Source of the DNA: Flavobacteriia bacterium
GTDB lineage: Bacteria; Bacteroidota; Bacteroidia; Flavobacteriales_D; Crocinitomicaceae
Assembly (NCBI GenBank): GCA_947450325.1
Contig: CANFUT010000006.1
Location: 62,001-126,000 of the forward strand
Reading direction: 5' to 3'
Length of the DNA: 64,000 nt
Of the stretch, positions 1 through 64,000 are shown piece after piece. A model generated the notes under the pieces. That model had not been told where the DNA came from. It searched no databases and was given only the letters and a program-made list of their open reading frames with translations. Numbering within the stretch: the stretch's first letter is position 1; each line of letters opens with the position of its first letter. Position numbers and translations under genes: made by a program.

Positions 1-480
1 GCCAATTCACCTTTGATTTACAATTTCTTTGAAGAGAAAAGTATTCAATGGTTAGATGATATCGACCTTGCTTGTTCAATGGTATTGAAGACAATTAAAA
101 CTTTTTCAGTGGAAGGGAAAAATGAGATTTTACCTTTGTATAAAGATCCTGAAGATGAAAAAGAATTTGTCAGAATTTTGTTGAGAAAAACAATCGACAA
201 AGACCAAGAAAATTTAGCATTAATTGATGATTTGACAAAGAATTGGGAGTTGGATCGTATTGCCAAAATGGACATTATCTTAATGAAAATGGCGATTACT
301 GAGTTACAAGAATTCAATAATATCCCTAAAAAAGTTACTTTAAACGAGTACATCGAAATTTCGAAATATTACAGTACTCCAAAAAGCAACGGATTTATCA
401 ATGGTATTTTGGACAAAGCAGTTGATAGATTAGAAAAAGAAAATAAGATTTCCAAAATTGGAAGAGGTTTAATGGATTAA
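1..480 (+). CDS. nusB: NusB transcription antitermination factor, C-terminal part (5' end outside window)
   Basis: The reading frame is open from the first base of the window, so only about 159 C-terminal residues are visible. The helical segment running from the KDPEDEKEFVRILLRKTI stretch to DRLEKENK, with WELDRIAKMDIILMKMAITEL in its middle, is the typical end of a NusB fold. NusB binds boxA RNA with NusE (ribosomal protein S10) and supports antitermination of rRNA operons. Bacteroidetes NusB proteins are long (around 300 residues) with a divergent N-terminal extension, so a start before the window is expected; the TTG at position 13 is not the true start. The following DUF1573 gene begins 11 bases after the stop and yajC follows, an order common in Bacteroidetes (family knowledge). 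Confidence 0.9.
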   Translation, partial: ANSPLIYNFFEEKSIQWLDDIDLACSMVLKTIKTFSVEGKNEILPLYKDPEDEKEFVRILLRKTIDKDQENLALIDDLTKNWELDRIAKMDIILMKMAITELQEFNNIPKKVTLNEYIEISKYYSTPKSNGFINGILDKAVDRLEKENKISKIGRGLMD

Positions 481-491
481 TACCAAATATT

Positions 492-887
492 ATGAATAAA
501 ATTTTCGCAAGTATTTGTTTGTCATTTTTATTGTTTGCTTGCAGCGACAGTGAAAATGTTGAAGTTGGAAATAAAACTGAAATGGAAGTTCAATCTGTTG
601 TTGACGCAGGAAAAGTAATGTTGGGCGAAATCGTTCATGCTTCCTTTACTGTTAAAAATACAGGAGATTATCCATTGATTTTAGCTGAAGTAAAAGGTTC
701 TTGTACTTGCACAGTTGCTGAGTATCCAAAAGATCCGATTGCGCCAGGTGAAAGTGCTACAATCAAAGCAAACATCAAAACCGAAAGAGCTTCGCCAGGA
801 ACTTTGAGTAAAGAAGTAAGAATTGTTGCAAATACAGAACCTTCAATTACTCCAGTTTTAATCAAAGCGAACGTGATTAGAAAATAA
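492..887 (+). CDS. DUF1573 domain lipoprotein
   Basis: A 131-residue exported protein. The N-terminus is a lipoprotein signal (hydrophobic stretch ending LLFAC, Cys17 as likely lipid-modified residue). The rest is one immunoglobulin-like DUF1573 domain: F-T-V-K-N-T-G-D-Y-P-L, then the conserved cysteine pair in GSCTCT, then P-G-E-S-A-T-I. Such domains are widespread in Bacteroidetes envelopes, but no reaction is established. It lies between nusB and yajC, 11 and 29 bases from each, and is probably cotranscribed. A second DUF1573 lipoprotein is encoded at 40510-41013. Confidence 0.88.
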   Translation: MNKIFASICLSFLLFACSDSENVEVGNKTEMEVQSVVDAGKVMLGEIVHASFTVKNTGDYPLILAEVKGSCTCTVAEYPKDPIAPGESATIKANIKTERASPGTLSKEVRIVANTEPSITPVLIKANVIRK

Positions 888-916
888 TTTAAGAACAATA
901 ATTTAAATCAAATAAA

Positions 917-1189
917 ATGCAAGGAGGAGCAGGTCAAATAGTAATGTTGTTGATGATTGTAGTAGTTTTCTACTTTTTCATGATCAGACCACAACAGAAA
1001 AAACAAAAAGAACAGAAAAATTTCAGAGCAAATTTAGCTCCTGGAGATAAAGTAGTTACAATTGGAGGAATCCATGGTAAAATTTTGGAAGTTACAGATT
1101 CTACAGTTTTGTTGAATTGCGAGGGAAGTAAAATTCGTTTTGCTAAATCAGCAATCGCTCAAACAGCAAACGATCAATTAGAAGCTTAA
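917..1189 (+). CDS. yajC: Preprotein translocase subunit YajC
   Basis: 90 residues with the usual YajC plan: one membrane segment at about residues 8-25 followed directly by F-F-M-I-R-P-Q-Q-K-K-Q-K, then a small cytoplasmic domain with the G-D-K-V-V-T-I-G-G-I-H-G-K motif. YajC associates with SecDF in the SecYEG holo-translocon and helps export across the inner membrane. The length is normal. It is last in the nusB-DUF1573-yajC operon and is followed within 20 bases by a strong terminator. The partner secDF lies separately in this window at 34415-37441. Confidence 0.95.
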   Translation: MQGGAGQIVMLLMIVVVFYFFMIRPQQKKQKEQKNFRANLAPGDKVVTIGGIHGKILEVTDSTVLLNCEGSKIRFAKSAIAQTANDQLEA

Positions 1190-1208
1190 TTTTTCTTTTT
1201 TGAAATTG

Positions 1209-1242
1209 AATCGGATTACAGAAATGTGGTCCGATTTTTTTT
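1209..1242 (+). terminator. Rho-independent terminator after yajC
   Basis: Twelve-pair stem (1209-1220 with 1225-1236, two G-U pairs) closed by a GAAA tetraloop and followed by a run of T to 1242. It ends the nusB-yajC operon. The convergent minus-strand gene stops at 1246, but the opposite side lacks a clean T tract. Confidence 0.9.
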
Positions 1243-1245
1243 GTT

Positions 1246-1938
1246 TTATTTTAAGGAGTTGGCTTTTTTGAGTTTTTTCTTCTGCTTTTGAATCTCTCTT
1301 TGTTTTTGTTTCCACTCTTTCATTCTCTTTTTTGATTCTTTGACATTTGCTCGATACTCCTTCATATTGATTTTGTATTGCTTTTTGTCAATCATTTGAG
1401 GTTCTGGATTAAATTCCAATACTTCATCTTGAATCTGCAAAATGATTTGTTCTGTCATGTAATCTTCTCCGGCAGGATCATATTTCACATTGAAATTTTG
1501 TTCCCAAATTTTCCCAATCTGTTCAAACCATTCAGCTTGAAATTTACCTCTGTATTTTTCAATAATTTCAGAAGCAGTCAAACCAGTTTCTCTGTGAATC
1601 AATTTCATCAACAAAACACCATCGTCACGATATAGATCTCTGATTACATAATTATAATCTTCTTTGAGTTTTTCATGTGCTTTCTTGTTGTACTTTTTCT
1701 TTTTTCTTTTGGAATCAATTTCTGCAAGTTCAGCATCAAATTTTTTCAATAAACCTGCAGCATGCAACGCGTAAGGATAAAGTTTTCTGATTTTGTTGAC
1801 TTGTCTCTCAAAAGCCCATTTATTTTGGAAAACAGTCAATTCACTTAATCTCTGAATATGTAATGTATCTTTTACTTGAGCATGTATATTAACACTGCTC
1901 AACATTAAAAATCCAATGAGACAAATTGTAATTTTCAT
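1246..1938 (-). CDS. DUF4294 domain-containing exported protein
   Basis: 230 residues. A signal peptide ends near residues 19-21 (NIHAQ), followed by a DUF4294-like region: R-Q-V-N-K-I-R-K-L-Y-P-Y-A, a charged helical stretch, then RETGLTASEIIEKYRGKFQA and W-E-Q-N-F. The last 45 residues are almost entirely Lys, Gln, Glu and Arg and probably form a helix or disordered basic tail. The family is Bacteroidetes-specific and of unknown function; the periplasm is the expected location. It is monocistronic and convergent with yajC. Confidence 0.85.
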   Translation of the reverse strand: MKITICLIGFLMLSSVNIHAQVKDTLHIQRLSELTVFQNKWAFERQVNKIRKLYPYALHAAGLLKKFDAELAEIDSKRKKKKYNKKAHEKLKEDYNYVIRDLYRDDGVLLMKLIHRETGLTASEIIEKYRGKFQAEWFEQIGKIWEQNFNVKYDPAGEDYMTEQIILQIQDEVLEFNPEPQMIDKKQYKINMKEYRANVKESKKRMKEWKQKQREIQKQKKKLKKANSLK

Positions 1939-1975
1939 TTAATTGAAAATAAAATATATTAAATCAACAATTTAT

Positions 1976-2004
1976 TTGATCCAAAAATCTTTGTTATTTT
2001 AGCA
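1976..2004 (+). promoter_or_regulatory. Possible promoter of the small lipoprotein gene
   Basis: TTG at 1976-1978, 16 nt, then TATTTTAG at 1995-2002 followed by CA. The -7 part departs from TAnnTTTG at its last bases. The same ATTTTAGCA string occurs upstream of the genes at 25134 and 27495. The call rests on resemblance alone. Confidence 0.3.
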
Positions 2005-2030
2005 AATATATTGCCATTTATCCTTTGTTA

Positions 2031-2462
2031 ATGAAAAAAGTTCAAGTCATATTTATTTGTTGTCTGATTTTTGCAAGTTGTGATTCAAATAAAACTAAAT
2101 CAACACCAAAAGTTAAGTCAAAGGAACAAAAGGAAATAGTAGAAAAAACGACAGGTGATAATTTATTGAATGTCAAAGAAAAGCCAAAAAAAAACTTAAA
2201 GGAAAAGCAAGTAAATCACGAAAAAATTGTTTCTAAATACGGAGAACAATGGGATTTTTGCTCTTGTGTTCAAGCAAATGATTCAATCAATCGCGCCTCG
2301 CAAAAAGGTTTAAATGAAAAACAAGCTGAAATTCTCATGAAACGATGGGAAGTGGTTGAAGTAAAATGCAAAGAGTTTTTGACCAATCCAAATCGAACAC
2401 CTGAAGAGCGTGAAATCCACGAACTAAAAGTAGCAAAGTGTTTGAAAGATGCCAAAAAATAA
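2031..2462 (+). CDS. Hypothetical lipoprotein
   Basis: I do not recognise a named family. The ATG at 2031 is preferred over the in-frame TTG two codons upstream because it directly begins the signal peptide. A lipobox FASC puts the lipidated cysteine at residue 17. Residues 20-70 are Lys/Glu/Thr-rich and probably a flexible linker. The C-terminal part (from W-D-F-C-S-C-V-Q) carries four cysteines including a CSC motif and ends in a helical K-C-L-K-D-A-K-K, suggesting a small disulfide- or metal-stabilised domain (inference). Its stop is two bases before a terminator stem serving the opposing gcvT. Confidence 0.7.
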   Translation: MKKVQVIFICCLIFASCDSNKTKSTPKVKSKEQKEIVEKTTGDNLLNVKEKPKKNLKEKQVNHEKIVSKYGEQWDFCSCVQANDSINRASQKGLNEKQAEILMKRWEVVEVKCKEFLTNPNRTPEEREIHELKVAKCLKDAKK

Positions 2463-2489
2463 AAAGGCTTCAAGTTTCCTCAAAGCCTT
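2450..2489 (-). terminator. Terminator of gcvT
   Basis: AAGGCTT (2464-2470) pairs with AAGCCTT (2483-2489), 12-nt loop. Read on the minus strand it is followed by T-rich sequence, formed by the A tract at the end of the opposing gene, so it fits gcvT. No T tract follows on the plus side. Confidence 0.7.
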
Positions 2490-2510
2490 CAATATATAGA
2501 TTGAATTTTA

Positions 2511-3593
2511 TTATTTCTTGTAAAAAGGCAATTTCACAACTTTTGCTTTGATTCCTTTTTCTCTGATTTCTACAAAGATTTCAGAATCTAACGTGGTAAA
2601 TTCAGTGTTCACATATCCCAATCCAATGGCAATTTTCATAGAAGGAGATTGTGTTCCAGAAGTTACTTTACCAATCACATTTCCGTTTGCATCCAAAATT
2701 CGATAGTCGTGACGAGGAATTCCGCGGTCAACCATTTCAAAAGCAACTAGTTTTTTAGAAACACCAGTTTCTTTTTGGTTTTTCAAGAATTCTGAATCGA
2801 TGAATTCCTTGTTGAATTTGGTAATCCATCCTAAACCAGCTTCCAACGGAGAAGTTGTATCATCAATGTCGTTTCCATACAAACAGAATCCCATTTCTAA
2901 TCTCAAAGTATCTCTAGCAGCCAAACCGATTGGTTTGATTCCAAACGATGCACCTGCTTCAAAAACTTTGTTCCAAACTTGCTCTACTTCACTGTTTTTG
3001 CAATAAATCTCAAAACCTCCACTTCCAGTATATCCTGTTGCAGAAATAATTACGTGCTCAATTCCAGCAAAATCAGCTACTTCAAAATGGTAATATTTAA
3101 TGTCAGCTAAATTTACCGAAGTCAATGATTGCATTGCTTCAACAGCTTTAGGACCTTGAATTGCCAACAAAGAATAATCATCAGATAAATTACGCATTTC
3201 CACTCCAAATGAATTGTGAGAAGAAATCCAATCCCAATCTTTATCAATATTGGAAGCATTTACTACCAATAAATATTGCTCTTCTTTCATTCTGTAAATG
3301 ATTAAATCATCTACAATTCCACCTTTTCCATTTGGCAAGCAGCTATATTGTGCTCTTCCAATGGTTAAAGTAGATGCATCATTGGTAGTAACTTTTTGAA
3401 TTAAATCCAATGCATTTGGTCCAGTTAATAAAAATTCTCCCATGTGAGAAACATCAAAAACGCCTACAGCATTTCTTACTGTTTCATGCTCTGCATTTAC
3501 ACCTTCGTATTGAACGGGCATATTATAACCTGCAAAAGGAACCATCTTTGCACCAAGCGCAATGTGTTTATCTGATAATGCTGTGTTTTTCAT
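2511..3593 (-). CDS. gcvT: Aminomethyltransferase (glycine cleavage system T protein)
   Basis: 360 residues, the normal length. GcvT takes the aminomethyl group from the lipoyl arm of GcvH and, with tetrahydrofolate, yields 5,10-methylene-THF and ammonia. Visible family features are the N-terminal [13 protein letters not shown] segment, FDVSHMGEF, the folate-site region [11 protein letters not shown] with catalytic aspartate, LAIQGPKA, the [12 protein letters not shown] motif, and the C-terminal [10 protein letters not shown] barrel. The product is cytoplasmic. gcvH and gcvP are not in the window. It is divergent from the carboxylase gene across a 220-base gap. Confidence 0.96.
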
Positions 3594-3629
3594 TTCTAAA
3601 ATTATTTTTTGTTCGAATTTCTAGCGCAA

Positions 3630-3637
3630 CAAATGTA
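3630..3637 (-). promoter_or_regulatory. Possible -7 element for gcvT
   Basis: On the minus strand this reads TACATTTG, a perfect match to the Bacteroidetes TAnnTTTG element, 37 bases before the gcvT start. No TTG at the usual -33 distance is present, so the assignment is tentative. Confidence 0.4.
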
Positions 3638-3783
3638 GAAAAAATAATGAGATTTTATTGGTTTTACAGTTTTTATCTTGCTTTTTCAAGCGAATAAATA
3701 GCGAAAATTTTAACACAATTATTCAACTTAAAATAATTCAACTTTCTGTCGATAAAAATGAAAAAACGCAATGTTTTATTGAT

Positions 3784-3791
3784 TATATTTG
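3784..3791 (+). promoter_or_regulatory. Possible -7 element for the acyl-CoA carboxylase operon
   Basis: TATATTTG, a perfect TAnnTTTG match, 22 bases before the ATG at 3814. A -33 TTG is not evident. If used, transcription would begin just before 3814, which supports that start over any upstream one. Confidence 0.4.
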
Positions 3792-3813
3792 GGAACTCAA
3801 ATTTGAAAAATTC

Positions 3814-5457
3814 ATGGCAATGCCCCAAAAAGAACTCGAATTCAATATGAATGAAGACCAAATGAGATTAAAAATCTCTCGTTTGGAACAAGAATTGGCA
3901 AAGATTTATGAAGGTGGCGGAAAAAAACGCATTGATAAACTTCATGAAAAAGGAAAACTTTCTGCTCGAGAACGCATTGATTTACTGCTTGATGAAAACA
4001 CTGAACGCATCGAAATTGGCGCTTTGGCTGGTTATGGAATGTACGAGGCTGAAGGCGGTTGTCCTGCTGGTGGAGTAGTAGTTGTGATTGGATATGTTTC
4101 TGGTAAACAGTGTATTGTTGTAGCCAATGATGCAACTGTGAAAGCAGGCGCTTGGTTTCCAATCACTGGAAAGAAAAATTTGCGTGCACAGGAAATCGCC
4201 ATGGAAAACCGTTTGCCTATCATTTATTTGGTTGATTCTGCGGGTGTTTACTTGCCGATGCAAGATGAAATTTTCCCTGATAAAGAACATTTTGGTCGCA
4301 TTTTTAGAAACAACGCCATGATGAGTTCGCAAGGAATTGTTCAAATTGCCGCGGTCATGGGAAGTTGTGTTGCTGGAGGTGCTTATTTGCCAATCATGTC
4401 TGACGAATCGTTGATTGTGAATGGTACAGGAACAATCTTTTTAGCAGGTTCATATTTAGTAAAGGCTGCAATTGGAGAGAGTATAGACAATGAAACTTTG
4501 GGTGGAGCGCATACACAAACAGAAATTTCAGGAGTTTGTGATTACAAAACTGAAAACGATCAAGAATGTTTGGCTACTATCCGTGATTTGATGGATAAAA
4601 TTGGTCATTCTGAAAACGCTGGGTTTGATAGAAAAGAAAGCATTCCTTCGCAAGTAAACGAAAGAGACATTCACGGAATTTTCCCTGCTGAAAGAGGAAA
4701 AACCTACAATGTAAAAGAAATTATAAAATGGTTGGTTGATGATTCTAAGTTTACGGAATACAAAGCCGACTATGGAAAAACCATCGTTTGTGCCTATGCT
4801 AGAGTAGATGGCTGGAGCGTTGGAATTGTCGCTAATCAAAGAGAAATTGTAAAAAGTGCCAAAGGCGAAATGCAAATGGGTGGCGTTATTTACAACGACT
4901 CAGCAGACAAAGCAGCACGATTTATAATGAATTGTAATCAAAAAAATATTCCTTTGGTTTTCTTAACTGATGTGAGCGGATTTATGGTTGGTTCAAAATC
5001 AGAACACGCAGGAATTATCAAAGATGGGGCAAAGATGGTAAACGCGATGGCAAATTCTGTTGTTCCTAAATTCTCAATTATCATGGGGAATTCTTATGGA
5101 GCAGGAAATTATGCCATGTGTGGTAAAGCTTATGACCCAAGATTGATTGTTGGTTGGCCAACTGCTGAAATTGCCGTGATGAGTGGTGCTGCAGCTGCAA
5201 AAACTTTGCTTTCCATTGAAATTGCATCGCTGCAAGCCAAAGGTGAAGAAATCACCAAAGAGCGAGAAACTGAGTTATACAATAAAATCAAAGACCGTTA
5301 CGATTCGCAAATTTCACCTTACTACGCTGGTTCAAGATTATGGGTAGATGCAATCATTGATCCTGTAGATACTAAGAAAATTATATCGATGGGAATTGAA
5401 ATGGCGAATCACAAAAGAGCGGAGAAACCTTACAATGTTGGTGTAATTCAAACTTGA
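3814..5457 (+). CDS. Acyl-CoA carboxylase beta (carboxyltransferase) subunit
   Basis: 547 residues from the ATG at 3814. The frame is open further upstream to 3658, but that part is A/T-rich, unlike the family and overlaps a promoter-like element; ATG at 3820 or 3847 are alternatives. This is a biotin-dependent carboxyltransferase with two crotonase-like halves: an N-half with the G-S-C-V-A-G-G-A-Y-L-P oxyanion region (about residue 184) and a C-half with G-N-S-Y-G-A-G-N-Y-A-M-C-G (about 422). These match methylcrotonyl-CoA and related carboxylases best; propionyl- or geranyl-CoA as substrate cannot be excluded. It acts in the cytoplasm on carboxybiotin delivered by an alpha subunit, which is not encoded nearby. 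elaA follows 9 bases downstream. Confidence 0.88.
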   Translation: MAMPQKELEFNMNEDQMRLKISRLEQELAKIYEGGGKKRIDKLHEKGKLSARERIDLLLDENTERIEIGALAGYGMYEAEGGCPAGGVVVVIGYVSGKQCIVVANDATVKAGAWFPITGKKNLRAQEIAMENRLPIIYLVDSAGVYLPMQDEIFPDKEHFGRIFRNNAMMSSQGIVQIAAVMGSCVAGGAYLPIMSDESLIVNGTGTIFLAGSYLVKAAIGESIDNETLGGAHTQTEISGVCDYKTENDQECLATIRDLMDKIGHSENAGFDRKESIPSQVNERDIHGIFPAERGKTYNVKEIIKWLVDDSKFTEYKADYGKTIVCAYARVDGWSVGIVANQREIVKSAKGEMQMGGVIYNDSADKAARFIMNCNQKNIPLVFLTDVSGFMVGSKSEHAGIIKDGAKMVNAMANSVVPKFSIIMGNSYGAGNYAMCGKAYDPRLIVGWPTAEIAVMSGAAAAKTLLSIEIASLQAKGEEITKERETELYNKIKDRYDSQISPYYAGSRLWVDAIIDPVDTKKIISMGIEMANHKRAEKPYNVGVIQT

Positions 5458-5466
5458 TTTTGGAAC

Positions 5467-5922
5467 ATGATTTTAGATTGGCAAATAAAACATTTTAGTG
5501 AAATCTCAATTGCTGAATTTCATGATTTGATGGCACTTAGAATTAAGATTTTTGTCGTCGAACAGAATTGTCCTTACCAGGAAATTGATGGAAAAGACAA
5601 AAAAGCATATCATTTAATAGGGCGTGATGGTATAGGAAATGTAGTTGCAACAGCAAGAATTTTACCAAAAGGAATTTCTTACAAAGAAGTATCCATTGGA
5701 AGAGTTGCCATTGATGAAAGTGCTAGAAAAAAAGGAAATGGACATGTATTAATGGAAAAATGCATGAAATATATTAATGATGAGTTTGGTGCAACCAATA
5801 TTCGCATTTCGGCTCAAAGTCATTTAGAGAAATATTACCAAAAACATGGATTTGCATCAACAGGAAAAAACTATCTTGAAGACGATATTCCACATGTTGA
5901 AATGTTATTCGAATTAAAATAA
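5467..5922 (+). CDS. elaA: GNAT family N-acetyltransferase, ElaA type
   Basis: 151 residues, close to E. coli ElaA in length and landmarks: L-R-I-K-I-F-V-V-E-Q-N-C-P-Y-Q-E-I-D-G near the N-terminus, ATARILP, then GNAT motif A as I-G-R-V-A-I-D-E-S-A-R-K-K-G-N-G (about residues 77-92), and the ending H-L-E-K-Y-Y-Q-K-H-G-F, then E-D-D-I-P-H-V-E-M. It should use acetyl-CoA to acetylate a small molecule or protein amine; the substrate is not established. It begins 9 bases after the carboxylase and precedes the M13 peptidase by 14 bases, so the three are probably cotranscribed. Confidence 0.9.
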   Translation: MILDWQIKHFSEISIAEFHDLMALRIKIFVVEQNCPYQEIDGKDKKAYHLIGRDGIGNVVATARILPKGISYKEVSIGRVAIDESARKKGNGHVLMEKCMKYINDEFGATNIRISAQSHLEKYYQKHGFASTGKNYLEDDIPHVEMLFELK

Positions 5923-5936
5923 TAGAAATAAATAGT

Positions 5937-8015
5937 ATGATTAAAGCAAATAGAATTTTTCAGTCAGCCATGGTATTAGCAATTGCCTCTTCATGTACGA
6001 CTTCAAAAAATGCGGAGAACGACAATGATGCTCTTGTTATTCCTCAGCAAGAAGTAAAAAGTGGTGCAAAAACCATCGATTTGTCTTACATGGATAAAAC
6101 AATCAAACCGCAAGATGATTTCTTCAATTTTTCAAATGGAACTTGGGTAAAAAGTAATCCCATTCCACCTAGTGAATCGCGTTGGGGAAGTTTCAATGAA
6201 CTAGAGAAATCTAATCAATCCAAATTGATTGGTATTTTGAATAAAGCCAAAGATGGAGGTTATGCAAATGATACAACTGCACAAATCTTAGGGAATTATT
6301 ATGCTTCATTCATTGATATGGATGGAAGAAATAAATTGGCTTGGTCACCGATCAAAGCAGATTTGTATAAAGTAAATGAAATTGCACATTTTAAACAAAT
6401 TGTAGATGTGATTGCTTACCAACATAAATATGGCGTAAACAGTCTTTTTGGTTTTGGTGTTGGACAAGATTTGAAAGATGTAAACAAAAACATCACTTAT
6501 TTTGGACAAGGAGGTTTAGGGCTTCCTAACAAGGATTATTATTCTCAAGAAGACAAAAAAGAAATAGTTAATGCTTACAAAGAGCACATCGCTAGAATGT
6601 TCGAAAAAATTGGAAATTCTCCAGAAGAATCTCTTATCGCATCTGAAAATGTGATCAAATTTGAAACCTTGCTAGCCGAAAAAATGATGTCGCCAGCAGA
6701 ACTAAGAGTTCCAGAAAACAGTTACAACAAAATGTCAAAAGATGATTTGAAAAAACTTTTCCCAGCTTTTGATTTTGAAGTTTATTTGAAATCTGTAGGA
6801 AGTCAAGATTTTTCAGAAGTCGTTGTTGGACAAAAAGATTATCCTAAATTGATTAATGATTTGTTGTTAAATGTGGATATTAAAATTTGGAAAAGTTATT
6901 TGACATGGAAAACACTGAATCACTATGCTGGTCATTTAGATGAATCTTTCGTGAGATTCAATTTCAATTTTTACCAAAAAGTGTTAACCGGAAAAACACA
7001 AATGAAGCCGATTGAAGAGAGAGCTGTAAATGAAATTACTCAAATGACAATTGGTGAAGGTTTAGGTAAATTGTTCGTAGATCAATATTATTCTGAAAAA
7101 TCACAAGTGAGTGTCAACACGATGGTGGATAATTTATTATTGACTTTTGAAGAAAGAATCAAAGCGTTGCCTTGGATGTCTGCTGAAACTAAAAAAGAGG
7201 CTTTGAATAAATTAAAATCAATTGGTAGAAAATTAGGTTTTCCGTCTAAATGGGAAAATTTCGGTGATTTGAAATTGTCTAAAACGGATTACGTTGCAAA
7301 TATCAAATTATGTTCTTTGAGAGATGTTAAAAAGAATTTTGAGGAATTATCTCAACCAGTTGACAAAGCGAAATGGGGAATGCCAGCACACATGATCAAT
7401 GCATATTACCATCCGTTATTGAATGAAATTGCTTTTCCAGCTGGAATTATGCAAGCACCATTTTTTGATGTTGATGCAGAAGATGCCGTGAATTATGGAA
7501 GAATTGGAATGGTAATCGGACACGAATTTACACATGGTTTTGATGACATGGGTTCTAAATTTGCAGCTGATGGAAGTTTCACCAATTGGTGGTCAGAAAG
7601 TGATAGAAAATTATTTGAAGAAAGAACAGCGAAATTGGGAGCGACTTTCGCAGGCTTTTGCCCAATTGATGGACATTGTGTGAATCCTGATTTGACAATG
7701 GGTGAAAACATTGCTGATTTAGGAGGAATTACTTTGGCATATTATGCTTACACCAAAACAGAAGAATTTAAAACAGGAAAAGTGGTTGAAGGTTATACAC
7801 CGGCACAAAGATTTTTCATCTCTTTCGCACAACTTTGGAAAATCAATTATACTGAAGCAGAATTGAAAAACAGAATTGCCAATGATCCACATTCTCCTGG
7901 AATGTATAGGGTCAATGGTCCGCTGATGAATTGTCCTGAATTTTTTGAAGCTTTCAATGTAAAAGAAGGCGACAAAATGAGGAATTCAACGGTGAAAATT
8001 GCCAAGATCTGGTAA
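5937..8015 (+). CDS. M13 family zinc metallopeptidase (neprilysin/PepO-like), lipoprotein
   Basis: 692 residues. The N-terminus is a lipoprotein signal (IASSC, Cys20), so the enzyme is probably anchored in a membrane facing the periplasm. The N-terminal M13 domain starts at D-D-F-F-N-F-S-N-G-T-W. Catalytic features are intact: NAYYHPLLNEIAFPAGI, the zinc site H529-E530-F-T-H533, the third ligand in E590-N-I-A-D594, and the terminal N-C-P-E-F-F-E-A-F. M13 enzymes cleave peptides of limited size. It closes the carboxylase-elaA-M13 group and is followed by a strong terminator. Confidence 0.95.
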   Translation: MIKANRIFQSAMVLAIASSCTTSKNAENDNDALVIPQQEVKSGAKTIDLSYMDKTIKPQDDFFNFSNGTWVKSNPIPPSESRWGSFNELEKSNQSKLIGILNKAKDGGYANDTTAQILGNYYASFIDMDGRNKLAWSPIKADLYKVNEIAHFKQIVDVIAYQHKYGVNSLFGFGVGQDLKDVNKNITYFGQGGLGLPNKDYYSQEDKKEIVNAYKEHIARMFEKIGNSPEESLIASENVIKFETLLAEKMMSPAELRVPENSYNKMSKDDLKKLFPAFDFEVYLKSVGSQDFSEVVVGQKDYPKLINDLLLNVDIKIWKSYLTWKTLNHYAGHLDESFVRFNFNFYQKVLTGKTQMKPIEERAVNEITQMTIGEGLGKLFVDQYYSEKSQVSVNTMVDNLLLTFEERIKALPWMSAETKKEALNKLKSIGRKLGFPSKWENFGDLKLSKTDYVANIKLCSLRDVKKNFEELSQPVDKAKWGMPAHMINAYYHPLLNEIAFPAGIMQAPFFDVDAEDAVNYGRIGMVIGHEFTHGFDDMGSKFAADGSFTNWWSESDRKLFEERTAKLGATFAGFCPIDGHCVNPDLTMGENIADLGGITLAYYAYTKTEEFKTGKVVEGYTPAQRFFISFAQLWKINYTEAELKNRIANDPHSPGMYRVNGPLMNCPEFFEAFNVKEGDKMRNSTVKIAKIW

Positions 8016-8026
8016 ATAAAGCAAAG

Positions 8027-8054
8027 AAAAGACGTCAGCAATGGCGTCTTTTTT
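8027..8054 (+). terminator. Terminator after the M13 peptidase gene
   Basis: Eleven-pair stem (8027-8037 with 8042-8052, one G-U pair) closed by a GCAA tetraloop, with its 3' side ending in T's. Confidence 0.88.
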
Positions 8055-8077
8055 AATGTTATCCAATTTCTAAATTA

Positions 8078-9319
8078 ATGGAAAACTCCAAGCGTTTACT
8101 CATTATCGGTTTCGTTTTTCCTGAGCCAGCTTCTTCTGCTGCTGGTTCGAGAATGCTGCAATTGATCGATTTGTTTAAAATGCAAGGATTCGAAATTACG
8201 TTTGCAAGTCCGGCATCAGAAAGTGAATTTGCTTTTGATTTAGATAAAATTGGAGTTCAAAAAGTTTCTATCGTTTTAAATGATGCTTCGTTTGATCATT
8301 TTGCTGTTGAACTAAACCCCAAAGTTGTTTTGTTTGATCGTTTTATGATGGAAGAACAATTTGGATGGCGCGTTTCAGAACATTGTCCCAATGCGATCAG
8401 AATTTTAGATACCGAAGATTTGCATTGTCTGCGTTTGGCTCGACAAAATGCTTGGAAATCAAAAGTTGAGTTTCAAACTGAAATGCTTTTTTCTGATGTT
8501 GCAAAAAGAGAAATTGCAAGTATTTTAAGATGCGATTTAACCTTGATGATTTCAGAATTCGAAATAGAATTGCTGCAAAATCATTTTAAAATTTCACATC
8601 AATTATTACATTATTTGCCACTTTTCGTTGATCAACAAACCTTGTTGGATTCTCAAAATCTTCCGAAATTTAACGAACGGGAAAATTTTATTTTCATTGG
8701 CAACTTTTTGCATGAGCCCAACTGGAATGCTGTTTTGTATTTGAAAGAATCGATTTGGCCAAAAATCAAAGAAAAATTACCAGAGGTAGAATTGCATATT
8801 TATGGCGCGTATTCATCCCAAAAAGTTTTGAATTTACACAATCAAACGCAAGGATTTATAGTCAAAAATAGGGCAGAAGATGTAAATGAAGTAATGAAAT
8901 CTGCCAAAGTTTGTCTCGCTCCATTGAGGTTTGGCGCAGGAATAAAAGGAAAACTTTTGGATGCAATGGTAACTGGAACGCCGAATGTTACAACAAAAAT
9001 TGGAGCTGAATCAATGTACGGAAATATCGCTTGGAGCGGATTTATTGCTGATCAAGTGGAAGATTTTGTAAGCGGTGCAGTGCAATTGTACACCAATGAA
9101 AAATACTGGTTAAAATCACAAACAAATGGATTTGAAATTTGTCAACAAAGATATTTAAAAGATAAATTTGAAACTCAATTTACATTGCTAATTAATGAAA
9201 TTCAAGAGGATATATTGAAGCGTCGACAATTCAATTTTATTGGAGAAATTTTGAAACATCACACAGTTTCTAGAACCAAGTATATGTCCAAATGGATTGA
9301 AGAAAAGAACAAGAAATAA
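8078..9319 (+). CDS. Glycosyltransferase, GT-B fold
   Basis: 413 residues with no signal peptide. The C-terminal half is a GT1/GT4-like domain: F-I-F-I-G-N-F-L-H-E-P-N-W-N-A-V (about residue 207), LPEVELHIYGAYSS, then the donor-site region F-G-A-G-I-K-G-K-L-L-D-A-M-V-T-G-T-P. The N-terminal half (IIGFVFPEPASSAAGSRM) is an acceptor-type Rossmann domain. It should transfer a sugar from an activated donor at the cytoplasmic membrane; donor and acceptor are unknown. It sits alone between a terminator and a convergent gene, so context gives no pathway. Confidence 0.8.
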   Translation: MENSKRLLIIGFVFPEPASSAAGSRMLQLIDLFKMQGFEITFASPASESEFAFDLDKIGVQKVSIVLNDASFDHFAVELNPKVVLFDRFMMEEQFGWRVSEHCPNAIRILDTEDLHCLRLARQNAWKSKVEFQTEMLFSDVAKREIASILRCDLTLMISEFEIELLQNHFKISHQLLHYLPLFVDQQTLLDSQNLPKFNERENFIFIGNFLHEPNWNAVLYLKESIWPKIKEKLPEVELHIYGAYSSQKVLNLHNQTQGFIVKNRAEDVNEVMKSAKVCLAPLRFGAGIKGKLLDAMVTGTPNVTTKIGAESMYGNIAWSGFIADQVEDFVSGAVQLYTNEKYWLKSQTNGFEICQQRYLKDKFETQFTLLINEIQEDILKRRQFNFIGEILKHHTVSRTKYMSKWIEEKNKK

Positions 9320-9326
9320 ATTGATA

Positions 9327-10463
9327 TTATAGTAATTTAGCAACATCTCTTCCAACAACATTCCCAATCGCAACGCCCATTCCGCCCATTCTGACTCCCA
9401 CTGCAATATTTGGTTTTACCAGTTCAATTATTGGCTTTTTAGTTTTGCCAACTCCCATGATTCCTGACCAAGCATACTCTATTTCAAAAGCTGTATTTGG
9501 TAAAATAATTTCCTTTAATAATTTTTCCAATTGATTCAATATGATGTCAGAATTTTTGATTTCAGTAGTTGTTTCTCCTTTAAAATCTAAATTTCTTCCC
9601 CCACCAAAAAGTACTCGATCATGAATATTTCTGAAATAATAATAGCCTTCTTGGTAATGAAAAGTACCTTTGAAAGGCAGATTTTCAATCTTTTTGGTAA
9701 TGATAACTTGTGCTCGGGCGGGTAAAATGTCGTCTTTTGGTAGAAATCTTTGCGCAAATCCATTCACACAAATCGCCACTTTGGAAGCGTAAAATTTCCC
9801 GATGTTTGAGTCAATTTCAACCTTGTTTTCCATTGAATGAAGTTCTAAAATATCAATCCCCGTCAACAAATGGATCTCATTCTCAGCCAACAACTGATTA
9901 AATTTCACCATCATTTTTCCGGTGTCAATCTGACCTTCCAATTTATTGTAAAAGCCTGATTGAATTCCATTAAAACCAAACTTTTCTTTTATATTTTTAT
10001 CTAAAGAATAAACATTTTGAACCCGAGTAATTGCTTCAATTTTTCCATTTAAATAAGGCAAAAGTTCTATGCATTTTTGCAAAGTTGCATTTTCGTCATT
10101 TCTAATTAAATCCCAAGAACCCAACCCTTGAAAATCCAAATTTGAGTCGCCAATCATTTCTCTCAAATATTGCAATCCTTCCCAACGATTTGAAACCGTT
10201 TCCCAAACTTCGTTTTCCGACATTTTTGACAAATCATCTATCAATTCTGTCACACTCCCAAAACAGGCAAATCCAGCGTTTTTGGTACTTGCTCCAGCAG
10301 GCAAAAAGTTTCTTTCAACGACCAAGATTTTAGCAGTTGGATATTGTTTTCTAAGATGTAGAGCGGTACTCGAACCAACAATTCCTGCTCCAATCACAAG
10401 AAAATCCAATTCCTCGAAATAGGTCTTTTTTTCCCAATAACTTAATTGTTCTAGTTTTAGCAT
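9327..10463 (-). CDS. FAD-dependent oxidoreductase (D-amino acid oxidase/glycine oxidase superfamily)
   Basis: 378 residues. The dinucleotide-binding motif is I-G-A-G-I-V-G-S-S (Gly25, Gly27, Gly30), followed by an acidic strand end (V-V-E-R-N) and G-A-S-T-K-N-A-G-F-A, as in DAO-family flavoproteins. The last 35 residues (YAWSGIMGVGKTKKPIIELV, then VGVRMGGMGVAIGNVVGRDV) form the second FAD contact. It probably oxidises a C-N bond of an amino acid or amine in the cytoplasm; the substrate cannot be read from sequence. It converges on the glycosyltransferase with a 7-base gap and no terminator hairpin between them. Confidence 0.88.
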   Translation of the reverse strand: MLKLEQLSYWEKKTYFEELDFLVIGAGIVGSSTALHLRKQYPTAKILVVERNFLPAGASTKNAGFACFGSVTELIDDLSKMSENEVWETVSNRWEGLQYLREMIGDSNLDFQGLGSWDLIRNDENATLQKCIELLPYLNGKIEAITRVQNVYSLDKNIKEKFGFNGIQSGFYNKLEGQIDTGKMMVKFNQLLAENEIHLLTGIDILELHSMENKVEIDSNIGKFYASKVAICVNGFAQRFLPKDDILPARAQVIITKKIENLPFKGTFHYQEGYYYFRNIHDRVLFGGGRNLDFKGETTTEIKNSDIILNQLEKLLKEIILPNTAFEIEYAWSGIMGVGKTKKPIIELVKPNIAVGVRMGGMGVAIGNVVGRDVAKLL

Positions 10464-10563
10464 CCTTTTTGGTGATTATTAGCGTCTTTTTTACGATATT
10501 TGTTCTGAATTTTTAATCAAAATTAAACGAATTCTGTAACAAGTTGTACAGCGTGACGTTTAG

Positions 10564-13500
10564 ATGCTAGATATGAAACGTTTTTTACTATTATTTCTCC
10601 TTATAAGTAGTTCTTTTTCTGTCATTTGTCAAGTTCAAGTTGATATTGATATAATGGCAAAAGATTTGAAATTGGGCAAAAAAGAAGCTGGTGTAACCGT
10701 TCGTGTTTACGAAGGCTCAAAAGTTGTTGCTTCAGGTGTTACAGCAGCTAGTGGTAAGGTTTTATTGAATGTTCCTTCAGAAAAGACTTATAAAGTCGAA
10801 ATTTCTAAAGCAGGAAAAGTAACCAGATTTGCAACGCTAAATACAGGTAAAATTGATGTTGAATTATTGCAAGGAGCTTCAAATCCTTTGATGTATTTTG
10901 AAGTAAACATGTTTGATGAAACGCCAAATGTCGACTATTCTTATATTAAAAATACCGCCATCACTGAGTTTTATTTTGATGGTAAAAATCCAAAATTGGC
11001 CTACAATGTAAATGCTTCCTCTAAAATGGAGAAAGAAGTTGACAAAGCAATTGCTGCAGCTCAAAATGCATCGGGTAATGTTGAAGCGCAATTTCAAGCA
11101 AAAATGCAAGAAGCTGAAGCTTTAGCTACTCAGAAAAAATATGCGGATGCAGCCAAGAAATTTGAACAAGCTTTGTTTTTCAAGCCAACAGATAAAGTTG
11201 CCAATAAGCGATTAGCAGACATGGATGCGTTGGTAAAAGCGGACAAAGTTACGCAATTGGATGGTCAAGCCTTGAACAGTGAATTTGATAATTTAGTTAA
11301 AGCTGCTGAGATTTTAAAAGGTCAGAAAAAATGGCAAGAAGCAATTGATAAATACGAAGAAGCGCTAGAAAAGAAAGATGATCAAGCAGTTAGCGATGAA
11401 ATCGATGACTTGATGGCGATTATCAAAAAAGAAAAGAAAGAAAAAGACAATGAAACAGCCTACACAAATGCAATGGCTGCAGCTGAAGGTTTGTTAAAAC
11501 AAAAAAGTTATCAAGCAGCGCTAGATCAATACGTTCTTGCTTTAAAAGCAAAGCCAGCAGATCCAATTGCAACTAAGAAAAAAGGTGAAGTTGAATCGCT
11601 TATTAACGCGTCAAAAGGAGAAGCAGAAAAGAAGAAAAATTACGAGTTAGCTGTTGCAGCTGGAGACGAATTATTTAAAGCTGAAAAATGGAATGATGCA
11701 AAAGCTAAGTATGACGAAGCATTGACCTTTCAACCTATTTCAACCTATGTTTCTGGTCAATTGAATACCATAAAAACTAAGTTGGATGAAATTGAAAAAG
11801 AGAAGCAAAAAGTTCAACAAATTGCTGGATTAATTGCAGAAGGAACTACTGCAATGAATGCAAACCAATGGGATTTAGCAAAATCTAAATTTGAGGCTGT
11901 TCAAAAAGTAGATGCACAAAATCCGACTGCGATTGAAAAATTAAAAATCATCAATGCAAAAATTGAAGAGAATAAACTCAATGCAGCTAATGATGCCGCT
12001 TTCAAGAAATTTGTTGAAGAAGGTGATGCCTTAGTGAAAACAGTAAAATATACTGAAGCTGTTGCAAAATATGAGGAAGCGATAAAATTGAAATCCGATG
12101 CTTCGGTAGATAAGAAGATTGCTGATGCAAAACTGGAAATTGAAAAAATCAAGAACCAAAAAGAGACCAAAGAAAAGTATGATTTGGCGATGAAAGATGG
12201 CGAGGTAGCTTTACTTGCAAATAAATTAGAGGATGCTAAAGTTAAATTCACTGAAGCAAAAAATCTAGATGATAAAGCGCAATTGCCAAAAGATAAATTG
12301 AAAATTGTCGAAGATAAGATTTTAGCTGAAGAAAATAAAAAAATGGCTTCTCAGAAATATACTGAAGCCATGGCAAGCGGAGAAAAATTATATGGTGAAG
12401 GAAAATTAGTAGAAGCAAGAGCTGAGTTTTTCAAAGCCAAAGATTTTGATAAAACACAAACTGCTCCCGACACAAAAATAAAATTGATTGATGATCAATT
12501 GAAAATAGATGCTGCGAACAAGGAAAAAACGGAAAAGTACACTGCTGCAATGAAAGCAGGTGATGAATTTAGAGGAACAGGGAAATTGACCGAAGCAATC
12601 GCAGAATATAAAAAGGCCAAAGTCATTGACGGTTCAAAACCTGAACCTGATTCTAAAATCAAAGAAGTGGAGGCTGAAATGTTGACACAAGCGGATGCAA
12701 AAGCCCAAAAAGAAAAAGCTGACAAGTTTAATGCTGCGATGAAAGCAGGCGATGATTTTAAGGTTACAGGAAAATATACTGAGGCAATCGCTGAATATAA
12801 AAAAGCGAAAGTGATTGATGGTTCAAAAACAGAGCCTGATACAAAAATCAAGGAAGTTGAAGCTGAAATTTTAACACAAGCTGATGCAAAAGCCCAAAAA
12901 GAAAAAGCTGACAAATTTGCTGCAACAATGAAAGCAGGAGATGAATTTAGAGGAACAGGAAAATTGACAGAAGCTATTGCTGAATACAACAAGGCAAAAT
13001 TAATTGATGGAACCCAAACTTCACCAGATACTAAAATCAAAGAAGTTGAGGCACAAATCTTAAGTGAAAAAGAAGCCAAAAGCAAAAAGGAAATCGCTGA
13101 CAAGTACAATGCTGCCATGAAAGCAGGAAGCGATTTCAAACTTGCAGGAAAGTTGACAGAAGCAAGAGCTGAATATGTTAAAGCGAAAGACATTGATGGA
13201 AGTCAATCTGAACCAGACAAGAAAATTTCAGAAATTGACAATGAATTAGGAACTCAAGCAACACTTGCAGAAAAGAAAAAGCAAATTGATGCTTTGATAA
13301 AAGAAGGGATAGATTTAGAAAGTAAAAATGAATTAGAAAATGCTAAATCTAAATATTCAGCTGTGCTTCAGATAGACGATAAGAATGCAGAAGCAATCAA
13401 AAAAGTGGCTGAATTGAATAAAAAGATAGAAGCTGAAAATTCACAAAAAGCAAAAGATAATCAATTTACAACCTTAAAATCCCAAGGATTGGAAGCTTTC

Positions 13501-16500
13501 AATAAAAGCAAGTGGGAAGAGTCAAAAGGTTTTTATACAGATGCAAAGAAAATAAAAACAGATCCTGAAATTGAACAGAAATTAAAAGACATCGAAGTCA
13601 AAATTGCTGAAGAAATTGCTTTGAAAAGTGCAGATGCGCAATACAATGATTTAATTTCCGAAGCTGGAAAATTGGAAGCTTCTAAAGATTACGACGGAGC
13701 AATCAAAAAATACAAAGAAGCTTCATTGAAAAAACAAAATGAAAAATTGCCAAAAGATAAAATCGAAGAAATTGAAGGACTAAAGAAAATCGCAGCAGCA
13801 CAAAAAATCATTGATGACAATTACAATGATAAAATGAAAAAAGGAAGCGATGCATTTGCTGCAGAAGATTATCCTCTAGCAATTAAATTCTTCAATGAAG
13901 CAAATGGAATCAAACCAACGGAAAAAGAACCTGTCGATAAAGCGGAACAAGCTAGGCTAAAATACGAGGCGCAAAACATTGATTTCAAAATCAAATATGA
14001 AAAAATGTTGGTAGCTGCTCAAAGTGCCATCGATGAAAAAAATTGGGATAAAGCAATAGATTTATATAACCGAGCTTTGGTGATCAAAAAAGACGATCCT
14101 CTTCCAAAATCAAAATTAGTTGAGATCGAAAACGCCAAAAAAGCGGAAGAAGAAAGTAAATTGGCACAAGCGCAAATTGATAAAAATTACAATATCAAGA
14201 TGAGTGAGGCAGAAGCTGCTGTTAAATTAAAAGAATTTGACAAGGCAATAAACCTATTCACAGAAGCCAAAAAACTGAAACCAGCAGAGACTTTGCCAGA
14301 CACGAGAATTTCAGATGTTAATAATTTGAAATCAAATATTTTGAATAGTGCTAAAATTGAAGAGGCATACAAAAAGGCGATTTTAAGTGGAGACGAAGCT
14401 GTAAGATTGAAAGAATATGACCGCGCAATTTCAGAGTACAACAATGCTTTGAATGCAAAACCAGGTGACAAAACAGCAGCAAGTAAAATTGACGAAGTAG
14501 AACAAATAATAGATAATCTTACAAATACTGCTAAGCAACAAAAACAGAAAGAAGAATTTAATGCATTGGTAAAGACGGCTGATAATTATTTCAAATCTTC
14601 AGATTGGGCGAATGCAAAAAGCACCTACAATGAAGCGCTATTATTGCAAAAAGATGCATACGTTTCAAGTCAAATTAAAAAGTGTGAGGCAAACGATAAA
14701 GCACACACTGAAATTGAAGCCAAATACAAAAAGGTAGTTGACGATGCAGATGATAATTTCAATAAAGGTGATTACATTAAAGCGAAAGAACTTTATACAA
14801 AAGCTTTAACGATCAAAAAAGATGACGAATATCCAAAACAAAAATTGGATCAAATTGAAGGGATTCTGAATCCGAAAATTGTTCAAACTGGAACTTTACC
14901 TGTTCTAGGAACCCCAAGTAATAATTCAGTTTTGGAAGGTGAAGCGCTTCTTGCCAAAGCGGATGCGCAAAGAAAAAATTTGGTTACCACCAAGATGAGT
15001 GAAGAAGTGAAATCTCAACAAGAATTGGTAACGTCTAGAACTGAAGACAGAAATGAAGTAAATCTGTCAATGACAACCGGAATTCAAGAAATTGAAAAAC
15101 AACGCACAATCAATGCTCCTTCTGATGATGAGAATCGTTTGAATATGGTAACTGACGTTTTTGAAAAATCAAAAAACCTTGAGAAAAAAGCAACTGTTGA
15201 AAACAACTATGAAAATGGAGAATTTGTTGATTTGCAAAGTAAAGTCCTAGCAGAAAAACAAACTGTAGATCAAAATTATATTGAAAAAGAAGATGTTTAC
15301 AACATAAATACAAGCACATTGAAAATCTCGACTTTGGCTTTGGATGATAAACTTAGAAAAGATGTAAATGATGTCTACAAGACAAATCTTTCTTCTCAAA
15401 TTGTTTTGAATGGTGCAGTAATAAAAGTTTCTGAGAATACATTCGATGATTTAGAAGCAAGAAAAGTTACCGAGGTTGATGTTCGAACAGCTCAAAGATC
15501 AATTAACAAAATTGAAGATGAACGATATGTAGTTGCTTTCGAAAAATCAAACGGTATCAGCAATGAAGTAATTAAACAAAACAGTATTAAAAACAAGAAC
15601 GACGAGGAAGATTCTAAAATTGCAGCAGCAAATAAAGAAGATTTGAAATTAGTTGAGAATAATATCTTAGACAAGGACTTTAAGACATTCAACAAAAATG
15701 TTCAATCAAATTATGAAACTGAAACGAAGCTAGACAATGAGCGAGTTGAGTTAAGCAATACAAATGTTCAAAGAGATGATAATCGCTTAGCAGATGTTGA
15801 AGCAATTGAAAAAGGAAACAGTGAATTGGCTGAAAAAAGCAGAAATGAATTTAATAACCTTTTTGTAAAATCTTTGAAAAATCAGGAAAGTCTTTCCAAC
15901 GAGAAAAAGGTGAAAGATGGTGAAGTTATCGTGTCGACTGAAAAACAACAAGTAGATTACAATGTGATTTCAAACGTTGATAAAAAACTGAGATTACAAG
16001 GTGATGAGGGTACAATTGGTGACGAAAAACAACGGCAAGATGCTACAGCTAAATTGTCTACTGAAATGGTAAATTCTACTGTTGCGAATGCGAAAAATGT
16101 AGAGAAACCAAATGAAAATAAAGAGATTTTAAATAAATCGGATGTAATAAGTAATGAGAAAGACAACGCTGAACAAGCTAAACAAGTCGAGAAAAATTAC
16201 AATGCCAGAAAAATCATTGATCAGATAGAAAGTAAAACGGTTAAATTCGATGAAGCCGCTGCAAATGAATTAGGTTCAGCTTACCCAGAGGGCGTTTCTC
16301 AAGAATCGTTTAATCAAAATGGTAACGATGGTTTATTGGTTGCAATTGTTACACGTAGAATTGTGGTTAATAACGGACATGGTAGCATTTACGTCAGAAA
16401 ACAAACTTTGACAGGAATAACGTACTCTAAAAATGGGGATCCTTCCACAGAGTATATTTGGCAGAAAGAAACCGCTGACGGTAAACTAAAAAAGAATTAT

Positions 16501-16503
16501 TAA
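10564..16503 (+). CDS. Giant exported repeat protein (1979 aa) with TPR-like helical repeats
   Basis: The N-terminal signal peptide may begin at the ATG at 10564 or the in-frame ATG at 10573. Residues about 25-110 resemble a carboxypeptidase-regulatory-like beta-sandwich (GVTVRVYEGSKVVASGVTA, then GKVLLNV). Residues about 170-1440 are some twenty helical repeats of roughly 45-63 residues carrying a recurring A-x-K-Y-x-E-A-x-x-x-K pattern, like divergent TPRs. Residues about 1450-1895 are polar and probably helical or disordered. The last 80 residues form a distinct module with V-V-N-N-G-H-G-S-I-Y-V-R. There is no catalytic motif, OmpA domain or T9SS signal. A periplasmic or envelope scaffold is the best inference; function is unknown. 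It is monocistronic with its own terminator. Confidence 0.9.
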   Translation: MLDMKRFLLLFLLISSSFSVICQVQVDIDIMAKDLKLGKKEAGVTVRVYEGSKVVASGVTAASGKVLLNVPSEKTYKVEISKAGKVTRFATLNTGKIDVELLQGASNPLMYFEVNMFDETPNVDYSYIKNTAITEFYFDGKNPKLAYNVNASSKMEKEVDKAIAAAQNASGNVEAQFQAKMQEAEALATQKKYADAAKKFEQALFFKPTDKVANKRLADMDALVKADKVTQLDGQALNSEFDNLVKAAEILKGQKKWQEAIDKYEEALEKKDDQAVSDEIDDLMAIIKKEKKEKDNETAYTNAMAAAEGLLKQKSYQAALDQYVLALKAKPADPIATKKKGEVESLINASKGEAEKKKNYELAVAAGDELFKAEKWNDAKAKYDEALTFQPISTYVSGQLNTIKTKLDEIEKEKQKVQQIAGLIAEGTTAMNANQWDLAKSKFEAVQKVDAQNPTAIEKLKIINAKIEENKLNAANDAAFKKFVEEGDALVKTVKYTEAVAKYEEAIKLKSDASVDKKIADAKLEIEKIKNQKETKEKYDLAMKDGEVALLANKLEDAKVKFTEAKNLDDKAQLPKDKLKIVEDKILAEENKKMASQKYTEAMASGEKLYGEGKLVEARAEFFKAKDFDKTQTAPDTKIKLIDDQLKIDAANKEKTEKYTAAMKAGDEFRGTGKLTEAIAEYKKAKVIDGSKPEPDSKIKEVEAEMLTQADAKAQKEKADKFNAAMKAGDDFKVTGKYTEAIAEYKKAKVIDGSKTEPDTKIKEVEAEILTQADAKAQKEKADKFAATMKAGDEFRGTGKLTEAIAEYNKAKLIDGTQTSPDTKIKEVEAQILSEKEAKSKKEIADKYNAAMKAGSDFKLAGKLTEARAEYVKAKDIDGSQSEPDKKISEIDNELGTQATLAEKKKQIDALIKEGIDLESKNELENAKSKYSAVLQIDDKNAEAIKKVAELNKKIEAENSQKAKDNQFTTLKSQGLEAFNKSKWEESKGFYTDAKKIKTDPEIEQKLKDIEVKIAEEIALKSADAQYNDLISEAGKLEASKDYDGAIKKYKEASLKKQNEKLPKDKIEEIEGLKKIAAAQKIIDDNYNDKMKKGSDAFAAEDYPLAIKFFNEANGIKPTEKEPVDKAEQARLKYEAQNIDFKIKYEKMLVAAQSAIDEKNWDKAIDLYNRALVIKKDDPLPKSKLVEIENAKKAEEESKLAQAQIDKNYNIKMSEAEAAVKLKEFDKAINLFTEAKKLKPAETLPDTRISDVNNLKSNILNSAKIEEAYKKAILSGDEAVRLKEYDRAISEYNNALNAKPGDKTAASKIDEVEQIIDNLTNTAKQQKQKEEFNALVKTADNYFKSSDWANAKSTYNEALLLQKDAYVSSQIKKCEANDKAHTEIEAKYKKVVDDADDNFNKGDYIKAKELYTKALTIKKDDEYPKQKLDQIEGILNPKIVQTGTLPVLGTPSNNSVLEGEALLAKADAQRKNLVTTKMSEEVKSQQELVTSRTEDRNEVNLSMTTGIQEIEKQRTINAPSDDENRLNMVTDVFEKSKNLEKKATVENNYENGEFVDLQSKVLAEKQTVDQNYIEKEDVYNINTSTLKISTLALDDKLRKDVNDVYKTNLSSQIVLNGAVIKVSENTFDDLEARKVTEVDVRTAQRSINKIEDERYVVAFEKSNGISNEVIKQNSIKNKNDEEDSKIAAANKEDLKLVENNILDKDFKTFNKNVQSNYETETKLDNERVELSNTNVQRDDNRLADVEAIEKGNSELAEKSRNEFNNLFVKSLKNQESLSNEKKVKDGEVIVSTEKQQVDYNVISNVDKKLRLQGDEGTIGDEKQRQDATAKLSTEMVNSTVANAKNVEKPNENKEILNKSDVISNEKDNAEQAKQVEKNYNARKIIDQIESKTVKFDEAAANELGSAYPEGVSQESFNQNGNDGLLVAIVTRRIVVNNGHGSIYVRKQTLTGITYSKNGDPSTEYIWQKETADGKLKKNY
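12175..13290 (+). repeat. Tandem repeats inside the giant protein gene
   Basis: Six successive units begin with a K-Y/F-x-x-A/T-M motif at 12175, 12355, 12535, 12724, 12913 and 13102. The first steps are 180 nt (60 codons); the last three are exactly 189 nt (63 codons). Units 3-6 share A-M/T-M-K-A-G-D-x-F, then G-K-L-T-E-A-I-A-E-Y and a D-T-K-I-K-E-V-E-A-like segment, and units 3-5 are the closest to each other, implying recent duplication. Unit boundaries are approximate. Confidence 0.88.
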
Positions 16504-16521
16504 GATTCAATAATCATTAAG

Positions 16522-16551
16522 AAAAAGGCAAAGTCAACTTTGCCTTTTTTT
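16522..16551 (+). terminator. Terminator after the giant repeat protein gene
   Basis: Perfect 12-pair stem (16522-16533 with 16538-16549), loop TCAA, followed by T's. Confidence 0.9.
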
Positions 16552-16611
16552 GTTTTCTGCAATTCTGTCAGTATTTTTAAAAAGGTATAAATATTGTGAA
16601 TAGCAAGGAAA

Positions 16612-16646
16612 TTGTTCCTGTTTAAAACTTGAAAACAGTACATTTG
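16612..16646 (+). promoter_or_regulatory. Possible promoter of the mutL operon
   Basis: TACATTTG at 16639-16646 matches TAnnTTTG. The nearest TTG (16612-16614) lies 24 nt upstream, slightly longer than the usual 17-23. The leader to the mutL ATG would be about 40 nt. Confidence 0.5.
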
Positions 16647-16693
16647 TAAAAGAACAATATTCTAAAGTCTGATTTGAAAATTTTTAAGTTAAA

Positions 16694-18526
16694 ATGAGTG
16701 AAGTTATCCGTTTATTACCCGATCACATTGCAAATCAAATTGCTGCTGGTGAAGTAATTCAACGACCTGCTTCCGTCGTTAAAGAATTGGTTGAAAATGC
16801 CATCGACGCTGGTTCAACTCAAGTGGATGTTTTCATCAAAGATGCTGGAAAAACACTTATTCAAGTACTTGATAATGGTTGTGGAATGTCAGAAATGGAT
16901 GCTAGAATGGCATTTGAGCGACATGCAACTAGTAAACTGAGTTGTGCAGAAGATTTATTCGCATTGCACACCAAAGGATTTAGAGGAGAAGCTTTGGCTT
17001 CAATTGCTGCCATTGCTCATGTTGAACTAAAAACGAGAATGACTGATCTAGAATGGGGTACTTCGATTGTAATCGAAGGAAGCAAAGTAATTGATCAAAT
17101 TCCTGTAACGTGTAAAACGGGTTCATCTTTTGAAATAAAAAATCTGTTTTTCAATGTTCCCGCTAGAAGAAATTTTCTAAAATCTGATGCGGTCGAATTC
17201 AAACATATTGAAGATGAATTTATCAGAATTGCGCTAGCACATCCTACTATTCATTTAACTTTACATCACAACGGAAATAGATGTTATCACCTAGAAAGTG
17301 CAAATTTGCGTAAGCGTATTGTAGATATTTTTGGTCGCTCATTCAATGATAAATTAGTTCCTGTTGAAGAAAATACGGGAATTGTTAAAATCGTCGGATT
17401 TGTAGGTAAGCCAGAATTTGCAAAGAAAAGTAGAGGTGAACAGTTTCTTTTTGTCAATGATCGTTTTTTTAGGGATTCTTATTTCAATCACGCCATCACG
17501 CAAGCTTTTGATGGACTTTTAGTAACGAAATCATTCCCTTCATATTTCTTGTATTTATATGTTGATCCGGCTTCAATAGACGTCAATGTGCATCCTACTA
17601 AAACGGAAATTAAATTTGAAGAAGACAAAGAAATTTATGCAATAATAAGAAGCACTGTTAAACAAGGTTTAGGTAAATTTAATATTGCTCCCGTACTAGA
17701 TTTTGAACAAGAAACAAGTTTTGATTTACCTTGGGATATGCGAAATCAGCCTGCTGTCGAACCTACTATAAAAGTAAACGAATCATACAATCCATTTAAC
17801 GTTTCAAGCACTACAAACCAAGGGTCTGGAGTAAAATCTGGAAATTCAAAAGCGATGCAAAGTGCTGGATTTGGTGTCAATGAAGTTTCAAGTAAAGATT
17901 GGGAAAATTTTTATAAAATAGATGATATTCCCGAAATCGAAACACAACAAGTTTTGATTGAAGAAACTGAATGGTCGCAACAAAAGCAATTTATCTTTCA
18001 AGGTAATTTTCTTTTTTGCCCAGTTAAAAGCGGTTTGATGGTCATTCATAGCAAAAGAGCAAAAGAACGTATTATTTACGATGAAATCATGCAAACTTTC
18101 ATCTATCAATCTGTTCCATCGCAGCAGCTTTTATTTCCGCTTAGTTTCGAAATTTCACCTGCTGAAAAAATGATTTGGGAGGAAAATCAAAAGACTTTGG
18201 AAAGACTTGGTTTTAATTGGGAGATTGCTGACGCTGGGCTGAATATTCAAGGAGTTCCAGCACATTTAACTGAAGAAAATATCCAAGAATCAATCAATAA
18301 TTTACATGTAAATTTAGGTCTTTCACAAATCGATAAAGGAGAAATTGCACATAAAATTGTAAGCGCGATTGCTTCTGCAGCTGCAAGACAGAAAAACAAT
18401 TGGAACAATGAATCTGCCAATCAATTGCTTGAAAGTCTTTTTCAATGCACAGAGCATCAGTATTCTCCGAAAGGAAAATTAATATTGAATACCATTTTGT
18501 CGTCTGATATTTCACAAAAATTCTAA
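16694..18526 (+). CDS. mutL: DNA mismatch repair protein MutL
   Basis: 610 residues. The N-terminal GHKL ATPase is complete: N-Q-I-A-A-G-E-V-I-Q-R-P, K-E-L-V-E-N-A-I-D-A-G with catalytic Glu31, D-N-G-C-G-M, and G-F-R-G-E-A-L-A-S-I. MutL couples MutS mismatch recognition to strand incision. The C-terminal dimerisation domain lacks the endonuclease signatures: where DQHA(X)2E is expected the sequence is HSKRAKERIIYDE, and where CPHGRP is expected it is YSPKGKL. It therefore looks nuclease-inactive, although I cannot tell whether this is usual in close relatives. Two rhomboid genes follow, the first one base after the stop. Confidence 0.97.
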   Translation: MSEVIRLLPDHIANQIAAGEVIQRPASVVKELVENAIDAGSTQVDVFIKDAGKTLIQVLDNGCGMSEMDARMAFERHATSKLSCAEDLFALHTKGFRGEALASIAAIAHVELKTRMTDLEWGTSIVIEGSKVIDQIPVTCKTGSSFEIKNLFFNVPARRNFLKSDAVEFKHIEDEFIRIALAHPTIHLTLHHNGNRCYHLESANLRKRIVDIFGRSFNDKLVPVEENTGIVKIVGFVGKPEFAKKSRGEQFLFVNDRFFRDSYFNHAITQAFDGLLVTKSFPSYFLYLYVDPASIDVNVHPTKTEIKFEEDKEIYAIIRSTVKQGLGKFNIAPVLDFEQETSFDLPWDMRNQPAVEPTIKVNESYNPFNVSSTTNQGSGVKSGNSKAMQSAGFGVNEVSSKDWENFYKIDDIPEIETQQVLIEETEWSQQKQFIFQGNFLFCPVKSGLMVIHSKRAKERIIYDEIMQTFIYQSVPSQQLLFPLSFEISPAEKMIWEENQKTLERLGFNWEIADAGLNIQGVPAHLTEENIQESINNLHVNLGLSQIDKGEIAHKIVSAIASAAARQKNNWNNESANQLLESLFQCTEHQYSPKGKLILNTILSSDISQKF

Positions 18527-18527
18527 T

Positions 18528-19280
18528 ATGTTTAATTCATTAAATAATTTGCCAAACGTCACAAAAAACTTATTGATTATCAATGTGTTGTTTTTTATTG
18601 TGACATTTGTTTTCAAAGTTCAAGGTACTGATTTGATTCCGATTCTGGGGGCACATTATATCAATAGTCCACTTTTCCAGCCATATCAAGTAGCTACTCA
18701 TTTCTTCATGCATTCTCAAGATTCTATCTTTCACCTTGTGTTCAATATGTTTGGATTGGTGATGTTTGGTTCAATTTTAGAAAAAGTATGGGGACCGAAA
18801 AAATTCTTGTTTTTTTATATGTCATGTGCCATTGGAGCGTTTGTTTTTTACAATTTTTTAGGAGCTTATGAACTATGGAAAGTAAAAGATCAATTGATGC
18901 ATTTGGGATATTCTATGGGAGAATTAACTGGATATTTGACTGATCAAATTGATTTTCCAATACGAAATGATTCAGATGTTCCATTAATAGAATCTTTTTT
19001 GCAAAAATCTTATACACCAATGGTCGGTGCTTCAGGAGCAATTTTCGGAATTATGGCAGGTTTTGCCTATTTGTTTCCAAATACAGAGTTGCAAATGATG
19101 TTTTTTCCAATGCCTATCAAAGCAAAGTATTTAATCGGAGGATATTTTTTGGTTGAATTATATTTGAGTTTCCAACAAATTCAAGGGGATAATGTAGCTC
19201 ATTTAGCCCACGTTGGTGGCGCTGTAATCGGATTTATTTTTGTCTTTATTTGGAATAGAAATCGTAAATCATTTTATTAA
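18528..19280 (+). CDS. Rhomboid family intramembrane serine protease (first of two)
   Basis: 250 residues with about six membrane segments. The catalytic pair is present: Ser169 in G-A-S-G-A-I-F-G and His228 in A-H-V-G-G. The H-x-x-x-N region (H-L-V-F-N-M-F-G-L) near residue 80 supplies oxyanion-site residues. Rhomboids cut substrate transmembrane helices within the membrane; the substrate is unknown. The start is one base after mutL, so translation is probably coupled. An insertion between helices (about residues 120-160) separates the early and catalytic parts. Confidence 0.93.
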   Translation: MFNSLNNLPNVTKNLLIINVLFFIVTFVFKVQGTDLIPILGAHYINSPLFQPYQVATHFFMHSQDSIFHLVFNMFGLVMFGSILEKVWGPKKFLFFYMSCAIGAFVFYNFLGAYELWKVKDQLMHLGYSMGELTGYLTDQIDFPIRNDSDVPLIESFLQKSYTPMVGASGAIFGIMAGFAYLFPNTELQMMFFPMPIKAKYLIGGYFLVELYLSFQQIQGDNVAHLAHVGGAVIGFIFVFIWNRNRKSFY

Positions 19281-19285
19281 TTGTT

Positions 19286-20182
19286 ATGCAAAGTGATCAT
19301 AATTTAATTGAAGATTTGAAGTACCGTTACAAAAACGGTGGTATGCACATGAAATTGATTTTTATTAACGCAGCGGTTTTTCTTTTGATCGGATTACTGA
19401 CTGTTCTGAGTCGATTATCAGGAAATGATGCTTCCTATTTAGATTCTATTTTTGCACTTGAAGCTAATTTTGATGGACTTTTATACAAACCTTGGGGTTT
19501 ATTTACCAGTATTTTTGCCCATTTTACTTTTCTGCATTTTCTCTTCAACATGGTGTTCTTGTACTTTTCAGGAAAGATGTTGGAATCATTTTTTGGTCCA
19601 AAAAGATTGTTGTACATCTATATTTTTGGTGGAATTGCTGGAGGATTATTTGAAATTATTGCACATGAAATTTTTCCAACTTTGGTGAATCAATTAACTG
19701 TTGTCGTTGGTGCTTCTGGTTCTATTATGGCAATTTTTATTGCATTGGCATTCTATCGACCAAATATTCAAGTGATGCTTTTTGGTGTTTTACCGGTACG
19801 TTTGATTATTTTAGCGTTGGCTTACATGGCTTATGATTTGTTAAGTTTGGGTATGAACGATGGAACCGCTCATTTTGCGCATGTAGGAGGAGCATTTTTT
19901 GGAATTTTTTCTATCAATAATCCTCAAAGTTCAAGACATTTTTTAAACAGAATTGAAGTTTTTATGGATGGTTTTTTCGATAAATTGAAATCTTTTTTTG
20001 GTCCTAAAAAGCCCAAAATGACTGTCAAACGCGGAGGAAAAACAGACTACGAATTTAATGCTGAGAAAAAAGCAAGACAAGATAAAACAGATGCAATTTT
20101 AGATAAGATTTCTAAATCTGGATATGAATCATTAACGAAAGCTGAAAAAGACTTTTTGTTTAATCAAAGTAAAAATGGCTGA
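19286..20182 (+). CDS. Rhomboid family intramembrane serine protease (second of two)
   Basis: 298 residues. Six membrane helices carry Ser144 in G-A-S-G-S-I and His199 in A-H-V-G-G, and H-F-L-F-N-M in the second helix. Unlike its neighbour it has a C-terminal cytoplasmic tail of about 80 residues rich in Lys, Asp and Phe (from F-D-K-L-K-S-F-F-G-P-K-K). The tail ends in ESLTKAEKDFLFNQS, resembling the short tail segment found on many Bacteroidetes rhomboids. It starts 5 bases after the first rhomboid, and its end overlaps the next gene by 8 bases. Confidence 0.93.
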   Translation: MQSDHNLIEDLKYRYKNGGMHMKLIFINAAVFLLIGLLTVLSRLSGNDASYLDSIFALEANFDGLLYKPWGLFTSIFAHFTFLHFLFNMVFLYFSGKMLESFFGPKRLLYIYIFGGIAGGLFEIIAHEIFPTLVNQLTVVVGASGSIMAIFIALAFYRPNIQVMLFGVLPVRLIILALAYMAYDLLSLGMNDGTAHFAHVGGAFFGIFSINNPQSSRHFLNRIEVFMDGFFDKLKSFFGPKKPKMTVKRGGKTDYEFNAEKKARQDKTDAILDKISKSGYESLTKAEKDFLFNQSKNG

Positions 20183-21323
20183 GTCCAATCGCAAAATAGC
20201 GCTTTTTTCTTCAATAATGAAGTTTGCAACCATCTTTTGCTTGATTGGTTTGTTGTTGGCGTATTTGTGTCCTTACGTGCATCCATCAACTTTTTGGCCG
20301 CTGCCATTTTTCGGCTTGGCTTACCCAGTGATAATTATTTGTACGTTGATTTTACTGGTATTTTGGGCCTTCAAAAAATCTCGTTGGTTCTTTATCGTGT
20401 TGATTGTACTTTTTATTGGTGGAAAATTGCATTTCAGGATGATTTCTCTTCCATTTGGAAAAGAAGAATTGCCTGAAAATACAGAAACGCTTAAATTGTT
20501 GAGCTATAATGTTAGGTTGTTTGACCTCTACAATTACGAAGAAAATAAGTACGCGAATAGAAATGTCATTTTTAAGTATTTGCAAGAAGCAGAAGCTGAT
20601 GTTGTTTGTTTTCAAGAGTTTTATCACCAAGACAAACCTACCGTTTTTCCTACAAGAGATACGCTTACAGGATTGTTGAAGACGCCCTATTTTCACGAAC
20701 GTTATTCGCATAAATTAAGCGGTAGACAAAACTTTGGAATCGCTATGTTTTCAAAATATCCAATGATTGCACGCGGTGATGTCATTTTTGATGATCCTGA
20801 AAATAAGGATAACAACTATTGCATCTTTGCAGATATAGTAAAAGGCGCTGATACCTTTAGGATTTACAATGTGCATTTGCAATCAATCAAATTCCAAAAA
20901 GATGATTATGCTTTGTTTGGAGATGGCAAAGAACAAGCAGGGGAAATGAAATCAACTGCGCGTTTGATGATTGATAAATTGAGAATCGCTTTTCCAAAAA
21001 GAGCAGATCAAGCTAAGCGAGTGGTTGAACACATGGAGCAAAGTCCTTATGAGGTAATCGTGTGTGGCGACTTCAATGATACTCCATTATCGTATTGCTA
21101 TAATACATTTTACAGTAAATACATCGATGCATTTAGAAATTCTGCCAGTGGGATAGGAGTGACCTATGCTGGAAAAGTACCTGCGGGACGAATAGACTAC
21201 ATCTTTCATTCAAAAAAATTACATTCTGCAAATTTCAAAGTTCAAAAAGATGTCTTTTCAGATCATAGATCTATTTCATGCGAAATTTGGAAGGAACCAA
21301 AAATTGAAACGAATTCACATTAG
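20175..21323 (+). CDS. Endonuclease/exonuclease/phosphatase (EEP) family membrane protein
   Basis: 382 residues. About three N-terminal membrane helices (to about residue 90) precede an EEP domain: L-L-S-Y-N-V-R-L-F-D, V-V-C-F-Q-E-F with the metal-binding Glu, N-V-H-L-Q-S, C-G-D-F-N-D-T-P, and the terminal S-D-H-R-S-I-S catalytic His. EEP enzymes hydrolyse phosphodiesters in DNA, RNA, lipids or nucleotides; the membrane anchor suggests an envelope phosphodiesterase rather than a repair nuclease (inference). It overlaps the second rhomboid and ends the mutL operon. Its stop codon overlaps that of convergent msrA by three bases. Confidence 0.88.
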   Translation: MAESNRKIALFSSIMKFATIFCLIGLLLAYLCPYVHPSTFWPLPFFGLAYPVIIICTLILLVFWAFKKSRWFFIVLIVLFIGGKLHFRMISLPFGKEELPENTETLKLLSYNVRLFDLYNYEENKYANRNVIFKYLQEAEADVVCFQEFYHQDKPTVFPTRDTLTGLLKTPYFHERYSHKLSGRQNFGIAMFSKYPMIARGDVIFDDPENKDNNYCIFADIVKGADTFRIYNVHLQSIKFQKDDYALFGDGKEQAGEMKSTARLMIDKLRIAFPKRADQAKRVVEHMEQSPYEVIVCGDFNDTPLSYCYNTFYSKYIDAFRNSASGIGVTYAGKVPAGRIDYIFHSKKLHSANFKVQKDVFSDHRSISCEIWKEPKIETNSH

Positions 21324-21853
21324 TCTTTCAATCGACTAGAAAAAACCTTTCTAAATTTCTCTACTTTCGGCCTTACAACTGCATTGCAATATGGGTTTTC
21401 AGGATTCAAAGCAAAATAATTATTGTGATAATCTTCTGCAGGATAATAATTTATCAAAGGTTCAACTAAAGTAACCATTGGTTTATCCCAAACTTTGTCT
21501 TCCGTTAGTTTTTGTTTGTATTTTTCTGCCAATTCCTTTTGGATATCATCGTGGTAAAAAATAACAGAACGGTATTGTGTTCCAATGTCATTTCCTTGTC
21601 GATTTAACTGCGTTGGATCGTGTACAAACCAAAATACTTCTAATAATTCATCAAATGAGATTCGTTCGTCATCATAAACTATTCTTGCAATTTCTGCATG
21701 ACCAGTATTTCCCTCACAAACTTGCTTGTATGTTGGATTTTCTAATACTCCGCCTGAATATCCAGAAGTGACTGAAATGACACCTTCTAAATCTTTATAA
21801 CATGCTTCAATACACCAAAAACAGCCTGCTCCGAATGTTGCTTCTTTAACCAT
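21320..21853 (-). CDS. msrA: Peptide-methionine (S)-S-oxide reductase MsrA
   Basis: 177 residues from the ATG at 21853; an in-frame TTG eight codons upstream is less likely. The active-site motif F-G-A-G-C-F-W-C stands near the N-terminus, followed by V-T-S-G-Y-S-G-G and G-H-A-E-I-A-R-I-V-Y-D, all typical of MsrA. It reduces the S epimer of methionine sulfoxide in proteins, with recycling by thioredoxin. There is no signal peptide, so it is cytoplasmic. The following minus-strand gene set (21911-24127) lies upstream with a 57-base gap. Confidence 0.97.
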   Translation of the reverse strand: MVKEATFGAGCFWCIEACYKDLEGVISVTSGYSGGVLENPTYKQVCEGNTGHAEIARIVYDDERISFDELLEVFWFVHDPTQLNRQGNDIGTQYRSVIFYHDDIQKELAEKYKQKLTEDKVWDKPMVTLVEPLINYYPAEDYHNNYFALNPENPYCNAVVRPKVEKFRKVFSSRLKD

Positions 21854-21910
21854 AAGATGATTTTTTAACTTGACCAAAGATATAGAATTATTCGATTGAA
21901 GTCAATGAAT

Positions 21911-23266
21911 TTATTTGATTTTTTGAATCCAATCAAGCATCAATTTCAATACATCTGGCGCTATGGTTTCTTCATTTTCAAAATATTCGTCAATGCCCAA
22001 TTTTTCAGTTGTTTGGAAAAGATGGTTCTTATTTTCTACTAATTTTATTTCATAATTTGGATTACCTGCTTTTTTTAAGGAAGCATCAATTCCTGCTAAA
22101 TTTTCTTTCGCCGTTACTTGTATATCTTTGTCGCCATTGAGCGCAAAAACAGGACATTTAACCTTTTCTAAAGCAATTTTTGGGTCATATTGAATGAAAT
22201 ACCTAAACCAAGGGGAGGTGATAAGATTGATGGTGTTATGAACATCAATTTCTGACATTTCACTTTTCGAAAGTAGTTTTTTTAATTTTGATTTTGCTTT
22301 GGATACATCTTTTTCTGTCTTTATAATCGCATAACATTTTTGATTGAGAGTCGAATTCTGTTCAATAATTGATTTTGACAGTCCATTTGCCTTTGAAACC
22401 TCATTATTTTGCAATACCATTAATTCATCAATTGGAATTCCTGGTCCTGCAAGTAAAATGATGAAGTCGATTGATTTGTCATCCGCAGCAATCATCGGTG
22501 CTATCATTCCTCCTTCACTGTGTCCGATGATTCCCAATTTGTTGGTGTCTACTAATTTGTGTTTTTTCAAAAATTCAATGCCTGCTTTTGCATCTTCAGC
22601 AAAATCTTGGGAGGTGCAAGAAGCAAAATTCCCTTCTGATTGCGCAATTCCTCGATCGTCATATCGCAATGTCGCAATTCCATTTTTTGCGAAATAATCC
22701 GCAATTACCCAAAAAGGCTTGTGATTGAATAGCTCCTCGTCTCGGTTTTGTACTCCAGAACCACTCACCAAAATTACAGTAGGAAACGGTCCTTCACCTT
22801 TTGGAAAAGTCATCGTTCCAGCGAGATTTATCTGGTCTTTTTCATTTCGAAATTTTACTTCTTCAATTTGATAATCAAAAGGAGCTTTTGGCTCTTGTGG
22901 TCGATTAATTCCTTTGGATTCGCCCGTTTTTCTTGACAATTTTAGGGGGTAATCTTTGCCATATTGAATATAATTACCTATCAATGAATCATTTTGATAT
23001 CTTAGTTTTGTGAATATTTTAAAATCTGGAAAATTCAAATTGATTTCATTTCCAACTACGATGACCTCGTTGACCTTGTTTCCAAATGATTTTTGATCTG
23101 GACTGTCCATGGTGGCGGAAAATCCATTTTCATTTTTTGAAATATGATAATCAAGTGTCAACGGAAATCCTTGGATAAGAATTTTTCCAGTCCAATCTCC
23201 TTCAAATTGTTGGCTGTAGCAAGAAAATGTCGCGAGAATAGCGACGATTAAAGTCAAATTTTTCAT
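21911..23266 (-). CDS. Exported alpha/beta hydrolase with N-terminal beta domain
   Basis: 451 residues. A signal peptide (to about C-Y-S-Q, residue 19) precedes a beta-rich domain of about 110 residues beginning F-E-G-D-W-T-G-K-I, then a serine hydrolase fold: V-I-L-V-S-G-S-G-V-Q-N-R-D, A-T-L-R-Y-D-D-R-G, the nucleophile elbow G-H-S-E-G-G, the acid in N-G-D-K-D, and a final N-K-N-H-L-F. An esterase or peptidase-like role in the periplasm is plausible; the substrate is unknown. It overlaps the preceding membrane-protein gene by 4 bases and is the last of a three-gene operon started by a DUF2089 regulator. Confidence 0.88.
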   Translation of the reverse strand: MKNLTLIVAILATFSCYSQQFEGDWTGKILIQGFPLTLDYHISKNENGFSATMDSPDQKSFGNKVNEVIVVGNEINLNFPDFKIFTKLRYQNDSLIGNYIQYGKDYPLKLSRKTGESKGINRPQEPKAPFDYQIEEVKFRNEKDQINLAGTMTFPKGEGPFPTVILVSGSGVQNRDEELFNHKPFWVIADYFAKNGIATLRYDDRGIAQSEGNFASCTSQDFAEDAKAGIEFLKKHKLVDTNKLGIIGHSEGGMIAPMIAADDKSIDFIILLAGPGIPIDELMVLQNNEVSKANGLSKSIIEQNSTLNQKCYAIIKTEKDVSKAKSKLKKLLSKSEMSEIDVHNTINLITSPWFRYFIQYDPKIALEKVKCPVFALNGDKDIQVTAKENLAGIDASLKKAGNPNYEIKLVENKNHLFQTTEKLGIDEYFENEETIAPDVLKLMLDWIQKIK

Positions 23267-23844
23267 AATTGATAAATAATTATTTTAGACAAAATTTCAG
23301 AAATAATAATTCCCAAAATAAAACTGACAATCAAATTGGCTCCCTTTAAATTTGTCGAAATTTTATAGGCTTTGAAAAGTAAAACGATAAACCAAATTGT
23401 CAAAAGCAAAGAAATAATTCCACTAATTATTAGATAAATCCACTCAAATTGTGTGAGTTGTATTGCGTTCGGTTGAGTAATACTTTGAATGATTTTCTCA
23501 CCAATTATTCCACTTTGGTTTTGAATATTGAAGAGAGGTATGATAAATAATGGAAATCGTGAAAGCATCGTCGTACCAAGAATGTCTATAAATCTTGTTC
23601 GTCCTTTCGTTAAAATAGCTCCAAATCCATAAAAAACAGAAGTTAATACAATGATGTTGATCAGATTATCCAAGTAGGAAATGTAAAAGCTTTGATGCTT
23701 AGTATAATGTGCATCTAAAATTCCGTCGAATCTCGTATTAAAAAAGGCAGCCAAAGTGGCACTTAAAATTAGAAATGCTAATCCAATAATTGCTGATTTT
23801 GCTCCAGCAATTTGGATAAATGGGTTGAATAATTTTTGAATCAT
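23263..23844 (-). CDS. Multi-pass membrane protein, Yip1-like
   Basis: 193 residues from the ATG at 23844, one base after the DUF2089 stop; a longer start would overlap that gene. Five or six hydrophobic helices are visible, with the amphipathic start M-I-Q-K-L-F-N-P-F and a conserved-looking ILTKGRTRFIDILG segment. The pattern recalls the Yip1 domain family, but that is a weak resemblance and function is unknown. Coupled start and stop codons on both sides tie it to the DUF2089 regulator and the hydrolase. Confidence 0.78.
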   Translation of the reverse strand: MIQKLFNPFIQIAGAKSAIIGLAFLILSATLAAFFNTRFDGILDAHYTKHQSFYISYLDNLINIIVLTSVFYGFGAILTKGRTRFIDILGTTMLSRFPLFIIPLFNIQNQSGIIGEKIIQSITQPNAIQLTQFEWIYLIISGIISLLLTIWFIVLLFKAYKISTNLKGANLIVSFILGIIISEILSKIIIYQL

Positions 23845-23845
23845 C

Positions 23846-24127
23846 TTATTTATTTTCAAGGTTCTTAACTTTTTCAATCAAATCATCAAGCATGTTTCTC
23901 ATTGTCGGATAACTCATTCCCATCTGACTAGCCATTTCTTTGATGCTACCACTAGATTTAAGAAAGGAAATGACAAATTTTTGTTCTTCGCCATTTAGCT
24001 GCGCCAACAATGGAAGTTCATACGAGCCTTCTACGTTTGTATCACATGTCTTACAAAGCATGCGATTTACAGACAGCAAGGAATCACAACTTGGGCAATT
24101 GAGCGGTAATTTCTTAATTGGAATCAT
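23846..24127 (-). CDS. DUF2089 protein: zinc ribbon plus helix-turn-helix
   Basis: 93 residues. The N-terminus holds a four-cysteine zinc ribbon (C-P-S-C and C-K-T-C, 12 residues apart). The rest is a helix-turn-helix-like region, FVISFLKSSGSIKEMASQMG followed by S-Y-P-T-M-R-N-M-L-D-D-L, as in sigma-70 region 4 and other winged helices. This matches DUF2089, a presumed DNA-binding family. As first gene of the operon with a membrane protein and a hydrolase, it is probably the operon's own regulator (inference). Two 8-bp direct repeats lie 69 bases upstream. Confidence 0.88.
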   Translation of the reverse strand: MIPIKKLPLNCPSCDSLLSVNRMLCKTCDTNVEGSYELPLLAQLNGEEQKFVISFLKSSGSIKEMASQMGMSYPTMRNMLDDLIEKVKNLENK

Positions 24128-24195
24128 ATAAAATTGATTTATTTTTAAACAAAGTTAAAAATTATTTAAATAAAATTAAGTTTTTGTAAGATATT

Positions 24196-24213
24196 TTTCA
24201 CTTTGTTTCACTT
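24196..24213. promoter_or_regulatory. Direct repeats between DUF2089 gene and ywbE
   Basis: TTTCACTT occurs at 24196-24203 and 24206-24213, exactly 10 bp (one helical turn) apart, and the second copy runs into a CACTTGAGTG near-dyad (24209-24218). The site lies in the 126-base gap between divergent genes. A binding site for the DUF2089 protein is possible but unproven. Confidence 0.35.
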
Positions 24214-24253
24214 GAGTGTAAATAAATATTAATTTTAATTAAATATTTTTAAA

Positions 24254-24448
24254 ATGCCACATAGAAATAGAAAGAATATCAAATCCGGACTAGAAGTTAA
24301 AATTGTTTTGAAAGAAGACCAACGAACTGGATATTTAACAGAAGGTATTGTAAAAGATATTTTAACTAATTCTCCTAGTCATCCACATGGAATTAAAGTC
24401 AGATTAGAAACTGGTGAAATTGGTCGTGTAAAAGAAATAGTCGCTTAA
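24254..24448 (+). CDS. ywbE: YwbE family protein
   Basis: 64 residues, essentially the whole YwbE family: N-I-K-S-G-L-E-V-K-I-V-L-K-E-D-Q-R-T-G, then G-I-V-K-D-I-L-T-N-S, HPHGIKV and the ending G-R-V-K-E-I. The family is small, cytoplasmic and of unknown function; the fold is probably a small beta barrel. It is divergent from the DUF2089 operon and ends 5 bases from a convergent membrane-protein gene. Confidence 0.93.
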   Translation: MPHRNRKNIKSGLEVKIVLKEDQRTGYLTEGIVKDILTNSPSHPHGIKVRLETGEIGRVKEIVA

Positions 24449-24453
24449 TTATG

Positions 24454-24972
24454 CTATAAATTCGATTTTTTCAGCTTAATAATACTGCCAAATATCACGA
24501 ACAGCGAAAAGATGGTCAAAACTATTTTTCCGAAATAATAGACATTCGTACTTTCAATCCTCAGAGCAATAAAGGCAATGATAATCAACAGAATCATTGT
24601 CATCAATAAACTAAAATAATAAAATTTTCCATTTGATTGAGTGATCAATTGCGTTTGACTGAACAATCCAATTAATAGTGAAGAGGAAAGCGTTGCCATT
24701 CCGTAGTGCCAGAAACTTTTCAATGGGATGATTTGAAAAACTCCAAACAGGAGAATTAAAAAACCTATAAGTGCTAGCGAAAAAGCAATCCATTTGAGAC
24801 CAGTTTGTTCAAATCGATTTAAATTTATTGCTGTAGAAAATGCCAAAAGAAAAAAGCCAATCATCAAGGGACTGATTGTACTAAAAAAAATTATCCAGCC
24901 CAATGAAATCGACATGAGAATGATACAAATGAATAGTCCGCTTAGAATGGAAATTACTCTAAAAATTTTCAC
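24454..24972 (-). CDS. Hypothetical membrane protein
   Basis: 172 residues and about five or six strongly hydrophobic helices, with a short Lys-rich C-terminus (K-L-K-K-S-N-L). No motif or family is recognised. Hydrophobicity and the ATG with clean ends support a real gene, but a function cannot be given. It is convergent with ywbE and divergent from the next exported protein. Confidence 0.65.
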   Translation of the reverse strand: MKIFRVISILSGLFICIILMSISLGWIIFFSTISPLMIGFFLLAFSTAINLNRFEQTGLKWIAFSLALIGFLILLFGVFQIIPLKSFWHYGMATLSSSLLIGLFSQTQLITQSNGKFYYFSLLMTMILLIIIAFIALRIESTNVYYFGKIVLTIFSLFVIFGSIIKLKKSNL

Positions 24973-25133
24973 GAAATTTTATTTTTAATGTGTGAAGGTA
25001 CACATTTCTACAAATCAAAAGAAATAGATTATTTGAGTTTCGATTGTCTATTTTGACCGAAATTCAATTTTTTATTTGACACTCAATGTGTTGGAATTTA
25101 TTTTTTTATATTTTAGCAAAAAAAAAGTATATT

Positions 25134-25532
25134 ATGAAGAATGTTTTTATGCTAATTTTCTTGCTAGTGAGTGCTACCTCATTTGGACAGGGGAAATCTA
25201 AGTTGAGTATTGATTGGCAATTTACAGGTGTTATTGACGGTTATGATCATGATAGTAAAGTAGAAGTTTACATTGATGATGTTTTGGCGGCAACATCAAC
25301 AGTAGCAAAACAATCGAAGAAAAATTCTGTGACCGTTATATCTACTCGAGGAACTCACAAAGTTAGAATTGTAAACTTTGCATTGTATGAAAATCAATGG
25401 GAGGAGCATAGTCAAGTGAATGATTATTCTTTAGAAGTTATTTATGATTCAAATTTGAAATTGAAAAAAAAGAATAAAATTTCATTAGTTTTTGATATTG
25501 ACAAAGAGATTGTCATTCAAAGTGTGAAATGA
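25134..25532 (+). CDS. Hypothetical exported protein
   Basis: 132 residues from the ATG at 25134, which begins the signal peptide directly (cleavage expected after S-F-G-Q, residue 18); the longer in-frame start upstream is A/T-rich and improbable. The mature part looks like a single beta-sandwich domain (I-D-G-Y-D-H-D-S-K-V-E-V-Y-I-D-D-V, then T-H-K-V-R-I-V-N-F). No family is recognised. It is monocistronic. Confidence 0.7.
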   Translation: MKNVFMLIFLLVSATSFGQGKSKLSIDWQFTGVIDGYDHDSKVEVYIDDVLAATSTVAKQSKKNSVTVISTRGTHKVRIVNFALYENQWEEHSQVNDYSLEVIYDSNLKLKKKNKISLVFDIDKEIVIQSVK

Positions 25533-25599
25533 AATAACTTTTAAATCAAGGTTTTTAGCGAATAATACACAAAATTTGAAAAAGATTTTATACTTTCTC

Positions 25600-25629
25600 T
25601 TGCATGTAAAGAAAATAAAATTATTTTTG
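25600..25629 (+). promoter_or_regulatory. Bacteroidetes-type promoter of the DUF2795 gene
   Basis: TTG at 25600-25602, 19 nt, then TATTTTTG at 25622-25629: both elements at canonical spacing. The DUF2795 ATG is at 25659. The sequence continues GCGCC-like directly after the -7 box (CGCC at 25630-25633), as also seen near the DUF5606 promoter. Confidence 0.8.
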
Positions 25630-25658
25630 CGCCAAATTAACCCATTAAAAGTAGAAAA

Positions 25659-25880
25659 ATGTATTGGACACTAGAATTAGCATCATATTTAGAGGACGCA
25701 CCTTGGCCAGCAGCAAAAGATGAGTTGATTGATTTCGCAATTCGCAATGGCTCTCCTTTAGAAGTAGTAGAAAATCTGCAAGACTTAGAGGATGAAGGTG
25801 ATATTTATGAAAGCATCGAAGAAATTTGGCCAGATTATCCGTCCAAAGATGATTTTCTTTTCAACGAAGATGAATATTAA
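25659..25880 (+). CDS. DUF2795 domain-containing protein
   Basis: 73 residues, acidic. The core (A-S-Y-L-E-D-A-P-W-P-A-A-K-D-E-L-I-D-F-A-I-R-N-G-S, then E-V-V-E-N-L-Q-D-L) matches the small helical DUF2795 family, whose members are of unknown function and often occur as single short genes in Bacteroidetes. The tail has D/E-rich ends. It has its own promoter and terminator, so it is a one-gene unit. Confidence 0.9.
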   Translation: MYWTLELASYLEDAPWPAAKDELIDFAIRNGSPLEVVENLQDLEDEGDIYESIEEIWPDYPSKDDFLFNEDEY

Positions 25881-25884
25881 AATT

Positions 25885-25912
25885 AAATCCTGGTAACTCC
25901 AGGATTTTTTTT
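25885..25912 (+). terminator. Terminator after the DUF2795 gene
   Basis: Nine-pair stem (25885-25893 with 25899-25907), loop of 5, continuing into a T run. Confidence 0.9.
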
Positions 25913-25948
25913 GCTTTCAACTTTTCGGTTTACTATTCGATAATAAAC

Positions 25949-25956
25949 TACTTTTG
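25949..25956 (+). promoter_or_regulatory. Possible -7 element at the DtxR-family gene
   Basis: TACTTTTG matches TAnnTTTG but ends only 4 bases before the ATG at 25961. If used, the transcript would start at or next to the start codon. No -33 TTG is present. Confidence 0.35.
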
Positions 25957-25960
25957 AATT

Positions 25961-26629
25961 ATGTTATCAATTACTGAAGAAAATTATATTAAACAATTGC
26001 TTTTGTTGTCGTTGGAACTTCCAAGTGGAGCTGGAGTTGGGACAAATGATTTGGCGATAAGCTTGGAGGTAAAGCCTTCCACGGTGAATGATATGTTGAA
26101 AAAATTGAGGATAAAGGAATTCATTCAATTTGAGAAATACGGAAAAATTTACCTGACTAATTTGGGGAAAACAACTGGACTTCAAATAATTCGCAAGCAT
26201 AGACTTTGGGAGACCTTTTTATACCAAAAACTAGATTTTACTTGGGATGAAGTCCATGAAGTAGCAGAACAATTGGAACATATTCAATCACCGAAATTGG
26301 TAGAAAAGCTTGATAAGTTTTTGGGTTTTCCATCTTTTGATCCTCACGGAGATCCGATTCCAAATTCAAAAGGGGAGATGGTGCAGTTATCAAAAAAGCT
26401 ATTATTTGATGCTGAAATCGGTTCGAACTGCAAAATGGTAGCTGTCAAAGACAATTCAGCAGCATTTTTGAATTATGTAATTGAAATTGGCTTAGGAATA
26501 AACAATCAAATGAAAATTATTTCAAAGCAAGATTTTGATGATTCAATTGAAATTGAAGTGGATGATCGAAGAGTTAGAGTAAGTTATAAATTTGCTCAAA
26601 ATATCTACATTGTTTCGGAAAATCAATAA
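25961..26629 (+). CDS. DtxR/MntR-family metal-dependent transcriptional regulator
   Basis: 222 residues with the three expected parts: an N-terminal winged helix (S-I-T-E-E-N-Y-I-K, then V-K-P-S-T-V-N-D-M-L-K-K-L), a metal-binding dimerisation domain (H-R-L-W-E-T-F-L, W-D-E-V-H-E-V-A-E-Q-L-E-H, F-P-S-F-D-P-H-G-D-P-I-P), and a C-terminal FeoA/SH3-like domain. Such repressors sense Fe2+ or Mn2+; which one is not decidable here, and no transporter target lies beside it. A promoter-like TACTTTTG stands 4 bases before the start. Confidence 0.93.
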   Translation: MLSITEENYIKQLLLLSLELPSGAGVGTNDLAISLEVKPSTVNDMLKKLRIKEFIQFEKYGKIYLTNLGKTTGLQIIRKHRLWETFLYQKLDFTWDEVHEVAEQLEHIQSPKLVEKLDKFLGFPSFDPHGDPIPNSKGEMVQLSKKLLFDAEIGSNCKMVAVKDNSAAFLNYVIEIGLGINNQMKIISKQDFDDSIEIEVDDRRVRVSYKFAQNIYIVSENQ

Positions 26630-26679
26630 TTTAGACTAACTTTAAAATAAAAGAAATATTAAACTTTAAAAGTGTGATT

Positions 26680-26991
26680 ATGGGAGAATATTGGGAAAGT
26701 TTGTCAGGTTTGAAAAAAGTAAAATTCATTGCCACAATTATTTTGAGTGTTTTCGTAATCACATTCGCAATTGTGAATTGGCAGGAAATTGACGTAGAGT
26801 TTATTTTCTTTCGTTTAAAAATGTATGTTACTTTGTTGATTGTTGTTTGTCTCTCTCTTGGTTATTTGATTTCTTCTCTTTTTGAATACAAATATTACAA
26901 TGAAAAGCAAAAAGAAGTTTTGGCGTTGCAAGCAGAACTTTCGGAATTAAAGAAAAAACATACTGAAAAAGACATAGCTGGAGAAAATTAA
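26680..26991 (+). CDS. LapA domain (DUF1049) membrane protein
   Basis: 103 residues from the ATG at 26680; a GTG two codons upstream is the alternative. Two membrane helices (about 14-33 and 48-68) with the N-W-Q-E-I-D-V-E-F-I-F-F-R segment between them match the LapA/DUF1049 plan. A charged coiled-coil-like tail follows (EKQKEVLALQAELSELKKK). The E. coli namesake assists LPS assembly; the role here is unproven. It is 50 bases after the DtxR-family gene and could be cotranscribed. Confidence 0.82.
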   Translation: MGEYWESLSGLKKVKFIATIILSVFVITFAIVNWQEIDVEFIFFRLKMYVTLLIVVCLSLGYLISSLFEYKYYNEKQKEVLALQAELSELKKKHTEKDIAGEN

Positions 26992-27041
26992 TTTGCTGTC
27001 ATCGAATTTTATCGTTTTTCGCTTAAAAAACTACTGGAAAC

Positions 27042-27069
27042 AAAAAGAGGCTGGATAAATCCAACCTCT
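27042..27069 (-). terminator. Terminator of the cold shock gene
   Basis: AGAGG (27046-27050) pairs with CCTCT (27065-27069), extended by TGGA/TCCA inside one C-A mismatch. On the minus strand it is followed by T's (A tract 27042-27046), so it fits the csp gene. Confidence 0.8.
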
Positions 27070-27096
27070 AAAAGTCATTAAATAATATTCGTTAAA

Positions 27097-27288
27097 CTAT
27101 GCTTGTTTTACGTTTACTGCATTTAAACCTTTTTTTCCTTCTTGAAGTTCGAAAGTTACCTCGTCATTTTCTCTGATTTCATCAACCAATCCTGAAACGT
27201 GAACAAAATATTCTTTGTTCGAATCTTCCTCTTTAATAAAACCGAATCCTTTAGTTTCATTAAAAAATTTTACTATACCTTTATTCAT
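27097..27288 (-). CDS. Cold shock protein, CspA family
   Basis: 63 residues, a single cold-shock (OB-fold) domain. RNP1 reads K-G-F-G-F-I-K and RNP2 Y-F-V-H-V-S; the start (M-N-K-G-I-V-K-F-F-N) is typical. These proteins bind single-stranded RNA and DNA and melt RNA structure; expression may or may not be cold-induced. A 5' region of about 110 nt or more without a gene lies before it, consistent with the structured leaders of csp genes. It has its own terminator. Confidence 0.97.
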   Translation of the reverse strand: MNKGIVKFFNETKGFGFIKEEDSNKEYFVHVSGLVDEIRENDEVTFELQEGKKGLNAVNVKQA

Positions 27289-27408
27289 GACACAATATTA
27301 AGGATAAACTTTGTATTAAGTGAATTTTATTATGTTTTTATTTGTGAAAAATACTTTAAAATCAATAAGTTTTATCTCGAAAGAGCTTATTTCATTGTGT
27401 TTAGTCGC
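27289..27408 (-). promoter_or_regulatory. Candidate leader of the cold shock gene
   Basis: The noncoding run upstream of csp is about 200 bases. On the minus strand a T8-GCGAC sequence near 27404-27416 resembles the -7 region of the secDF promoter, which would give a leader of about 110 nt. Within it, AATAAG/CTTATT (27364-27369 with 27386-27391) encloses CTC/GAG (27376-27378 with 27383-27385). Structure and start are inferred only. Confidence 0.35.
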
Positions 27409-27494
27409 AAAAAAAAGATTTAATTATTTTTGAAATTATTTATTTGAATTTGATGAAAAATCAATTTTCTCGTCAAATTCACTAATTTTAGCAC

Positions 27495-27605
27495 ATGAAA
27501 AGTATTATTGAATCGATAAAAAAGTATGCACCATATTTTGTAGATGTTTGGCAATATCTTGTAATCATCTTAATTTTTATAATTGCTGCTATTTTTATAC
27601 TTTAA
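27495..27605 (+). CDS. Small single-helix membrane protein (36 aa)
   Basis: An ATG at 27495 opens 36 codons to TAA. The peptide begins M-K-S-I-I-E-S-I-K-K-Y-A-P-Y-F-V-D-V-W-Q-Y and continues into one uninterrupted hydrophobic helix of about 15 residues (L-V-I-I-L-I-F-I-I-A-A-I-F-I-L) ending at the stop. The amphipathic basic start, aromatic interface (Y-F, W-Q-Y) and C-terminal helix are a credible small-membrane-protein design. An ATTTTAGCA element ends 1 base before the ATG. It lies between divergent csp and the next plus-strand gene. I cannot name a family. Confidence 0.55.
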   Translation: MKSIIESIKKYAPYFVDVWQYLVIILIFIIAAIFIL

Positions 27606-27675
27606 TTTCAGCTGAATTTAAAATTAGAAAAAATCTACTCGCTTTTTTGTTTAAATTAGCTACCAAAAGTACTCC

Positions 27676-30018
27676 ATGATTAAGTTTATTTGGTTTTGTT
27701 TAATTTTTACTCCTATTTTTTCAATAGCTCAATTAAATATTGATTCAGTTTCTCATATCAACTATCAACAACTTCACGATACGTATTTGAACGATGTTTG
27801 GGGATACGTTGACGAATTAAACAATGAGTACGTATTAGTTGGCGCAAGAAAAGGTACTTCAATTGTAAATATTTCAAATCCTGCTAATCCACAAGAAGTT
27901 TTTTGGCAACCAGGAACAGAATCAATTTGGAGAGATTTAAGTTCGTGGAATAATTATGCTTACGTAACTACAGAAGCAGAAAGCGGCTTGATGATTATGG
28001 ATTTAACTTCTTTGCCGGATCCTTCTGGAATAAATGTAAGTTTCTATAGTGGTGAAATCGGTTCAGAATGGACAGCTGCGCACACTTTGTTTATTGATTC
28101 TGCTGGATATGCTTACATTTTTGGTTCTAACAGAGGAAACGGAGGTGTAATCATACTAGATGTTCATACAGATCCTTTGCATCCAATTGAAGTTGGAACT
28201 TTTGATACTTGGTATTGTCATGATGGATATGTACTCAATGATACCATGTATTTGGCGCATATTGCAGATGGATTTATCAGCATGGTCGATGTTACAGACA
28301 AATCAAATCCAGTTCTTTTAGGAACAAAAAACACCAATAATAATTTTTCTCATAATATTTGGACGACTACAGACGGAAATATTGGTTTTACAACGGATGA
28401 AGTTTCTGGAGCATTCATCGGGTCTTATGATTTGTCTGATCCACAGAATATTGTTCAATTAGACAAAATTCAAAGCAGTCCAGGAAAGGGAGTAATTCCG
28501 CATAATACGCACTTTCGAGATAATTTTATAATTACTAGCTATTATTCTGACGGAATAACGATTCACGATGTCACGAGGCCTTCAAATCTGGTTCAAACAG
28601 GATTTTTTGATACTTATCCAGGTCAAACAATCAATTTCGACGGTTGCTGGGGTGTTTTTCCTTTTTTTCCTTCTGGCATTATTGCAGCGACTGATATTAC
28701 CGAAGGACTTTATATTTTGAATCCAACTTATACACACGCTTCATACCTAGAAGGTTTGGTCAGAAATGCGTCTGATTTGACTCCGTTGAATAATGTTTCT
28801 GTAACTATCGAAGGAGATGATCAGATTGAAATCAGTAAATCCGCTGGGAATTATGAAACTGGAATAATGGGTGATGGAAATTACAACGTTACATTCTCAA
28901 AAGTTGCTTTTTATCCACAAACGATTAGTGTAAATTTGCTAGCTGAACAAGTAACAGAACTCAATGTTGATTTAATTCCTATTCCACCTTTTCCTTTAAC
29001 AGTAACTGTTTTGGAGACTGGTACTGAACAACCTATCTTCGATGCACAAATAAAACTGGAAGCAACATTAATCACGCATGAACAAGTTGCAAATGGGTTA
29101 GGTGAGTCCAATTTTGATCTTTTTTACAGTGAAATTTACAAAGTCACTTGTGGTAAATGGGGATTCATTACGTTATGTGATGAAATTGAAATAAATCAAG
29201 CAACTGGAAACATTATTATTCATCTGGACAAAGGTATTTATGATGATTTTACATTTGATTTTGGTTGGACAGCTACTAAAACTTCATTAGTTTCTTCTGG
29301 TGAATGGGAGAGAGGAAATCCGAATCCAACGTCAACTTTAAGTGCTCCAGCAGATGATGCACAATTTGATTGCGGTGATTTTGCTTGTGTCACTGGAAAT
29401 GATGCTAGTTTAAATCCTGATGCAGATGATGTGGACAAAGGTCGAGTTACATTGTATTCCCCGATTTTTGATTTAACTAGTTTTGCCAATCCTTATCTTA
29501 ATTATACAAGATGGTTTTTCAATTTTCACGGTCCATTGCCTCCTCCTGATGATACTTTGGAGATAAAATTATCGAATGGCTTAACCACTGTTTTGATTGA
29601 TAGTCAGGCTTCAGAGGATGCAGCATTTTTTCATTGGACGCCGAAAAGTATTTCTGTTTCTGACTTTATAACTCCAACTGCAAATATGCAATTAATTATT
29701 ACAGTTTCTGATGATGATCCAGCGGTGAATATCACTGAAGCGGGAATTGATTTGTTTAGTATTTCTGAGTCAAATATTTTGTCAATCGATGAAAAAACTG
29801 AATCAAAAAATCTAATTTATCCTGTTCCATGTGATGGATTTGTAACCATTATTCAAACTGAAAAATCAGCAAATTGGATTATTTCTTCAATCGATGGTAA
29901 GATTATTCAAAATATTAATAAACAGACAGATAAAATTGAAATTGATCTAACAAACTTACAGTCTGGCACATATTTTATCCAATCGGAACAAGAAATTTAT
30001 AGAGTTATTAAAGAATAA
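27676..30018 (+). CDS. Choice-of-anchor B / LVIVD-repeat exported protein with T9SS sorting domain
   Basis: 780 residues. The signal peptide (to S-I-A-Q, residue 19) is followed by a beta-propeller-like region to about residue 360 made of LVIVD-type repeats (G-T-S-I-V-N-I-S-N-P, G-L-M-I-M-D-L, G-V-I-I-L-D-V, I-S-M-V-D-V-T), as in choice-of-anchor B proteins. A carboxypeptidase-regulatory-like beta domain (about 360-440) and a jelly-roll region (about 520-690) follow. The last 80 residues (Y-P-V-P-C-D-G-F-V-T-I, then L-Q-S-G-T-Y-F-I-Q-S-E) are a type A T9SS C-terminal signal, so it should be secreted or surface-attached. Its ligand is unknown. Confidence 0.9.
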   Translation: MIKFIWFCLIFTPIFSIAQLNIDSVSHINYQQLHDTYLNDVWGYVDELNNEYVLVGARKGTSIVNISNPANPQEVFWQPGTESIWRDLSSWNNYAYVTTEAESGLMIMDLTSLPDPSGINVSFYSGEIGSEWTAAHTLFIDSAGYAYIFGSNRGNGGVIILDVHTDPLHPIEVGTFDTWYCHDGYVLNDTMYLAHIADGFISMVDVTDKSNPVLLGTKNTNNNFSHNIWTTTDGNIGFTTDEVSGAFIGSYDLSDPQNIVQLDKIQSSPGKGVIPHNTHFRDNFIITSYYSDGITIHDVTRPSNLVQTGFFDTYPGQTINFDGCWGVFPFFPSGIIAATDITEGLYILNPTYTHASYLEGLVRNASDLTPLNNVSVTIEGDDQIEISKSAGNYETGIMGDGNYNVTFSKVAFYPQTISVNLLAEQVTELNVDLIPIPPFPLTVTVLETGTEQPIFDAQIKLEATLITHEQVANGLGESNFDLFYSEIYKVTCGKWGFITLCDEIEINQATGNIIIHLDKGIYDDFTFDFGWTATKTSLVSSGEWERGNPNPTSTLSAPADDAQFDCGDFACVTGNDASLNPDADDVDKGRVTLYSPIFDLTSFANPYLNYTRWFFNFHGPLPPPDDTLEIKLSNGLTTVLIDSQASEDAAFFHWTPKSISVSDFITPTANMQLIITVSDDDPAVNITEAGIDLFSISESNILSIDEKTESKNLIYPVPCDGFVTIIQTEKSANWIISSIDGKIIQNINKQTDKIEIDLTNLQSGTYFIQSEQEIYRVIKE

Positions 30019-30027
30019 TTGTTAACG

Positions 30028-30042
30028 CATTTGTAACAAATG
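30028..30042. promoter_or_regulatory. Perfect dyad upstream of the GT2 gene
   Basis: CATTTGT and ACAAATG flank one central base (30035), a 15-bp dyad 24 bases upstream of the TATCTTTG element. A one-base loop cannot fold in RNA, so a protein-binding site is the better reading. Confidence 0.3.
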
Positions 30043-30066
30043 AACGTTTTGCTAAATTTGAAAATG

Positions 30067-30074
30067 TATCTTTG
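30067..30074 (+). promoter_or_regulatory. Possible -7 element for the envelope glycan operon
   Basis: TATCTTTG, a perfect TAnnTTTG match, 19 bases before the TTG start of the GT2 gene. The nearest TTG upstream is at 30049-30051, 15 nt away, slightly short. Confidence 0.5.
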
Positions 30075-30093
30075 TTAATCAAAATTAGAAAAA

Positions 30094-31044
30094 TTGTCAT
30101 ACCCGATCGAAATATCAATTGTAGTTCCATTATACAACGAAGTTGAATCTTTGCCAGAATTACATGAATGGATTTCCAAAGTAATGGATTCCAATCAACT
30201 AACTTATGAATTGATTTTCATAGATGATGGAAGCAAGGACGGTTCTTGGAACGTGGTTGAAAATTTACAACAAGAAAATCGTTTTGTAAGAGGAATAAAA
30301 TTTCAAAGAAATTACGGAAAATCCGCTGCGCTTCAAAAAGGATTCGAAGCGGCACGAGGAAGAGTGGTAATTACAATGGATGCTGATTTACAAGATAGCC
30401 CAGATGAAATTCCTGCACTTTATAAGATGATTGTCGAAGAAGAATTTGATGTGGTTTCTGGCTGGAAAAAGAAAAGATATGATCCGTTATCAAAAACAAT
30501 TCCAACAAAACTATACAATTGGGCAGCACGAAAATTAACTGGAATTTACTTACATGACTTCAATTGTGGGTTAAAAGCATACAAATTTGAAGTTGTGAAA
30601 AGTATCGAGATTTACGGCGACATGCATAGATACATTCCACCATTGGCTAAGTTTGCTGGATTTTCAAAAATTGGTGAAAAAGTAGTAGAACATCGCGCCA
30701 GAAAGTTCGGTACAACAAAATTTGGTTTAAATCGATTTTTAAATGGACCATTAGACTTACTTTCAGTCGTTTTTATGGGTAAATTTGGGAAGAAACCAAT
30801 GCATTTCTTTGGAGCGATCGGAACACTTTTGTTTATAATTGGTTTTGGTTTTACGTTCTATTTGGTCATTGATAAATTATTTTTCGATCAAACCGCAAAA
30901 TTATTAGCGCAAAGAACTGAATTTTTTGTTGCTCTTGTTGCTATGATTATGGGTGTACAATTTTTTCTTGCCGGATTTTTAGCAGAACTTGTAGGCCGAA
31001 ATTCGTCTACTAGAAACAATTATTTGATAGAAAAGGAAGTTTAA
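30094..31044 (+). CDS. Glycosyltransferase family 2, DPM1/GtrB-like
   Basis: 316 residues from a TTG start at 30094; no upstream in-frame ATG is suitable. The GT-A domain shows I-V-V-P-L-Y-N-E-V-E-S-L-P, I-F-I-D-D-G-S-K-D-G-S, the acceptor/GKS-like QRNYGKSAALQKGFEAARG, and the metal site M-D-A-D-L-Q-D-S-P. Two C-terminal membrane helices (about 232-255 and 270-295) follow, as in enzymes that make polyprenyl-phosphate sugars. A product such as undecaprenyl- or dolichyl-phosphate-hexose for surface glycans or lipids is likely. It opens a cluster with a HAD phosphatase 1 base downstream. Confidence 0.9.
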   Translation: MSYPIEISIVVPLYNEVESLPELHEWISKVMDSNQLTYELIFIDDGSKDGSWNVVENLQQENRFVRGIKFQRNYGKSAALQKGFEAARGRVVITMDADLQDSPDEIPALYKMIVEEEFDVVSGWKKKRYDPLSKTIPTKLYNWAARKLTGIYLHDFNCGLKAYKFEVVKSIEIYGDMHRYIPPLAKFAGFSKIGEKVVEHRARKFGTTKFGLNRFLNGPLDLLSVVFMGKFGKKPMHFFGAIGTLLFIIGFGFTFYLVIDKLFFDQTAKLLAQRTEFFVALVAMIMGVQFFLAGFLAELVGRNSSTRNNYLIEKEV

Positions 31045-31045
31045 A

Positions 31046-31594
31046 ATGAGTTTATTCCATGCTGATAAATCTTGGTCTTTATTTTTAGATAGAGATGGAG
31101 TAATAAACGTCCGAAAAATGAACGGCTATATTTTATCAGTTGAAGAATTTCAATTTTTGCCCGCTGTTTCTCAGTCAATTGCTTATTTTTCAAATGTTTT
31201 TCAACATGTTTTTGTAGTTACAAATCAACAAGGAATTTCAAAAGGCCTAATGACCGAGCGTAACCTTTTTGATATACACAATTATATGTGTGATCAAATT
31301 ATTGTTAAAGGAGGTAAAATTTCAGCTTGTTATTTTGCACCAGAATTGAAATCTGAGGAGAATTCATTGCGTAAACCAAACCCAGGTATGGCTTTATTAG
31401 CAAAAAAAGAATTTCCGGGTGTTGATTTTGAAAAGTCAATAATGGTAGGAGATACAGACTCCGATATCAAATTTGGAAAAAATCTTGGCATGAAAACTGT
31501 CAGGATAAAAACAGTTGAACCAATAGGAATTGAAGCAGATATGACTGTCGAGAGTTTAAAAGAATTGATGGATTTATGGCAAAGCAAAAGATAA
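31046..31594 (+). CDS. HAD-IIIA family phosphatase (GmhB/HisB-N-like)
   Basis: 182 residues. The HAD motifs are clear: F-L-D-R-D-G-V-I-N (Asp15, Asp17), V-V-T-N-Q-Q-G-I-S, R-K-P-N-P-G-M with the catalytic Lys, and M-V-G-D-T-D-S-D-I. This is the HAD-IIIA type that includes heptose-bisphosphate phosphatase and histidinol-phosphatase. The zinc-loop cysteines expected before R-K-P in GmhB are mostly absent (only one Cys), so the substrate may differ. It starts one base after the GT2 gene and its end overlaps the YwqK-like gene by 19 bases. Confidence 0.9.
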   Translation: MSLFHADKSWSLFLDRDGVINVRKMNGYILSVEEFQFLPAVSQSIAYFSNVFQHVFVVTNQQGISKGLMTERNLFDIHNYMCDQIIVKGGKISACYFAPELKSEENSLRKPNPGMALLAKKEFPGVDFEKSIMVGDTDSDIKFGKNLGMKTVRIKTVEPIGIEADMTVESLKELMDLWQSKR

Positions 31595-32343
31595 TTTTTT
31601 TCTTGATTACATTTTTGATTTTTTCGACGACATCCTTTGCGCAAAAAAATCAAGTCGATGCAAAAGGAAGAAAACAAGGCGTTTGGGAAAAGCAATATCC
31701 AAATAGTTTGGTTTTTGAATATAAAGGGCAATTCAAAGACGACAAACCAGTTGGAACGTTTACATATTATTATACAAACACCAAGGTTAAAGCAATCATC
31801 AAACACAATGAAAAAACTGGTCGATCAGAATCTTACATGTATCATGACAATGGCGTTTTGATGGCCTTTGGTATATACTTAAATCAAAAAAAAGACAGCG
31901 TTTGGACACAATTTGGACCTTCTGGACGATTGAGTTTTAAAGAAACCTATAAAAATGGAGTTCTAAATGGCAAAATGACTGTTTTCTACGTTCCTGAAGA
32001 TCCAGAAGACAAAACCCAAAAAATTGCTAAAGTTTGCAATTATAAAGAAGGGAAGTTGGATGGTGAAGCAATAGAATACTTCGATACTGGTGTGATAAAA
32101 TCAAAATGTAAGTATCTCAGTGGCGAAAAACATGGATTGTGTATCTACAATCATACTAATGGACAACCAATGATGCATGAGCATTACCGATATGGAGTCA
32201 GATATGGTTATTTTATGGCTTTTGACGAAACAGGAAAAGAAATAGGTAGAAAATATTACCGATATGGTTCTCTTATTGAAGGAGATGAATTGAAAAAGTG
32301 GATTGAAGAATGTAAATCAAAAGGTGTAAGTCCCTACGAGTAA
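31576..32343 (+). CDS. YwqK-like MORN-repeat exported protein
   Basis: 255 residues with a signal peptide (to S-F-A-Q, residue 23). The mature part consists of MORN-like beta-hairpin repeats: G-V-W-E-K-Q-Y-P-N-S, K-P-V-G-T-F-T-Y-Y-Y, GRSESYMYHDNGVLMAFG, KNGVLNGKMTVFY, L-D-G-E-A-I-E-Y. Automatic pipelines call such proteins YwqK-family antitoxins, but no toxin gene is adjacent, so that name should not be read as function. It starts inside the end of the HAD gene (19-base overlap), which argues for cotranslation. Confidence 0.82.
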   Translation: MAKQKIIFFLITFLIFSTTSFAQKNQVDAKGRKQGVWEKQYPNSLVFEYKGQFKDDKPVGTFTYYYTNTKVKAIIKHNEKTGRSESYMYHDNGVLMAFGIYLNQKKDSVWTQFGPSGRLSFKETYKNGVLNGKMTVFYVPEDPEDKTQKIAKVCNYKEGKLDGEAIEYFDTGVIKSKCKYLSGEKHGLCIYNHTNGQPMMHEHYRYGVRYGYFMAFDETGKEIGRKYYRYGSLIEGDELKKWIEECKSKGVSPYE

Positions 32344-32457
32344 TTATTTTTCTGTTTTTAAACTTATTTTACCAAATTTCATAACTTTTCTCTAATTTTA
32401 TCGTTCGACATACATGAAAGTCGTTTGTTCGATTTCAAATATTTGATGTTCAGTTCA

Positions 32458-33129
32458 ATGATTAAAAAAATATTTTTTCTTAGTTTATTTCTTCTCGTAG
32501 TTTTTGCTTGCAAAAAAACGGATGATTCTATCGATAAAAAGTATGAATATTTTGGTTTGACAAAAGGTTATTTTGTTGAATACGATGTTACATACATGTT
32601 TCACGATTCACTTTTACAAAAGCACGATACTATTCATTATCAATTAAAGACTTTAGTTGGCGACACTATTATTGACAATATCGGAAGAGTAGCTCGAAAA
32701 TTTCATCGTTTTGAACGAAAAAACAGCTCTTTGCCGTGGGAAGAAACAGATATTTGGACAGCAATAATCGTGGACGACCGGGCAGAATTAGTTGAAGAAA
32801 ATCAAAGGAAAGTAAAACTTGTTTTTATGCCAACATTAGAAAAAGTGTGGGATATAAATGCATTTAATAATTCTGGAAAAACAGATGCGTATTACAGTTC
32901 AATCGACGCGGAACGAACGATAAACACGCTCAATTTTAAAAACACTTTAACTGTTGAAGAAGAGGATTTTAAAACCTTGATTGAGACAAGAAAAAAATAT
33001 GAGATTTATGCCAAAAATGTTGGTTTAATTTCAAAATATTACAAAGATTTAGAGTTTAAATTCGGTTCAACCAAACCGATCAAAGGGGAAGAATATTATT
33101 ACAATGTATCCAACTACGGAATAGAATAA
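32458..33129 (+). CDS. Hypothetical lipoprotein
   Basis: 223 residues from the ATG at 32458, which begins the signal peptide (M-I-K-K-I-F-F-L-S-L); an earlier in-frame start adds an unlikely tail. The lipobox is V-F-A-C with Cys18. The mature part is beta-rich (Y-F-V-E-Y-D-V-T-Y-M, H-D-T-I-H-Y-Q-L-K, W-T-A-I-I-V-D-D) and resembles no family I can name. It starts 5 bases before the GT4 gene ends up downstream, and may be part of the same envelope operon, although a 114-base gap separates it from the YwqK-like gene. Confidence 0.75.
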   Translation: MIKKIFFLSLFLLVVFACKKTDDSIDKKYEYFGLTKGYFVEYDVTYMFHDSLLQKHDTIHYQLKTLVGDTIIDNIGRVARKFHRFERKNSSLPWEETDIWTAIIVDDRAELVEENQRKVKLVFMPTLEKVWDINAFNNSGKTDAYYSSIDAERTINTLNFKNTLTVEEEDFKTLIETRKKYEIYAKNVGLISKYYKDLEFKFGSTKPIKGEEYYYNVSNYGIE

Positions 33130-33134
33130 TATTT

Positions 33135-34274
33135 ATGAAAATAGCATTACTTTCCACTTTTTATCCCTTTCGCGGGGGCATTGCGCAATTTAGCAGTGCT
33201 TTACTGAAAGCTTTCGAGAGTAATAATGTTGTTAAAGCATTTAATTTCAAAAGACAATATCCACAATTCTTATTTCCTGGGGAAACACAATTCGTTAAAG
33301 AAGAAGATACTGCAGATGAAATCATAAGTGAAAGATTACTTGATTCCATTAATCCTATTTCATTTTCTAAAACAGCAAAAGCAATTAATCATTTTCAACC
33401 TACTTTGTTTATTTCAAATTATTGGATGACTTTTTTCGGACCTTCAATGGGGAATGTTGCTAAAAGAATTAATTCTAATATTGTTAAAATAGCAATCGTG
33501 CACAATATTATACCTCACGAAAAACGATTTTTTGACAATGCAGCCAATCGCTATTTTATAAAAAATCATGACGCTTTTGTGGTTCTTTCTGAAATTGTCG
33601 AAAAGGATTTATTAAAAATTGCACCAAACGCTAAAATTCTGAAATTGCAACACCCTAATTATAGTCACTTTGGAGAAAAGATTAGTCATGATTATGCAAG
33701 AAATAAATTAGGGATAGAAACAGAAAAAAAGACAATTTTATTTTTTGGAATTATCAGAGATTACAAGGGATTGGATGTTTTATTAGATTCATTTGGTCAG
33801 TTAAGTGATGACTACCAATTATTAATTGCCGGTGAATGTTATGGTGCTTTTGATAAGTATCAAGCTAAAATTAATATCAATAAAAATAAAAGCAGAATTT
33901 TTTTACATTTAAAATACATTTCTGATCAAGAAGTAGTGAATTATTTTTCAGCAGCTGATGTATGTATTTTGCCATATAAGTCTGCTACACAAAGCGGAAT
34001 CACTGCAATTTCTCATCATTTTGAATTGCCTTTAATTGCAACAGATGTTGGTGGACTGAAAGAAACAATAAAAAATGGTGAAAATGGATTAATCGTAGAT
34101 TCTTCAGATTCAGATAAAATCAAAATAGCGATTGAAAAATATTTCAATATGCAGTTAAAATCACAATTTGAACAAAAATTAGCGAAAGAGAATGAAGAAA
34201 ATTCTTGGACTAATTTTGCTGATAAAATAATTAAGTTTTCGTCTGAAATAGCAGTAAATACAAGGGAAAAATGA
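33135..34274 (+). CDS. Glycosyltransferase family 4
   Basis: 379 residues. The N-terminal domain begins L-L-S-T-F-Y-P-F-R-G-G-I-A-Q-F, the classic GT4 start. The C-terminal domain has I-L-F-F-G-I-I-R-D-Y-K-G-L-D-V-L-L, then Y-Q-L-L-I-A-G-E-C-Y-G, V-C-I-L-P-Y-K-S-A-T-Q-S-G and T-D-V-G-G-L-K-E-T-I with donor-site Glu. It should add a hexose from a nucleotide sugar at the membrane. It starts 5 bases after the lipoprotein gene and is the last of the envelope cluster. Confidence 0.93.
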   Translation: MKIALLSTFYPFRGGIAQFSSALLKAFESNNVVKAFNFKRQYPQFLFPGETQFVKEEDTADEIISERLLDSINPISFSKTAKAINHFQPTLFISNYWMTFFGPSMGNVAKRINSNIVKIAIVHNIIPHEKRFFDNAANRYFIKNHDAFVVLSEIVEKDLLKIAPNAKILKLQHPNYSHFGEKISHDYARNKLGIETEKKTILFFGIIRDYKGLDVLLDSFGQLSDDYQLLIAGECYGAFDKYQAKININKNKSRIFLHLKYISDQEVVNYFSAADVCILPYKSATQSGITAISHHFELPLIATDVGGLKETIKNGENGLIVDSSDSDKIKIAIEKYFNMQLKSQFEQKLAKENEENSWTNFADKIIKFSSEIAVNTREK

Positions 34275-34327
34275 AGTTTCACTTTTAGAAAACAGAATTT
34301 GTTAAGCTTATTTTAAAAACTTATTTG

Positions 34328-34345
34328 AAACCTTTTTTAAGGTTT
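34328..34345 (+). terminator. Weak terminator-like hairpin after the GT4 gene
   Basis: AAACCTT (34328-34334) pairs with AAGGTTT (34339-34345), loop TTTT. No long T run follows, so termination is uncertain; the secDF promoter begins immediately after it. Confidence 0.45.
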
Positions 34346-34347
34346 AA

Positions 34348-34378
34348 TTGACATTGACAAACGGAAATTCTATATTTG
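34348..34378 (+). promoter_or_regulatory. Bacteroidetes-type promoter of secDF
   Basis: TTG at 34348-34350 (as TTGACA), 20 nt, then TATATTTG at 34371-34378, followed by CGACC. Both elements and spacing match the Bacteroidetes consensus. The secDF ATG is 36 bases downstream. Confidence 0.88.
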
Positions 34379-34414
34379 CGACCTTATAATAGATAAATTA
34401 ACGAAATACCAATC

Positions 34415-37400
34415 ATGCGTAACAAAGGATTTTTTTGGTTTTTGACCGTATTATTAACGATAGTATGTATTTACCAGCTTTCATTTACATGGGTAACAAC
34501 TTCTGAAGAGAAGAAAGCAGAAAAAGAAGCATTGTTTTTAGTTGACAGTTTAAGAGCTGAAGCAAAAAACAATAATAATATCGCCATTCTTCCAAATGGT
34601 GATACAATTGATTTTAGTCAACCTGAAGCACAAGATTTAGCGAAATCAGCGTTTGTAAATCAAGTTTTGAAAGAAAAATCAACAACTCCTGTTTATCCTG
34701 TGTTAGGATCTAACTTCCAAGATGTAAAATCTCGTTCATTGGCTTTTGGTTTGGATTTAGTAGGAGGGATGAGTGTAACTCTTGAGGTTTCAGTTCCAGA
34801 TTTGATTTTAAGTTATGCAAGAAATCAAAGAGATTCTAAATTCAAAAAGCCTTTTGACGGTGCTTTGAAAGAACATCAATCAAAAGGAGGTGACTTTATT
34901 GATTTGTTTGCGAAATATTTTAAACAGTACAATGGTCCTGATGCTTTAATAGTAAAAGAATTAGATTTTGATGAAATCGAAGGACTAAGCAACAACTCAA
35001 CAAATGCAAAAGTACTTTCAGTATTCAGAGATAAAGTTTCTGGTTCTATGAATGGTATCGAGCAAATTATGAGTAAACGTATCAACCAATTCGGTGTTGC
35101 TCAGCCTAATATCCAAAAAGATCTTTCTTCTAACAGAATTTACATTGAGCTTCCAGGTGTTCAAGATGAAGCTACTGTTGTTAAGAAATTAAAGTCTACA
35201 GCAAACTTGCAGTTCTATGAGACATTTAACAAAGAAGAAATTCAATCAAATTTAACTCAAGCAAATGGTTTGTCTCGTCAAGAGGAAATCGTTTTTGATA
35301 TGGAAGCTGATACGTTGACTGACACAACAGGTGTTGCTTCAACAATTGACACTTCGAAACTAAAAGAAAAAGAAATTGCTCCAATCAAAACAAACGACAA
35401 AGCTTTATTAGATTTGGTTACTGGTGGTGGCGGAGCAACAATTGGTTTAGTATCAATTGATAACAAAGCTAAAGTTGATAAAATTCTTGGAAGAAAAGAC
35501 ATCAAAAGACTTTTCCCAGAAGATTTGAAATTTATGTGGTCAGCAAATCCTGAAACTAATGGAGCAGGAAAAGAATTGACTTACCAATTGTTTGCAATTA
35601 GAATACCTGAAAATGGTAAAGCGATGGTTGGTGGTAGTCACGTTAGCTCTGCAAATGTAGGTGTTGATCAAACTTATGGTACAATCACTGTAAATGTTTC
35701 AATGACAACTGAAGGTTCTGAAAGATGGGCTGAAATGACAAATGACAATAAAGGTAGAAGCGTAGCAATCACAATGGATGATGTTGTTTATTCTGCTCCG
35801 GTTGTTCGTTCTGCGATAAATGGTGGAAACACAGAAATCTCTGGAAACTTTTCAAGAGAAGAAGCAGAAAGTTTATCTGGTTTATTGAACGGTGGTTCAC
35901 TTCCAGCACCTTGTGTAATTGTTGATCAATCTAAAGTTGGACCTACAATTGGTGCTGAGAATTCAAGAGCTGGTTTGATTTCATTTGCGATTGCTTTCTT
36001 AGCGGTTTTTGTTTACATGTATTTCTACTATGGAAAAGCTGGTTTAGTTGCAAATGTTGCTTTGGCGATTAACGTAATTTTTATCTTTGGTTGTTTAGCA
36101 TCTTTTGGTGCTGTGTTAACTTTAGCAGGTATTGCAGGTATCGTCTTGACAATTGGTACGGCGGTCGATGCGAACATTTTGATTTTTGAAAGAATCAGAG
36201 AGGAACAAGCGAAAGGTGCTGATATTAAGTCTGCTGTTTCTACAGGTTTTACAAAAGCATTGCCTTCTATTATTGATGCAAATGTAACGCACTTATTAGT
36301 TGCGATAATTTTGAAAACTTTCGGTACTGGTGAGATTGCATCTTTTGCAACAACATTGATTGTCGGAATTTTTACGTCAGTTTTCTCTGCTATTATAATC
36401 TCTAAATTGATTATTACATCAATGGTTGATAAAGGAAAACCTGTTTCGCTTTCTACACCTTTGTCAAAAGGTTTATTTCATAATTTCCATTTTGATTGGA
36501 TTGGTAAAAGAAAATATTTCTACATTTTCTCAATTTCAGTAACAATTTTAGGTGTTGTCGCTCTGGTTACTAGAGGCTTAAACCCAAGTGTTGAATTTAC
36601 AGGAGGTAGAACAATTTCTGTTAAATTGGAGAAAGAAGCAGATATTGAATTAATCAAGTCTAACCTAGAGAAAGTATTTGTTGAGAAAAATGGAAGAGTT
36701 GCTTCTGTTGAGGCAAAAACAAAATCCAATAATTACAACGTTGAAATTTTAACAAACTACAAATTATCTGATGACGGTGCTTCTGCAGAAGTTACAGAAA
36801 AATTGAGACAAGGTTTGGAAATGGGTAAAGCTACGATGGGTAGTTTTGTAATTTCTGAATCAAGAACGATTTCAAATTCCGTTTCGCAGGAAATGTTAAA
36901 ATCATCAACAGTTGCAATCGGATTAGCATTAATTGCAATTTTCGCATACATCTTATTACGATTTGGTCAATGGCAATATTCTATAGGTGCGATTGTTGGT
37001 TTAGCGCATGACGTTATGTTTACGATTTCAATTTTCGCATTGCTTCATGGTATTATGCCTTTCAATATGGATGTAAATCAAGCATTTATCGCAGCAATCT
37101 TAACTGTAATTGGATATTCGATGAACGATACGGTCATTGTATTCGATAGGATTCGTGAAGATTTGAACTCAAATAAAGGAACTGAAGATCATGGTGCAGT
37201 TATCAATCACGCGTTGAACACAACTTTGAGTAGAACAGTAAATACTTCGATGATTTTGTTTGTTGTATTATTGATCATGTTCATTTTTGGTGGACCAGCA
37301 ATTAAAGGATTCTTGTTTGCATTGTTGATCGGAGTATTAATTGGAACATATTCTTCATTATGTGTTGCAACTCCAATTTTGATTGATTTCAACAAGAAAT

Positions 37401-37441
37401 TGAAAATTAAAGCTAAATTCAAGCCAAATTCAGTAAAATAA
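34415..37441 (+). CDS. secDF: Fused protein translocase subunits SecD and SecF
   Basis: 1008 residues, a natural SecD-SecF fusion usual in Bacteroidetes. SecD part: N-terminal helix, L-A-F-G-L-D-L-V-G-G-M motif (about residue 110), periplasmic P1 region, and helices with G-T-A-V-D-A-N-I-L-I-F-E-R-I-R-E-E. SecF part from about residue 680: G-L-N-P-S-V-E-F-T-G-G-R and Y-S-M-N-D-T-V-I-V-F-D-R-I-R. SecDF uses the proton gradient to pull exported proteins from the SecYEG channel on the periplasmic side. An insertion of about 90 residues rich in Thr/Lys/Asp lies in the SecD part (about 290-380). It has its own promoter and terminator. Confidence 0.97.
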   Translation: MRNKGFFWFLTVLLTIVCIYQLSFTWVTTSEEKKAEKEALFLVDSLRAEAKNNNNIAILPNGDTIDFSQPEAQDLAKSAFVNQVLKEKSTTPVYPVLGSNFQDVKSRSLAFGLDLVGGMSVTLEVSVPDLILSYARNQRDSKFKKPFDGALKEHQSKGGDFIDLFAKYFKQYNGPDALIVKELDFDEIEGLSNNSTNAKVLSVFRDKVSGSMNGIEQIMSKRINQFGVAQPNIQKDLSSNRIYIELPGVQDEATVVKKLKSTANLQFYETFNKEEIQSNLTQANGLSRQEEIVFDMEADTLTDTTGVASTIDTSKLKEKEIAPIKTNDKALLDLVTGGGGATIGLVSIDNKAKVDKILGRKDIKRLFPEDLKFMWSANPETNGAGKELTYQLFAIRIPENGKAMVGGSHVSSANVGVDQTYGTITVNVSMTTEGSERWAEMTNDNKGRSVAITMDDVVYSAPVVRSAINGGNTEISGNFSREEAESLSGLLNGGSLPAPCVIVDQSKVGPTIGAENSRAGLISFAIAFLAVFVYMYFYYGKAGLVANVALAINVIFIFGCLASFGAVLTLAGIAGIVLTIGTAVDANILIFERIREEQAKGADIKSAVSTGFTKALPSIIDANVTHLLVAIILKTFGTGEIASFATTLIVGIFTSVFSAIIISKLIITSMVDKGKPVSLSTPLSKGLFHNFHFDWIGKRKYFYIFSISVTILGVVALVTRGLNPSVEFTGGRTISVKLEKEADIELIKSNLEKVFVEKNGRVASVEAKTKSNNYNVEILTNYKLSDDGASAEVTEKLRQGLEMGKATMGSFVISESRTISNSVSQEMLKSSTVAIGLALIAIFAYILLRFGQWQYSIGAIVGLAHDVMFTISIFALLHGIMPFNMDVNQAFIAAILTVIGYSMNDTVIVFDRIREDLNSNKGTEDHGAVINHALNTTLSRTVNTSMILFVVLLIMFIFGGPAIKGFLFALLIGVLIGTYSSLCVATPILIDFNKKLKIKAKFKPNSVK

Positions 37442-37464
37442 GGTTAGAACTCACTCATAAATTT

Positions 37465-37494
37465 AAAGTCCTGCGGTTTCGCGGGACTTTTTTT
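37465..37494 (+). terminator. Terminator after secDF
   Basis: Eleven-pair G+C-rich stem (37465-37475 with 37480-37490, one G-U), loop GTTT, followed by T's to 37494. Confidence 0.92.
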
Positions 37495-37767
37495 GTATCA
37501 ATCTATTTTTCAATGATTTAGACGGAGTTCTTTTTTTTTGTGCGATTATACGATACTTTCTTAAGAAATAATATAGAAAGTAATAAACACTGCAGATTAA
37601 ATAATAGATAATTTTTTAAAACTCAGGAAATCAATTATTTAATTTAAGTTAATTAAACCTTTAAGTTAAGTGTGTTTTAATGTAATTAACTAATGGACTT
37701 ATAATTAAAGATCAGTAAATTTTCGCGTATTTGGTGACGAAAAATATTTTGTGGGCAAATAGCTGAT
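37495..37767. other. Intergenic AT-rich region with short repeats
   Basis: No gene is seen between the secDF terminator and the NlpC/P60 stop. The region contains the palindrome TTTCTTAAGAAA (37557-37568), an inverted pair TACTTTCT/AGAAAGTA (37554-37561, 37575-37582), and a 10-bp direct repeat TTTAAGTTAA (37643-37652 and 37660-37669, 17 bp apart). In DNA this rich in A+T such repeats can arise by chance. Confidence 0.4.
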
Positions 37768-38676
37768 TTATTCGACGAACGTTCCGAAGCCATAAAGTCG
37801 TTTTAACCAATAATCTGTTTTCTCAATTTCAGTAATTGTTATTCCTTTGCTTGAACTTGCATGAATCATTACCAAAGGTTCACCTTTTCCGGAAACTATT
37901 ATGCCTACATGATTTATTCCTGAGCCACTATCAAAAAAAACTAGATCACCTTGTTGCACATTTTTCTGTTTAATTTTTTTTGAAGCTTCATATTGTTCGA
38001 TTGCTCTTCTTGGAATTGTTTTGTTGTTTATTTTCATGACGTAGCTCGTAAAACCACTACAATCAAATCCTGTAGGTTCATTTCCTGCCCATAAATAGGG
38101 TACTCCAATTTGATTTTTTGCTAAATTTATGATTGCTTCCCGCTGTGATCGTACTTCTTTACTTTCTGATAAGTCTCCTTCAACTTCAATATTTATAGGG
38201 TTTGTAGGTTTTTTTTCATCAATATCAGGTACATTTTCGAAGAGTGAACGTAAAGTATTCTGAACTGTTTCGAAAGTCTTTTTGTCATTCTTTCTTTTCA
38301 AATCCTCCAGCCATGAACTAATATCTTTTTTAAGTGCTGATACCTCATAAATGTGAGCATTAAATATTTTCAAGCCGTCATTGGACTTCTTAACAGCAAT
38401 AAACAAATCTTTAGCTTCTTCTAATTGGTCAGGGTGTTTTTTTAGATATTGATCATTTTGACAAAGTTGGAAAATGGCCAAACTTTTGTAGAATTTTGGT
38501 AATTGTGAATAATCAAACTCTGGATTATCTAAAATTCGGTTTGCTTTTCTGTATACAAGCGAATAGTGAGCTTGAGAATATAACATCTCTAGTTTATCAA
38601 ATTCTTTTATTTGTGCCTTAGAATCAAGCCCTAAGAAAATAAATGATGTTAAAAGAATTAATTTTATTTTTTTCAT
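37768..38676 (-). CDS. NlpC/P60 (C40) family peptidoglycan hydrolase
   Basis: 302 residues. A signal peptide (to S-K-A-Q, about residue 21) precedes a helical region of about 150 residues that resembles TPR-like packing. The C-terminal 120 residues are an NlpC/P60 domain: L-A-K-N-Q-I-G-V-P-Y-L-W-A-G, F-D-C-S-G-F with catalytic Cys206, G-D-L-V-F-F-D, N-H-V-G-I-I with His256, and a later His272. It should cleave within peptide stems of peptidoglycan (often D-Glu-diaminopimelate), in the periplasm. It is monocistronic and divergent from the S41 gene. Confidence 0.93.
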   Translation of the reverse strand: MKKIKLILLTSFIFLGLDSKAQIKEFDKLEMLYSQAHYSLVYRKANRILDNPEFDYSQLPKFYKSLAIFQLCQNDQYLKKHPDQLEEAKDLFIAVKKSNDGLKIFNAHIYEVSALKKDISSWLEDLKRKNDKKTFETVQNTLRSLFENVPDIDEKKPTNPINIEVEGDLSESKEVRSQREAIINLAKNQIGVPYLWAGNEPTGFDCSGFTSYVMKINNKTIPRRAIEQYEASKKIKQKNVQQGDLVFFDSGSGINHVGIIVSGKGEPLVMIHASSSKGITITEIEKTDYWLKRLYGFGTFVE

Positions 38677-38885
38677 TTAAATGTCGATTGTTATCTACTA
38701 AGTAAAGACATTTATAAATCTATTTTACCCGTTAAAACAAAATTTGATGAACAGAACAATGTTTATTAGAATAGTTGGTTCCTGAATGTGGTAATTAACA
38801 ATTTTTTTAATGTTTCAGGGCAAGTTCAATGAATTATATTGATTATTAGTTTAATTTAGGAGTCTGTATTTTTAGGAAGAATAAA

Positions 38886-40478
38886 ATGAGATATATTGTA
38901 TTTTTTATAACACTTTTACAAGTAACAACTAGTTTCGCACAAGTAGTTCCGAAGCCTGAAGTTCAAAAATTTGACGAGGTTTTGACTTATATTAGTAAAT
39001 TGTATGTAGATGAAGTAAATACGCAGAAACTAACAGAATCTGCTATCGAAGGCATGCTTGAAAAATTGGATCCTCATTCTGTTTATATCTCAAAAGAGGA
39101 GGTAAATAGTGCAAATGAACGAATTAATGGAAGTTTTGTAGGAATCGGAATTAGATTTCAAATTTTAAAAGATACCTTAATGGTTGTAGCAACTATTCCA
39201 GGTGGTCCTTCAGAGAAATTAGGGATAATGGCTGGAGATAAAATTATCAAAATAGAAGGGAAATCTGTAGCTGGAATTGGACTTAAAACAGCAGATGTTC
39301 GCGATAAATTGATGGGAGAACTAGGATCTAAAGTTAAAGTTGAAATTAAAAGAAAATCAAATAAAAAGTCGCTGGATTATATAATTACAAGAGACAATAT
39401 ACCAGTCAATTCTGTAGATTGTGCCTATATGGTAACTCCGTCCACTGGTTATATTAAATTGACAAGTTTTTCTAGAAATACAACAGAAGAAATCAGAAAT
39501 AGCTTGAGAACTCTGAAGTCAAAAGGGATGCTAAATTTGATTTTAGATTTGCAAGATAACGGCGGAGGCTTATTGTATACTGCAAAAGATGTTTGTGATG
39601 AATTTCTTTCTTCCAACAAATTAATTGTTTATTCAGAAGGAAAACATCAACCTAGAACGGATTTAAATGCTGGTTTGAAAGGACTTTGGGAAAGTGGGAA
39701 ATTAGTTGTGTTGACGAATGAAAACTCAGCTTCAGCGAGTGAGATAGTTTCTGGTGCTATTCAAGATTGGGACAGAGGATTGATTGTTGGTCGAAGAACT
39801 TTTGGAAAAGGATTGGTTCAAAAACCAATTTCATTGACTGACGGATCAGAAATTAGATTAACCATTGCAAGGTATTTTACACCAAGTGGAAGATTTATTC
39901 AAAAACCTTATGATGATTTAGAATCATACAAAAATGATTACATGGATCGCTATTTGAGAGGAGAATTTACCAATAAAGACAGTATTAAAAAATTCCCTGA
40001 TTCCTTGAAGTTTAACACAAAAATCAAAAATAGAACTGTTTATGGTGGTGGTGGAATCATGCCTGATGTTTTTGTTCCTTTAGATACAACAGAAATTACT
40101 GAGTATTTTAAGGCACTTTCCCGAGGTGGACATTTTAATACATTTACCTTGACGTATGTTGACAAACATCGAGATGAAATATTTCAAAAAAATCCTGATT
40201 TTGAAATATTTAAAAATAATTTTATTTGTGATGATTCCTTTATGAAAGAATTTTTTGACTTTGTGAAGAAGGAGCAAGAAGATTTAAAATTTAATCAAGC
40301 AGAGTATTTAGTTAGTGAAAAATTGATAAAGTTAAGATTGAAAGCTATGATTGCTCAAGATTTGTGGGGTTCAACGGAGTTTTATCAAATTTATAATGAA
40401 ACTAATGAGATTCTTCAGTCAGCTATCAAGTCCATTGAAAGTAAAGCTTATGATGAAGCAGGATTAGATAAATATTGA
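38886..40478 (+). CDS. S41 family C-terminal processing peptidase
   Basis: 530 residues with a signal peptide (to S-F-A-Q). The order is N-terminal helices with DEVLTYISKLYVDEV and M-L-E-K-L-D-P-H-S-V-Y, a PDZ domain (about 75-160; F-V-G-I-G-I-R-F, G-G-P-S-E-K-L-G-I-M-A-G-D-K-I), then the S41 core: L-D-L-Q-D-N-G-G-G, N-E-N-S-A-S-A-S-E-I with the catalytic serine near 281-285, and F-G-K-G-L-V-Q with the catalytic lysine. It cleaves exported proteins near their C-termini in the periplasm. The DUF1573 lipoprotein gene follows 31 bases downstream. Confidence 0.95.
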   Translation: MRYIVFFITLLQVTTSFAQVVPKPEVQKFDEVLTYISKLYVDEVNTQKLTESAIEGMLEKLDPHSVYISKEEVNSANERINGSFVGIGIRFQILKDTLMVVATIPGGPSEKLGIMAGDKIIKIEGKSVAGIGLKTADVRDKLMGELGSKVKVEIKRKSNKKSLDYIITRDNIPVNSVDCAYMVTPSTGYIKLTSFSRNTTEEIRNSLRTLKSKGMLNLILDLQDNGGGLLYTAKDVCDEFLSSNKLIVYSEGKHQPRTDLNAGLKGLWESGKLVVLTNENSASASEIVSGAIQDWDRGLIVGRRTFGKGLVQKPISLTDGSEIRLTIARYFTPSGRFIQKPYDDLESYKNDYMDRYLRGEFTNKDSIKKFPDSLKFNTKIKNRTVYGGGGIMPDVFVPLDTTEITEYFKALSRGGHFNTFTLTYVDKHRDEIFQKNPDFEIFKNNFICDDSFMKEFFDFVKKEQEDLKFNQAEYLVSEKLIKLRLKAMIAQDLWGSTEFYQIYNETNEILQSAIKSIESKAYDEAGLDKY

Positions 40479-40509
40479 TTTTTTTATATTTTTGAAAAAT
40501 AAAAGTTTT

Positions 40510-41013
40510 ATGAAGAAAATAATTTTGTTTACGACTTTGGTAATAGTCGTTTTTTCTTGCAATCAAAGTGATAAAAAGGAGTCTAAAAGTGATGGAAGAT
40601 CACTAATTGCTGCTGGAGGACAATCTGAAGAAGAATTGAAAGCAAGTTTAGAGGAATTCAATAAGCAAGAGGCAAAAAGATTGGCAGATGAAAAAGCAAA
40701 TATTACTACTTTAGAGTTTGACAAGTTGATTCACGATTTTGGAAATGTTAAATCAGACACAGACAATGAATGTAAATTTAAAGTTACAAATACAGGATCA
40801 AAACCACTTATAATTAGTGATGTAAAAGCAAGTTGCGGTTGTACAACTCCACACAAACCAGAAAAACCTATTTTGCCTGGTAAATCAGATTATATTGTTG
40901 TTGGATTTCATCCTAATCCCGGTCAATTAAATGAAATAATTAAAACAGTTACAGTTACAGCAAATATTCCAGAAATTACCACCGAAATAAAGATTAGATC
41001 ATTTGTAAAGTAG
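40510..41013 (+). CDS. DUF1573 domain lipoprotein (second copy)
   Basis: 167 residues from the ATG at 40510; a TTG six codons upstream is possible. Lipobox V-V-F-S-C puts the lipid on Cys17. A charged linker of about 50 residues (E-E-E-L-K-A-S-L-E-E-F) precedes a DUF1573 domain: D-F-G-N-V, F-K-V-T-N-T-G-S-K-P-L, the conserved A-S-C-G-C-T, and P-G-K-S-D-Y-I-V-V-G-F. The domain is close to that of the lipoprotein at 492-887. Its place between a periplasmic protease and a sensor kinase suggests an envelope role, but function is unknown. Confidence 0.9.
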   Translation: MKKIILFTTLVIVVFSCNQSDKKESKSDGRSLIAAGGQSEEELKASLEEFNKQEAKRLADEKANITTLEFDKLIHDFGNVKSDTDNECKFKVTNTGSKPLIISDVKASCGCTTPHKPEKPILPGKSDYIVVGFHPNPGQLNEIIKTVTVTANIPEITTEIKIRSFVK

Positions 41014-41037
41014 CCTTCTTAAAAATAGAATTAGTAT

Positions 41038-43941
41038 TTGATTTTAAAAATATATAGCAGATTACCTTTTGTAGTTTTTTTACTATTTACTTCTTTTTTG
41101 TGCGTAAATTTTGCACATGCTCAATTACTTGAACCACAACCTAAGTTTCATCATTATACCGTTGAAGATGGATTACCAAGTTCTGAAACATACTATATAC
41201 ATCAAGATAAAAAAGGATTTATTTGGATTTGTACGGATCGAGGTGTCGTTCGGTTTGATGGATATAAATTTAAGTTATTTACTAAAGCACAAGGATTAAC
41301 AGATAATGTTGTTTTTAAAATCTATGAAGATTTTAAAGGCAGGATTTGGTTTTTGACTTACAATTCTAAGTTGTGTTACTTTGAGAATAATAAAATAGTT
41401 CAGTATAAATACAACCATTTAATTGAGAAAAACGGACTGGGTTTTATTGCAGTAAATAAGAATTTATATGTTGATTCCAAAGAAACAATTTATTTTTCTG
41501 AGTTATTTAATGGTTTAACCATCATTGATAAAAAAGGACGAATTCTAGATGAGTATCCAAAAAGTGGGATGACAATCACAAAAAGGAATAATCAAATTTT
41601 CTGGACTTTTAAATTGACGCTTGAAGTAATTAAAAAGGGAGAAGCAATTAAGGTTTTTAATGACAACGGACAACATTTAGTTGAGGTATCTTCAATCATG
41701 GCAAATAGTAGGATATCAGTTTCTAGTTCTAAGGCTGGAGACTTGATTTTACTGGAAGGAAAATTATTTAATTTGAAAACCAATCAGCTAGACGCAAAAA
41801 TAGATGATGCAATCTCAATCAAAATTATCGATAATTCTTTATGGATTGGAAGATTAAAAGGGGGAGTCTATCATTTTCCGGATGTCAATAATCTATCAGT
41901 TTATTCAAATTATTTAAAGAAATATTCAGTTACATCTATAATAAAGGATGATGAAGGAGGTTATTGGTTTTCAACACTTGAGAAAGGAATTTTTTATTCG
42001 CCTTCCATGGCTATTAAAAATTATAGTTTGGATGAAGGATTAATTGACGATGAAGTTAGTAGTATTGCAGGTATCGATGATAATATTTATATCGGTTATT
42101 TAACAGGGAAATGGCAAAATATCTTTTATCCATCATATTCTAATTATTTTAAAAAAAGCAATTTCCGCACAGTATTAGGCAATTCGCAGGACGAAATTTA
42201 TATTTCGACAGTTAATACTCAAAAATTAATTTCTGGAAAACTTTCTAAAAATATTTTCGGGGTTTGGTCAGCAGATTTCTTTTATAGAGCGCCAAACATG
42301 TATTTTGGAAACCAAGGAATTTATAAGGTAAATCTTAAAGGAAATATCACGGAGTTGTATCATCATAGTCTGGATAACACTCATGATAAAAAGAACCAAA
42401 TTCAAACCCTCATGGTTGATCCTTCACAAAAGGTTTGGGTTGGAACATTGAAAGGATTGTTTTTCTTGGATGGCAAGCGTCTGTCTAACAATGGTTTGAA
42501 AGAACCGCTTTTTAGAGTAAGGGTTTCTGATCTCATTTATCATCCACAGTGTAAATGCGTAGCGGCTACAAGGGGAGAAGGGATTTATCTTTTTGATAAA
42601 GGAAAAATTTTTAAGTCCCTAACAACCAAGGATGGTTTATTGAGCAACATCATAAATGTTTTGTATTTAGACAAAGAAAATGGGATTTGGATTGGGACAA
42701 GTAAAGGGTTGAATTATATTAGATTGGATAAAAAAGGGGGATTAATTGTGGAATCATTTACTATTTTTCATGGACTTTGTTCAAACGAAATTACTTCTTT
42801 ATATCGAAACAATCATTTGGTTTATGTTGCTACTAAAAATGGAATTTCTGTGATAAATCTTTCACAATTCAGACGGAATAATAAATTCAATAAATTTTCA
42901 ATCACAAATTTTGAATCTACAAATCATTTGCTCAATCCATTAAAATTTAATGTTCTACGTCCAAATCAATCATTAATAAAAATTTCATTTAGAAATGATA
43001 ACTACAGAACGCTACAATCAGGTTTGTATAAATATCGATTTAATAAAAATAACAAATGGATCACGACCTCAATTCCTGATATCGCGCTTATAAATCCGAT
43101 TCCAGGTAAATATAATTTGGAGGTAAAGTATCAAAATGAAGATGGAATTTGGTCTAAGCCACAACACATTTTGTATTTTGCGATTGAAGATTATTTCTAC
43201 AACAAGCCTTTATTTTTGTTTTTGATAGTGGTAATCTTTGGTATTATAGTTTACTTAATTTTTAGATTCCGAATTAAACAAATTAAGAAGAAACATCAAT
43301 TGAATAGTAAGATTAATCAATTAGAGCAAAGGGCTTTACAAGCACAAATGAATCCACATTTTATTTTTAATGCATTGAATTCAATTCAAAGTTTTTTGGT
43401 TTTCGAAGAGAATATTAAAGCAGAAAAGTATTTACTTACATTTTCACAATTGATTCGTCAGACTTTGACAAATTCACGAGAACCAAATATTTCGATTCAA
43501 AATGAAATTGATATTTTAGAGAAATATCTCGATTTGGAAAGGATGAGATTTAGAGAAAAATTCAATTATGCGATTCATCTAGAATTGAATAACAATGAAT
43601 TGAACAAGAAAATCCCGAATATGTTGATTCAGCCTTTTGTTGAAAATTCTGTAATTCATGGATTTTCAACACTTGAATCAGGGGGTAAAATTGATATTTT
43701 ATTAGAATCGGTGGATGAAAATCAAATAAGGTGCACCATTAAGGATAATGGAATTGGAAGAAAAAAATCAATGCAACAATCAAATAAAAATCACGTTTCA
43801 TTTGCTACAACCATTACAGAGGAAAGGTTGATGGCATTTGAAAAAAAACATCGAGTTCATTTCAGTATTGAAACAATAGATATTGAAAATGAGGATGGTA
43901 CAACAGGAACTAAAGTAATTATAAATCTACCTTTAATTTAA
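41038..43941 (+). CDS. Sensor histidine kinase with beta-propeller sensor (LytS-type His_kinase domain)
   Basis: 967 residues from a TTG at 41038; a stop lies in frame 6 bases upstream and no early ATG exists, so TTG (or the next ATT) must be used. A signal peptide (F-A-H-A-Q) precedes two-component regulator propeller repeats (about 35-640; T-V-E-D-G-L-P-S-S, K-G-F-I-W-I-C-T-D-R-G-V-V-R-F-D-G-Y), a Y_Y_Y domain (about 640-715), one membrane helix (723-743), and a LytS-type kinase domain with Q-M-N-P-H-F-I-F-N-A-L-N (His774) and D-N-G-I-G-R. It senses a periplasmic signal and phosphorylates the regulator encoded 7 bases downstream. Confidence 0.94.
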   Translation: MILKIYSRLPFVVFLLFTSFLCVNFAHAQLLEPQPKFHHYTVEDGLPSSETYYIHQDKKGFIWICTDRGVVRFDGYKFKLFTKAQGLTDNVVFKIYEDFKGRIWFLTYNSKLCYFENNKIVQYKYNHLIEKNGLGFIAVNKNLYVDSKETIYFSELFNGLTIIDKKGRILDEYPKSGMTITKRNNQIFWTFKLTLEVIKKGEAIKVFNDNGQHLVEVSSIMANSRISVSSSKAGDLILLEGKLFNLKTNQLDAKIDDAISIKIIDNSLWIGRLKGGVYHFPDVNNLSVYSNYLKKYSVTSIIKDDEGGYWFSTLEKGIFYSPSMAIKNYSLDEGLIDDEVSSIAGIDDNIYIGYLTGKWQNIFYPSYSNYFKKSNFRTVLGNSQDEIYISTVNTQKLISGKLSKNIFGVWSADFFYRAPNMYFGNQGIYKVNLKGNITELYHHSLDNTHDKKNQIQTLMVDPSQKVWVGTLKGLFFLDGKRLSNNGLKEPLFRVRVSDLIYHPQCKCVAATRGEGIYLFDKGKIFKSLTTKDGLLSNIINVLYLDKENGIWIGTSKGLNYIRLDKKGGLIVESFTIFHGLCSNEITSLYRNNHLVYVATKNGISVINLSQFRRNNKFNKFSITNFESTNHLLNPLKFNVLRPNQSLIKISFRNDNYRTLQSGLYKYRFNKNNKWITTSIPDIALINPIPGKYNLEVKYQNEDGIWSKPQHILYFAIEDYFYNKPLFLFLIVVIFGIIVYLIFRFRIKQIKKKHQLNSKINQLEQRALQAQMNPHFIFNALNSIQSFLVFEENIKAEKYLLTFSQLIRQTLTNSREPNISIQNEIDILEKYLDLERMRFREKFNYAIHLELNNNELNKKIPNMLIQPFVENSVIHGFSTLESGGKIDILLESVDENQIRCTIKDNGIGRKKSMQQSNKNHVSFATTITEERLMAFEKKHRVHFSIETIDIENEDGTTGTKVIINLPLI

Positions 43942-43948
43942 TTTACAT

Positions 43949-44695
43949 ATGCATACCGCAGTTATTATAGATGATGAATTTGACGCAAGAAGAATAATAA
44001 AAAAATATTTAGAGAGGTATTATCCTACCGTACGCTGTGTAGCTGAAGCAGACTCAGTGGAAGCTGGGGTGAAGATTGTCAATCAATTACAGCCTGAAAT
44101 TTTGTTTCTTGATATCAAATTGGGCGATGGAACAGGTTTTGATTTAATTGATCAGTTGCAAAATTACATTCCTAAAATTGTATTTACGACTGCCTTTGAT
44201 GAGTTTGCAGTCAAAGCCTTTAGATATCATGCTATTGATTATTTGTTAAAACCAATTGATCCAGATATTTTTGTGGTTGCTGTTAAAAATTTAATAGAAC
44301 AAAAAGGAACTCAAAAAAAGGAAGCTTGGGAAATTATTTTAAATCAGGTGAAAAATACGGAAAGAAAAATAGGAATTCCAACAGTTGATGGTGTGAAGTT
44401 TATTTCGATAGAAAATATCATTTATTTTGAGGCAGATGGATCCTATTGTAAATTGTATTTTAAAGATGCCAAGCAAATGACCATATCGAAACCTTTGAGG
44501 TATTTTGAAGATAAACTGATAGATGAAAAATCTTTCATTCGGCCGCACAAATCTTTTTTGGTTAATTTAAAATTTGTGGAGGAATATCAAAAAAGCGATG
44601 GTGGTTTTTTGAAACTCCATTCAAATAAAATAATACCTATTTCAAGGAATAAAAAGGAAGAAATACTCAATAGTCTAGACGAATATTTTATGTGA
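43949..44695 (+). CDS. LytTR-family response regulator
   Basis: 248 residues. The receiver domain shows I-I-D-D-E-F-D-A-R, phosphorylated Asp55 in L-F-L-D-I-K-L-G-D-G, T-T-A-F-D-E-F and D-Y-L-L-K-P-I-D. The C-terminal half is a LytTR DNA-binding domain (I-E-N-I-I-Y-F-E-A-D-G-S-Y-C-K-L-Y, then F-I-R-P-H-K-S-F-L-V-N-L). It follows the kinase gene by 7 bases, a standard cognate pair. Its target sites are not evident in the window. Confidence 0.96.
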   Translation: MHTAVIIDDEFDARRIIKKYLERYYPTVRCVAEADSVEAGVKIVNQLQPEILFLDIKLGDGTGFDLIDQLQNYIPKIVFTTAFDEFAVKAFRYHAIDYLLKPIDPDIFVVAVKNLIEQKGTQKKEAWEIILNQVKNTERKIGIPTVDGVKFISIENIIYFEADGSYCKLYFKDAKQMTISKPLRYFEDKLIDEKSFIRPHKSFLVNLKFVEEYQKSDGGFLKLHSNKIIPISRNKKEEILNSLDEYFM

Positions 44696-44770
44696 TTTGT
44701 TTGATTTTTGTCTAAAAACGACACTTTAGAAACTAAGATTACCATTTCACAAGAATTTTTATTTTAAATA

Positions 44771-44814
44771 GCAGGAAAATCCGACCTTTAGGTTGTATTT
44801 GAAATTAACCCTGC
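44771..44814 (+). other. Potential folded RNA element downstream of the response regulator
   Basis: GCAGG (44771-44775) pairs with CCTGC (44810-44814). Inside, a 5-pair hairpin (44782-44786 with 44791-44795, one G-U) carries a TTTA loop. It is the only G+C-containing structured segment in the interval and matches no RNA family I can name. Confidence 0.3.
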
Positions 44815-44827
44815 CAAAAAGTATAAT

Positions 44828-44889
44828 TTTATTGATATGAAAATATACTCAGTAATTTCAACCACCTATATTTGTTGAATATCAATAAA
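44828..44889. repeat. 11-bp perfect inverted repeat with 40-nt spacer
   Basis: TTTATTGATAT (44828-44838) and ATATCAATAAA (44879-44889). The spacer contains TATATTTG (44867-44874), a perfect -7 promoter element, with no -33 TTG at normal distance. Confidence 0.55.
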
Positions 44890-44898
44890 TGTAATTTT

Positions 44899-44928
44899 AA
44901 AGACTGTTTATTTTAAACAGTCTTTTTT
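44899..44928 (+). terminator. Terminator downstream of the LytTR operon or of a short transcript
   Basis: Perfect 12-pair stem (44899-44910 with 44914-44925), loop TTT, then T's. It lies about 200 bases after the response regulator stop and about 25 bases after a -7-like element. Confidence 0.88.
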
Positions 44929-44944
44929 TATTTCATAATGGGAC

Positions 44945-44974
44945 AAAAAAAAGAGCTTTTCAGCTCTTTTTTTT
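44945..44974 (-). terminator. Terminator of the RRM protein gene
   Basis: Thirteen-pair stem (44945-44957 with 44962-44974) including A/T tracts. Read on the minus strand the loop is GAAA and T's follow, so it fits the RRM gene that stops at 44981; it could also act on the plus strand. Confidence 0.85.
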
Positions 44975-44980
44975 CTTATT

Positions 44981-45520
44981 TCAGTAGTCATCGTCGTCGT
45001 CATAATCGAAGCGTGGTTTTTTGCCACTTTTCTTGTATGCTTCCATTTTGTGCGTTTTTGGTTTTGATTCAGATTTTTTACTCAATGGAGCTTCTTTTTT
45101 TCTACCTTCAGTTTTAATATTTTCAGGTGCGACAAAGGGATTGAAAGCAACGGGTGGATCAACTTTTTTATACTCGTTATTCAAAGGTTTATCATTTGAA
45201 CGAGCAAACGGTTTTCTTTCAGTTGAAAAATCCTTTTTAGGGTTATTTGAGAAATCTCTTTTTGGTCGATTATCTTCTCTACTTTCAGCTTGTTTTACTG
45301 CAATTTCTCTGCCATGCATGGTCAAACCGTCTAAGGATTTAATAGCTTCTTGAGCTTCCTCATCGTTTTCCATTTCAATAAAGGCAAAACCTTTAGATTT
45401 ACCCGTTTCTTTATCTGTGGCTAAAGAAGCTTTATTCACTTGACCGAATTGCTCAAAAGCACTTTTTAATTCTTCTTGAGTAACGCCATAGTCCAATCTG
45501 GCAACAAAAATATTCGTCAT
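44981..45520 (-). CDS. RNA-binding protein with one RRM domain
   Basis: 179 residues. The N-terminal 80 residues are an RRM: RNP2 I-F-V-A-R-L, RNP1 K-G-F-A-F-I-E-M, and E-A-I-K-S-L-D-G. The remaining 100 residues are basic and low-complexity (Arg, Lys, Asn, Pro), ending in an acidic F-D-Y-D-D-D-D-D-Y tail. This is like the bacterial RRM proteins found in cyanobacteria and Bacteroidetes, thought to bind mRNA and some to be cold-induced. It has a terminator and a leader hairpin, and no operon partner. Confidence 0.93.
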   Translation of the reverse strand: MTNIFVARLDYGVTQEELKSAFEQFGQVNKASLATDKETGKSKGFAFIEMENDEEAQEAIKSLDGLTMHGREIAVKQAESREDNRPKRDFSNNPKKDFSTERKPFARSNDKPLNNEYKKVDPPVAFNPFVAPENIKTEGRKKEAPLSKKSESKPKTHKMEAYKKSGKKPRFDYDDDDDY

Positions 45521-45533
45521 ATATAATTAAAAA

Positions 45534-45553
45534 TAAGGAGATTTAACTCCTTA
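45534..45553 (-). promoter_or_regulatory. Leader hairpin before the RRM protein gene
   Basis: TAAGGAG (45534-45540) and CTCCTTA (45547-45553) form a perfect 7-pair stem with a 6-nt loop. On the minus strand it is 13 bases upstream of the ATG and is followed by TTTTT, so it could act as an attenuator, or mask the SD-like AAGGAG in its 5' arm. Confidence 0.45.
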
Positions 45554-45695
45554 ACTTGTTTCAGCAAATTATTTTAAATAAACTTATCGCTTCGAAAGTA
45601 ATAAATTTTTGATTTCTTACCAAAAGTACTAAAAAAAAATATCTTAAATCAATTTCAAGGCAAATTAACTATATTCGTATTCCAAAAAAAAATAA

Positions 45696-47168
45696 ATGAG
45701 TCCATTACTGATAGCAGCAGTTTTAATCACCTATTTTACAGTGCTAATTTTGATTGCAAATTTGACGTCAAAAAATGCAACATCTGAAACTTTTTTTTCT
45801 GGAAATAAGGAAAGTAAGTGGTATTTAGTTGCTTTTGGGATGATTGGAACATCATTGTCGGGTGTAACTTTTATCTCCGTTCCAGGTTCGGTTGGTGCTG
45901 GAGGATTTTATTATTATCAGCTAGTTCTTGGTTTTTTTATTGGATATTTCGTTGTAGCCTATGTACTACTTCCGCTTTATTATAAGTACAATTTAACGTC
46001 TATCTATCGCTTTTTAGAATATCGACTCGGATTCACTGCTTATAAATGGGGTGCAGGATATTTTATTTTATCGAGATCTTTGGGTGCTACAGTGAGATTG
46101 TATTTGGTTATCAATGTGATGCAAATTTTTGTGTTGGACGAATTAGGAATTCCATTTTGGTTAACTACCGTACTGACGATGATGATGATCATTATTTACA
46201 CTTTCAAAGGAGGAGTAAAAACCATCGTTTGGACAGATACGTTACAGACTTTTTTCATGCTTTTGGCTTTAGTTGTCTGTATCATTTCAATCAAAGAAGC
46301 TTTACATTGGAATTGGTCTACAATCTGGAAAGATATGGAAAACAGTGATATGACCAAACTTTGGAGTACGGATTTTCATCAAAAAGACCATTTTTTAAAA
46401 CATATTTTAGGCGGTGCATTTATTACAATTACGATGACTGGACTTGATCAAGAAATGATGCAGAAAAATATCAGTGTAAAAACATTGAAAGACGCACAAA
46501 AAAACATCATTACTTTTAGTTTTGTACTATTGATTGTCAATGCTTTGTTTCTACTTTTAGGAGGGATTTTATATGTTTTCGCTAAAAAGAATGGTTGGGA
46601 GTTTGCTCCTGATGATATGTTTCCTTCGATAATTCAACAACATTTACCGCAAGGTATTTTCTTAATTTTTATTATTGGATTGATTTCGGCGCTTTTTCCG
46701 TCAGTTGATGGCGCAATTACTGCATTGACATCTACTTTTTGCATCGATATTTTAGGCTTTCACAGAAGAAAAGACATGAACGAGGAACAAAAAAATAGTT
46801 TGAGAAAGAAAATTCACATTGGATTTGCCATACTTTTTACGCTTTTGGTTTTCTTCTTCAAATGGAAAAATGATAAGAGTATCATTGATTTAGTGTTTAT
46901 TATTGCAGCATACACTTATGGACCGCTGCTTGGACTATTTTCATTTGGAATAGTTACAAAGAGATCAATCAACAATACATTTGTTCCAATTATCTGTATT
47001 TTATCGCCAGTAATTTGCTATTTATTAGACCATAATTCAAAAGCGTTGTTTGGTGGTTATGTTTTTGGAAATGAAATACTTATTTTGAATGGTACATTTA
47101 CATTTTTAGGTTTGTACCTAATATCTAAAAAAGGAAATCCTGCTGAAATTCAATCATTAAAAGTTTGA
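45696..47168 (+). CDS. Sodium:solute symporter (SSS) family protein
   Basis: 490 residues with about 13 membrane helices. Family marks are G-T-S-L-S-G-V-T-F-I-S-V-P-G, Y-R-F-L-E-Y-R-L-G, Y-T-F-K-G-G-V-K-T-I-V-W-T-D near helix 5, and GLISALFPSVDGAITALTST in a late helix. These transporters couple Na+ influx to uptake of sugars, amino acids, sialic acid or other solutes; the substrate cannot be assigned. It is followed 1 base later by the GlmU-like gene, an arrangement that may be simple cotranscription. Confidence 0.93.
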   Translation: MSPLLIAAVLITYFTVLILIANLTSKNATSETFFSGNKESKWYLVAFGMIGTSLSGVTFISVPGSVGAGGFYYYQLVLGFFIGYFVVAYVLLPLYYKYNLTSIYRFLEYRLGFTAYKWGAGYFILSRSLGATVRLYLVINVMQIFVLDELGIPFWLTTVLTMMMIIIYTFKGGVKTIVWTDTLQTFFMLLALVVCIISIKEALHWNWSTIWKDMENSDMTKLWSTDFHQKDHFLKHILGGAFITITMTGLDQEMMQKNISVKTLKDAQKNIITFSFVLLIVNALFLLLGGILYVFAKKNGWEFAPDDMFPSIIQQHLPQGIFLIFIIGLISALFPSVDGAITALTSTFCIDILGFHRRKDMNEEQKNSLRKKIHIGFAILFTLLVFFFKWKNDKSIIDLVFIIAAYTYGPLLGLFSFGIVTKRSINNTFVPIICILSPVICYLLDHNSKALFGGYVFGNEILILNGTFTFLGLYLISKKGNPAEIQSLKV

Positions 47169-47169
47169 C

Positions 47170-48300
47170 ATGAAAATTCTATTGCACGACAATCAATTAC
47201 ACTTACGTTTTGCGCCATTGACATTGACTAGGCCAGTCGGAAATATGCGCATGGGAATATTAACCAACGACGAAAGGTGGCAATTTCTTCTTCCTGATGC
47301 GGAAATATTTTTTGCTACAGAAAAGTATCTTACTACAAAGTTTAGGTCAATCGAAAATGTGGATTTAATAGTGAATGCAGCAGTTATTCCAACAAGAGAA
47401 ATGGTTGATGCATCTTTGAATTTGAATGCTGGAGAAGTTTTGAGTAAAGGAAATCAATGGTTGGTTAAAAAAGGCGCAAATGCAGTAAAAACAATTGAAT
47501 TTGAGGGAAGTTTGATTATTCTTGAAAATCGTTGGGATATTTACCAATACAACGGCTTGGTTTTGAAGTCAGATTTTGATTTAATCACAAATGGTAGAGT
47601 TTCTCAACCACTTTCTGAAACGAATACTGTTATCGGAGATAAAAATCTAGTTTTTTTAGAGGAAGGAGCACAAGTTGAAGCTAGTATTTTAAATGTCAAA
47701 GAAGGACCGATTTATATTGGTAAAAATGCTGAAATAATGGAAGGATCGGCAGTTCGTGGCGCTTTGGCACTTTGCGAATCCGCTGGATTAAAGCTCTCGA
47801 CGAAAGTTTATGGACCGACCACACTTGGTCCACATTGTAAAGTAGGGGGAGAGGTTAACAATGTTGTTTTTCAGGCTTATTCAAATAAAGGACATGATGG
47901 ATTTTTAGGGAATTCTGTAGTTGGCGAATGGTGTAATTTAGGTGCAGATACAAATTCATCGAACTTAAAAAATAATTACAGCAAAGTGAGTGCATATTCG
48001 TACGAAACTGGAAAAATTGAAAAAACAGATGTTCAATTTATGGGATTAATTATGGGTGATCATAGTAAATCGGGAATCAATACGATGTTCAATACTGCAA
48101 CAGTAGTAGGGGTTTCAGCGAATATTTATGGTGCTGATTTTCCAGACAAAGTAATAGATTCTTTTGTTTGGGGAGGCGCTGCTGGATTTGTTCCATTTAA
48201 ATTAGATAAAGCCATTGAAGTGGCAAAAGCGATGATGTCAAGACGCCATGTTGAATTTACAACAGGTGATTTGGAAATTTTTACTCACTTATCTAAATAA
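47170..48300 (+). CDS. GlmU-like sugar-phosphate nucleotidyltransferase/acetyltransferase
   Basis: 376 residues. The N-terminus (FAPLTLTRPVGNMRMGIL) is the divergent nucleotidyltransferase start found in the Bacteroidetes alternative GlmU family; the C-terminal half from about residue 150 is a left-handed beta helix with hexapeptide repeats (I-Y-I-G-K-N-A-E-I, T-T-L-G-P-H-C-K-V-G-G-E-V, W-C-N-L-G-A-D-T-N-S-S-N-L-K-N-N). It probably makes UDP-GlcNAc from glucosamine-1-phosphate for peptidoglycan and LPS, in the cytoplasm. It starts one base after the symporter stop. Confidence 0.87.
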   Translation: MKILLHDNQLHLRFAPLTLTRPVGNMRMGILTNDERWQFLLPDAEIFFATEKYLTTKFRSIENVDLIVNAAVIPTREMVDASLNLNAGEVLSKGNQWLVKKGANAVKTIEFEGSLIILENRWDIYQYNGLVLKSDFDLITNGRVSQPLSETNTVIGDKNLVFLEEGAQVEASILNVKEGPIYIGKNAEIMEGSAVRGALALCESAGLKLSTKVYGPTTLGPHCKVGGEVNNVVFQAYSNKGHDGFLGNSVVGEWCNLGADTNSSNLKNNYSKVSAYSYETGKIEKTDVQFMGLIMGDHSKSGINTMFNTATVVGVSANIYGADFPDKVIDSFVWGGAAGFVPFKLDKAIEVAKAMMSRRHVEFTTGDLEIFTHLSK

Positions 48301-48304
48301 GAGG

Positions 48305-48334
48305 AATAAAAAAGCCCTGCAAAAAGCAAGGCTT
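48305..48334 (-). terminator. Terminator of the lipocalin-like gene
   Basis: AAGCC (48312-48316) pairs with GGCTT (48330-48334), extended by TGC/GCA beyond one mismatch, loop AAAAA. On the minus strand it is followed by T's. Confidence 0.8.
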
Positions 48335-48341
48335 GAATTGA

Positions 48342-48764
48342 TTATTGAAGTTTCTCAAAAGTTAGAATTTCAATGTCTTCGAACGTAATTCCTTCTTTTG
48401 TTTTGATTCTTTTTTGATTGAGCGTTACGGTATTGTCTATATTGAAGGTGTAGATGTACTGATTTTTTTCAGTCTTTTCTTTTCCAATGTAGATAGAATT
48501 TCCTTCTACATAGTATTTTTTCTTTTCTTTGGTTTTTCCATTGTCTTCAATGACTGTAAGTTTATCGTCTACCATAAACTCATAAATCTTTTTGTTTGGT
48601 TTGTAGTTTTTCTCGAATCCTTCTTGCAATTTTCCGTTTTCGAGTTTTTGAACAATTTTGGATTTTAATTGCCATTTGCCTAAAAATGGATTTGCCATCA
48701 TTCGGAAATTGAGTGAAATAGCTAAAGCAGCTACAGCAAATAAGATAAAAGTGAATTTTTTCAT
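48342..48764 (-). CDS. Exported lipocalin-like protein
   Basis: 140 residues with a signal peptide. The mature part starts F-L-G-K-W-Q-L-K-S-K, a typical lipocalin-like beginning, then beta strands (I-Y-E-F-M-V-D-D-K-L-T-V-I, K-K-K-Y-Y-V-E-G-N-S-I-Y-I) ending I-E-I-L-T-F-E-K. A single small beta barrel is likely; the ligand is unknown. It lies 10 bases after the M3 peptidase gene on the same strand and is probably cotranscribed with it. Confidence 0.78.
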   Translation of the reverse strand: MKKFTFILFAVAALAISLNFRMMANPFLGKWQLKSKIVQKLENGKLQEGFEKNYKPNKKIYEFMVDDKLTVIEDNGKTKEKKKYYVEGNSIYIGKEKTEKNQYIYTFNIDNTVTLNQKRIKTKEGITFEDIEILTFEKLQ

Positions 48765-48774
48765 TTGGTCATTA

Positions 48775-50490
48775 TTAATTAAGTAAATTGTCTAGTTCTG
48801 TTTTCAAAAATTGTGCTAAATCTTGAATATATCTTTCAGAGAAATTAAATTCAATACCAGCCGTTTGATAAATTTCAGGAATTTGCTCGGTATAACCTAA
48901 TTTAAGCGCATTTTTATACTGTTGAATAGTTTTAGGTAAATCAGTTTTGCTGTTCTTCCAAATCGCCAATGCGCCTAACTGAGCGATTCCATATTCGATG
49001 TAATAAAATGGCACTTCAAATAAATGTAATTGTCGTTGCCAAGATCTAGATTTAAATTCTTCATAGCCAGTCCAATCAACTAATCCTGTTCCATAATCTT
49101 TAGAGATTTTTTCCCATTGATTTTGTCTTTCTTCCACAGAATGAGTCGGGCTTTCATAAATCCAATGTTGAAATTCATCAATCGTTGCCACCCAAGGTAG
49201 AATTTTCAGAATCGTTTCTAATTGCTCAATTTTTGCTCTTTTCAAATCTTCAGCATCGTCAAAAAAGATTTCCCATTGATCCATACTTAGTAATTCCATC
49301 GACATTGAAGCTAATTCCGCTACTTCTGAAGGTAGGTTTTTGAATCCTGTAAGCGCTAAATCTCGAGATAAAAACGAGTGGATCGAATGTCCACCTTCAT
49401 GCACCATTGTTACCAAATCACGCAAAGCTCCGACAGCATTCATAAAAATAAATGGAACACCGATTTCATAAAGCGGATAGTTGTAACCTCCAGGTGATTT
49501 TCCTTCTTTCGATTCTAAATCCAAATGACCCATTTCATCCATTGTTTTAATACAATCAGCGAAATAAGGATCAATGTTTTCGAACATTTTAACAGTACCT
49601 TCCAATAATTCTTGTCCACTTCCGAAAGGTTTTAGTGCTTTTCTCCCTAAGGGATCAACTTCTAAATTCCAAGGTTTTAATTTTTCAACCCCCAATAAAT
49701 CAGCTTGTTTTTGTTGAATTTGTTTCACTAACGGAACAATGTGTTTTTTGATGGAATTGTGAAAATCGAAACAATCTTCTTTGGTGTAGTCAAATCTTCC
49801 AAGCGCGTGGAATTTGTAATCTCGGAAGTTTTTGAATCCGGCATTCAAAGCGATTTGATGTCTTTTGGCAATCAAAGAGGAAAATAATTCATCAAGTGCT
49901 TGATTGTCTTGTGCTCGTCGCTCTGAGATCAATAAAAATGCTTTTTTACGAATATTTTCATCCAAATCTTTGAGCAAAGTTGAGGCTTTTTGCATGGTCA
50001 TTTTTTCACCATCAAACTCAATCATTTGGGCTGCTGAAATGGCGCCATATTGTTGTGATTCTTCGCTTATTTCTGCTTCGATAGCGATATTTTCTGTTCT
50101 AAAAAGATCTAATTCCTTTTGAACACTTCTGAAATAAATGAAATAATCTTTTTCATCTTTCAAAGTTTCCATGAAAGGAGAATGTAGCATTTTTTGGTTC
50201 AATTCATCTTCAAATGGAGCTAATTTTGGCTGAATTTCAGTCACAAAATAAGTGTATGCATCTGTCAAAGTTTGATCGCGTGTATCAATTGTCATTTTGA
50301 TGTATCTCCATGCTGCATTTTCCTCTAGTACAGCATCAAGTTCACTTCGATTTTGCAACCACAAAATGTAATCTTCTTTGGTAACGATTTCTCGTTGTTT
50401 TAGATCGATAAAATAGGATTCAATATCTTCCCAAGTTTGGATAGAAAGGTCTTTTGCAATAAATTTTCTTTCTGGAGCCGAAATATTCAT
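48775..50490 (-). CDS. M3 family oligoendopeptidase
   Basis: 571 residues from the ATG at 50490. A longer start at 50547 would place the upstream gene's terminator inside the coding region, so it is rejected. The metallopeptidase site is H364-E-G-G-H368, with S-E-V-A-E-L-A-S-M-S-M-E following as the third-ligand region, both M3 hallmarks. There is no signal peptide, so it is a cytoplasmic enzyme that hydrolyses short peptides. The start has no obvious -7/-33 pair; it may depend on read-through past the terminator. Confidence 0.95.
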   Translation of the reverse strand: MNISAPERKFIAKDLSIQTWEDIESYFIDLKQREIVTKEDYILWLQNRSELDAVLEENAAWRYIKMTIDTRDQTLTDAYTYFVTEIQPKLAPFEDELNQKMLHSPFMETLKDEKDYFIYFRSVQKELDLFRTENIAIEAEISEESQQYGAISAAQMIEFDGEKMTMQKASTLLKDLDENIRKKAFLLISERRAQDNQALDELFSSLIAKRHQIALNAGFKNFRDYKFHALGRFDYTKEDCFDFHNSIKKHIVPLVKQIQQKQADLLGVEKLKPWNLEVDPLGRKALKPFGSGQELLEGTVKMFENIDPYFADCIKTMDEMGHLDLESKEGKSPGGYNYPLYEIGVPFIFMNAVGALRDLVTMVHEGGHSIHSFLSRDLALTGFKNLPSEVAELASMSMELLSMDQWEIFFDDAEDLKRAKIEQLETILKILPWVATIDEFQHWIYESPTHSVEERQNQWEKISKDYGTGLVDWTGYEEFKSRSWQRQLHLFEVPFYYIEYGIAQLGALAIWKNSKTDLPKTIQQYKNALKLGYTEQIPEIYQTAGIEFNFSERYIQDLAQFLKTELDNLLN

Positions 50491-50505
50491 ATCTAGATTT
50501 TGAGT

Positions 50506-50556
50506 AAAAAAAAACGAGGATTGTAAAAGAGCTAACTCAATTTTCAATCCTCGTTT
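50506..50556 (-). terminator. Terminator after the DUF5606 gene
   Basis: Perfect 12-pair stem (50512-50523 with 50545-50556), 21-nt apical part. On the minus strand the stem is followed by nine T's (50514-50506). It ends 15 bases before the M3 start. Confidence 0.88.
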
Positions 50557-50575
50557 ACATTTTGTAAGTATTTAA

Positions 50576-51163
50576 TTATTTTCCTCTGCTTGTTCCTGAT
50601 TTAGGTGCAGCAACTTTTTTAGTTCCGGCTGATTTTGCAGTAACTTTAGGTGTTGCTGGTTTTTCAGTCGTTTTCTTTGCCGGTGCTTTTTTTGCTGGAG
50701 CTTTCTTTTCTTTAGCTTCAGGTGTTGCTTCTTTTTCTGTTGTTTCAACAGTTTCAGTAGCAGTATCTTTCACTTCTTCCGCTTTGTTTAATTCGCCAGC
50801 TTTGTGAAGTAAATTGTACCACTGAAAAAGTTTTTTGATATCAGAGATATAAACTCTTTCTTGATCGTAATTAGGTAGAATTTCTAACAAATAATTTTCA
50901 AGTACATTTTTGTCTTCTTTGTGAGAAGGCGCCATTCCAGCATTTTCCTTAGAATAAATAGAATCAAAAATAACTTTCAAAGCAACATCCTCATCGTATG
51001 CATAGATACTGATATCTTCAAGTGCTGAAATTCTGTCAGAAGCATATGCTGGAAAACGTTTTTTATCTTCCAAAGATTCAACAATTAAATTGTTTTTTCC
51101 TTGAGCTACTACTTTGTATAGGCCTGCACGACCTGAAATTGCAATTATCCCTGTTAAATTCAT
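50576..51163 (-). CDS. DUF5606 protein with histone-like basic tail
   Basis: 195 residues. Residues 1-120 match DUF5606 (M-N-L-T-G-I-I-A-I-S-G-R-A-G-L-Y-K-V-V-A-Q-G, D-R-I-S-A-L-E-D-I-S-I-Y), a Bacteroidetes family with an SH3-like start and helical rest. Residues about 130-195 are a Lys/Ala/Pro/Thr tail (K-K-A-P-A-K-K-A-P-A-K-K) like histone H1 and bacterial Hc1-type proteins. Nucleic acid binding is therefore plausible, but only as inference. It is a one-gene unit with a canonical promoter and a strong terminator. Confidence 0.9.
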   Translation of the reverse strand: MNLTGIIAISGRAGLYKVVAQGKNNLIVESLEDKKRFPAYASDRISALEDISIYAYDEDVALKVIFDSIYSKENAGMAPSHKEDKNVLENYLLEILPNYDQERVYISDIKKLFQWYNLLHKAGELNKAEEVKDTATETVETTEKEATPEAKEKKAPAKKAPAKKTTEKPATPKVTAKSAGTKKVAAPKSGTSRGK

Positions 51164-51182
51164 TCTTTTAATTTATTTGCGC

Positions 51183-51212
51183 CAAAAATAAGAAGTTCTA
51201 GACGTTTTACAA
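51183..51212 (-). promoter_or_regulatory. Bacteroidetes-type promoter of the DUF5606 gene
   Basis: On the minus strand: TTG (51212-51210), 19 nt, TATTTTTG (51190-51183), 20 bases before the ATG. The -33 element directly abuts the subtilase stop codon at 51213. Confidence 0.8.
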
Positions 51213-53753
51213 TCAATTTCTGATTATTTTAAAATAATATTGTTTTTCGTTTCTGATAATACTTAGGAAATACACCCCATTTTCAACGTTTGAAAGGTTG
51301 ATTTCATTGTTGTTAGTTGGATTTATTTGAATTGATTTTCCTTGCATGTCATACATTTTCAGTGCGTCGGTGCTAAATAATCCGTCAATTTTTACGATTC
51401 CAGAAGTTGGATTTGGATAAACGTAAACATTTTCTAACTCAGTCATTTCAACACCTAAATATGAGTTGTAAGGATTAGAAGTTACAACACACCCATTTGT
51501 TCCAGTTGTTGAAACAGTATAAACACCACCATTTACAATCGTTGTAGTTTGGGCAGTTTCTGAATTCAAAATATTTCCATTTAAATACCATTGGTAATTT
51601 GGAGAAGTTGAAGCAGTCAAAATGTTACCGTTTGCAGAAATTGTTGGTGTTGAAGGAATATTACCCAACGGGATATCAATGATTGCTTGCGTAATGCAAT
51701 TTCCATTGTAGACAATATTCGTTGCTGTAAATTGACCTGATTGATTAACTAATACTGGATTTCCTGAAAATCCTGTCGACCAATCAGCAGAATTAACAAC
51801 TGTTCCAGCGACGGCAGTTAAATTGTATGGAGTTCCGCAGTAGTAATTTGGACCTTGAATTTCAGCGTTGTATAATAAAGTATTTAATGCATTTGCTTTA
51901 CCGTATCCATAAGCATAATTAGGAGTTGTTCCAGTCAAAGCATCAGTTGTAGCATTTTTTGTCAAATCCTTTTTAAAATCCGAATAAGTTGAAGAATTAC
52001 ATTTTTCTAAATAGAGTGCTGCGATACCAGCGATTACTGGAGAAGCCATCGAAGTTCCACCGTTAGCTGCATGCATTCCACCCAATTCAATTAAACCGTT
52101 GTATGCTGGATTTCCAAGCAACCATAGTGGGGCAGGGGAAAGCGTCACATCACCAGCTGCAGTGATATCAGGTTTCATAACTCCCAATCTTGACGGACCT
52201 TTACTTGAATTTACACTCAATTTACCAGGAGGAGTCAAGTCAGTTGGAACGTAAGGTGAATTGTTGTTGTTAGTGTAAGAAAAACGATTTCTCATGTTTC
52301 CAACGGTGATTACTTTTTCCGAACAAACCCATGAAGAAACCAATGTCTGCAAGGTATCTGGCATATTGTAATTTACAATTTGAGGAACTTGAGCTGCAGT
52401 AGGAATTACTGTTACAAAATCATTAACACCTTGCCAAGCTCCACTCCACATGTCATAACTACCAGTGCCAGTTGTAGCGAAACGGAAATTATAAGTTGTG
52501 GAATCTATATTCATAATAAACGCTTCCATGTGAAAAACTCCATTTACAATTTCTGAATAAGCTTGAATTGTTCCTAGTTTTTGTCCTGTTGGATTGTAAA
52601 TTGTGTCAAGCACCGGTGAATTAACAGTTTCTGCGATTGTATGGAAATGAGAATAGCCTCTTAAGCCATAATTCGGAGCTGGTTTATCGGTACCAAAAGC
52701 ATATTGAATATTTTGAAATTCACTTTCGTCTGCCCAAAGATCAAAATAAACTGAATTTGGCGCGATTTGACTAGAAGGATTGTTTTTCAGCCACACAAAA
52801 GATGTATCGCCATTCACAACGCCATGAGCATGGTATTTTCCTTTATTTCCTGAGTTTCCTGCTGCAGCGACAACAATTCTTCCTGGATGTTCGTCTAACA
52901 ATGATTCAATCAAGATGGATGCTGGATCATTGCCGTCATGCGAACCAAAATAAGTACCTAAACTTAAATTAATCACCGCAGGTAATCCCAAAGTATCAGC
53001 AACTTTGAAAATATAGTCACAAGCATCAGCGATACTTAAGGTCCAGTTTTGTAAGTTAAAATTGGATTCAACAATAATGATTTTAGAATCTGGTGCCATT
53101 CCCTTGTTTTTGCCATTTGCTAAACCATTTCCAGAACCAGCACCTGCAACGGTTGTTCCATGCGCAGTAGTTGTCTCTCCACTAGTACAAATTCCATTGG
53201 CGATATCAGTTGAATCCCAAGCTTGTCCATATCCATAAGGTTGCGGAGTATTGGCAGCTACTGGAAGTGTATGATCCCAATATCTCAAAACGCGTGTATG
53301 GCCATTTGCATCTCTGAAATCCAAATGATTGAAATCCAAACCTTGATCAACATATCCAATAATGACATCCTTTCCTGTGTAAGGTGCAGGCAAGCCGTTT
53401 GAGCCAGCGTGGACCTGATTCACAGAGTGATGCATTCTTGAAGTATCATTATCGTTTAGCGCGACAGGCTTTGAAAATTCATAATAGAAATGATTGATTT
53501 TACCTGAATTTTTAGCTTTTGCAATGCTTAACGGAGACATAGTCACATAAATCCACTCTTTAGTGATGTATTTTACTTTGACATCTGCTTTGAGAAGGTA
53601 ATCCAAAACTGATTTGTCATCATTTTGAATGGCAAAACAAACAGGTGTATTTGGATCATTTACAAGCAATTGTTTAAATCTAAAATTTTCAGTTTGAGCG
53701 TATGACAATTGCGCTACAAACAAACAAATCAAAAGTAAGAATTTAGAATTCAT
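51213..53753 (-). CDS. S8 family subtilase with T9SS sorting domain
   Basis: 846 residues. Signal peptide to about residue 20, then a subtilase domain with Asp136 (Y-V-D-Q-G-L-D), His198 (A-H-G-T-T-V-A-G), oxyanion Asn300 (A-A-A-G-N-S-G) and Ser568 (G-G-T-S-M-A-S-P). An insertion (about 310-460) between Asn300 and the serine holds an extra beta domain. The C-terminus (V-Y-P-N-P-T-S-G-I-V-K-I, then V-E-N-G-V-Y-F-L-S-I-I) is a T9SS signal, so the protease is secreted or surface-bound. It is monocistronic; its stop abuts the DUF5606 promoter. Confidence 0.95.
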   Translation of the reverse strand: MNSKFLLLICLFVAQLSYAQTENFRFKQLLVNDPNTPVCFAIQNDDKSVLDYLLKADVKVKYITKEWIYVTMSPLSIAKAKNSGKINHFYYEFSKPVALNDNDTSRMHHSVNQVHAGSNGLPAPYTGKDVIIGYVDQGLDFNHLDFRDANGHTRVLRYWDHTLPVAANTPQPYGYGQAWDSTDIANGICTSGETTTAHGTTVAGAGSGNGLANGKNKGMAPDSKIIIVESNFNLQNWTLSIADACDYIFKVADTLGLPAVINLSLGTYFGSHDGNDPASILIESLLDEHPGRIVVAAAGNSGNKGKYHAHGVVNGDTSFVWLKNNPSSQIAPNSVYFDLWADESEFQNIQYAFGTDKPAPNYGLRGYSHFHTIAETVNSPVLDTIYNPTGQKLGTIQAYSEIVNGVFHMEAFIMNIDSTTYNFRFATTGTGSYDMWSGAWQGVNDFVTVIPTAAQVPQIVNYNMPDTLQTLVSSWVCSEKVITVGNMRNRFSYTNNNNSPYVPTDLTPPGKLSVNSSKGPSRLGVMKPDITAAGDVTLSPAPLWLLGNPAYNGLIELGGMHAANGGTSMASPVIAGIAALYLEKCNSSTYSDFKKDLTKNATTDALTGTTPNYAYGYGKANALNTLLYNAEIQGPNYYCGTPYNLTAVAGTVVNSADWSTGFSGNPVLVNQSGQFTATNIVYNGNCITQAIIDIPLGNIPSTPTISANGNILTASTSPNYQWYLNGNILNSETAQTTTIVNGGVYTVSTTGTNGCVVTSNPYNSYLGVEMTELENVYVYPNPTSGIVKIDGLFSTDALKMYDMQGKSIQINPTNNNEINLSNVENGVYFLSIIRNEKQYYFKIIRN

Positions 53754-53992
53754 CTATTTATTTTTAAAGATTATGTAAATATAAATTAATTTCCGATTCA
53801 AATGAATGAAAGGGATAAAAAGCAAAATGTTTTTATCAAAGTGCTATTTTAAATTACCATTTATCCATATTTCTCACCAAAATTCTATTGATATCAACCA
53901 AAAAGTACATTAATTTAAATTATCTCATTTTTTTATTGATATTTGTTGCAGAAATAGAAATTGTAATCTACAATAGATTCAAAGTAAAATAT

Positions 53993-55579
53993 ATGAAAAA
54001 ATTAGTAGTTAGATTGTCCTTTTCCTTTTTCGCATTTGGTTTTTCAAGTGTCGTTTTTGGTCAAGTTGATAAAGATGTTTTGAATTGGTACAATGGTGGC
54101 GGTTCAGGGATGCAAACTGAAAAAGCGTACAAATCTTTAAAAAAGAAAAAATCTACCACTGTTATTGTGGCTGTGATTGATTCTGGAATCGATATTGAAC
54201 ATGAAGATTTGAAAGGTAAAATTTGGACAAACACAAAAGAAATTGCTGGAAACGGAATAGATGATGACAAAAATGGTTACATCGATGATATTCACGGATG
54301 GAATTTTTTAGGAAGTGCTGGTGGTGCAAATCAAAACCATGCAAGACTTGAAAAAACTAGAATCTACGCGAAACTGAAAGGGAAATATGAAAATATGGAC
54401 GCTTCAAAAGTTTCAGCTGAGGACAAAGCAGAATATGATTTATTTCAAAAAGTAAAAAAAGAAATTACTGAAGATAAAGATAAATATTCTGAATATTTGC
54501 CTCAATTAGAGCAACTTCCAATGATTTTGCAAATGGTTCCAGGAATGGTCTCAAATGCACTTGGTAAAACGGAATACACTAAAAAAGATTTGGAAGCTTG
54601 GAAACCAGATAATGAACAAATGGTTCAAATCAAAGCGGTTGCATTGGCGATGGTGTCTGGAGAATTGACCGAAGAAGTTATCAAAGAGCAGTTAGATCAA
54701 ATTAAAGGAATGATTGACTATAATTTGAATGCAGATTATGATGATCGTCAATTTATTGGAGACAATCCATATGATTTCAACGATGTGAAATACGGAAACA
54801 ACGACGTTGAAGGTCCTGATGCTTTGCATGGTACTCACGTTGGTGGAATTATAGGTGCTGTTAGAGGAAATAATCTTGGTGGTGACGGTGTTGCAAACGA
54901 TGTGTTGTTGATGTCTGTTAGAGCTGTTCCAGATGGAGACGAAGCTGACAAAGACATTGCTTTGGCTATTCGTTATGCCGTTGATAATGGTGCGCAAGTA
55001 ATCAATATGTCTTTTGGAAAAGGATATTCTCCAAACCAAAAAGAAGTATACGAAGCTTTTAAATATGCTGATTCTAAGGGTGTATTATTGGTTCATGCCG
55101 CTGGAAATGACAATGCAGATGTCGATGTGAATGACAACTACCCAACTTCTATGTATTCTTTCCAAAAAGAAAAATTGGATTTATTTTTGACAATTGGTGC
55201 TTCTACACGTTTCCCGAAAGAAAAATTACCAGCTGATTTTTCTAATTATGGTCAAACTAAAGTAGATGTTTTTGCTCCAGGTCATGATATTTACAATTCA
55301 GTACCACAAAGTGCTTACAAAAAATTGAACGGTACTTCGATGGCTGCTCCGATGGTTGCAGGTGTTGCTGCTTTGTTGAAATCATATTTCCCAAGTTTGA
55401 CAATGAATGAAATCAAAAGTGTTATTTTGACAACAGCAAAATCTTACAAAGGAACACAACAGATGAAACCAGGTACAGAAGATAAAGTTGATTTCGCGAC
55501 TTTAAGTGTTACAGGATCTGTAGTTGATGTTAATGCTGCAGTTAAAAAATGTATTGCTTTAGAGAAATCTAAAAAATAA
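53993..55579 (+). CDS. S8 family subtilase with long insert, no T9SS domain
   Basis: 528 residues from the ATG at 53993, which starts a clean signal peptide (to V-F-G-Q, residue 24); the longer frame to 53888 is unlikely. Catalytic residues are Asp63 (V-I-D-S-G-I-D), His279 (H-G-T-H-V-G-G), Asn372 (A-A-G-N-D) and Ser449 (N-G-T-S-M-A-A-P). The Asp-His distance is 216 residues, against a few tens usually; the insert (about 105-265) is highly charged and helical. Without a sorting domain it probably stays in the periplasm or is membrane-attached. A terminator follows. Confidence 0.95.
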   Translation: MKKLVVRLSFSFFAFGFSSVVFGQVDKDVLNWYNGGGSGMQTEKAYKSLKKKKSTTVIVAVIDSGIDIEHEDLKGKIWTNTKEIAGNGIDDDKNGYIDDIHGWNFLGSAGGANQNHARLEKTRIYAKLKGKYENMDASKVSAEDKAEYDLFQKVKKEITEDKDKYSEYLPQLEQLPMILQMVPGMVSNALGKTEYTKKDLEAWKPDNEQMVQIKAVALAMVSGELTEEVIKEQLDQIKGMIDYNLNADYDDRQFIGDNPYDFNDVKYGNNDVEGPDALHGTHVGGIIGAVRGNNLGGDGVANDVLLMSVRAVPDGDEADKDIALAIRYAVDNGAQVINMSFGKGYSPNQKEVYEAFKYADSKGVLLVHAAGNDNADVDVNDNYPTSMYSFQKEKLDLFLTIGASTRFPKEKLPADFSNYGQTKVDVFAPGHDIYNSVPQSAYKKLNGTSMAAPMVAGVAALLKSYFPSLTMNEIKSVILTTAKSYKGTQQMKPGTEDKVDFATLSVTGSVVDVNAAVKKCIALEKSKK

Positions 55580-55599
55580 CAAATAAATAGTTTATTTTT

Positions 55600-55632
55600 A
55601 AAGGCTGGTTCATCACGAATCAGCCTTTTTAA
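55600..55632 (+). terminator. Terminator after the second subtilase gene
   Basis: Twelve-pair stem (55600-55611 with 55617-55628, one G-U), 5-nt loop, ending in T's. Confidence 0.9.
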
Positions 55633-55643
55633 TTATAAAAAAT

Positions 55644-56093
55644 ATGGTTTTAAAATCACTCATTTTAATGCTTTCATTGTTTATTTTGGGAAAACCAAAT
55701 AAAACAGAATTGGATAAATTAGTAGATCAATGGCATGTATCTGCTTCAACCAATGATTTTAAAGCGTATTTTGATTTTATGGATGATGGCTTTATTTTCA
55801 TTGGAACGGCACCCAATGAGCGCTGGAACAAATCAGATTTTGCAACATTCTCGAAACCATATTTCGATAAAGGAAAAGCATGGGATTTTAAACCCAAAAA
55901 CAGAAAATGGAATTTCTCCATGGATGGAAAAACAGCGTGGTTTGATGAAGAATTAGACACATGGATGGACGGTTGCAGAGCTACAGGAATCTTGGTTAAA
56001 GTCAAAAAATCATGGAAAATAATTCATTACGATTTGCATGTGCTGATTGAAAATGAAAAAATGGTTGATTTTCTTGAGTTGAGAAAGAAGTAA
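55644..56093 (+). CDS. NTF2-like (SnoaL/DUF4440) exported protein
   Basis: 149 residues. A hydrophobic N-terminus (to about residue 16) suggests export. The rest looks like an NTF2/SnoaL fold of the DUF4440 type: L-D-K-L-V-D-Q-W-H-V-S-A-S, F-M-D-D-G-F-I-F-I-G-T, W-N-K-S-D-F-A-T-F, W-F-D-E-E-L-D-T-W-M, W-K-I-I-H-Y-D-L-H-V. Such folds are enzymes or ligand binders; which is not known. A terminator lies just upstream, and the YkgJ-type gene follows 10 bases later. Confidence 0.82.
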   Translation: MVLKSLILMLSLFILGKPNKTELDKLVDQWHVSASTNDFKAYFDFMDDGFIFIGTAPNERWNKSDFATFSKPYFDKGKAWDFKPKNRKWNFSMDGKTAWFDEELDTWMDGCRATGILVKVKKSWKIIHYDLHVLIENEKMVDFLELRKK

Positions 56094-56103
56094 GAAGCTC
56101 AAT

Positions 56104-56997
56104 TTGATTATCTCTATTAATATTTTATTGATTATTAAGTCTTTATTTCATTTGAATACTTTACTAAGATTAAGCGATAAACTACCTCTTACTTGTTCAC
56201 GCAAAGGCACCTGTTGCCATGGAAATCAAGTGATGTTAAATCCATGGGAATTGCATCGTTTGGCGTTTGAAAAACAAATTTCTGCCCGTGAATTTCGAGA
56301 TTTATATTGCGATTGGAATGGAATTCTGCTCAAATTTAATGGAGAAAAAGATCATCGTGGAAAATCAGCTTGTAGTCAGTACATCGCCAATTTTGGTTGT
56401 TCTTTACACGATGGTAGACCTTTGGCTTGTCGTCTGTTTCCGATTGGACGACAAATTCAAAATGAAACGATACACTATATTTTCCAAGGTCAAACTTTTC
56501 CTTGTTTGAATGGATGCCCTGAAGTAGAAGATTTACCGCAAGTTACTGTTGCAGATTATCTAATTGGACAGCAAACAGAACTTTTTGAGCACGCTCAAGA
56601 CGCATATTTAGAATTGATGCAAAACTTAGCGGAAATTGCGTTAATGTTATTACTTGATACGGGTTTGGATTCAACTTTTGACGTTTATATTCGACAGGAG
56701 TGGCAAAAAGTAGGAGTGGAATCTCCAGGCTTGATCGCAAAAAGAATAGACGAGAAGTGGCTTGATTATCTGATTCTACCAGCGATTCAGTTCGATAGCA
56801 AAAATCCTAAGAGTTTTATTGCAGCTCACGAATTGTTATTACAAGAACAAGCACAATTTCAGATTGATAAGTTCACCACGAAGAAAGAAATTGCCGAATT
56901 TTCTATCCAAATGATGTCAATGGCACTTTTTGTTGGCAAATCTATCGGTGCAGATATCGATGCGTTGTCGAAAATGTGGAGTGAGGTAGCAGAATAG
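56104..56997 (+). CDS. YkgJ family cysteine-cluster protein
   Basis: 297 residues if the TTG at 56104 is used; another TTG at 56152 would give 281. No ATG exists before the conserved cysteines, so a TTG start is required or an unusual one is used. The cluster is C-S-R-K-G-T-C-C-H, then A-C-S-Q-Y, G-C-S-L-H-D-G-R-P-L-A-C-R-L-F-P, and F-P-C-L-N-G-C-P, matching the YkgJ/UPF0153 type that is thought to bind a metal or Fe-S cluster. Function is unknown. The C-terminal half is helical without recognised motif. Confidence 0.85.
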   Translation: MIISINILLIIKSLFHLNTLLRLSDKLPLTCSRKGTCCHGNQVMLNPWELHRLAFEKQISAREFRDLYCDWNGILLKFNGEKDHRGKSACSQYIANFGCSLHDGRPLACRLFPIGRQIQNETIHYIFQGQTFPCLNGCPEVEDLPQVTVADYLIGQQTELFEHAQDAYLELMQNLAEIALMLLLDTGLDSTFDVYIRQEWQKVGVESPGLIAKRIDEKWLDYLILPAIQFDSKNPKSFIAAHELLLQEQAQFQIDKFTTKKEIAEFSIQMMSMALFVGKSIGADIDALSKMWSEVAE

Positions 56998-57151
56998 AAC
57001 CCAATTTTCAATATTTCCTTATTTAAATTGATGAATATCATTCATTGATTTGCTATTATTTAATTTTTTATAAAAAAAATATCATTCATATATAATTAAT
57101 TAACAGTTATTTATGTGTTTAAAGTTTTGTTTGTCTAAAAATATTTAGTAC

Positions 57152-57189
57152 TATGTAATACATAATACCATTTATTATATATATCTTTG
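57152..57189 (+). promoter_or_regulatory. padR promoter with a candidate PadR operator
   Basis: TATCTTTG at 57182-57189 is a perfect -7 element, 19 bases before the padR ATG. Seventeen bases upstream is the dyad TATGTAATACATA (57152-57164), with the ATGTA/TACAT half-sites typical of PadR operators, placed where the -33 element would lie. Confidence 0.55.
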
Positions 57190-57208
57190 TTTAACAAAAC
57201 GAGAAATT

Positions 57209-57535
57209 ATGAGTTTAGAAAATACCAAAGCCCAAATGCGCAAAGGAATTTTGGAGTTTTGCATTTTATCTATTTTGAAAAATAAGGAAGCTTATCCCTC
57301 TGAGATTATTGAAACGTTGAAATCAGCGAAATTGATTGTGGTTGAAGGGACGCTTTATCCATTGTTGACAAGATTGAAAAATGAGGAATTGCTTACATAT
57401 CGTTGGGAAGAATCAAATGCTGGTCCGCCCAGAAAATATTATTCTTTGACCAAAATTGGAAAAGCTTTTTTAGAGGAATTAGATGCTACTTGGGATGAAT
57501 TACAAATGGCTGTAAATAAAATTGTTAAAAATTAA
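57209..57535 (+). CDS. PadR-family transcriptional regulator
   Basis: 108 residues, the short PadR type. The winged-helix core is R-K-G-I-L-E-F-C-I-L-S-I-L, E-A-Y-P-S-E-I-I-E-T-L, VVEGTLYPLLTRLKNEELL, then Y-R-W-E-E-S-N-A-G-P-P-R-K-Y-Y-S-L-T. It is expected to repress its own operon. The pspC-type gene begins 4 bases after its stop, an arrangement common in Bacteroidetes. A candidate operator lies at its promoter. Confidence 0.96.
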   Translation: MSLENTKAQMRKGILEFCILSILKNKEAYPSEIIETLKSAKLIVVEGTLYPLLTRLKNEELLTYRWEESNAGPPRKYYSLTKIGKAFLEELDATWDELQMAVNKIVKN

Positions 57536-57539
57536 GATT

Positions 57540-59066
57540 ATGAAAAAGACAATCAGTATTCACTTGTTAGGTTCTAATTTTTTGGTGGAAGAAGACGCCT
57601 ATGAATTGGTGAAAAATTATTTGGATAGATTAAATGATTCGCTAAGGAATTCTCCGGATAGAAAAGAGATTTGTGAAGATGTTGAATTAAGAATCGCAGA
57701 ACTTGCAACTGCCTATTTATCAGAAAAAAAGCAAGTTGTTACTTTTGAGGAAATGTCAACAATCATCAATACTTTGGGACAGCCAGAAGATTTTTTAGAA
57801 GATGAGATAGCTGGTGAAAAAGAGGATAAAACGAATGAAAAAAGTTCGGAAAAAAAATTCAGCAAAAAAGAAAGACGATTGTTTCGAGACACTGAAAATT
57901 CTGTGATTGCTGGAGTATGCTCAGGTTTAGCTGCTTATTTTAAAATAGATACAGTTGTTTTGAGGATTATTTTTATCCTTTTAGGATTCGCAGGTGGTTT
58001 TATTATTCCATTTTACATCATCATGTGGTTTATCGTGCTGAGTGCAAAAACCAACATCGATCGTTTGCAAATGCAGGGAAAACCAATCAATTTAGAGAAT
58101 TTGAAGGAAGAATTTCAAGAAGCGACCTATAGATTCTCCAAATCATCCAAAAAATTCGAAAGAGAAATTTCAGACAAAGACAGTCCATTGCGACAAAAAA
58201 TCACACATTTGAGTTCGTTTTTTACCAAAATTATCGGCGCAGCATTTCTTGTTTTCGGTAGTATTTTATTAATCGGATTATTAACTTTTACTTTCGTTGA
58301 TTGGGAAGTTTTGCACATAGAAAAAAACGGTTTTCAATTGAATTTCAATCAGTTTTGCGAGCTGTTTATTGTTAATAAATCAAGTGCTTTTTACCTATGG
58401 ATTGGAATTTTGGTAGCTGGACTTGGTATTGTTTCACTTATGTTTATTCAAGGAGCAAAATTGATTTTTCGCCTAGAATCAAAATGGATCAAAATTGTGA
58501 AAATTGCACTTTTTATTGTTGCTTTTGTCGGAATTGGAATAATTATTTTGGAAGGAAGTCAAACTGGTGCTGATTTTACTAATCGAGGAGAATTTGAACA
58601 AGTTATTGGACCTGATTCAACCAATGTGTTGACAGTTGAAATTTTAAATAAAAATATTCCAGACAATATACACAATGACGAAGATTTTGACTTTGAAGGC
58701 TTTCAAATTTTAGAAAATGAAATTATTCAATCGGGAATAAGTATCAATTACGCACTTTCTGAAGATTCTTTGTTTCATGTTTATGTGGAATATAGCGCTT
58801 TTGGAAAAACGAATTCAATTGCAAATCAACGAAGTAAAAATATTAAACACATTATTTCGCTCGAGAATCATCACTTAAAAATATCACCGAATTATTCTTA
58901 TTCTGTGAAAGATAAGATCAGAGGTCAAACTGTGATGTTGAAAATTGCCATTCCTGCCGGAAAATCGGTACAATTCAGAAATACCATTGTGCGTTCAGAA
59001 GATATCAAAGACAGCGGTTTTATCAATCGCTATGGTGAATATGAACATTATGTACACGAAGACTAG
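57540..59066 (+). CDS. PspC domain-containing membrane protein
   Basis: 508 residues from the ATG at 57540. The N-terminus (about 1-95) resembles the small helical regulatory segment found before PspC domains in Bacteroidetes, with I-C-E-D-V-E-L-R-I-A-E-L. The PspC domain is at about 113-175 (V-I-A-G-V-C-S-G-L-A-A-Y-F-K-I-D). Further membrane helices follow at about 230-255, 285-310 and 325-345, and a C-terminal region of about 150 residues is probably periplasmic. It is likely repressed by the adjacent PadR and responds to envelope stress (inference). Confidence 0.9.
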   Translation: MKKTISIHLLGSNFLVEEDAYELVKNYLDRLNDSLRNSPDRKEICEDVELRIAELATAYLSEKKQVVTFEEMSTIINTLGQPEDFLEDEIAGEKEDKTNEKSSEKKFSKKERRLFRDTENSVIAGVCSGLAAYFKIDTVVLRIIFILLGFAGGFIIPFYIIMWFIVLSAKTNIDRLQMQGKPINLENLKEEFQEATYRFSKSSKKFEREISDKDSPLRQKITHLSSFFTKIIGAAFLVFGSILLIGLLTFTFVDWEVLHIEKNGFQLNFNQFCELFIVNKSSAFYLWIGILVAGLGIVSLMFIQGAKLIFRLESKWIKIVKIALFIVAFVGIGIIILEGSQTGADFTNRGEFEQVIGPDSTNVLTVEILNKNIPDNIHNDEDFDFEGFQILENEIIQSGISINYALSEDSLFHVYVEYSAFGKTNSIANQRSKNIKHIISLENHHLKISPNYSYSVKDKIRGQTVMLKIAIPAGKSVQFRNTIVRSEDIKDSGFINRYGEYEHYVHED

Positions 59067-59164
59067 TAGATTCAAAACAGGATTGGGAAAAGATTCTTTT
59101 TTTTCTCATTCCTGTTACTTTTCATTGAAATTGAATTTTAACTTTGTAACATAAAGAAAAAGCC

Positions 59165-59686
59165 ATGGAAATTTTAGCACAAATTGCATTGATTGTATTG
59201 CCTGCAGGTGCAGTTTTATTCACTGTCGTTCTATTTTTAAGAAAACAAAGTGAAAAGGATTTGAGAAATATGCAAATTGAATTGAAGAAAGAGCGACAAT
59301 CTTTTTTCTTGCCGAATAGGGTAGAGGCTTATCAAAGGGCTGTTTTGCTGATGGAAAGAATTTCACCTAATTCTTTGGTGATGAGATTACACAATCCTGG
59401 TTTACCTGCCAAAATGATGCAAGCTGAATTATTGAAAGCTATTAGAGAAGAATACGACCACAATGTGGCTCAACAAATTTTTATCTCACCAAAAGCTTGG
59501 GAAATGGTTCGAAATTCTAAAGAAGAAACCATTAAAATCATCAATATCGCTGGCGGACAAATGTCGGATGTTTCTATGGCACTAGATCTAAGCGCAAAGA
59601 TTTTCGAAGTTACAGCTGAAGTCGGACAATTACCTACAGAAATCACGATAGAATTTTTGAAACGAGAATTGCAAGAGCTTTTTTAG
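59165..59686 (+). CDS. Hypothetical membrane-anchored protein
   Basis: 173 residues. One N-terminal membrane helix (about 5-26), a charged coiled-coil-like segment (RKQSEKDLRNMQIELKKERQ), then a helical domain (VEAYQRAVLLMERISPNSLV, EYDHNVAQQIFISPKAWEMV). No family I can name with confidence; the clean frame and conserved-looking motifs support a real gene. It has no evident operon partner. Confidence 0.7.
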   Translation: MEILAQIALIVLPAGAVLFTVVLFLRKQSEKDLRNMQIELKKERQSFFLPNRVEAYQRAVLLMERISPNSLVMRLHNPGLPAKMMQAELLKAIREEYDHNVAQQIFISPKAWEMVRNSKEETIKIINIAGGQMSDVSMALDLSAKIFEVTAEVGQLPTEITIEFLKRELQELF

Positions 59687-59716
59687 AATTTCAGATTATT
59701 GGATTTTTAGAAGATT

Positions 59717-59756
59717 GACTAAGTCGGTGCTTCGCGCTCACTTTTTGGCTAAAGTC
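59717..59756. other. Short G+C-rich segment in an AT-rich gap
   Basis: Forty bases that are clearly richer in G+C than the surrounding gap, bounded by GACT and AAGTC and containing GTGCTTCGCGCTCAC. Internal pairing is weak, so I do not call a terminator. No second copy was noticed in the window. Confidence 0.3.
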
Positions 59757-59811
59757 ATCGGTTTTAAATTGAAAATGTTATTTTTGAGATAATTATTCAA
59801 TTTAAGATATT

Positions 59812-60258
59812 ATGCAACAAGGAATCGATTACTTATTTTACAACGATATCAAAATGATGTCCTCAGAATCGCCATTGAAACAAGTGGATGGTGTTTTTAT
59901 TGGAACAAAAAATTATGTTTTCATCATCCCGAAAAAATCTGTCGGTTTTTATTATTTGGTGACAACTTTCAAAACACACCAATATTTTGCAGATAGTTCA
60001 GTTGAAGAGGGTTGCGCCAAATTACTTGCGGAAGCAGAATCAGTTGAAAGTTTGGAAAATACTTTCATTGAATTATTGGAAGGCGAACCAAAAAACGTGC
60101 ACAAGATTTCGGAAAAAGTTTGGTTTAAATTGAATAAATTCTTCAGTACCTTCAACTTCCGTTTTGGAAAATCTAAAATGAATTGGTCAGCTTGTGTCAT
60201 CAAAGGAAAAGACAAAGGCAATGAGCTAAAAGCATTTTACGGACATTTATTTCAATAA
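59812..60258 (+). CDS. Hypothetical protein
   Basis: 148 residues, no signal peptide or membrane helix. Beta-rich N-terminal half (G-V-F-I-G-T-K-N-Y-V-F-I-I-P-K) and helical middle (G-C-A-K-L-L-A-E-A-E-S-V), then a basic part. No family recognised. The next gene starts one base after the stop, so the two are cotranscribed. Confidence 0.68.
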   Translation: MQQGIDYLFYNDIKMMSSESPLKQVDGVFIGTKNYVFIIPKKSVGFYYLVTTFKTHQYFADSSVEEGCAKLLAEAESVESLENTFIELLEGEPKNVHKISEKVWFKLNKFFSTFNFRFGKSKMNWSACVIKGKDKGNELKAFYGHLFQ

Positions 60259-60259
60259 A

Positions 60260-60613
60260 ATGAACACAAACTATAGATATGTAGCAACCTACCCTGAAAA
60301 GGTAAGTTCTACATGTCGCGTTTGCAAAAAAGAATCAGAGAAGCAATTTCAATTGTACCAAACTTATTTTTCGTTGTTTGGATTGCCACTTTTTCCGATG
60401 CGCAAAATTGTTTATTGGACTTGCAGTTCGTGTTCTGTTAGAAAAGAATTGAAGGTATTGACGAACAACACACTTGATGGTTTTGAGCAAGATATCGTTG
60501 TCAGTTTGAGAGAAAATAACAGCAGTCACACCCATTTTCGATATTATTGGGGAAGTGTTTTAATCTTGCTGATACTGTGTTTTATCGGATACGCGATTTC
60601 TTCGATTCGCTAA
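60260..60613 (+). CDS. Hypothetical zinc-ribbon membrane protein
   Basis: 117 residues. The N-terminal part has two Cys pairs (C-R-V-C-K-K-E and C-S-S-C) about 30 residues apart, separated by aromatic-rich sequence that recalls a zinc ribbon domain, and a basic R-K-I-V-Y. One C-terminal membrane helix follows (about 93-113, V-L-I-L-L-I-L-C-F-I-G-Y). The N-terminal domain should be cytoplasmic. It begins one base after the preceding gene; function is unknown. Confidence 0.7.
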   Translation: MNTNYRYVATYPEKVSSTCRVCKKESEKQFQLYQTYFSLFGLPLFPMRKIVYWTCSSCSVRKELKVLTNNTLDGFEQDIVVSLRENNSSHTHFRYYWGSVLILLILCFIGYAISSIR

Positions 60614-60623
60614 TAAAAAAAAA

Positions 60624-61085
60624 CTACTTTCTTTTCAAATAAAGCGATTCATATTGATCAATCCATTGTTGAACTGTCATTTTGCGCATCAATTCAGCAA
60701 TTAAATCGTAAGGAATTTGGTCCATTTTTTTGAATCGCATACAGCTTTTTCCCATGTCTAGTTTGGCTTTGGTGTGTTTTGGATATTCTTCTTGAAACCA
60801 AGCTAATAATTCAGGACTTCCGTAAATTCCCATGTGATACAAAGCAATATTGTTTTTTTGCGACGCCAAATTTGTAAAAGGCAAGGGCAAAGCTGGCGTA
60901 CAATGATAACCAGCTGGATAAGTGCTGTGTGGCACAACATATCCAATCATTCCGTAACTCATTGTTTCTTGAAATCCATCAGGAATATTTTCCAGAATGA
61001 CCGCCCTTAATTTTTTCATTGCCTCTTTTCTGTCTTCTGGTAATTCTTCCATGTAAGCGTCAACGGTTGCTGCTTTGCTTTGCAT
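60624..61085 (-). CDS. DUF1801 domain-containing protein
   Basis: 153 residues from the ATG at 61085; an upstream in-frame extension to 61157 runs through the YfhO terminator and is rejected. DUF1801 motifs: T-V-D-A-Y-M-E-E-L-P-E-D-R, E-T-M-S-Y-G-M-I-G-Y, and F-T-N-L-A-S-Q-K-N-N-I-A-L-Y. It is a small cytoplasmic protein of a family (YdhG-like) whose biochemical role is not established. It is convergent with the preceding gene. Confidence 0.9.
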   Translation of the reverse strand: MQSKAATVDAYMEELPEDRKEAMKKLRAVILENIPDGFQETMSYGMIGYVVPHSTYPAGYHCTPALPLPFTNLASQKNNIALYHMGIYGSPELLAWFQEEYPKHTKAKLDMGKSCMRFKKMDQIPYDLIAELMRKMTVQQWIDQYESLYLKRK

Positions 61086-61131
61086 AATTTGAAAATTTTC
61101 GTTCGTTTTAGACAAATATAGTTTTAATACG

Positions 61132-61167
61132 CAAAAAAAATCCCAATACTGAAACAATATTGGGATT
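61132..61167 (-). terminator. Terminator of the yfhO-family gene
   Basis: Perfect 10-pair stem (61139-61148 with 61158-61167), 9-nt loop; read on the minus strand it ends in eight T's. It follows the YfhO stop (61186) by 18 bases. Confidence 0.88.
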
Positions 61168-61185
61168 GAAATAAATTGAAAGCTT

Positions 61186-64000
61186 TTACGCTTTCGCTTT
61201 TCTTTTCTTCATATAATCTGTCACAACACCACCAACCAATAATAAGACGATGATAATTCCACCGATTCTAGCATAGGTATTTGACTTATCAAATTTCGGT
61301 AAATTGAAACTAAACACGATTTTGTTATTTCCAGCTGGAAGTTCAATTCCTCTCAACAAATAGTTTGTTTTGCGAATTTCAACTTCTTTTCCGTTGACAG
61401 TTGCAGTCCAACCTTCTGGGTAATAAACTTCAGAGAAAACTGCAAATTGCTTGCTGCTACTATTAGATTGATAAGTGATTTTATTCGGAGCATAAGAAGT
61501 CATTTGAATCGTTCCTTCTCCTGAATAAGTCAAAGAAGACAATTTTTGCGCTTCTGATTTCAACATTACTGCTTCTTCATTTGGTTTGAATTCATCTGAG
61601 ATCGACATTTCAACCATTTTCAAGAAAGATTTTGCTGTGTCTAATTGTAATGCAGAAGCCATGATCCAATTGGTTTTACCGTTTACATCCATCACAAAAC
61701 AAGCTTTCACACCTTCTGGCAAACCATTTTGTAGACGAACTTCAATTGTATCGCCTTGCAAAACATAGTTGATTTCTTCAGAACCATACGCTTTTCCATT
61801 TTTGATTGGTGCTTTGTTGACCAATAAACTTCCAATTCCAATATTCTTCAAATCAAATTGATTTCCCAGAGCCCTGATTTCGTCATCAGGTGTAGCAAAA
61901 GTGGCAATTTTTCTAACCATCCAAGCATTTCCTAAAGCGGTTGGATTTGGATTAGTTGATACAATTCCCTGTTTATCCTGCTGCATGAAATATTTCACAT
62001 TCAACATGTCGTAAACTTTGTTATTCATTTTCATCAAATGATAATCAAAAACATTTTGAATATTTCTCAATTTCGCTCCGTGATAACCACCCAAAGATTT
62101 GTGGAAATAGGCTGCATTTGAACTATTGAAACCGCCACTCAAGTCAAAAACCCTGAAATTTGTATTTCTATTTAAAGCGGCAAATTTGTAAGCATTTTCA
62201 ACGCGTCTTCTGTCCTCACCTTCATATCCTAATTCGTCAGCTTTCGCTTTTCCTTCTCTTAATCCTGCATCAACTTTTGCTTTCAATGCTGGACTTTCAG
62301 CCAATTCATTGTCTAAAATTGTCAAATCTGCAGGCGTTTCAGCAATGGGATACAATATTTTTGCTTTATCATCCCAATATTTATATCCAGAACCTTCCTC
62401 TTGAGAGCCTAGATAATTTCTATCGACTGGAACTAAATCCATTAAGATGAAGAAAGCCAATATTATCACTGGAACTTCATTTGGCAATTGGGTGTAAAAG
62501 AAAATGGCAATTGCTCCAATAGCCAAGACCAAAAATAGAATAGAGCGATTCATGCTAGAATCAAAAATTCCTTTTCTAGCAACTTGTAAATTCTCAAAAC
62601 GCTTTTGTGCTGGCTGAACTTGCGCATCTATAAATGCATTCACTTGTGCCGTATTTTTGGGATCGATTTGATACTGTGCCATTTGCTCAGGAGTCAAACT
62701 CATCACCTGATTTCTCATGTAAGCAGGTAAATTCGCCATTTGATCTTTTTCAGCTTTAGAAGTATAACCATCGCCTAAACCAACGAATTTCATTCCTAAT
62801 AAGAAAATAAACATCACTGCTGAAGTAATCAAAAACAATTTCTTTTTCTCTTTCAGTGCTTCTTTTTCTTTGTATAGCAAGTTCAAAAATAGAACACCTA
62901 AAATTGGAAGACATAATTCTACTACCACAATGATAATCGTTGGCGCTCTGAATTTGTTGTATCCAGGCACATTATCTAAGAAGAAATCTGTCAATCCCAT
63001 GAAGTTTTTACCCCAAGAAAGTGCAAGTGCTAATAATGTAACTCCTAAAATTGCCCATTTTACTGGTGTTTTCAAGAAAACCAATCCTAAAAGCGCTAAG
63101 AAAATGACGATAATTCCAATGTATGCTGGACCAGAAACTTGTGGTTGATCTCCCCAATAAGAAGGACTGCTATTCAACAAATCGTTGATTTCAGCGCTTG
63201 ATAAATCCATGTTTTCAACTTGCTCTGAAAAGTGCGTGTTTGCAATGGCACCAGGCGCTGAGCCTTTGATGTATGGAGAAAGAATAGTAAAAGATTCATC
63301 AATTCCATTACTATATTGCGTTACATAATCTTTGTCTAAACCTGTTGTGGCATTGGATTTATTCGAAGTTCCATCAGGGTTCATTGTAATATCGTTGGCT
63401 CCACGAATAGAATGCGTTGCATAATCATTTGTTAGCGCGATATTTCCGTAGTTAATCATCAAAGCTAGCGCGTATGCACCAATAATTCCTGCAGTTGCAA
63501 TGAAAAAATGCTTGAAATTTTTCTTTAAAAAAGCATCTACAAAAAGTGCTAATCCCAATCCAATCAATAAAATTCCTAAATAGTAAGTGACTTGCAAGTG
63601 ATTGACGGACATTTCCAATGTCATAAAAAGTGCTGAAAGTATGGCGCCCCATTTTATATTCCGCTGGTAAGCTAGGAAAAAACTTCCAACAACAGGAGCC
63701 ATAAATGCTACTGCCAAAGCCTTTGTGTTGTGCCCTGCTTGAATGATAATGATATCATAACTTGCAAATCCAAATGCAATTGCACCCAAAAATCCTACCC
63801 AAGGATTGATTCGTAAACAAATTGCCAATACATAGAACCCTAGCATATAAAGCAAAGTGATTCCTGCTGGAGGAGGCAACAAAGTCAAAAATTGATCTAA
63901 ACCACTTTTGATAAAATTCCCTGCATACACAACTGAAATCTGAATCGATGGCATTCCACCAAACATGGAATTGGTCCACAAAGTCTCTTCACCTGTTTTT
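61186..64000 (-). CDS. YfhO family membrane protein (5' end outside window)
   Basis: The frame is still open at the window end; 938 residues are visible. The segment T-G-E-E-T-L-W-T-N-S-M-F-G-G-M-P is a hallmark of Bacteroidetes YfhO proteins, followed by a dozen or so membrane helices and a late periplasmic domain. B. subtilis YfhO is linked to lipoteichoic acid glycosylation, and the family resembles GT-C transferases, so transfer of a lipid-linked sugar is the best guess. It has its own terminator. The true start lies beyond the edge. Confidence 0.92.
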   Translation of the reverse strand, partial: KTGEETLWTNSMFGGMPSIQISVVYAGNFIKSGLDQFLTLLPPPAGITLLYMLGFYVLAICLRINPWVGFLGAIAFGFASYDIIIIQAGHNTKALAVAFMAPVVGSFFLAYQRNIKWGAILSALFMTLEMSVNHLQVTYYLGILLIGLGLALFVDAFLKKNFKHFFIATAGIIGAYALALMINYGNIALTNDYATHSIRGANDITMNPDGTSNKSNATTGLDKDYVTQYSNGIDESFTILSPYIKGSAPGAIANTHFSEQVENMDLSSAEINDLLNSSPSYWGDQPQVSGPAYIGIIVIFLALLGLVFLKTPVKWAILGVTLLALALSWGKNFMGLTDFFLDNVPGYNKFRAPTIIIVVVELCLPILGVLFLNLLYKEKEALKEKKKLFLITSAVMFIFLLGMKFVGLGDGYTSKAEKDQMANLPAYMRNQVMSLTPEQMAQYQIDPKNTAQVNAFIDAQVQPAQKRFENLQVARKGIFDSSMNRSILFLVLAIGAIAIFFYTQLPNEVPVIILAFFILMDLVPVDRNYLGSQEEGSGYKYWDDKAKILYPIAETPADLTILDNELAESPALKAKVDAGLREGKAKADELGYEGEDRRRVENAYKFAALNRNTNFRVFDLSGGFNSSNAAYFHKSLGGYHGAKLRNIQNVFDYHLMKMNNKVYDMLNVKYFMQQDKQGIVSTNPNPTALGNAWMVRKIATFATPDDEIRALGNQFDLKNIGIGSLLVNKAPIKNGKAYGSEEINYVLQGDTIEVRLQNGLPEGVKACFVMDVNGKTNWIMASALQLDTAKSFLKMVEMSISDEFKPNEEAVMLKSEAQKLSSLTYSGEGTIQMTSYAPNKITYQSNSSSKQFAVFSEVYYPEGWTATVNGKEVEIRKTNYLLRGIELPAGNNKIVFSFNLPKFDKSNTYARIGGIIIVLLLVGGVVTDYMKKRKAKA

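What the first reader, a model, noticed from the sequence alone, without database searches (positions are those of the whole stretch)
10564..16503. 1979-residue exported repeat protein of unknown role
It is by far the largest gene here, combines a carboxypeptidase-regulatory-like domain, about twenty divergent TPR-like repeats, a long polar region and a separate end module, and has no catalytic motif, OmpA domain or T9SS signal. It is single-gene with its own terminator. A periplasmic scaffold that spaces envelope parts would fit, but this is inference.
Basis: partly seen in the sequence, partly recalled or inferred. Interest (0 to 1): 0.6.

Follow-up and report, generated by a model that had tools for sequence, protein, structure and literature searches.

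The report
Exported dumbbell-shaped rod protein, Bacteroidia
This gene encodes a very long, exported, rod-like bacterial protein whose two end domains are conserved across much of the class Bacteroidia while the helical rod between them changes in length and even in kind; it probably tethers or spaces two partners in or on the cell envelope, but nobody seems to have described its function.

Summary
The gene is real: 10564-16503, 1979 aa, largest in the window, single copy, with its own terminator. It is a member of an apparently undescribed family in the class Bacteroidia. Each member has an exported N-cap (CarboxypepD_reg-like beta domain plus a conserved stretch), a helical rod, and an ~80-aa C-cap that has no Pfam, NCBIfam or PDB match. 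The C-cap is always within 13 residues of the C-terminus (85/85), and 78/85 of these proteins also carry the N-cap.

The rod is the surprise. Here it has 21 units of 60 residues (a TPR hairpin plus a long helix), predicted at pLDDT 90-97 to be an extended rod and not a TPR superhelix. Relatives have 0-25 TPR units, with or without the 54-residue array or A/K/E-rich helices. A divergent FAD-oxidoreductase neighbour marks the same locus in 32 genomes, where the rod goes from 25 TPR units to none. So the rod behaves as an exchangeable spacer and the caps as the conserved function.

The most likely role is an envelope tether or scaffold. Location and partners are not shown. A simple radial periplasmic spacer is doubtful, because the straight rod would be about 80 nm. 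New variant of a known kind.

The parts
10564..16503 (+). whole gene, 1979 aa, exported rod protein (start may be Met4, 10573)
10564..10629 (+). signal peptide (residues 1-22), type I style; the Cys of 'SVICQ' is not conserved, so no lipobox
   Evidence: relatives end in A/G-x-A/G-Q at this place; inference from sequence, no SignalP run
10630..10860 (+). N-cap first half: CarboxypepD_reg-like beta-sandwich (residues 23-99)
   Evidence: strands in the model at residues 45-98, low confidence
10861..11091 (+). N-cap second half (residues 100-176), conserved D(F/Y)S-x-(L/I/V)...P(I/V) stretch, fold unresolved
11092..14871 (+). rod 1: 21 units of ~60 aa (residues 177-1436), each a TPR hairpin with a long third helix that runs on into the next unit
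12543..13199 (+). 189-bp tandem repeat, 3.5 copies (units ~9-12): recent duplication in the middle of the array
14872..14931 (+). hinge between the arrays; it leads into a conserved 'LG-x-P...D.S...G.ALL..A..QRK' stretch that runs on to about residue 1472
14932..16173 (+). rod 2: ~410 aa, N/D/E/K-rich, 54-residue period without indels (residues 1457-1870)
   Evidence: helical in the model but low confidence
16258..16500 (+). C-cap: ~80-aa conserved C-terminal domain, no Pfam/NCBIfam/PDB match
16520..16551 (+). intrinsic terminator, 14-bp stem followed by T7
9327..10463 (-). divergent neighbour: FAD-dependent oxidoreductase (DAO family), conserved in this position across the class; marks orthologous loci

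Best explanation
It is a secreted 'dumbbell' protein. Two conserved end domains, an N-cap and a C-cap, are held apart by a long, stiff helical rod. The rod is a spacer that evolution lengthens, shortens and replaces by other helical material, while the end domains keep the function. Most likely the protein tethers or spaces two conserved partners in the cell envelope, as a structural scaffold. Shown: the gene, the modules, the repeat periods, the coupling of the caps, purifying selection and rod exchange at a syntenic locus. Supported by prediction only: the extended shape of rod 1 and the helicity of rod 2. Inferred: that both caps bind partners, and that the role is structural and lies in the envelope.
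For: Rod 1 has 21 units of 60 aa and is modelled at pLDDT 90-97 as alternating 39-aa and 14-aa helices. Single units superpose on a TPR hairpin plus capping helix (Hip 4j8e 61 residues at 3.0 A, 7kal_F 2.5 A, Cyp40 3.0 A), but many-unit superpositions give 32-75 A rmsd and TM ~0.1, so the array is extended. Across 40 relatives the N part (~177 aa) is constant and, in most of the window's own family, so is the tail (542-548 aa), while units vary 2-25. Of 85 complete C-cap proteins, 78 also have the N-cap and all end within 13 residues of the C-cap; rods are TPR60, 54-aa array or A/K/E-rich helix. At the locus marked by the divergent DAO gene (32 of 32 upstream and divergent) rods run from 25 TPR units with no A/K/E helix to 0 units with 409 residues of A/K/E helix. 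dN/dS is 0.01-0.12 in all mature segments where dS could be estimated, rods included. Carried by 237 of 245 genomes of its own order.
Against: No binding partner, no location and no phenotype is known. Units keep positional identity within the genus (units 1-7 and most of 15-21 match their counterparts), more than an inert spacer needs, so some units may bind something. The C-cap fold was not resolved. Rod length varies so widely that no fixed gap can be what is measured.
Confidence: 0.5

Rival explanations
1. A cell-surface stalk or fibril: the protein is displayed outside the outer membrane, one cap anchors it and the other is presented at a distance, like the variable-length stalks of periscope proteins and fibrillar adhesins.
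For: Predicted straight length ~80 nm for rod 1 (37-45 A per unit from the six-unit superpositions and helix geometry; the three-unit ones give higher values) exceeds usual periplasm widths (general knowledge). Rod length is very variable with fixed ends, which is the periscope principle (PMC8201768). The C-cap is strictly terminal, as a dedicated sorting or anchoring domain would be.
Against: No T9SS sorting-domain model matches. The C-cap is tied to one N-cap and not spread over many cargo proteins. CarboxypepD_reg domains of PorE-like proteins are periplasmic (PMC5053529).
Confidence: 0.27
2. A periplasmic TPR chaperone or assembly platform: the grooves of the units bind client proteins and the length reflects many binding sites.
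For: Units resemble the C-terminal TPR plus capping helix of co-chaperones (Hip, Cyp40, FKBP52, AIP). Individual units are conserved by position within the genus.
Against: In orthologous loci the TPR units are lost altogether in favour of A/K/E-rich helix (L157), and in other paralogues too (L155, L159). Six units do not form a continuous groove in the model.
Confidence: 0.13
3. A core component of type IX secretion or gliding, comparable to PorE or SprE/PorW.
For: The genome has SprA, and PorE too is exported and contains TPR and CarboxypepD_reg domains (PMC5053529).
Against: No beta-propeller, OmpA domain or lipoprotein signal. In 148 class genomes SprA is in 143, whereas only 76 of these are listed with a C-cap: most T9SS genomes without a C-cap do without this protein.
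Confidence: 0.05

Closest known systems
TPR and capping-helix modules of co-chaperones (Hip, FKBP52, Cyp40, AIP)
   Same: one 60-residue unit superposes at 2.5-3.2 A over about 60 residues
   Different: here the capping helix is continuous with the next unit, 21 times, giving an extended rod; co-chaperones have one such end
Spectrin-type rods
   Same: topology as predicted: helix-turn-helix bundles joined by long helices that run from one unit into the next, extended rod (inference from the DSSP string)
   Different: 60-residue and not 106-residue units, TPR-type hairpin, no sequence match to spectrin models, bacterial and exported
PorE (PG1058) of the type IX secretion system
   Same: exported Bacteroidota protein with TPR and CarboxypepD_reg modules (PMC5053529)
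   Different: PorE is a lipoprotein with TPR, beta-propeller, CRD and a C-terminal peptidoglycan-binding OmpA domain; none of propeller, OmpA or lipobox is present here
Periscope proteins of Gram-positive bacteria (PMC8201768)
   Same: fixed functional ends, rod of variable repeat number
   Different: helical and not beta domains, repeats mostly ~35% identical and not near-identical, strain-level length variation not tested, no cell-wall anchor
TolA-type long A/K/E-rich helices
   Same: some relatives have such a helix as rod (L155, L157, L159)
   Different: type I signal peptide and CarboxypepD_reg cap in place of the TolA membrane anchor; other C-terminal domain

Membership tests
Tetratricopeptide repeat proteins | match to the TPR helix-turn-helix motif | tested here: met
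   TPR_2 93.9 bits, TPR_11 81.3 bits over the cut-offs; unit-level superposition 2.5-3.2 A
Tetratricopeptide repeat proteins | 34-residue tandem units that stack into a right-handed superhelix | tested here: not met
   unit is 60 residues; multi-unit rmsd 32-75 A, TM ~0.1 against TPR superhelices. Based on a predicted model
CarboxypepD_reg (PF13620) | Pfam match above gathering score | tested here: inconclusive
   20 bits against 32.3 for this protein; all 14 family N-caps match, best 2.6e-11
PorE of T9SS | beta-propeller plus C-terminal OmpA_C-like domain | tested here: not met
   no WD40/PD40 or OmpA family at E <= 1
PorE of T9SS | lipoprotein signal | tested here: not met
   Cys near the cleavage site is not conserved in relatives; sequence reading only
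T9SS cargo | type A or type B C-terminal sorting domain | tested here: not met
   no sorting-domain model in NCBIfam at E <= 1 for the last 100 residues
Periscope proteins | long arrays of near-identical repeats whose number varies between strains | tested here: inconclusive
   only units 9-10 are 84% alike, most pairs ~35%; number varies between species; strains not available
Periscope proteins | surface display | not testable with these tools
   needs shaving or microscopy
Spectrin repeats | Pfam spectrin match, ~106-residue three-helix unit | tested here: not met
   no spectrin family among Pfam matches, 60-residue unit
N-cap/C-cap rod family defined here | C-cap at the extreme C-terminus together with the N-cap | tested here: met
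   78 of 85 complete C-cap proteins, including this one

The most novel reading that the evidence does not exclude
A class-wide, undescribed envelope system in which one exported protein with two dedicated end domains bridges partners across tens of nanometres, with the bridging material freely replaced in evolution (60-residue TPR rods, an exact 54-residue helical array, A/K/E helices) at the same chromosomal locus. The TPR form would be a spectrin-like rod, a way of stacking TPR hairpins with no solved counterpart found here.
Probability: 0.35. Interest if true: 0.75.

Novelty: new variant of a known kind. Interest (0 to 1): 0.58.

Why it matters
In the window's own order this protein is present in 237 of 245 genomes and is often one of the largest exported proteins, yet no database model names its function and its C-terminal domain is in neither Pfam nor NCBIfam. 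If it is a tether, it gives a direct handle on how Bacteroidia envelopes are held together or decorated. The natural swap of rod types is a ready-made experiment on what a spacer must provide. The N-cap/C-cap signature lets many proteins now called 'TPR protein' or similar be recognised as one family.

Tried and rejected
1) Order-specific C-cap: a first profile from own-order sequences (A1) found it only in the own order (3 of 296 genomes). This was wrong. Relatives found through the TPR array showed the same C-cap, and the widened profile (A5) finds it in 189 of 396 class genomes. The phylum sample adds only one marginal hit (E 6.7e-4, a frame with two stops, same class), so no convincing hit lies outside the class.
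2) N-cap search over the phylum: mostly generic CarboxypepD_reg domains, not informative.
3) Function from neighbours: the DAO oxidoreductase (PF01266), ApbE or mutL/rhomboid neighbours suggest no envelope pathway; I use DAO only as a synteny marker.
4) Function from T9SS co-occurrence: SprA is in 143/148 genomes whatever the C-cap, so it does not discriminate.
5) C-cap and rod 2 structure: the model with three sequences is too poor (mean pLDDT 44.7); not searched.
6) Weak hits set aside: TraC, SycD/LcrH (TPR cross-matches far below cut-off), 40S ribosomal S4 (E 0.91), CHU_0125 OmpA (CRD part only, 26 against 620 bits).
7) Fibre or scaffold papers on this architecture: no hits.

Full report
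THE GENE. The ORF is 10564-16503 on the + strand, 1979 residues, single copy in a 3.4-Mb genome and the largest in the window. A 14-bp-stem terminator with a T run follows the stop at 16520-16551, and the upstream neighbour is divergent (9327-10463), so it is most likely transcribed alone. Start codons: L002 begins at the fourth residue of the window's ORF, so Met4 may be the start. A type I-style signal peptide is seen in nearly every complete relative, ending in A/G-x-A/G-Q; the window's Cys there is not conserved.

ANATOMY. Residues 23-99 are a CarboxypepD_reg-like domain: below Pfam's cut-off for this sequence, but matched by all 14 relatives tested. Residues 100-176 are a conserved stretch of unknown fold. 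Residues 177-1436 hold 21 contiguous units of about 60 residues. In 16 of 27 relatives no shuffle in 300 reached the lag-54 value; in the window alone the signal is modest, with 16 of 300 shuffles reaching it at some lag. Hydrophobicity has its main period at 3.60 residues, which is 54/15, as an average over relatives; the window alone has no clear peak. Residues ~1899-1979 are the C-cap, with consensus LG..YPEGVT.E......G.....RRIVV.G.G..Y.K......Y.KNG..ITE..W..ET. It has no credible Pfam, NCBIfam or PDB match.

SHAPE. AlphaFold2 on residues 1-538, with the window, L002 and L003 and with further units of the same proteins aligned in register, gives pLDDT 90-97 for most of the units: long helices of 39 residues (274-312, 334-372, 394-432, 454-492) alternate with 14-residue helices. 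So each unit is a TPR hairpin followed by a helix that continues as the first helix of the next unit. Single units superpose on TPR-plus-capping-helix segments at 2.5-3.2 A (7kal_F, 4j8e, 1ihg, 4apo), while superpositions over several units have rmsd of 32-75 A and TM-scores near 0.1. Treating units as collinear points, these rmsd values imply 37-45 A per unit over six units and about 50 A over three. Helix geometry gives about 37 A (25 residues x 1.5 A; inference). Twenty-one units would be about 80 nm if straight. Rod 2 and the C-cap were not resolved (mean pLDDT 44.7, mostly helical).

THE FAMILY. A full-length search finds relatives in 56 of 59 relatives' genomes. In the own order a C-cap profile hits 237 of 245 genomes and all 60 genera. 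My first conclusion, that the C-cap is order-specific, was wrong: a search with the TPR array across the class gave proteins of 900-1965 residues with the same N-cap and C-cap, and the widened profile finds the C-cap in 189 of 396 class genomes, in nearly all members of some families and none of others, with no convincing hit outside the class. Among 85 complete C-cap proteins, all have it within 13 residues of the C-terminus and 78 carry the full N-cap; of 84 proteins with a full N-cap, 77 carry the C-cap. Part of this set was found by full-length or TPR similarity. Of those fetched by C-cap alone (L149-L167), 21 of 22 complete proteins have the N-cap (counted).

THE ROD IS EXCHANGED, THE ENDS STAY. 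In the own order the N part is ~177 residues up to the first unit and the tail 542-548 residues in most of the window's family, while units vary from 2 to 25. Outside the order the 54-residue array recurs in L125, L127 and L129, and is missing in L121-L124, L126, L128, L130, L136, L139 and L140. Other relatives have up to 779 residues of A/K/E/D/Q/R-rich helix and no TPR unit (L155, L157, L159). A divergent DAO-family gene sits upstream in 32 cases out of 92 C-cap genes, always upstream and divergent, in the own order and in families f77, f88 and f91. At that marked locus the rod runs from 25 TPR units (L042) through 19-23 (L121, L123, L130, L136) to 3 units plus 447 residues of A/K/E helix (L156) and 0 units plus 409 (L157). 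These are orthologous loci by synteny, so the rod material itself has been replaced.

SELECTION AND GROWTH. Between window, L002 and L003 every mature segment, rods included, has dN/dS of 0.01-0.12 where dS could be estimated; dS is saturated in some. Units keep their position: units 1-7 match units 1-7 of L036 (24 units) and units 15, 16, 20 and 21 match its units 18, 19, 23 and 24, while the window's units 9-12 are tandem duplicates (84% identity between 9 and 10; 189-bp DNA repeat at 12543-13199). The array grows in the middle.

MECHANISM. Conserved ends that travel together, a rod that may be any extended helical material, and purifying selection fit best a protein that holds two partners at a distance or links them: an envelope tether or scaffold. 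Shown: modules, co-occurrence of caps, rod exchange, selection. Inferred: that both caps bind partners, and that the place of action is the envelope. Periplasm and outside are both open. The ~80-nm estimate and the wide range of rod lengths argue against a spacer that sets the periplasmic width, and leave a surface stalk as the main rival. A role as core T9SS part is unlikely: SprA is in 143 of 148 class genomes, of which only 76 are listed with a C-cap. PorE, the closest known protein by parts list, has TPR, propeller, CRD and OmpA domains (PMC5053529) and is not this.

NOVELTY. TPR hairpins, CarboxypepD_reg domains and variable-length rods are known. Their combination, the 60-residue continuous-helix stacking, the exact 54-residue array, the unnamed C-cap and the rod replacement at a fixed locus appear undescribed in the libraries and papers searched. 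I therefore call it a new variant of a known kind.

Noticed in passing
window 9327-10463 and L002, L003, L039-L074, L121, L123, L130, L136, L156, L157: A DAO-family FAD oxidoreductase (PF01266, matching no equivalog model above cut-off) is divergent from the rod gene in 32 of 32 cases where it is a neighbour, across several families of the class; its own role and the reason for the linkage are unknown.
   Followed up: partly
L152 5410-5967, L153 788-1372, L154 788-1324 with the two downstream ORFs: In one family, three-gene clusters hold a ~180-aa protein with the N-cap alone, then a ~410-440-aa and a ~560-640-aa N-cap/TPR/C-cap protein: possible partners or a heteromeric form.
   Followed up: no
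L092 4055-4840, L093 3174-3938, L094 3096-3944, L096 3275-4021: Small (250-280 aa) exported proteins with one TPR unit and the C-cap but no N-cap, in a conserved gene neighbourhood next to a LysR-type regulator; a minimal C-cap protein suited to structure work.
   Followed up: no
L042-L060 and others, gene downstream of the rod gene: ApbE (FAD:protein FMN transferase) lies directly downstream, same strand, in 18 loci of the own family; in the window's genus mutL and two tandem rhomboid proteases take that place.
   Followed up: no
window 11901-12251, 12495-13193, 14187-14471 minus strand: Long reverse-strand ORFs inside the repeat array are by-products of the repetitive, A/K/E-rich coding sequence and not genes (my reading).
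   Followed up: no
L047 and L062 (genome G005): In one genus the rod protein exists as two genes: 1200 aa with an A/K/E-rich rod and 680 aa with signal peptide, 2 TPR units, the 54-residue-type tail and the C-cap but no N-cap.
   Followed up: partly
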